Shown one piece after another: positions 1 through 22,767 of a stretch of DNA of 22,767 bases. Within the stretch, counting starts at the first letter, position 1. Every line of letters begins with the position of its first letter. Both the position numbers and the translations under genes were made by a program. The notes beneath the pieces are model-generated. The model made no database searches and was not told where the DNA came from. It worked only from the letters and a program-made list of their open reading frames with translations. This DNA comes from a virus: positions 1 through 22,767 of the IMG/VR virus record IMGVR_UViG_3300029268_000143. One strand, 5' to 3'.

Positions 1-438
1 GAGGGACAGACTTCAAATTGGCTTTTGGATAACACCATAGGCGAACTGACAGTCGTGGATACTTTTGAGGGAGGTCAAGACTTACCGCAAGAGATTGATT
101 TACTTCAGAGGTTTAAAGATAACACCGAAACTCACAGAGATAGGATATGTATAGAGATAGGTAAGTCACAAGAGAAGCTGAAAGATTTAGCTTCAAATAG
201 TTATGACTTCGCTTACATAGACGGCTCACACTTAGCGGGAGATACCTTAGAAGATGCAGTGTTAGCTTTCCGTTTATTAAAGAAAGGAGGTATAATGATA
301 TTTGATGATTACACTTGGGGGCAAGGATTACCACTACTAGAAAGACCATCAGTTGGAATAGACGCTTTCACCTTTGTCTTCGCAGACCAGTTAGAAGTAT
401 TAGAAAAGAACTCTCAAATGATAATCAAGAAATTGTAA
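1..438 (+). CDS. class I SAM-dependent methyltransferase, 5'-truncated by window edge
   Basis: The frame is open from base 1, so the true start lies outside the window; a TTG at 25 is internal and not a believable start. The visible 145 residues begin EGQTSNWLLD, which fits the segment just after the glycine-rich SAM-binding motif of Methyltransf_24-type enzymes. Further on come VVDTFEGG (acidic residue after strand 2), YDFAYIDGSH (strand 4) and LKKGGIMIFDD (strand 5), in the expected order. Family members methylate small molecules, sugars or cell-surface polymers; the substrate cannot be read here. The sequence lies upstream of the replication genes on the same strand. A role in glycan or nucleotide modification is inference. 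The glycosyltransferase at the other edge of the window makes a surface-glycan link conceivable. Confidence 0.8.
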   Translation, partial: EGQTSNWLLDNTIGELTVVDTFEGGQDLPQEIDLLQRFKDNTETHRDRICIEIGKSQEKLKDLASNSYDFAYIDGSHLAGDTLEDAVLAFRLLKKGGIMIFDDYTWGQGLPLLERPSVGIDAFTFVFADQLEVLEKNSQMIIKKL

Positions 439-478
439 AAAGCACGCAAATGCAAAAAATGCTAAATCAAAAACTAAA

Positions 479-569
479 TATAGGTAGCAATATGAAAGCC
501 GTCATAGAAATTAAGGTTATTAGCATTTCCTTTTTACGACCTATGGCGGTTTTCATATTGCTACTTATA
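479..569 (+). repeat. long imperfect inverted repeat / RNA hairpin (29-bp stem)
   Basis: Arms 479-507 and 541-569 can pair over 29 positions with a 33-nt loop. The core, 484-507 against 541-564, has 24 consecutive pairs. The three non-Watson-Crick positions (483/565, 498/550 and 502/546) are all G-T on the plus strand, that is G-U wobbles in a rightward transcript; on the minus strand they would be A-C mismatches. This favours selection on plus-strand RNA or single-stranded DNA. A further aagg/cctt pairing is possible in the loop. No T tract follows, so it does not look like an intrinsic terminator. It fills the gap between the methyltransferase stop and the primase-helicase start at 583. It may be a leader structure, an RNase III site or a replication hairpin; which one is unknown. 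Confidence 0.75.
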
Positions 570-582
570 AATTAAAAATGCT

Positions 583-2967
583 ATGAATAAAGACAATACA
601 CAAATGTTAGACTGCTTTCCTGACCACTGCTACAGATACTTGGACAGGACAGGAGCAAATAGACCTCCAGTATCTTCCGCTACGATACGAGAAGACCTTA
701 GTGTGCTTGGTTATGACAGTTACTTTACACCGAATGGATTTGCTGATTTCAAAACAAATCCTAGTGCGGTAAAAGAAAACTGCACCTCACTGAATGGCTT
801 CTTCGTGGATATAGACGGAAGAAAAGAGTGGAGCGAAATTGAGGGGATAATAAAAAAATTAGAACCGACTTTTGTGTTAGAAACTTTTCACGGATATCAC
901 TGTCACTGGTTGTTGGATGAACCGATTTATAAGAATGAAGTTACTAAAGAAGAGTGGGAGGAGGCTATGGCTAGGTGGGAGAGGTTAGAGCAAAGCATAG
1001 TGGATAATTTGAAAGGCGATAATAACGCAAAAGATATTCCAAGAATACTCCGAGTGCCGAACAGTTACTACTGGGAGAAAGGCTCTGGGGATAAATATAA
1101 AGAGGGAACGAAAGATACATTTAAGATAACTGGGAAGTGGAAGAACATAGCTTGCCGATACACTATGGAAACATTAGAGGAAGCTTTCCCTCCGATGAAG
1201 AGAGAGTTGAGCTTCATTGAAACTCCACTAGGAGCAAGGACAGCTAAGTTTGCTGACGCTGAACGCCGAGACTTTTTCAATAGAGTGAACGCTGAATACC
1301 CACTGACTGACCGAGATAGTTTTAACAAACTGATTAGTGCTGAACCTGAAACTATTCCGAATGGTGCAGGTAGGAACAATGCCCTACTCGTGACCGCTTC
1401 ACTGATGAAGCAAGCAGGTTGGACACAAGCCAAAGCCCTAGAACATTTACAGAAAGTCGGTTGGCACGGAATGGAGATTGAGCGTGGTGGTTGGAATGAG
1501 ATACAGAACACAGTGAATAGTGCGTTCTCTAAAGGCTACACTTACTCTTTTAAGAATGAGATTATCTCTCACAATATGACCCCAGATGAGCAGAGTAGGA
1601 TACAAGACGCTTTTGCTAGTGCGGTCAAGCAACGCAAAGAGTTGGATAAGATACGCTTTGCTGACTACGAGAAAGAGTTACTATTACGCTTCCCATTCCT
1701 TAGAAGAAATGAGATTGGAACACTTTATGATTATAGGAAAGGAGTGTATGTTCCAGTGAGCGATTTGGATTTGCAGAGTATGATACTCCGAAGCCTAGAT
1801 GAAGATATGCTAGTGAACTATAGGACAAACAAAAATGTGTCCGATAAAATCTCCTGTCTTTTATCTATCATTCCGAAATTGAATATCACCGAAGACGACG
1901 GTAAGATTGTGAATGTGGAGAACGGCTTATTGAATATCTACACCAAAGAACTACTCCCTCACACCCCAAACTTTGTGTCCTTGATACAGTATCCTGTCGT
2001 TTATGACCCTGAAGCTAAGTGTCCGAACTGGGAGAAGTGCGTGTTGGACTGGATGAAAGGACCAGAGCAAGAAGAAAAGACCCGATTGATAAAACAGTTT
2101 TGTGGTTACATTCTATCTTCCTCTATGCTTTATGACCGAGCCTTGTTTATGGTTGGTGACGGAGGAAACGGAAAGTCTACTTTCATTGATACGATTTCAA
2201 AAGTAATTGGACCAAATGCCACTTCCCATATTGACCTAGACGGCTTATACGGACAGTTCGGAATGGCAGGTTTGGTTGGTAAGAGATTGAATATCATTGA
2301 AGAGGTTAGAGGAAACTACTACGAGAGCAACAAGTTGAAGAAACTTATCTCTGGTGAAACAGTTACGATTGACCAGAAGTATAAGGAGCAATTTACTTTC
2401 AAGCCACAAGCAAAGTTTGTCTTTGCCGTGAATGAAATGCCCAGAGTTGATGATGTATCTACCGCAACCGAACGCCGTATTTGTGCCGTTACTTTCTTAA
2501 ATAACTACCGCAAGAACCCAAACGCTAGACTCCGAGCAAGTGTTGGAGGGTTAGGAGATGAGCTTTCTGGTATCCTAAACTGGATGATTGAGGGAGCGAT
2601 TGATTTGAAAGAGAAGGATAACTTTATTGTGACAGGAGAGCAGACCAGAATGTTGAATGAATACCGAGAGGAGAACTCTTCTGTTGAAGGATTTATTAAA
2701 GAGTGTATTGTCCTTGACCCAGACGAGAGTATTGAAACCCCTGACCTATATTCTGAATATAAGAAGTGGTGTGCTTCAGACGGCGGAAGAAAGACCAAAG
2801 CGAAGATTACTTTCACCAAAGAAATGAAAGCTTACGGAGCTAAGGAAGACCGCTTTACTTTCCAAGCTAGAAAGTTTGGTGACGCTGAAGCGAAGTTTGT
2901 TGGAATGAAACTGAACCCACTCTGGACCAATCAGGGCAATAACTGGAGTAAGGATTTTAACCGATAA
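583..2967 (+). CDS. phage primase-helicase (AEP-like primase + SF3/D5 helicase)
   Basis: This 794-residue protein probably opens and primes the replication fork. The N-terminal part resembles RepB/AEP-type primases: FFVDIDG at 73-79 supplies the acidic pair D76/D78, and GYHCHWLLD around 104-112 supplies the H106-x-H108 motif. The middle region is the D5_N-like linker. The C-terminal half is a P4/D5-family superfamily 3 helicase: Walker A GDGGNGKST at 526-533 (K531), a Walker B-like KRLNIIEEV about 45 residues later, and the sensor motif FAVNEMPRVDD followed by ERRICAVTF. The length suits this two-domain family. The ATG at 583 has an A/T-rich leader (TTAAAAATGCT) and no Shine-Dalgarno. It is preceded by the 479-569 hairpin. 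No DNA polymerase is visible in the window. Confidence 0.92.
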   Translation: MNKDNTQMLDCFPDHCYRYLDRTGANRPPVSSATIREDLSVLGYDSYFTPNGFADFKTNPSAVKENCTSLNGFFVDIDGRKEWSEIEGIIKKLEPTFVLETFHGYHCHWLLDEPIYKNEVTKEEWEEAMARWERLEQSIVDNLKGDNNAKDIPRILRVPNSYYWEKGSGDKYKEGTKDTFKITGKWKNIACRYTMETLEEAFPPMKRELSFIETPLGARTAKFADAERRDFFNRVNAEYPLTDRDSFNKLISAEPETIPNGAGRNNALLVTASLMKQAGWTQAKALEHLQKVGWHGMEIERGGWNEIQNTVNSAFSKGYTYSFKNEIISHNMTPDEQSRIQDAFASAVKQRKELDKIRFADYEKELLLRFPFLRRNEIGTLYDYRKGVYVPVSDLDLQSMILRSLDEDMLVNYRTNKNVSDKISCLLSIIPKLNITEDDGKIVNVENGLLNIYTKELLPHTPNFVSLIQYPVVYDPEAKCPNWEKCVLDWMKGPEQEEKTRLIKQFCGYILSSSMLYDRALFMVGDGGNGKSTFIDTISKVIGPNATSHIDLDGLYGQFGMAGLVGKRLNIIEEVRGNYYESNKLKKLISGETVTIDQKYKEQFTFKPQAKFVFAVNEMPRVDDVSTATERRICAVTFLNNYRKNPNARLRASVGGLGDELSGILNWMIEGAIDLKEKDNFIVTGEQTRMLNEYREENSSVEGFIKECIVLDPDESIETPDLYSEYKKWCASDGGRKTKAKITFTKEMKAYGAKEDRFTFQARKFGDAEAKFVGMKLNPLWTNQGNNWSKDFNR

Positions 2968-2978
2968 TAAACAATAAT

Positions 2979-3062
2979 ATGGAAACAACAATACAAATAG
3001 TGGTATTGGAGATAGCTTTAATTATCACTTACGCTATTGGATTTTATAAAAGGAAACAATAA
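2979..3062 (+). CDS. 27-residue single-helix membrane peptide
   Basis: This short ORF starts 11 nt after the primase-helicase stop and ends 8 nt before the next gene. The peptide begins METTIQIVVLEIALIITYAI and ends GFYKRKQ: one hydrophobic segment of about 16-18 residues, then a basic tail, giving a predicted N-out/C-in orientation. The leader AACAATAATATG matches the A/T-rich leaders of neighbouring genes. No homologue is recognised. Coding status is inferred from snug placement and the well-formed membrane segment; chance cannot be excluded at this length. Confidence 0.5.
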   Translation: METTIQIVVLEIALIITYAIGFYKRKQ

Positions 3063-3070
3063 TAAATAAA

Positions 3071-3430
3071 ATGAAAAATATAATAATAGATGGAGTAGAA
3101 TATGTAGCAAAGTCAGAAGTTAAAGATAAAGCAGTTAGTTTAAAAGGTCTTCCTTATAAAATTATCAGAACTTATTCCGCTGGAGTATTCGCTGGTTATC
3201 TTAAAAAGAGAGAAGGAAAAGAAGCTGTTATTTTAAAAGCTCGTAGATTATGGTATTGGGATGGTGCGGCTTCGCTTTCACAGTTAGCAGTAGATGGTTT
3301 AAAGTCTTATACTAACTGTAAATTCCCTTGTGAAGTAGATGAGATAACTGTAACCGAAACTATTGAAATTCTTGATGTTACAAAGGTTGCTCAAGAATCT
3401 ATAATTGGATGTCCTATATGGAAAGCGTAG
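3071..3430 (+). CDS. hypothetical protein with RTYSAGV/RRLWYW domain (DUF6948-like)
   Basis: This 119-residue protein carries a pattern I know from hypothetical proteins of bacteria and phages: RTYSAGVFAGYL, then ARRLWYWDGAASLSQLAVDG, then CKFPCEVDEITVTETIEILD. From memory this is the family called DUF6948; the number should be confirmed by an HMM search. It has no known enzymatic function and no signal peptide or membrane helix. In relatives I recall, the domain is often followed in the same frame by a long Gly/Ser/Asp/Tyr repeat tail. Here the frame stops at 3430 (CPIWKA, TAG), and exactly such a tail is read in the -1 frame by the overlapping ORF 3409-3729. The start ATG has an A-rich leader (AATAAATAAAATG). 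Confidence 0.75.
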   Translation: MKNIIIDGVEYVAKSEVKDKAVSLKGLPYKIIRTYSAGVFAGYLKKREGKEAVILKARRLWYWDGAASLSQLAVDGLKSYTNCKFPCEVDEITVTETIEILDVTKVAQESIIGCPIWKA

Positions 3431-3729
3431 ATATGAGAGGTAGAGGTTCTGGTTCTGGTGATGGTTATGGTTCTGGTGATGGTTATGGTGATGGTTATGG
3501 TTCTGGTGATAGTTATGGTTCTGGTGATGGTTCTGGTTCTGGTGATGGTTCTGGTGATGGTGATGGTTCTGGTTCTGGTGATGGTTATGGTGATGGTTCT
3601 GGTTATGGTTCTGGTGATGGTTCTGGTTCTGGTGATGGTTCTGGTTCTGGTTCTGGTTATGGTTCTGGTGATGGTTCTGGTTCTGGTGATGGTTATGGTT
3701 CTGGTGATGGTTTACAAGGTAATGGATAA
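3409..3729 (+). CDS. Gly-X repeat protein (GSGDGY tail), overlapping the upstream gene
   Basis: This 106-residue ORF has candidate ATGs at 3409, 3418 and 3433, all in or next to the end of the upstream gene. From about residue 11 nearly every second residue is Gly, alternating with Ser, Asp or Tyr, up to GLQGNG and the stop. Codons are almost monotonous: GGT for Gly, TCT, GAT and TAT for the others. Net charge is strongly negative. Such sequence should be disordered or elastomeric. It is either a separate gene translated by termination-reinitiation over the 22-nt overlap, or the C-terminal tail of the upstream protein reached by a -1 shift or split off by an indel. There is no canonical X-XXY-YYZ slip site at 3419-3430. 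Confidence 0.6.
   Translation: MSYMESVDMRGRGSGSGDGYGSGDGYGDGYGSGDSYGSGDGSGSGDGSGDGDGSGSGDGYGDGSGYGSGDGSGSGDGSGSGSGYGSGDGSGSGDGYGSGDGLQGNG
3441..3714 (+). repeat. period-6 tandem repeat (GGT + TCT/GAT/TAT)
   Basis: This is about 270 bp of degenerate hexamers: GGT followed by TCT, GAT or TAT. Higher-order units such as GGTTCTGGTGAT and GGTTATGGTGAT recur. The only clear break in the GGT register is one AGT in GATAGTTATGGT. The array lies wholly inside the Gly-X ORF. It creates long open frames in other phases (Met/Val/Leu on plus, His/Asn/Gln on minus) that are by-products of the repeat. Slippage-driven length variation is expected. Confidence 0.9.
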
Positions 3730-4060
3730 TAATATGATTCAAGAACACCTAAACAAAATAGAAAAAGAGTTTGATGAGAAGTTTGTTGGAATACACCTGA
3801 AAGGAAGGTATGACGAATATTATAATCAAAATGATGATGAGTATGGTAGTGTAAGTAATCTAAAAGAACATAAAAACTTCCTCCGCACCTCCGCCCTTGA
3901 ACTGGTAAAGAGTGTGGTGGAGGGAGAGATTAAAGAGTTAGAAGGTAAAAAAGTGATTGGAATGATAGCCGAGGAATGCAAGTGTTGCTTTGCTAGAAAT
4001 CAAGCCCTCTCCTCCTCCATCGCTTCATTACAAGAGATAATTAAAGAAATAATAAAATGA
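3722..4060 (+). CDS. small helical hypothetical protein with Cys cluster
   Basis: This is a 112-residue protein if translated from the ATG at 3722, or 108 from the ATG at 3734. The same frame runs upstream through the repeat, but that part (Met/Val/Leu only) is an artefact. It is acidic and largely helical: QEHLNKIEKEFDEKF, then NFLRTSALELVKSVVEGEIK and IASLQEIIKEIIK at the C-terminus. ECKCCFARNQAL near residue 90 contains three close cysteines. No family is recognised. It overlaps the repeat ORF by 8 nt and shares ATGA with the next gene, so translational coupling along the series is likely. Confidence 0.65.
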   Translation: MDNNMIQEHLNKIEKEFDEKFVGIHLKGRYDEYYNQNDDEYGSVSNLKEHKNFLRTSALELVKSVVEGEIKELEGKKVIGMIAEECKCCFARNQALSSSIASLQEIIKEIIK

Positions 4061-4221
4061 AAAGTAAGACGGAACCGCAAGTGTCGTTGAAATCTGGACA
4101 AAAACATACTTCCCAAAGGGTGAACAAAACCAGAAAATGTAAGCATAATGGAGGAAAGGGATATTGGAGTAATGTGAAAGGATGTGTTTGTCTAAAATGT
4201 GGAGCTGAACTTAGTAACTAA
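4057..4221 (+). CDS. 54-residue zinc-ribbon-like peptide
   Basis: This short gene starts on the ATGA that ends the upstream gene (start 4057, stop of previous gene 4058-4060), an arrangement typical of coupled genes. The N-terminal half is basic and Ser/Thr/Lys-rich. The C-terminal half has C28-K-H30, then C43-V-C45-L-K-C48-G, a spacing consistent with one zinc-binding knuckle; C45-xx-C48-G is the classic half. Small phage proteins of this sort often bind nucleic acid or a host protein, but no specific role can be assigned. The gene ends 93 nt before the helicase gene; that gap contains no convincing feature. Confidence 0.6.
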   Translation: MKSKTEPQVSLKSGQKHTSQRVNKTRKCKHNGGKGYWSNVKGCVCLKCGAELSN

Positions 4222-4314
4222 CCGCCACCCCTGGCAATAAATAAAGAGAATGGAAGAGATAGTTAAAAAAATAAATAATCAGAAGAGAACTTAAATTACT
4301 AATTAGAAAAATCA

Positions 4315-5592
4315 ATGATACCCCCATTATACGAACATCAGAAGAAAATAATTAGAGAGAACAAACTGAAGTGTGGTTTGTTTCTCGGAACGGGTGCGAG
4401 CAAGACCCGAACTGCTTTAGAGTTGGCAGAGGGTGAGGTGTTGGTTATCTGTCCGAAGCAACAGAGGGAAGACGAAACTTGGCAGAGAGAGAATGTGAAG
4501 TGGGGAACAAATAAAAATCTCACAGTCATCAGTAAAGAAGATTTACGAAAGAACTGGGAGAAGCTTCCTCACTACGATACAGTAATCATAGATGAGTGCC
4601 ACAACAACCTCGGTGTGCTTCCGATGATGATACAGAGAAAGAAAGTCCAGTATCCAAAATGCTCCCAGATATTTGAAGCGACCCAGAACTTCCTCAAGAA
4701 ACATAACCCCAAGAGATTGTATCTCCTCTCTGCTACACCAATTCCAAAGCCAATGAGTATGTGGGCGATAGGAGTTCTCTTCGGTCAGAAGTGGGATTTC
4801 TGGCAGTTTAGACAGGCTTACTACAACGAGATTAGGATAGGTGGAGTGCGAAGAATCTGGATGCCGAAGAAAGATGAGGACACCAAGCAAAGACTAGCCG
4901 ATTTGGTCCAGAAGTTTGGATACACGGGAGGGCTTACAGATTTCTTTGATGTCCCTGAACAGACCCACAAAGTCGTTGAAATTGAGCCTAGCGTTGAGCA
5001 AAAGAGGGCTATGGTAGAAATCTCGTTTGCCGAGGCAGACCCCCTCTGTAGGCGTGCCAGACTCCGCACAATAGAGAATGGAGTGCTATATGGAAAAAAG
5101 ATTGAGTCTTTGGATGGCAAAACGGACCGAATGAGTAATGAAACCAAGATTTTTAAGTCCCACAAGATAGATTACATCCTAGAACGAGCCCTAGAGTTCC
5201 CGAAATTACTGATATTTGCAAATTACACCGCCCAGATTGAGGAGATTGAAAGGAATCTGAAGATAGAGGGATACAGTGTATCAGTTCTTAATGGTAAAAC
5301 AAAGGACAGAACATTTATCAGAAGAGTAGACGAAAGCCCGGAACCGCATATCATAATTGCCCAGTGTGATATATCTTCTGGCTACGAATTACCTAGTTTT
5401 CCTTGCGTAATTTATGCAAGTAAGAGTTGGAGGTTTGTGAATTACGAGCAAAGCTTAGGTCGTGTGCTTCGTTCAAATCATTTGAAAAAGAATTTATATA
5501 TCCACTTAGTAGTCAAAGGTTGCGATATGGATTGTCACAAAGCTATTATGAGTGGTGTTGACTTCCAAGAAAAGTTGACACTGAATATATAA
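4315..5592 (+). CDS. superfamily 2 DEAD/DEAH-like helicase
   Basis: This 425-residue ATP-dependent nucleic acid helicase or translocase has its motifs in order: LYEHQ at 5-9, Walker A GTGASKT at 25-31 (K30), DECH at 93-96, SATP at 139-142, a second RecA-like domain beginning at LLIFANYTAQIEEIE, and QSLGRVLR at 379-386 as motif VI. A serine-for-glycine Walker A variant (GASKT) is seen in some phage SF2 proteins. The length is that of a minimal two-domain enzyme with no accessory nuclease. It probably acts in replication, recombination or repair next to the primase-helicase and the resolvase. The ATG at 4315 has an A-rich leader without Shine-Dalgarno. The stop lies just before the promoter at 5598. 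Confidence 0.9.
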   Translation: MIPPLYEHQKKIIRENKLKCGLFLGTGASKTRTALELAEGEVLVICPKQQREDETWQRENVKWGTNKNLTVISKEDLRKNWEKLPHYDTVIIDECHNNLGVLPMMIQRKKVQYPKCSQIFEATQNFLKKHNPKRLYLLSATPIPKPMSMWAIGVLFGQKWDFWQFRQAYYNEIRIGGVRRIWMPKKDEDTKQRLADLVQKFGYTGGLTDFFDVPEQTHKVVEIEPSVEQKRAMVEISFAEADPLCRRARLRTIENGVLYGKKIESLDGKTDRMSNETKIFKSHKIDYILERALEFPKLLIFANYTAQIEEIERNLKIEGYSVSVLNGKTKDRTFIRRVDESPEPHIIIAQCDISSGYELPSFPCVIYASKSWRFVNYEQSLGRVLRSNHLKKNLYIHLVVKGCDMDCHKAIMSGVDFQEKLTLNI

Positions 5593-5597
5593 ATAGC

Positions 5598-5625
5598 TTG
5601 ACACAGGTGTTGGCACAAGTATAAT
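5598..5625 (+). promoter_or_regulatory. consensus sigma70 promoter for the downstream operon
   Basis: Perfect -35 TTGACA (5598-5603) and perfect -10 TATAAT (5620-5625) are separated by 16 nt. Transcription would start near 5632, leaving a leader of about 25 nt before the ATG at 5657. The box lies in the only sizeable intergenic gap in this part of the strand and begins 6 nt after the helicase stop. No operator-like palindrome is evident. Confidence 0.85.
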
Positions 5626-5656
5626 AGAAGTATTATTAGTTAATAAATAAAAAAAT

Positions 5657-6010
5657 ATGTCATCAACAAAAACATTAAAGTTATCAGTCGCCGAGAGATT
5701 AAAAGCTACTTACCTCTTAAATGAGTTCAAAGGTAGCCTAGAGAAATTAGCAATCATTTTAGAAGATATTAAATTGTTCACTTTATCAGAAGAAGAGTTA
5801 AAGAAAATTGGAGGTAAGGTTTCAGTTACCCCAGAAGGTTTTCAGACTATCAATTGGGATACCGCTTTAGAAGATTTAATTGCTAAAGATATTAAGGTTC
5901 AGGAAGTCACTTTGGAATATCTTAGAACTACTATCAAAGCGAAGAGCGAGAAAGGAGAGTATGGTCTAGGAGATGTAGCAGTAATCGGTCTTAAAGATAA
6001 ATTAGTTTAA
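5657..6010 (+). CDS. hypothetical protein, first gene of promoter-driven operon
   Basis: This 117-residue soluble protein is led by the consensus promoter, so it is probably abundant and early. It reads as an N-terminal helical part (LSVAERLKATYLLNEFKGSL, then LAIILEDIKLFTLSEEELKK), a short beta segment around VSVTPEGFQTINWD, and a second helical part ending in DVAVIGLKDKL. I have seen similar short proteins in environmental phages but know no function or family name. The A-rich leader AATAAAAAAATATG supports the start. It is followed after 1 nt by the resolvase-like gene. Confidence 0.75.
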   Translation: MSSTKTLKLSVAERLKATYLLNEFKGSLEKLAIILEDIKLFTLSEEELKKIGGKVSVTPEGFQTINWDTALEDLIAKDIKVQEVTLEYLRTTIKAKSEKGEYGLGDVAVIGLKDKLV

Positions 6011-6011
6011 T

Positions 6012-6383
6012 ATGAAAAAAGAAGCTAAATGGCAAACAGTTTGGAATCAATATGTTAGAGAGAAAAAACTTTACGGTTTCTTTGAGCTCAAACAAACAGA
6101 TTTAGAATCCTTTCCGTTTAGTAAGATTGAAACAGTGCAGTATGACGGGCTTCAGGCGACAGAGAAGAATGGGTTAGTCTGGAAGTTCTCGGACACCGAT
6201 ATGCGACCCAAGCCTTGCGACAGTATAAGTATTCCACCACTACCCTCGTATCTAGTTATAAAATTCAAAGATGGGTTTTATATGATTAGATTCAAGAAGA
6301 TAGTGGATTTAAGAGAAGAGGGAGGTATCTCCATAGCCCGGTCGGTGGCGGAGAAATTAGCAGAAAAAATAATTAAAATATAA
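6012..6383 (+). CDS. putative Holliday junction resolvase / PD-(D/E)XK nuclease
   Basis: This 123-residue protein resembles small phage and archaeal-type resolvases. It has an early W-x(6)-Y-x-R-E helix, GFFELKQT at 22-29 giving the E25-x-K27 pair, FPFSKIE, a Q-Y-D-G-L-Q-A helix, TEKNGLVWKFSD, then RPKPCD and a closing beta strand YLVIKF. This order matches nucleases usually annotated as Holliday junction resolvase. It would cut recombination or replication intermediates before packaging. The catalytic acid in the D56-D65 region cannot be fixed by eye. Position next to helicase and RecB-like nuclease genes agrees with a recombination role. Other small endonucleases of the same fold are possible. 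Confidence 0.6.
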   Translation: MKKEAKWQTVWNQYVREKKLYGFFELKQTDLESFPFSKIETVQYDGLQATEKNGLVWKFSDTDMRPKPCDSISIPPLPSYLVIKFKDGFYMIRFKKIVDLREEGGISIARSVAEKLAEKIIKI

Positions 6384-6387
6384 AAAA

Positions 6388-6636
6388 ATGGAAATAATAA
6401 TAGATGTATTGATTATAGTATTAGTGTTAGTGGTTAGTCATAAGGTTGATAAGTTGAAGAAGGCAACAGACTTAGATAGAGATATGATTGTTATTTTAGC
6501 GAAAGATAAGATGAAAGCAGAGATGGGAGATTTAGTCGAAAATATGAAGAGAGGTTTAGAAAATTTATTCAACCCTAAAGATGAACCTAAAAAAACCAAT
6601 GTTAAGAAAACCAGAACAAACCGTAAGACTAAATAG
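6388..6636 (+). CDS. small N-terminally anchored membrane protein
   Basis: This is an 82-residue protein. Residues 2-17 (EIIIDVLIIVLVLVVS) form one membrane helix at the very N-terminus. An amphipathic helical region follows (KVDKLKKA, then DMIVILAKDKMKAEMGDLVENM), and the C-terminus is basic (KKTNVKKTRTNRKTK). It should sit in the inner membrane with its tail in the cytoplasm, possibly touching DNA. No family is recognised. The last 38 nt overlap the start of the ribbon-helix-helix gene. Confidence 0.65.
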   Translation: MEIIIDVLIIVLVLVVSHKVDKLKKATDLDRDMIVILAKDKMKAEMGDLVENMKRGLENLFNPKDEPKKTNVKKTRTNRKTK

Positions 6637-6751
6637 TCACGTTAGACCGGACCAGAAGATGTTCATAAAAAGAGAAGCGAAGAGGTTGAAGTTAGGTGAG
6701 GGAGAAATCAATAGAATGATAATAGACTTCTATATGAAAAAACACAAATAA
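6599..6751 (+). CDS. ribbon-helix-helix (Arc/CopG-like) DNA-binding peptide
   Basis: This 50-residue protein lies in a different frame from the upstream membrane-protein gene and overlaps its end by 38 nt; its stop is 1 nt before the next ATG. The layout fits a ribbon-helix-helix dimer subunit: a short strand QTVRLNSHVRPDQ, helix A KMFIKREAKRLKL, a GEGE turn, and helix B INRMIIDFYMKKHK with the usual buried I/M/F pattern. Such proteins bind operators as dimers of dimers and commonly act as phage or plasmid repressors. A shorter start at the ATG at 6659-6661 would remove the DNA-reading strand, so 6599 is preferred. The target site is unknown. Confidence 0.6.
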   Translation: MLRKPEQTVRLNSHVRPDQKMFIKREAKRLKLGEGEINRMIIDFYMKKHK

Positions 6752-6752
6752 A

Positions 6753-7043
6753 ATGAATATATATTACGAATATGCTCTGTTAAAGACAAAAATGGCAGAG
6801 CTAGAAGATAAAGAAGCAGAACTTAGGACCCAAATCCTAGAGGAAATGGTAAAAAAGGGAGAAGAAAAAATTGAGACTGCAATTGGTAGCTTCAAAAAAG
6901 CCACACTCAAGAAATGGAATTATAGCCCTAAAGTAGCCGAGTTAGAGGAAGAATACAAAGCTCGTAAGGTTATGGAGCAAAACAATGACCTTGCTACTTA
7001 TGTCGAACAACCATCACTTCGCTACACACCAGTTAAATTATAA
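6753..7043 (+). CDS. coiled-coil hypothetical protein
   Basis: This 96-residue protein begins with a long charged helix (MNIYYEYALLKTKMAELEDK, AELRTQILEEMVKKG), then a short hairpin FKKATLKKW, a second helix AELEEEYKARKVMEQ, and a final strand LRYTPVKL. This helix-hairpin-helix-strand plan is common among small phage proteins next to recombination genes, including Gam-like and Gp157-like groups. The similarity is in layout only and does not justify a name. It starts 1 nt after the ribbon-helix-helix stop and ends 5 nt before the next gene. Confidence 0.7.
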   Translation: MNIYYEYALLKTKMAELEDKEAELRTQILEEMVKKGEEKIETAIGSFKKATLKKWNYSPKVAELEEEYKARKVMEQNNDLATYVEQPSLRYTPVKL

Positions 7044-7048
7044 AATAT

Positions 7049-7540
7049 ATGAAAACCGCAAAAACAAAAAAGAACACAGACTTATATGTTGATATGAGTT
7101 CAATAAAACCTAAAGTAGAATTGATTAGCTATTCTATGAAAATGGTTATTCCAACCGGGAATTATGCCAACATTCAGCCAGAGATTGTAGTCCGAGCCGG
7201 AACTGTTGAGGAAGCTCACGACTATATCGCCCCACACTTCAATAAATTGTGGAAGGAGTATTATCTAGTGAGTGAAAGACGTCCAGAGCCAGTTAAGCCG
7301 ACTGGAGTTCCGATTGTTTCACCTGAAACAACCCCGGGGACTCCTCCAGCTCCAGCTAGTTCAGTTGCCTTCACCAAAGCAAGCCAAGCTATTACTTCCT
7401 GCTTGAGTATTGACGCTTTGGATATAATTGGAACCCAAGTTGATAAGTCAGTTAAACTTACCGATGATGATAAAGCAAAACTGATTCCAATGTTAATAGA
7501 TAAAAAAGATGAATTAAATGGAAAAGTTAATCCTGCCTAA
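7049..7540 (+). CDS. two-part hypothetical phage protein with Pro-rich linker
   Basis: This is a 163-residue protein. Residues about 20-78 form a compact alpha/beta unit containing MVIPTGNYANIQPEIVVRAG and a helix ending in HFNKLWKEYYL. A linker rich in Pro, Thr and Ala follows (about 80-108). The C-terminal unit is helical, with SQAITSCLSIDALDIIGTQV and KLTDDDKAKLIPMLIDKKDE. I recognise the N-terminal pattern from uncharacterised phage proteins near recombination nucleases but know no function. Its end overlaps the exonuclease gene by 23 nt, which suggests coupled production. A single-stranded-DNA or nuclease partner role is only a guess from position. Confidence 0.7.
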   Translation: MKTAKTKKNTDLYVDMSSIKPKVELISYSMKMVIPTGNYANIQPEIVVRAGTVEEAHDYIAPHFNKLWKEYYLVSERRPEPVKPTGVPIVSPETTPGTPPAPASSVAFTKASQAITSCLSIDALDIIGTQVDKSVKLTDDDKAKLIPMLIDKKDELNGKVNPA

Positions 7541-8132
7541 ACCACACTTGTCTTGGTCCCAACTATCTTGTTGGCTATCCAACCCAACCCGTTACCGCAA
7601 AGAATACTTTGAAGCCGGTGATAAACTGGACACAAAGTATTTACGGTTTGGGAAAGGAGTAGCTGAATTGATAGAAAAGGGAACACACAAAACTTTGCTT
7701 CCAGACTTAGTGGTTTATGATAAACCCGAGTTTGAAATCAGAACGGATGTGCTCGGAGTGCCAACTCTAAGCTACCTAGATACCTATAATTCGGTAGAGA
7801 ATGTCTTCCGAGAGTATAAAACAGGCAAGATTCCGTGGACCAAGCAGAGAGTATTCAGTCACGGGCAATTAGTCTTTTATGCCACAACTCTAAAACACAG
7901 CACTGGAAAAATGCCGGAATACTGTGACTTAGATTGGATTCAAACCAAAGAGGGAGGTGTAGAAGTTGAAGACTTCTGGAGGTCGAATGAGAAGCAGGTC
8001 AATGTAACAGGACTTATCAAATCATTCCATAGAGAGTTTGATGAGAGAGAAATAGAAAAAATGGAGAATTTAATCGTGAAGGTGGCAACTGAAATATCAG
8101 AAGCCTATCAAGCCTTCTTAAAAGAAATATAA
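7518..8132 (+). CDS. RecB/Cas4-like PD-(D/E)XK exonuclease
   Basis: This 204-residue protein belongs to the PDDEXK_1 (RecB/Cas4-like) group. LSWSQLSCWLSNPTRYRKEY at the N-terminus is the usual opening S-x-S-x-L helix. RFGKGVAELIEKGTH is the second helix. The active site is D88 in SYLDTY, E99-Y-K101 in EYKTGK, and Q117-x3-Y121 in GQLVFYA. It should degrade or resect DNA ends, probably together with a single-strand annealing partner not recognised in this window. There is no four-cysteine iron-sulfur cluster of the kind found in true Cas4 proteins. The start at 7518 lies inside the previous gene. Confidence 0.85.
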   Translation: MEKLILPKPHLSWSQLSCWLSNPTRYRKEYFEAGDKLDTKYLRFGKGVAELIEKGTHKTLLPDLVVYDKPEFEIRTDVLGVPTLSYLDTYNSVENVFREYKTGKIPWTKQRVFSHGQLVFYATTLKHSTGKMPEYCDLDWIQTKEGGVEVEDFWRSNEKQVNVTGLIKSFHREFDEREIEKMENLIVKVATEISEAYQAFLKEI

Positions 8133-8141
8133 AATAAAATT

Positions 8142-8363
8142 ATGGCAACAGGATATATGGAGAAAGCAGAGGCATTAAACGCAGAGAGCTTAGAGAGAAT
8201 GAAAGTAGAGAGAATAGCTAGAGTGTTAACTTGTAAAGTAGAAGAGACAGCTAGACTAGAAAGGAGATTGAAGGAGTTGGATGCAGAAATTGCAAGATTA
8301 GAGGTAGCTACTTTGGCAGAATTTAGTAATGAGTGTTGTGATGGTTCAATAAGAAGATTCTAA
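8142..8363 (+). CDS. short coiled-coil hypothetical protein
   Basis: This 73-residue protein is mostly one charged helix: KAEALNAESLERMKVERIAR, then ETARLERRLKELDAEIARLE with clear heptad spacing of Leu/Ile. Cys-Cys-Asp-Gly near the end precedes SIRRF. It probably dimerises. No family is recognised. It lies 9 nt after the exonuclease stop with the leader AAAATAAAATTATG and is likely part of the same operon. Confidence 0.6.
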   Translation: MATGYMEKAEALNAESLERMKVERIARVLTCKVEETARLERRLKELDAEIARLEVATLAEFSNECCDGSIRRF

Positions 8364-8387
8364 TTATAAACTTAATCAAATAAAATA

Positions 8388-8606
8388 ATGTTAGGCTTAC
8401 CAATTTATAGCAAGAGGAAGTTACTTCTAGCCATTGAATACGGAGTTGTCCTTTCTGACGTCGCAAAGGAGAGAGGTCTAAAATTAGACGCTGAAGTAGT
8501 TGAAAGATTAGAGCATATCTTGGTCAATGAGTTCAGAAAAAAAAGTTATACACAGGTGGCACTAGAAATGATACCAAATATACTTGCCAGTTTTGAAACG
8601 AAATAG
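8388..8606 (+). CDS. small helical hypothetical protein, last gene of the rightward operon
   Basis: This 72-residue helical protein has the segments KRKLLLAIEYGVVLSDVAKE, LDAEVVERLEHILVNEF and YTQVALEMIPNIL. It has no membrane segment and no recognised motif. It starts 24 nt after the previous stop with the A/T-rich leader CAAATAAAATAATG. It is the last well supported gene before the bidirectional terminator. Confidence 0.6.
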   Translation: MLGLPIYSKRKLLLAIEYGVVLSDVAKERGLKLDAEVVERLEHILVNEFRKKSYTQVALEMIPNILASFETK

Positions 8607-8614
8607 TAAACTAT

Positions 8615-8746
8615 ATGGTATGGGGTAACGAGAGATATCGTAGGTTTACTTCTGGGCTGTTTAGCGATAAGCTTTCAGTAGGAATAACGAAACGACTCTC
8701 TGGTCTCACCAACCACACAAAAACGCCTAGTCTTCTTAGCAAATAA
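8615..8746 (+). CDS. possible 43-residue basic peptide
   Basis: An ATG at 8615 opens a 43-codon frame, MVWGNERYRRFTSGLFSDKL and on, ending in TAA at 8746 inside the loop of the terminator hairpin. The peptide is basic and Ser/Thr-rich without recognised homology. The frame fills the 180-nt gap between the two gene blocks almost exactly. However, its stop lies beyond the first terminator arm, which is unusual. Alternatively the stretch 8607-8718 is an untranslated 3' region or small RNA. Confidence 0.25.
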   Translation: MVWGNERYRRFTSGLFSDKLSVGITKRLSGLTNHTKTPSLLSK

Positions 8747-8780
8747 TTTCAAATTATAATGCAAGACATAGGTGTTTTTT
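8719..8780. terminator. bidirectional terminator between convergent gene blocks
   Basis: Arm 8719-8734 (AAAACGCCTAGTCTT core) pairs with 8763-8780 (AAGACATAGGTGTTTT) apart from one bulged A and one G-T pair. Six Ts (8775-8780) follow for rightward transcription. Leftward, the complement of AAAAA (8719-8723) gives the T tract. The loop holds a second small palindrome, ATAATTTCAAATTAT. It lies between the last rightward gene and the stop of the leftward large protein at 8783. Confidence 0.75.
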
Positions 8781-8782
8781 AA

Positions 8783-11700
8783 TTACATACCCTTTAGAGG
8801 GTTGAAGTTACCTTTAGATTTTGATGTTTTACTTCCTTCTTTTTCTTTGGTATAAGCCTTAGTCTCTGATAGGTTATATTTACCAAATAAGGTTCCTCTA
8901 ACATAATTCATTGGGGTCTTATCTATTTTATAGTCATAATATCCTTGTTTATTTTTTACTCCGCCTTCATTCACGGCAGTGAAGCCCTCATAGCTTCTTT
9001 TTATTTGAGCACCACCGGGGACAACATTAGTAAGAAATGTTTTACCAAACTCTTTTGCTCTATCTCCTGGACTTAATTTGTTCTTATAATCATCTTCGCC
9101 GGTAACAAAAATCTGCCACAGGTCTAAGATAAATTGAAAAGCTGGTGGCAATCCTAATTTAACAAAGGGGAAAGAGTCACTCCATTTCATACCAAATGCT
9201 CCTCCTATAAAGGCGAACATAAGCATAGAAGAAGTCATATATCTGAATAGTTGTAACCATTCCTTTTCTTTCAAAGCTTGAAGGAATAGCTCCTGTTGTT
9301 TAACTGTGAATGTTCCGAACTGGAACCAAGTCTTTACTTGGTCACTACTCATAGCAACTGGAGTATCTAACGCTCCGAAAGTAAATTGAGTCTTTGAAGC
9401 AACAAATCTAGCATAAGCGATAGCATCTTCTTCTAACAAACTAATTTCATATTTTTCACCCTTTTCATTTATTTTTTCTACAGTCTTGCCTTCGTAGTAT
9501 TTAGCAAATGCTTCTTTATCAAGTGAAAACTTGTTACCCAAAACAACAGCATTGAATCGTGGAAAATCCTTTTTGAATTTTTCCATCCGTTCGCTATCTT
9601 TACCTTTCATTTCTTTACCAGTTGCTTCTTTAATAAGTCTTGGAGGAACATTACCATCCATATACATTTGTTTTGCACCATAATAAGCGGCACCACGGTT
9701 TACAAGTTCTGAAGCGTTCATATTAAGGAATAGAACTTTGTCGAATCTTTCTGCCCATTTTTTAACAGCACTGTATGTTTGGTCTTCCATTATTGGGTCA
9801 ATAAGAACTCCATTATCCTCAAGTTCCTTACCACCAAACTTAGCCAAATCCATATAACCAGAAATTGTATATCTTGTTCCTAACTCCTTAAAAGTGTTTA
9901 CTCCCTGGGTTAAGTTCTTAGCGAAAGAGACCATAGAGCCTCCTATTTTAGCTCTGGAAATCAATCTACGAATAAAAGTTGTGATTGTCCTTGTTGGTCT
10001 TGGTCCAAAAAAACCTCCAAAAACTTTTTTAATATCATTATCAAGGTTAGTATCTGAAACAGTTGGTCGCATATTTAGATGATGAATATAATCTTCAACA
10101 TACTGAACCTGGCTTGCTTCTTTTAATTTTACACTAGCCGCTTTGAAAGACTTCAAAGCTGGGTCCAAGTGAACCTTTCTTTTTGCTCTTTTGGCATAAG
10201 CATCAAGAGCTTTCCAAGTATCTTTAAGGTAGCCTTCAGCACCCTCTCTTTGAAGTAAGAATGGGTCATAAACTTCTCCCGGTATTTTGTGCCTAATAAG
10301 CAGAGCAATTTCTTCTGGAATTTCGCCACCTTCTTGTATAGGAAAAATGTGAGTAATATATGAAGAAATTCTAGCATCTGGTGACATTCCTAATCTATCT
10401 GCCCACTCACTCAACCAAGCTTTAATTTCACCTTTTACCTTTTCTTCTTGTGGATTCAATTCAATCTTCTCTCCATCCAAAGCTCTAAAGATTCTTTCGT
10501 TACTTTCTTTTGGAACAGAATCCATCCAGCCTCTTATTTTTGCTCGGATTTGTAGTGATTCTTTGCTCATCGCTAAATAAGCATCCATTAACTCTAAATA
10601 GTTTTGTTTTAAGCCTAACCTCTCTAAAACTCTCCAAGGAGTCCTCATTACTCTATCCCACCATCCTACCTTTTGTATTGTTGGTGTTCTTTTTGTTTCC
10701 TCAAAAACTTTTTGTGGTGGTTCAATATCAATTCCACTATTCATAGCTTCATTATAAGCTTGTTGCATTGTATCCATTGGTGACTCATAGGGAGTAAATT
10801 CTTCCGTTGGGGGTTCTATCTTATTATCTTGAACCGCCATACTAGGGAATATACTTTTGGGTGGAACTTCTTTTGTTGGAGCCTCCTGGAACATCTGTTG
10901 CACCTGTTGTTTGAAACTCGTAGGCTCTTGAGCCATTAAATCAGCGAGTGGAGTTGTTTTGTCTCCTCTCAAAGCTCTTTCAAATAGAGGGCGAAGTTTA
11001 TCAGCGGCAACATTCTCTTGTCTATTTACTAATTTCTTTAAGCCTTCAAAGAATTTTACAGCTAATCTCTGGTAAAGAGGCTTCAATTGAGCTGGAGGTA
11101 TTTTGTTAGTCATAATATACTCGGCAAAGCTTTGAGCAAAGAACTCTCTGACATTTTCAGCGTGGTGTTCTGTGTTTCCACCTAATCCTGCATCAAAAAT
11201 ACTCTTTGATTTTTTACCACCTAATGATAAATAAACATCATTGACCATCGCTCTTTCTTCATCAGTAAGGATAAGATACCAACCAGCGTGACCAAATTCG
11301 TGAGAAAAGATTCTTGTAGCATCTTCACCTCTAGCCGCTAGTCTTTTAGATAGAGCTAAGAAGTGTCCTTCTTGAACTCTCGACATATCAGCGACTTTAG
11401 GTTTTCTTGAACCTCTGAATCTTGGTAGAATTGGAACAGAAAAAGTTCCAAGAGCTCCTCTTGATGATTTTTCACCAAATCTTAACGATTTCAAATACTC
11501 ATCACTGGTTCCTTCAAGTAATGTTTTTATGATAGTAGCGTCTTCAGGTAAAAGAATTTTAGTCTTTTCCATCCTATCCAACTCATCAAAAATTTGTTTA
11601 TGCCCTAATCTGTCTTCGTTTTCTGAATCAGTTATTACTTCTTGGGAAGCTCCACCTAATTGCAATAAACTATTATCTCCTAGTTTTGTAATTATATCTT

Positions 11701-13225
11701 TATTTTCAATAGGAGTTCCGTGAGTTCTGAATCTACCATCCAATGTTCCATTTTTATTTAGTTGTGCAACAAGAACACTTTCTCCAAAACCAGGGACACT
11801 GACTTTACCAAGAACTACATCAGTTCCTCCACCGTATGAACGATAAACAGTTCCTCTTTCTATAGGTTTACCAAAAAGTTTGACAACTTTATTATCTTCT
11901 CCTTGTGAAACAAGATGTTCTATCATCTGTTTCATTTCAGTTTGATTTAACTGTGCTCCAAGACCGGCTCCCTTTTGTCCAATATAATTTATAATTTCAG
12001 GACCGTCTTTGAATCTTGACTGTTCTGGTGGAGTTTCAAAACCAACCCGTTTATTGTCTTCAGGTGTTGTAAGCCCCTTCTCCTCATCAGCAACAGTAGA
12101 GGGTGGTAAGGTTTGATTTATAGTATAAGCTCCAGTTCCAACGGCGGCACCGGATAAACCACCGACGCCAAAGGTCATTAGAATCTGACCAGAGGTGAAA
12201 TATTCTTTTGCTCCAGCGAGGATTTTAGATTTCTCTTCTGGAGTCTTAGCGTTGATATAATCATTCTGCATCTTGAGTAAGTCTTGAGCGACTTCAGTTC
12301 CTCCTTCAACTCCAAAGTTTTGAACAGCGGTTTGCATCAATGTTTTTGCTGGAGCTTTGAATAGAGCTTCAATAGAGTTACCGAGCATCCTATCTCCAAG
12401 CACATCAATACCGATATTACCTAGACTGGTAACACTTCCCTTGTTTTCAATCTGGTCAGCGGCGGAAAGAGCAGTCCAATAAGAGGTAGATAGAGGGCGA
12501 CCAACAAAAGGCACGAAGTTTAGAGCCACACCGATAGCAGTCTGTGGTGCAGAGTCTCCAAGTTGATATAAAAATTGATTGAGTTTGGATGGGTCACCAG
12601 CTTGATAGGCACGATTAGCTTTGTATGCTTCATCAAAAGTAGTTGGACCAATAGCTTGAACAGCAGAAACGATACCGGTTCCAGAAGTTCTTTTAGCAAC
12701 TTCAACAAGAACTGGAGCGACTGCTGGGTGATTTAGAATCTTAGTTGGGGCATCTTTGGTATATTCAACAGCGTTCCAAGCAGCTTGAAAAGGTTTTCGT
12801 ATTAAATCTTCAATAGGTTTCATTACCTCTCTCTGCTTCTCTGCTGCGGCTTTAATAACCTCATCTCTCTTCTGGTAATCAGCTTTGAGGGGGTTCATAA
12901 AATCAGTTACAGCTTGAGGAACTTTAATATCTAAAGGTTTTATATTCTCCATAAAAGAATACGCAGGCTTTACTGGTTCTGGTTTCACATAAGAACGAGC
13001 ATCAACTGGAGCGGGATTCTTATACACAGGTTTGCCATCTCCCCAAGTAGCTTGAGGAAAAGATGTATCAGTTTGAGTAATAGGTTTACGAGTAGAATAA
13101 ATTCCAGTATCTTTTACTGGTTCTGATTCAATAACTACCTCATCAGAAATACCCTTTAACGGATTAAAGTTAAAGGTTTTTTTCTTTTCCGTAGTTAAAC
13201 CTTTTAGTGGGTCAAATTTACTCAT
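8783..13225 (-). CDS. large polyvalent virion protein with HEFGH metallopeptidase domain
   Basis: This 1480-residue protein resembles the large polyvalent proteins of phages that are packaged in the capsid and ejected with the DNA. An N-terminal low-complexity region (1-130) holds FDPLKG at 4-9, FNPLKG at 20-25 and PQATWGDGKPVYKNP at 57-71. Residues 230-270 and 340-370 have hydrophobic stretches. A gluzincin-type zinc peptidase follows: HEFGH at 642-646, with ENVREFFAQSFAEY at 690-703 supplying the likely third ligand (E694). The C-terminal third is helical, with a hydrophobic segment around 1330-1348 (MTSSMLMFAFIGGAFG) and a conserved-looking VVPGGAQIKRSYEG region. It ends FNPLKGM. It may degrade host or capsid proteins or help DNA cross the envelope. 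It is last in the leftward block, 6 nt after the previous gene. Confidence 0.8.
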   Translation of the reverse strand: MSKFDPLKGLTTEKKKTFNFNPLKGISDEVVIESEPVKDTGIYSTRKPITQTDTSFPQATWGDGKPVYKNPAPVDARSYVKPEPVKPAYSFMENIKPLDIKVPQAVTDFMNPLKADYQKRDEVIKAAAEKQREVMKPIEDLIRKPFQAAWNAVEYTKDAPTKILNHPAVAPVLVEVAKRTSGTGIVSAVQAIGPTTFDEAYKANRAYQAGDPSKLNQFLYQLGDSAPQTAIGVALNFVPFVGRPLSTSYWTALSAADQIENKGSVTSLGNIGIDVLGDRMLGNSIEALFKAPAKTLMQTAVQNFGVEGGTEVAQDLLKMQNDYINAKTPEEKSKILAGAKEYFTSGQILMTFGVGGLSGAAVGTGAYTINQTLPPSTVADEEKGLTTPEDNKRVGFETPPEQSRFKDGPEIINYIGQKGAGLGAQLNQTEMKQMIEHLVSQGEDNKVVKLFGKPIERGTVYRSYGGGTDVVLGKVSVPGFGESVLVAQLNKNGTLDGRFRTHGTPIENKDIITKLGDNSLLQLGGASQEVITDSENEDRLGHKQIFDELDRMEKTKILLPEDATIIKTLLEGTSDEYLKSLRFGEKSSRGALGTFSVPILPRFRGSRKPKVADMSRVQEGHFLALSKRLAARGEDATRIFSHEFGHAGWYLILTDEERAMVNDVYLSLGGKKSKSIFDAGLGGNTEHHAENVREFFAQSFAEYIMTNKIPPAQLKPLYQRLAVKFFEGLKKLVNRQENVAADKLRPLFERALRGDKTTPLADLMAQEPTSFKQQVQQMFQEAPTKEVPPKSIFPSMAVQDNKIEPPTEEFTPYESPMDTMQQAYNEAMNSGIDIEPPQKVFEETKRTPTIQKVGWWDRVMRTPWRVLERLGLKQNYLELMDAYLAMSKESLQIRAKIRGWMDSVPKESNERIFRALDGEKIELNPQEEKVKGEIKAWLSEWADRLGMSPDARISSYITHIFPIQEGGEIPEEIALLIRHKIPGEVYDPFLLQREGAEGYLKDTWKALDAYAKRAKRKVHLDPALKSFKAASVKLKEASQVQYVEDYIHHLNMRPTVSDTNLDNDIKKVFGGFFGPRPTRTITTFIRRLISRAKIGGSMVSFAKNLTQGVNTFKELGTRYTISGYMDLAKFGGKELEDNGVLIDPIMEDQTYSAVKKWAERFDKVLFLNMNASELVNRGAAYYGAKQMYMDGNVPPRLIKEATGKEMKGKDSERMEKFKKDFPRFNAVVLGNKFSLDKEAFAKYYEGKTVEKINEKGEKYEISLLEEDAIAYARFVASKTQFTFGALDTPVAMSSDQVKTWFQFGTFTVKQQELFLQALKEKEWLQLFRYMTSSMLMFAFIGGAFGMKWSDSFPFVKLGLPPAFQFILDLWQIFVTGEDDYKNKLSPGDRAKEFGKTFLTNVVPGGAQIKRSYEGFTAVNEGGVKNKQGYYDYKIDKTPMNYVRGTLFGKYNLSETKAYTKEKEGSKTSKSKGNFNPLKGM

Positions 13226-13231
13226 TTTTTT

Positions 13232-14305
13232 TTAATTACCTATTCCAAAGATATTGTAACCCATAAGTCCCCAGTTTGATTTAGAAGCAGTTTCTTTTTC
13301 CTCTGTAGAAATTGGTAACTGGTCTATATAGTATTGTTTAACAGATTCAGGGAGGTCTTGGTCTAAGATAAATGTTGTGACATCCTCAACTGTGGTATCT
13401 GGGTCTCCCTCTTTTAATAGTCTTACCAAATTCCTCAAGACTGCTGGGTATGAAACTGACTTACCAAACTCATCTTTATAAACTGGTGGTCGGCTAAAGA
13501 AGTTTATAATTTCAGGTTCTTCTATCAAATCAAATTGTTCAAATGTTAATCCAGAGTTTTTTACACCATTTTTTATATCAGTGGCGGTAAATATACTTTT
13601 ATCAAGTCCTGTAGAAGATTTAGAACCAGTGGTAGCTTTCCACTGTCGGATGTTTTCGTTTGTCTGGAAGATTTGTTCCTCTCTATCAGCTTTCTTTTTA
13701 GCCTCCTCTTCCCTAGTCTTTAATCTAGCGAATACATCATTCAAAGCTGGGTCATAAACACCAGCGTAGGCTTTTTCAATAGCAGCTAATTCTTGAGGAC
13801 TATAAGCGATACCTGATTTAGCTCCGGCTTTGTAAGGGTCAGTTGTTCCCGTTGCAATATCGTTTCTTGTATTATTCAAATTGGTAGCTCGAGCGGTTAA
13901 TCCGGCAGCGGATTCATCAGGGTTGGTCATAGCATCTCCAGCATATTGTGGAATATCTCCTTTTGCTTTACTTGCAGGAATTTTTAGAGCCACATAATTT
14001 GCATACTCTTGAGGTGTAAAGTATTTTCCAGTTTCTGGGTTTATATATTTAGAACGAGTTGGAGTGGCGGCTGGAGCAGTAGCAACAGGAACGGCGGCTG
14101 GAGGTGCAGAAAAAATAGGTTTAGCGGGAGCAACCGCACCACCTGTCTGAAGTGGATTCTGATATACTGGAGCACCATTCCCCCAAGTTGCTTGAGGCAT
14201 TGGATTCTCTGTTCCTTGAACGATTGGAGCTGGACTCTCAAAAGTCCCCCCACCGTTTGGAAGTTGAAATTTCTTTAGGTAAAAATCTTTTAATGATGGT
14301 GCCAT
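13232..14305 (-). CDS. putative internal virion protein sharing PQATWG motif with the large protein
   Basis: This 357-residue protein has a Pro/Ala-rich N-terminus. MPQATWGNGAPVYQNP at 36-51 is nearly the same as residues 57-71 of the large protein encoded next. Then come SKYINPETGKYFTPQEYANY (about 84-103), an acidic and Ala-rich helical region with a charged segment RLKTREEEAKKKADREEQIF, and a C-terminal helical part (FEQFDLIEEPEIINFF; SYPAVLRNLVRLLKEGDPD). There is no signal peptide and no recognised family. The position between the peptidoglycan-binding protein and the large polyvalent protein, with 1-nt and 6-nt spacing, suggests a partner in the same ejection assembly. This role is inference. 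Confidence 0.7.
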   Translation of the reverse strand: MAPSLKDFYLKKFQLPNGGGTFESPAPIVQGTENPMPQATWGNGAPVYQNPLQTGGAVAPAKPIFSAPPAAVPVATAPAATPTRSKYINPETGKYFTPQEYANYVALKIPASKAKGDIPQYAGDAMTNPDESAAGLTARATNLNNTRNDIATGTTDPYKAGAKSGIAYSPQELAAIEKAYAGVYDPALNDVFARLKTREEEAKKKADREEQIFQTNENIRQWKATTGSKSSTGLDKSIFTATDIKNGVKNSGLTFEQFDLIEEPEIINFFSRPPVYKDEFGKSVSYPAVLRNLVRLLKEGDPDTTVEDVTTFILDQDLPESVKQYYIDQLPISTEEKETASKSNWGLMGYNIFGIGN

Positions 14306-14306
14306 A

Positions 14307-15305
14307 TTAGTATTGATTATTATAACCAGTTGCTAGTAATTTATTTCCTTTATTCCAAAGTAATCCGGCAGCTCTCTGTTGAGCGGCGGTCTTCTGGGCA
14401 ACATTTTGAGTTCCCTGGAAGTCATATTGACTTGGTTTATAAATGCTTGAAAGACCGGAAGAACCGACTCCTCCAGTTGCGACGTTTGGGTTATAGGTAT
14501 TTGCCCCTAGTTTGTAGTATTGAGAAAGACCCTTAGCGGCGTCATTTCCATATTTGTATTGATAGTCCCGAGCCGTTGATGAGATATCACGACCAAGAGA
14601 AGCTTGCTTGTAAGCTTGGTCAGCCTCGTAACTCTTCTGTAAATTCTTTTCTTTTTGAACTCTACCACCAGAGAATAGAACACCACGATTAGCGGCGGTT
14701 TGGTCAGCGGCGGTTTTGTCTTCAGCAAATTTCTCTCCTGAAGTAAGTAAGAAGTTCTGAAAGTCAGCCTGTTTTTGAGCTAAGGAAGCCTCGGTATCGG
14801 CTGTTTCTTTGGCTTTTAGTGCGTCAAAGTATAATTTATTGTCCTCTTCAGCCTGTTTTAGAGCCGCTTGCTGGTCTTCTAAGCTGAAAGGCTGTCCGAA
14901 TTGGTTCACTAGACCGCTAAAATCACCCGTAGAAGCGGCATAAGATAAAGCTTCAGCGGTATTTCCCTTAGCAATAGATTCTTTAATTATAGGATGTTCA
15001 TTGAGAGCAGCGTTGTATTCCTCATCAGAATATGGCTGAGAACCAGAATCGCCAGCTCCTCGAGAGGCACCAGCTCCAGAGGCGGCAGAAATAGTCCTTG
15101 GACCCCAGTATCCTGGTCCTGTTGTATTATCAACACCACTTTGTTCTTGGAACTTCTTGACTGCGGCTGTGGTCTTTGGACCATAGATACCTGGACCAGT
15201 AGCAACTTGCTCTGGAGTCATAAGTCCCTTAGATACCAAGAAATCCTGAAGTTTTTTTACTTCTGGACCTGACTGACCTGGTTGTAAATTGGTGTTTGGA
15301 TACAT
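14307..15305 (-). CDS. virion protein with peptidoglycan-binding (PG_binding_1-like) repeats
   Basis: This is a 332-residue protein. The N-terminus carries a PG_binding_1-type unit: NLQPGQSGPEVKKLQDFLVS, GPGIYGPKTTAAVKKFQEQSG, then a partial second copy GPGYWGPRTISA ending near residue 77. After a Gly/Ser linker, residues 95-260 form a long Ala/Gln/Lys-rich helical region (for example YFDALKAKETADTEASLAQK). The C-terminus is Gly/Tyr/Asn-rich and ends ATGYNNQY. The absence of a catalytic domain argues against a lysin. It more likely anchors the tail or ejection apparatus to the cell wall during entry. It is co-directional with and 1 nt before the 357-residue gene. Confidence 0.75.
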   Translation of the reverse strand: MYPNTNLQPGQSGPEVKKLQDFLVSKGLMTPEQVATGPGIYGPKTTAAVKKFQEQSGVDNTTGPGYWGPRTISAASGAGASRGAGDSGSQPYSDEEYNAALNEHPIIKESIAKGNTAEALSYAASTGDFSGLVNQFGQPFSLEDQQAALKQAEEDNKLYFDALKAKETADTEASLAQKQADFQNFLLTSGEKFAEDKTAADQTAANRGVLFSGGRVQKEKNLQKSYEADQAYKQASLGRDISSTARDYQYKYGNDAAKGLSQYYKLGANTYNPNVATGGVGSSGLSSIYKPSQYDFQGTQNVAQKTAAQQRAAGLLWNKGNKLLATGYNNQY

Positions 15306-15329
15306 AGTGTTAATTTAATTATATAACTA

Positions 15330-15491
15330 TTAAACGATTTTGCCAACGGTCTTATCTTTTTTAGGTAAAAGACCTTTAGCACTTTTTATCAACTCTTTTA
15401 TTACTGGCATAAAATATCTCCTATCATCTAATTCAAACTTAGTAACTGTAATATTTCCATTCTCTATCTCTATAATTATTTCTTGTTTCAT
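15330..15491 (-). CDS. 53-residue hypothetical protein between tail genes
   Basis: The frame fills the gap between the tail fibre stop (15505) and the peptidoglycan-binding protein start (15305). It begins MKQEIIIEIENGNITVTKFE, then LDDRRYFMPVIKELIKSAKG, and ends LLPKKDKTVGKIV. An N-terminal beta hairpin followed by a helix is likely. The leader is A/T-rich (TTAAAAAATATATG), like those of its neighbours. No family is recognised. Clean placement and sensible composition support a real gene. Confidence 0.6.
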   Translation of the reverse strand: MKQEIIIEIENGNITVTKFELDDRRYFMPVIKELIKSAKGLLPKKDKTVGKIV

Positions 15492-15504
15492 ATATTTTTT
15501 AAAA

Positions 15505-16737
15505 TTAAATCTCTGTATAATCTACTAATATACCGCCCCAAAACTCCAACACAAATGTTGTCACCCCATCACCACCAGTAAACCAATAGGAATCGGTTAA
15601 TCCCGGTGTGGCTAAAACACTAAAATCACCGCTTGTATTTACTGTTCCATCAAATTGAGATGTTCCACCAACATCCAAATCATCTGTAACAAACAAATCA
15701 TCACCGACATTTACATCTCTTGAAAACCACCCATCACGCCACTTGTCAGTTGATGTTCCTAAATCAGCAACAAAACTATCTGGGAAAAAAGATGAAGCAT
15801 TAAAGTGGTAAGGGGAATTACCAGTATCTATTACCATTTCTTCTGTTCCATATCCATAAATAGAACCTGAACCAATACCTAATGGGGTATTAAAACCTAA
15901 AATACCGTTGGTAATAAAAGTTCGAGAATAACCACCTGAATAAAAAGTAAGCGTGTTATCGTTCTTCATTTCTATCCTGTCATTACCAGAACTTGTTCGA
16001 ATAGTTTTACCAGTAATCGTTGTTCCTGTAATGTTTTCAGCGGCGACACTTCCAGCGACAACAGATAGTGCATTAACAAATCCAGTAGTGACTGTATTAC
16101 CAATGATGGTAGTAACCCCTCCAGCATCTTGAGCTGTTCCTAGACCAACATTAGTTCCAACAATCAATTGTCCTGTAGTAATCTTTGAAGCATTTATTGA
16201 GTTTGCAAGAATGTTATCTCCAACGATTTGAGTCGCTTCAGAAAGATTATAAGTAGCGGAAGCGGTATCTGGATTAGCTACAGCGACTAAAACTTTACCA
16301 ACACCGACAGCTGTAGCTGGGGTAGTAGTGATTTGATAAGCGGTTTCAGAAACAAGTAAGTCCAAATAGATATAGGTTTTCGCCGCCATATTTCCAGTGT
16401 TACCGGCACTGATAGCATAAGAGACACCACTCGCAGAAGTAAAAACTCCTGCTCCCCAAGAAACAGTGTTTAAGTCTGTAGAAGAGAAAGCACAAGTTTG
16501 TCCCCACCCCCAGTTGGAAACATCAAGAACGGTCACTGGATATGTTCCTGGAGTAAGTTGCTGACCATTGATAGTCACGTTGCTAGTATTTATATCTTGA
16601 GCCGCACCACCAGAAGCCAACGGAGGTGGAGTTTCTTCAACTACATTTCCTGCATTATAAGAAGAATCTTTTGTCTCAAGATTTTGTAGAGCGTCTTTAT
16701 ATAAAAATCTATTCAACAAAAGGTCTGATAATTTCAT
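15505..16737 (-). CDS. tail fibre / receptor-contact protein
   Basis: This is a 410-residue Gly/Thr/Ser/Asn-rich protein. A short N-terminal helix (SDLLLNRFLYKDALQNLE) is probably the virion attachment. Beta-rich segments follow, then NSINASKITTGQLIVGTNVG, a pattern seen near the C-terminus of many tail tip and fibre proteins. Repeating beta stretches include TITGKTIRTSSGNDRIEMKN, LGTSTDKWRDGWFSRDVNVG and LFVTDDLDVGGTSQFDGT. These suggest a trimeric beta-structured fibre. There is no visible chaperone or lyase domain. It starts 1 nt after the propeller-like protein's stop. Receptor binding is inferred from composition and location. Confidence 0.75.
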   Translation of the reverse strand: MKLSDLLLNRFLYKDALQNLETKDSSYNAGNVVEETPPPLASGGAAQDINTSNVTINGQQLTPGTYPVTVLDVSNWGWGQTCAFSSTDLNTVSWGAGVFTSASGVSYAISAGNTGNMAAKTYIYLDLLVSETAYQITTTPATAVGVGKVLVAVANPDTASATYNLSEATQIVGDNILANSINASKITTGQLIVGTNVGLGTAQDAGGVTTIIGNTVTTGFVNALSVVAGSVAAENITGTTITGKTIRTSSGNDRIEMKNDNTLTFYSGGYSRTFITNGILGFNTPLGIGSGSIYGYGTEEMVIDTGNSPYHFNASSFFPDSFVADLGTSTDKWRDGWFSRDVNVGDDLFVTDDLDVGGTSQFDGTVNTSGDFSVLATPGLTDSYWFTGGDGVTTFVLEFWGGILVDYTEI

Positions 16738-16738
16738 A

Positions 16739-18187
16739 TTAGTTCTGGTCCAACCCTTTATCCTGAATACTTAACAATTCAGTTCCGTGGAAGATGATTG
16801 GTGTTCCACGAGAATAACCTCGGATTCTAGTTCTAATTAAATTAAAATCATCCGTCGAAGCGTTAGGGAAAAGAGCAACATATTTATCTTTAATAGTATC
16901 AATATCTTTCCAAACATTTGCTGGAGCTTTTTCAGTTTGATATTGAACAAGAGCACCAGCGGCGTTTTCAGTCATAATAGTTATACCACTCACATTTTTT
17001 GAGTGACAGAACATATCAGTGAAAGACCTCCATCGGTCAATCAATTCATAGTAGATATCAGAAGTAAAATCGGTATAACCTGAATCTAATTTACCAACAA
17101 GACCAGTAGAAGTTCCGGCAATCTGTTCAATAGTAGTTCCGTTATCATAGCGGATAAGAGCAGTAATGTTTGTCCCAGCGAAATCGTAGATAGTCCAAAC
17201 CTGAGTGGAGATTGAATACCTCATCTGGCAGTTAGCATAGGTAACCCCCTCAACTGTGATTGAACCGACAGACCATTTAATTGCGTCGTAGCCATCATAA
17301 ACTCCGACAATGTTTTCATAAGAAGCACGGGGGATTGCTTTTACAAAGTCGATAACACGGCGGGAGATTTCAGTCGGCTGAGTATCGTAAGCAAATTTAT
17401 AGAAGCCGGAAGAATGGTGGAAGTATAGTCCGTCTTTCGCCTGAACAATTGATTCCTGTGAGAAAGTTCCTACGTTGTAAGCTGGATATGGGTCTACGTT
17501 ATCTGCACTGTAAACACGGAAGATGTGATTCTGTTTGAAAACAAGAAGAGCTTTCGGCACACGGAAGAGCCCGGTGATTGACTCACCGTCTTGTGGTGAT
17601 AAGCTCTGGATAAAGTTTGTCGCCGTATAAGTAATTGAGTAAGTGTTTGGTGGTGTAAATTGAACGATATCAGAATAGTAGAGGGCATCATTTGCTTTAT
17701 TAGCAATCCAAATTCTTCCGTCAAAACCCGCTTGAATATAATCTCCCACTGGCATAGTGGTAGCTGGAACGAACCCGGCGGTTGCGGCAAAGTTACCACC
17801 ATCAGAACACTGAAGAGCATCAGTTCCGTTTACCATATATATTTTATTCAACCATTGAGAAAATCTCGCTTTAGTGGAAACAGAAGTAGTTCTTTTAGTA
17901 ACCCAAGATGCACCATCCCAAGCTTGGATAGTGGTTCCGAATTGAGCGTATAATCTTTTGATACCGCCTTGAATGTTTAGAACACCAAAAGAGGTAACAC
18001 TTCCTCCAAGAGTAGTAGCGTAGGTAGCAACTCCTAGTCTGGTAGTTACTGCTCCCACCCTGTCGAAGTTCATATTAACAGCTAACTGAACAGAGTTTTC
18101 TGGACAAATAGTGTCGTCTAATTGAGCACTTCTGATGACGCCTTCAGTTGGATATGGGACCTTAATGTTTGGTATTGTTGTTGCCAT
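16739..18187 (-). CDS. putative beta-propeller tail protein (nozzle/stabiliser-like)
   Basis: This 482-residue beta-rich protein opens with PNIKVPYPTEGVIRSAQLDD and CPENSVQLAVNMNFDRVGAV. Repeated blades follow: GGIKRLYAQFGTTIQAWDGA, KIYMVNGTDALQCSDG, GRIWIANKANDALYYSDI, ALLVFKQNHIFRVY, GLYFHHSSGFYKF and AIKWSVGSITVEG. The N-x-D-R plus 'DGRIWIAxxxxxxxLYYSDI' pattern is familiar from phage tail proteins with propeller folds, such as podovirus tail nozzle or stabilisation proteins. No membrane segment or signal is present. It follows the collagen-like and adaptor-like genes in a leftward structural operon. Exact placement in the tail is inference. Confidence 0.65.
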   Translation of the reverse strand: MATTIPNIKVPYPTEGVIRSAQLDDTICPENSVQLAVNMNFDRVGAVTTRLGVATYATTLGGSVTSFGVLNIQGGIKRLYAQFGTTIQAWDGASWVTKRTTSVSTKARFSQWLNKIYMVNGTDALQCSDGGNFAATAGFVPATTMPVGDYIQAGFDGRIWIANKANDALYYSDIVQFTPPNTYSITYTATNFIQSLSPQDGESITGLFRVPKALLVFKQNHIFRVYSADNVDPYPAYNVGTFSQESIVQAKDGLYFHHSSGFYKFAYDTQPTEISRRVIDFVKAIPRASYENIVGVYDGYDAIKWSVGSITVEGVTYANCQMRYSISTQVWTIYDFAGTNITALIRYDNGTTIEQIAGTSTGLVGKLDSGYTDFTSDIYYELIDRWRSFTDMFCHSKNVSGITIMTENAAGALVQYQTEKAPANVWKDIDTIKDKYVALFPNASTDDFNLIRTRIRGYSRGTPIIFHGTELLSIQDKGLDQN

Positions 18188-18204
18188 TATTTTTTATTTA
18201 TTAA

Positions 18205-18252
18205 TTCTCCTATCCCCCAATACCATCCGCAAAAATGATAGAGGGGGGAGAA
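18205..18252 (-). other. intergenic C-run/G-run hairpin upstream of the propeller gene
   Basis: In the leftward transcript, TTCTCCCCCC (complement of 18243-18252) can pair with the G-run and GGAGAA (complement of 18205-18218) if a few bases bulge. A second register pairs CTATC with GATAG. It lies in the 68-nt gap between the collagen-like and propeller-like genes. No T tract follows in the leftward direction, so termination is not supported. It may protect mRNA or modulate translation. Confidence 0.4.
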
Positions 18253-18255
18253 GAA

Positions 18256-18957
18256 CTAAACGGTGATGTTTGTGACTAGACCATCAACGATAGTGATAGT
18301 CTGGATAGGACCAGTTGGACCAGCGTTGTAGCCGTTACCAGGACCGGTATAACCAGTAGCTCCGATAGGACCAGTGTAGCCAGTGTAGCCAGTTGGACCA
18401 GTAGCTCCGATAGGACCAGTTGGACCAGTAACAGCAGAGTCAGCACCAGTTGGACCAGTGTAACCTGTTGCACCAGTAGCTCCAGCAGGACCGGTATACC
18501 CAGTTGCTCCAGTTGAAGAAGCGGCACCAGAAGGACCAGTGTAGCCAGTTGGACCAGTAGCTCCAGCGGGACCAGTAGCTCCAGTGTCAGTTGCAGAACC
18601 AGCGGGACCGGTATAACCAGTTGGACCAGTAGCTCCGATAGGACCGGTATAACCAGTAGCTCCAGTTACTCCAGGACCAGTATAACCGGTGTATCCAGTG
18701 TAACCTGTTGCACCAGCGGCACCAGAACCGATAGTAGCCCAAGCAGGAACAGCGACTGTTCCAACTTGCTGATAAACAGCAGAACCATTAAGGTCTTGCA
18801 ATAAACATTCTAGTGAGAAAAGGTTTGCGTAAGTTGCTCCAGATGGTGGAGCACCGATAACAGTTCCAAAGGTGATTAACGGAACTGAACCGTTACTCTT
18901 TGGCTGTTCCATCTGCTGAACATCAACAGTTGGGATAAGTGGATTTATATATGCCAT
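18256..18957 (-). CDS. collagen-like virion protein
   Basis: This is a 233-residue protein from the ATG at 18957 ([15 protein letters not shown]). The frame extends upstream to 19041, but that part overlaps the preceding gene, and the ATG at 18957 has the usual A-rich leader. Residues 1-78 form a small N-terminal domain, probably for attachment. Residues about 79-217 are Gly-X-Y triplets such as [19 protein letters not shown], rich in Thr, Tyr, Ala and Pro, consistent with a collagen-type triple helix. A short C-terminal cap follows ([16 protein letters not shown]), as often needed for trimerisation. Phage collagen-like proteins are usually fibres or decoration. It lies between the adaptor-like and propeller-like genes, which favours a tail fibre role. 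Confidence 0.85.
18310..18720 (-). repeat. degenerate 9-nt-unit repeats encoding collagen Gly-X-Y triplets
   Basis: The stretch consists of near-identical blocks such as GGACCAGTAGCTCC, GTATAACCAGT and GGACCAGTGTAGCC (plus strand), repeated many times. These encode [11 protein letters not shown]-like units of the leftward collagen-like gene. Similarity between blocks at the DNA level suggests expansion by recombination or slippage, so copy number probably varies between relatives. Confidence 0.8.
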
Positions 18958-18970
18958 ATTGTTTTTAAAA

Positions 18971-20359
18971 TTAGCTAGTAATAATTGTAGTATCCTGACC
19001 AGTGTAAAGATTATTGAAGAGGGCTTGCACCAAATCCTCAAATTTCTTTAGGTCTGGGTCGTTGCTTTCCAATGAAATATCCTTTCGGTATTTGATTGCA
19101 TAGCGTAGATACCATTTATAGATTTCTCTATAGTGTTCGGGAAGCTCTTGATAAAGAGCTACAACGTCATCAACTTTCTTGTAATAATCAATGTAGACAT
19201 TGTTGCCTTGCATTGAATCAGGAATAATTCTGTCGAAGACCAATTTATCTGAATGAACCGTATAATAGATAGGCTGCGAAATTGTCGGTCTCGACCAGAC
19301 CCGTGTCCCTGCTGGGATGTCTCTTGTTATTCCAGTTACTCCAAGTAACTGATTCGTTGTTAGGTCTACGGAGGTGTAAGCAATCTGCATAATGGTCTGT
19401 GTATAACCTGTAGTTGCAACGTAAGCTACACCAGAAGTTACGTTGGGGAAATCTCCCACGCTGTCTAAAGTAATTGAAACGGCACCAGTCAGAGCAATCG
19501 CTTGAGTGGTTCCACCCATCACAGAGAAAGCAATCTGATTCCAGGAACGCTTATCAATATACTTTAAGTTGAAAGGAGTCAGCACGTTACCAATCATAAA
19601 TCGGCAAGCGAGGACAGAGCGGTCTGTTTCATCAAAATCAATATCAGTTGGTAGGTCCACACTATTTGTTCCAGCGAGAATTTTGATTGGATACTCGAAC
19701 TCTTGTTGCCAAGCGTGTCGGATTCCGTAAAGTTTACCTTGAACATACTTACGGGCGTCGTCTACAGCAGAGATTAAGAAAGTGGTATTTATCTTTGGGT
19801 CCTCTTCAGAAATACCCATCGCCTTTAGAACAGGATAGATAACAGTAGCGACAGAGTTTGCTGGGTAAGAGGAAACAGAGATAGGGGATGAGAAGTCTGA
19901 CAAAAGTCCTGTAAGTGAGTTCTTCCATTGGACTTTATAATAGTCAGTGGTAAGACCAGTAGTATCAAGAATCACGGTGGACTGCTGGGTAGTGAAGATT
20001 GTTTGGGTAGCTAGAGTCACATATACACCGTCAATTGTCGCTGATTTAGAGATAACAATTTGGTCATACTGGAGCTGGCTAACGATATCTCCACGATTAT
20101 GAGCCATTAAAGTCGCTAAAGTGACGAAAGATAGGGTAGTATGAGAGGCGGAGGTCACAATTTCACAGTTCTCGGAACCAATAGATGAGAGTAATAGTAA
20201 GATTGAACCAGCCGTGAAATCGGTAGAGTTATCAACAGGAACAGCAAGAACCCCAGAAGCGATATTACTACTCATATAAGTTGAGCATTTAATATCCAAT
20301 TGATTCGGGATATCAATGGTGTTCCCTATATTATGTTTTATCGTTATTTGTGGGGTCAT
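18971..20359 (-). CDS. putative head-tail adaptor / tail structural protein
   Basis: This is a 462-residue protein. The N-terminal 150 residues are beta-rich and Thr/Ser-rich ([32 protein letters not shown]) and look like one or two Ig-like or carbohydrate-binding modules. From about residue 165 the pattern changes to that of small phage adaptor (gp11-like) proteins: a helix [19 protein letters not shown], a beta core [20 protein letters not shown], a loop of beta strands, then [20 protein letters not shown] and a C-terminal helical pair [20 protein letters not shown] with [17 protein letters not shown]. Order before the propeller protein matches podovirus adaptor-nozzle order. The assignment rests on layout, not on a database match. 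Confidence 0.55.
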
Positions 20360-20391
20360 TTGATTTTTCGGGTAAATTATTGTTAAACTAT

Positions 20392-20419
20392 ACTATAATT
20401 CTACAACTTATTTCTTCAA
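20392..20419 (-). promoter_or_regulatory. candidate promoter for the adaptor and tail genes
   Basis: On the minus strand a -35-like TTGAAG (complement of 20414-20419) is followed after 16 nt by TATAGT (complement of 20392-20397). Transcription would start about 25 nt before the ATG at 20359. The gap of 48 nt is the second largest between leftward genes. The -35 box overlaps the end of the holin-like gene, and the boxes are imperfect, so this is tentative. Confidence 0.3.
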
Positions 20420-20644
20420 AAAGAAAGCATAAACAGCAGATGCGGCACCAAGAACAGCGATTATTGTTTGCCAATAAGAAGTATCTCTTAGTGAAACATA
20501 TAGTCCAGCGATTAAGATAGACAAAAGGATAGTGACAGTTTTAGTTACCCAACCTTTAGTTCCAAACTTAGCTTTTAAGGACTCGATAGCAAGAGATAGA
20601 GCGGCACCAACTATAGATATTGCGATTAAATCATTTATTTCCAT
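20408..20644 (-). CDS. holin-like small membrane protein
   Basis: This 78-residue protein has three hydrophobic segments: about 6-23 (LIAISIVGAALSLAIESL), 33-52 (VTKTVTILLSILIAGLYVSL) and 58-76 (WQTIIAVLGAASAVYAFFL), ending in KK. Size, segment number and charged loops fit class I holins, which form holes in the inner membrane to release the lysin. It lies directly downstream of the peptidase with a peptidoglycan-binding tail. No specific holin family can be named by eye. Another small phage membrane protein is possible. Confidence 0.7.
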   Translation of the reverse strand: MEINDLIAISIVGAALSLAIESLKAKFGTKGWVTKTVTILLSILIAGLYVSLRDTSYWQTIIAVLGAASAVYAFFLKK

Positions 20645-20656
20645 ATATTTTATAAA

Positions 20657-21655
20657 TTAAGGATATAATTCTAATAATTTTTCTTTAGTAATTGGACCAA
20701 AATTACCAAGAGCAGGAACGATGTTGTATCGTTTCTGAAACTCAACACACGCTTTACGAGTGACTGGTCCCCAGCTCTCCACTTCATCAGTGTTTGCTGG
20801 AAACAAATTCTCAAACTTAAAACATTTTTGAGCTGAAATAATTGAGCCATCAAAATGAGGCTTCTCTGGAATAACACCCATCTCGGCATAGGTTTTGAAA
20901 TTCAAAATATAATTAGGAGCCCAGTAAGTTCTTTTAAGTAAGAAAGATTCAGGAACAGTTCGGTATTGATGACCGTCTTCACAAGCGGAATCATCAATGA
21001 TTAAACATTTGCGACCGAGGTCATCTAAAGTATAATCGATAGCAACAACTCTGTGACCACTGGTCCACTGTGATTCTGGTAGAAGTTCTTTTACCATTGA
21101 AGTATAGAACCATTCACCTTTACCGAATCGTATTGTAAGACCAATACCCTTGCCAGTATTCTCAATCGTAGAGGCAATAGTATCGATATTCAAATCCATT
21201 GTGATTCTCTTTGCTCCAAAGATTTTTGAAACATCATCAGAATAAGAAAGTTTTTTAACATTCATCATCTGGAAATCATTCAAGTGCTGTGACGGAGAAA
21301 GAACTTCAAGGACTGCTCCTCTATTTGTGGCTTTGATTAAGTCATCAAAAGTTGAACCACTAATAGTAGGGTTAGCTCGGAGCTGGTAGTCATCATTACA
21401 AGAAAACTCAATGAACTCACCGTATTTCTGCTCTGCCATAATACCTCTTTCTTTCTCAAGAGATTGCATCACGCAGGACCCAGAACCGTCTTGCATACGC
21501 TTAGGGAATGTTCGGTATTTATCTTTCTTGACCCAGACGACTGGAGCAATAGCGGCGACTAATTCACTCTGAACATAGTCCTCATCTTTTTTAATTTGAG
21601 GTCTTGTATCCGGTAACGCACCGCTATTGAAATTTATTTTTTTTCTCCAGAACAT
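20657..21655 (-). CDS. papain-like cysteine peptidase with C-terminal peptidoglycan-binding domain
   Basis: This is a 332-residue protein. A papain-like fold is indicated by QDGSGSCVMQSLEKE with the nucleophile C61, GHRVVAIDY with H201, and KCLIIDDSACEDG with D221 or D222 as the third residue. The C-terminal 60 residues (ENLFPANTDEVESWGPVTRK, ACVEFQKRYNI, GNFGPITKEKLLELY) form a PG_binding_1-type domain. Family enzymes cut peptide bonds; with a wall-binding domain the substrate is probably the peptide cross-link of peptidoglycan, making this a likely endolysin beside the holin-like gene. There is no signal peptide, consistent with holin-dependent release. A virion-maturation or entry peptidase is the main alternative. 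Confidence 0.75.
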   Translation of the reverse strand: MFWRKKINFNSGALPDTRPQIKKDEDYVQSELVAAIAPVVWVKKDKYRTFPKRMQDGSGSCVMQSLEKERGIMAEQKYGEFIEFSCNDDYQLRANPTISGSTFDDLIKATNRGAVLEVLSPSQHLNDFQMMNVKKLSYSDDVSKIFGAKRITMDLNIDTIASTIENTGKGIGLTIRFGKGEWFYTSMVKELLPESQWTSGHRVVAIDYTLDDLGRKCLIIDDSACEDGHQYRTVPESFLLKRTYWAPNYILNFKTYAEMGVIPEKPHFDGSIISAQKCFKFENLFPANTDEVESWGPVTRKACVEFQKRYNIVPALGNFGPITKEKLLELYP

Positions 21656-21657
21656 AA

Positions 21658-22767
21658 TTATATTTCTTTTAATAATTTAGCTAACAATTCCCTATCGGCT
21701 TCTTTGTGAGAGTAGGCTAATTCGTAAACTTTGTCCCACTGATTACCACCTTCTTTTGCAAAGTGATAGTGTTTGACGATTGACTTTTCTGCTCTCAAAG
21801 CTACGCCAAGTTTATTCATCTTAGCCCATAGAAGATTGTCACAGCCACAATGCCAGAACCCGGTATCAAATATCTCTCCAATCTTTTCTACGATGTCCCT
21901 GCGAATCATAAAGTGTTCACAGATATTACCGGCATCTGGATAAAGTTCTCCAGTATTGAAAGAGACAAATCCTTTTTCTCCAACAGCCAAAGCTTCATTG
22001 ATTGAATCAGGAGTGAACTCGGTATCGTTAGAAGCGAAGACAATCCAGTCACCGGTTGCTTCTTCATAGCCTTGCTTTAGTAACATTGGAACACCAATTC
22101 TATTTTCAAATGAATCTTGCTTCACAATTATTTCAATTTTATCTTGAGGATAATTCAACGCTTTTATTGAGTCCAAACATCTTTTTAAGCCTTCCTCTCT
22201 ACCTAGGGTAGGAATTACGAAGCTCAATTTGGGGCTTGTAGCCTCTTGTTTTTTGTAGAAAACACCATCTTGAATGTATTTAGGATTTGTTGGACAGAAA
22301 GCTAAAGCCTTTTTCCAATGCTCTTCGCTCTTATCTTTTTTACCTGTCCACCAGTAAGCGGTATAAAGGAACTCGTGAGGAATGTTTTCGTAGTAAGGTT
22401 GATGATTGGAATAGAATGGAAGTTCGGTAACGGTTAGAGCTGCTTCACAGTAAGCGATAGTTTGCTGGTGCATACCTCTTCCGTAATAGTGTTCGGCAAT
22501 TCTCATCATTGGTTCTCGGCGAGCCTCTTTCTCAAAAGACTTCAAATACCACATAAGCATATTATCAAAGTCACCCATAGAGCGGTAACAGTCACCAATG
22601 TAAAGCATTGATTGGGCAGCTTCAGTTCCCCAGCGACCCATTGAGATATGGTTCTTAAATTCTTTAATCGCAGACTTGTATCTTCCATAGTAAAGCATCT
22701 CCCGGGCAAAGTAGTGGGAATTTCGGTCATTGTTTGGATTGTTGAAACAATCAACAGCAAGACCTTT
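21658..22767 (-). CDS. TPR-containing family 2 glycosyltransferase, 5'-truncated by window edge
   Basis: The frame is open to the last base, so the ATG at 22698 is internal: the residues before it (HYFAREMLYYGRYKSAIKEF) read straight into a TPR pattern. About 150 visible residues are TPR-like helices (MLYIGDCYRSMGDFDNMLMW; AEHYYGRGMHQQTIAYCEAA; FLYTAYWWTGKKDKSEEHWK). From about residue 180 a GT2 domain follows: KLSFVIPTLGREEGLKRCLD, IEIIVKQDS, and DWIVFASNDTEFTPDSI, where N-D-T-E is the probable nucleotide-sugar and metal site. There is no membrane segment. It may add sugars to a virion or host surface polymer. It ends 2 nt before the peptidase gene. Confidence 0.88.
   Translation of the reverse strand, partial: KGLAVDCFNNPNNDRNSHYFAREMLYYGRYKSAIKEFKNHISMGRWGTEAAQSMLYIGDCYRSMGDFDNMLMWYLKSFEKEARREPMMRIAEHYYGRGMHQQTIAYCEAALTVTELPFYSNHQPYYENIPHEFLYTAYWWTGKKDKSEEHWKKALAFCPTNPKYIQDGVFYKKQEATSPKLSFVIPTLGREEGLKRCLDSIKALNYPQDKIEIIVKQDSFENRIGVPMLLKQGYEEATGDWIVFASNDTEFTPDSINEALAVGEKGFVSFNTGELYPDAGNICEHFMIRRDIVEKIGEIFDTGFWHCGCDNLLWAKMNKLGVALRAEKSIVKHYHFAKEGGNQWDKVYELAYSHKEADRELLAKLLKEI

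Follow-up and report, generated by a model that had tools for sequence, protein, structure and literature searches.

Copies of one short peptide, here called the tag, are found at both ends of a very large phage protein, and the type of tag co-varies with the C-terminal domain of the protein encoded by the neighbouring gene. The analysis concerned a virus record of 22,767 bases (the window, i.e. the whole stretch of DNA), in which a 357-aa and a 1480-aa protein also share a 15-residue peptide, PQATWG. From the comparisons of their sequences, we put at about even the chance that the two probable ejection proteins are joined by private peptide-domain docking and that PQATWG serves as one more docking peptide, peculiar to this lineage. 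The main value of the PQATWG motif would be as a lead to this private tag/domain pairing. The coordinates are collected in the table.

Features of the window that bear on the putative docking between the 357-aa and 1480-aa proteins
Feature	Coordinates	Strand	Remarks
332-aa protein with N-terminal peptidoglycan-binding domain	14307..15305	(-)	next gene upstream of the 357-aa protein; domain match
357-aa protein, probable internal virion (ejection/core) protein	13232..14305	(-)	disordered N-arm, conserved helical core, C-terminal helical domain
PQATWG peptide of the 357-aa protein, PQATWGNGAPVYQNP	14153..14197	(-)	residues 37-51; disordered Pro-rich arm
C-terminal domain of the 357-aa protein, candidate tag receptor	13235..13618	(-)	residues ~230-357; confident part of the model 241-340
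Mosaic block: C-terminal domain of the 357-aa protein and first ~80 residues of the large protein	12986..13618	(-)	differs en bloc from L004; both flanks almost identical
1480-aa large protein, probable ejection/polyvalent-type protein	8783..13225	(-)	
N-terminal tag, copy 1, FDPLKGL	13196..13216	(-)	residues 4-10
N-terminal tag, copy 2, NFNPLKGI	13148..13171	(-)	residues 19-26
PQATWG peptide of the large protein, PQATWGDGKPVYKNP	13013..13057	(-)	residues 57-71
HEFGHAG, zincin-like metallopeptidase motif of the large protein	11282..11302	(-)	residues 642-648
C-terminal tag NFNPLKGM	8786..8809	(-)	residues 1473-1480; extreme C-terminus, after a Lys/Ser-rich linker

The reverse strand of the window contains a late operon, which includes a collagen-like tail-fibre protein (18256-19041) and the 332-aa, 357-aa and 1480-aa proteins. 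The last three are encoded by consecutive genes downstream of the tail-region genes, and the final one is very large. Judged from this gene context, the 357-aa and 1480-aa proteins probably belong to the internal (ejection) proteins of a phage with a short tail; the gene order, the size of the last protein and its zincin motif suggest a T7- or N4-like core, of which they would be ejection proteins. Family searches with the 357-aa protein gave no match. No Pfam domain exceeded its cut-off in the large protein of the window, and the scan of six family members gave weak matches only. One large-protein homologue matched a virion RNA polymerase PHROG (2.8e-5); no polymerase domain was found in the large protein. 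Fold searches with both models, which were weak (mean pLDDT 64 and 60), returned nothing significant, and there was no significant sequence match, or fold match with these low-confidence models, between the proteins of the window and T7 gp15/gp16. A search of 2.9 million viral contigs identified 42 relatives of the 357-aa protein. The cultured phages searched contained no relative of the 357-aa or the large protein and gave weak, chance-level matches only to the PQATWG motif, and a genome search for the host found none.

Some further observations were made on these genes and on the rest of the window. The sequence LPNGGG(T/S)(Y/F) near the N-terminus is almost invariant in the 357-aa family (alignment columns 1-100). 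In L027 (6105-10267), the large-protein gene is split into two ORFs of 643 and 722 aa. A second 332-aa protein of the window (20657-21655, reverse strand) contains a GSCVMQS segment and a C-terminal WGPVTRKACVEFQKRY segment resembling a peptidoglycan-binding repeat; it had no family match and is possibly a lysin. On the forward strand, the ORF at 3409-3729 (106 aa) lies over a G-rich repeat and consists almost wholly of Gly, Asp, Ser and Tyr, and in an overlapping frame (3458-4060) a Val/Met/Leu repeat is followed by an ordinary C-terminal part.

The large proteins of the relatives start with a short tag, which is mostly present in two tandem copies, and the LFGK-type large proteins end with their own N-terminal tag again, after a Lys/Ser-rich linker. 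The tag set of the window is FDPLKG...FNPLKG...FNPLKGM-end, and other sets read NPFNP...NPFN...NPFNPQ-end, NRYNSI...GRYNAV...NRYNGL-end and SRFTTV...SRFS...SRFTTI-end. When the N- and C-terminal tags of 16 LFGK-type large proteins were compared, the match within the same protein averaged 29.2 vs 18.0 for swapped partners (0 of 100,000 permutations), and it was above the 95th percentile of 141 control ORFs in 15 of the 16. The tags vary between phages even when the protein bodies are up to 77% identical, and the copies inside one protein still match. Because 109 of the 203 shared codons, summed over all tag pairs, differed, with 103.4 expected if they were independent, the tag copies are not recent DNA copies.

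In five contigs of 37-46 kb (295 ORFs), the full tag was confined to the large protein, the exceptions being two stray NRF tripeptides and one FEPI match. Small proteins with the NPFNP-type tag-like sequences NFDPKNFEPI and NFDPDNFDPI are encoded upstream of the 332-aa homologue in L023 (4598-4960) and L035 (4664-5014), respectively. In the cultured Shewanella phage ZP9 (OR636717; L082:6001-8172), a protein encoded directly downstream of a 405-aa protein starts with MANPFDQFDAQQENPFDQFD; its NPFDQFD tag stands in tandem at the N-terminus and is not repeated at the C-terminus. Thus, N-terminal tandem tags are not limited to this group of phages. No description of terminal tags of such a kind was found in the open-licence literature searched.

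Across 18 phages, the similarity of the tags followed that of the 357-aa C-terminal domain (r=0.59, within a range of 0.55-0.66; p=0.0002), and still did so when the window and L047 were omitted (r=0.51). The corresponding values for the other parts were 0.05 for the N-arm, 0.19 for the core (not significant), -0.04 for the 332-aa protein and -0.02 for the body of the large protein. The same comparison without hand-picked tags, in 27 phages, gave r=0.55 for the C-terminal domain, and a partial r of 0.45 (p=0.0003) after removal of core and body similarity; there were also weaker correlations for the core (r=0.29), the body (r=0.28) and the N-arm (r=0.16). Other tag types go with an unrelated C-terminal domain on the same core, so that replacement of the domain is accompanied by a change of tag type. 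L039 and L046 have both tag and C-terminal domain in common, L052 and L055 are an exception with related domains and unlike tags, and a nearest-neighbour class test of tag and domain was marginal (p=0.042). The idea of linear signals that link the two proteins is thus supported in a different form, by terminal tags that co-vary with the C-terminal domain, and not by PQATWG as a signal of the whole family.

The 3' end of the 357-aa gene adjoins the N-terminal tags, and some of the correlation could be due to the two being inherited together. Taken further, the co-variation would reflect linkage only, with the adjoining ends of the two genes (3' and 5', respectively) exchanged as one recombination block. 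The difference between the window and L004 is exactly such a block: the flanks on both sides are much more alike, the C-terminal domain and tags of L004 match those of L005, and the pattern looks like a natural swap of domain and tags together. However, the C-terminal tag, which is about 4.4 kb away, follows the N-terminal tags, and when analysed alone it correlated with the C-terminal domain (r=0.47, p=0.010; r=0.55, p=0.0016 without L047 and the window), more weakly than in the N-terminal tag test, even though the intervening body did not. In addition, residues 121-240, which are equally near on the other side of the tag, gave r=-0.10. We therefore hold linkage as the sole cause to be unlikely, though not negligible. 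With regard to recombination at this site, the 357-aa gene (13232-14305) is identical in DNA to that of the twin contig L016, but 16% of the shared degenerate codons differ over the opening 136 codons of the gene that follows (12818-13225), suggesting that a recombination breakpoint lies between them.

If the tags do dock into the C-terminal domain of the 357-aa protein, short peptides fitting folded partners would keep the two proteins together inside the head, and the three tags of one large subunit (two N-terminal, one C-terminal) could allow it to hold several 357-aa subunits. Alternatively, PQATWG and the tags may be capsid-targeting sequences that are read by the scaffold, the major capsid protein or the portal and are not mutual contacts. 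This would agree with their N-terminal position and with the retention of N-terminal tandem tags on non-homologous downstream proteins. Several internal proteins of T4 carry a common signal. Unlike that arrangement, the full tag is restricted to one protein per phage in the five contigs above and is not common to the cargo, and PQATWG occurs in two proteins of one lineage only. According to the part of the source used here (PMC9024508), the T4 internal proteins (IPIII) have a short N-terminal capsid-targeting sequence that loads them into the head, and P1 DarB, a very large protein, requires an N-terminal signal to be placed in the head, its first 30 residues or so being sufficient to load a reporter. 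The large protein of the window resembles DarB in carrying a short N-terminal peptide; it differs in having the tag at both ends and in the co-variation with a neighbour protein, a duplicated or C-terminal copy not being reported for DarB in that part of the source. Given that the tags co-vary with the 357-aa C-terminal domain (most of the contigs compared being partial), we consider capsid targeting an improbable but serious contender.

The PQATWG pair itself proved to be real, with the coordinates, strand and residues as first stated, and with 12 of 15 residues and 34 of 45 nucleotides identical. DNA identity falls to background immediately outside the 15-mers, and the flanks are unrelated. 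The best ungapped match spans 20 aa (TENPMPQATWGNGAPVYQNP and TDTSFPQATWGDGKPVYKNP) and has a BLOSUM62 score of 82, compared with 27 on average and at most 53 in 2000 shuffles; composition alone would give approximately 6e-7 such 15-mer matches. The predicted disorder around the 357-aa copy agrees with the low model confidence of residues 35-63 (pLDDT ~40).

Relaxed motif patterns were run over the 2.9 million viral contigs. Outside the window, WGxGxPVYxNP was found only in the same two genes of one near-identical IMG/VR contig, and both copies occur together only in the window and this near-twin (L003/L015/L016). L004 retains the 357-aa copy (PQATWENGAPVYQNP); its large protein, which is closely similar to that of the window past residue 80 and nearly identical past residue 160, is devoid of the motif. 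All more distant homologues lack both copies. Thus, since the motif is absent from all but the closest relatives, it does not serve the whole family as a signal for packaging or for the scaffold, and we rejected the idea of a motif conserved throughout the family. A match of L014 to the first pattern came from an unrelated contig, in which no ORF of at least 80 aa reads ATWG. Different peptides are common to the same two proteins in L030 (LNV repeats, score 62) and L031 (LNxxGxxAFSNPF, score 59), each being the top match of its own row and column, and the excess of peptide sharing was still significant without the window (19 of 10,000 permutations). An apparent pair in L024 (EMPVLNP/EMPKLNP) was within noise.

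It had also been proposed that the similarity of the DNA could reflect a small duplication. The DNA is indeed similar, but this adds nothing to the peptide match, as 6 of the 11 shared degenerate codons differ vs 5.8 expected under independent choice (in pairs picked by peptide similarity). A recent DNA duplication was rejected on this evidence. Third positions differ between the two 15-mers at 7 of 15 sites, and first plus second positions at 4 of 30 (p=0.026). PQATWG might instead be the leftover of an old short duplication between adjacent genes that has since become functionless, as would suit the adjacency of the genes, the lineage restriction, the low-complexity Pro-rich context and the similar but unrelated sharing in L030 and L031. 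However, the synonymous positions have been randomised while 12 of 15 residues were kept, and orthologous copies, too, have diverged mostly at third positions (5/15 vs 1/30 at first plus second positions for the 357-aa copy between the window and L004; 5/15 vs 2/30 for the large-protein copy between the window and L016). Such a relic is in our view improbable. Since synonymous sites have fully diverged and the residues have not, the peptide is conserved and is not a recent DNA copy, and it seems to be under peptide-level constraint that is local to one lineage. A short linear signal in the sense of a docking peptide, as opposed to homology or a fresh duplication, fits the codons.

PQATWG is lineage-restricted and does not fall within the domain that co-varies with the tags, and we regard it as a candidate for an additional docking peptide specific to this lineage. 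Both disordered arms may bind one and the same surface, perhaps on the 332-aa protein, the portal or another 357-aa subunit.

The large protein contains HEFGHAG followed further along by EFFAESFAEY(I)/EFFAQSFAEYI, and its zincin region has weak similarity to ATLF/PPEP, with matches below the cut-off. The tags might be cleavage sites for this peptidase, and P1 DdrB is processed before packaging (PMC5512222), but tags occur both with and without the peptidase, being kept in large proteins that lack HExxH (L020, L022, L029, L031, L034 and L047), and cleavage is thus very improbable.

Encapsulin cargo-loading peptides are short terminal peptides that dock cargo to a shell or partner. The candidate docking tags would resemble them in being short and terminal, and the shell system is different. 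As in T7 gp14-gp15-gp16 in the sections of the sources used here (PMC8954989, PMC11784390), three consecutive late genes are present, of which the last is very large; unlike the T7 ejection proteins, for which terminal tags are not mentioned in those sections, the proteins of the window showed no sequence or fold match to that system. In T7, gp15 forms an eight-fold ring that carries the four-fold ring of gp16 (same part of PMC11784390), and by analogy a ring symmetry mismatch of the gp15/gp16 type could be bridged by multiple tags. The combination of a very large late protein and a putative zincin-like HExxH domain is reminiscent of phage polyvalent proteins and of the C-terminal region of the N4 virion RNA polymerase (PMC5512222). 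Polyvalent proteins have two or more effector/LPD domains, and no polyvalent-protein domain exceeded the curated cut-off here.

How phages choose their internal-core proteins and how the core rings cohere is poorly known beyond a few models. With somewhat less than even confidence, and reading from sequence, we propose a private, evolvable lock-and-key in phage heads. In it, each phage's large ejection protein would present its own tag at both ends, and the C-terminal domain of the 357-aa protein, which can be swapped, would recognise this tag, making each core recruit no large protein but its own. PQATWG would then act as one more contact of this kind, from arm to core. If this is true, the tags would be a source of orthogonal peptides for cargo loading and could help, from sequence only, to identify which proteins of uncultured phages are internal to the virion, and the concerted diversification of tag and receptor would explain how mosaic proteins recombine without mis-assembly.
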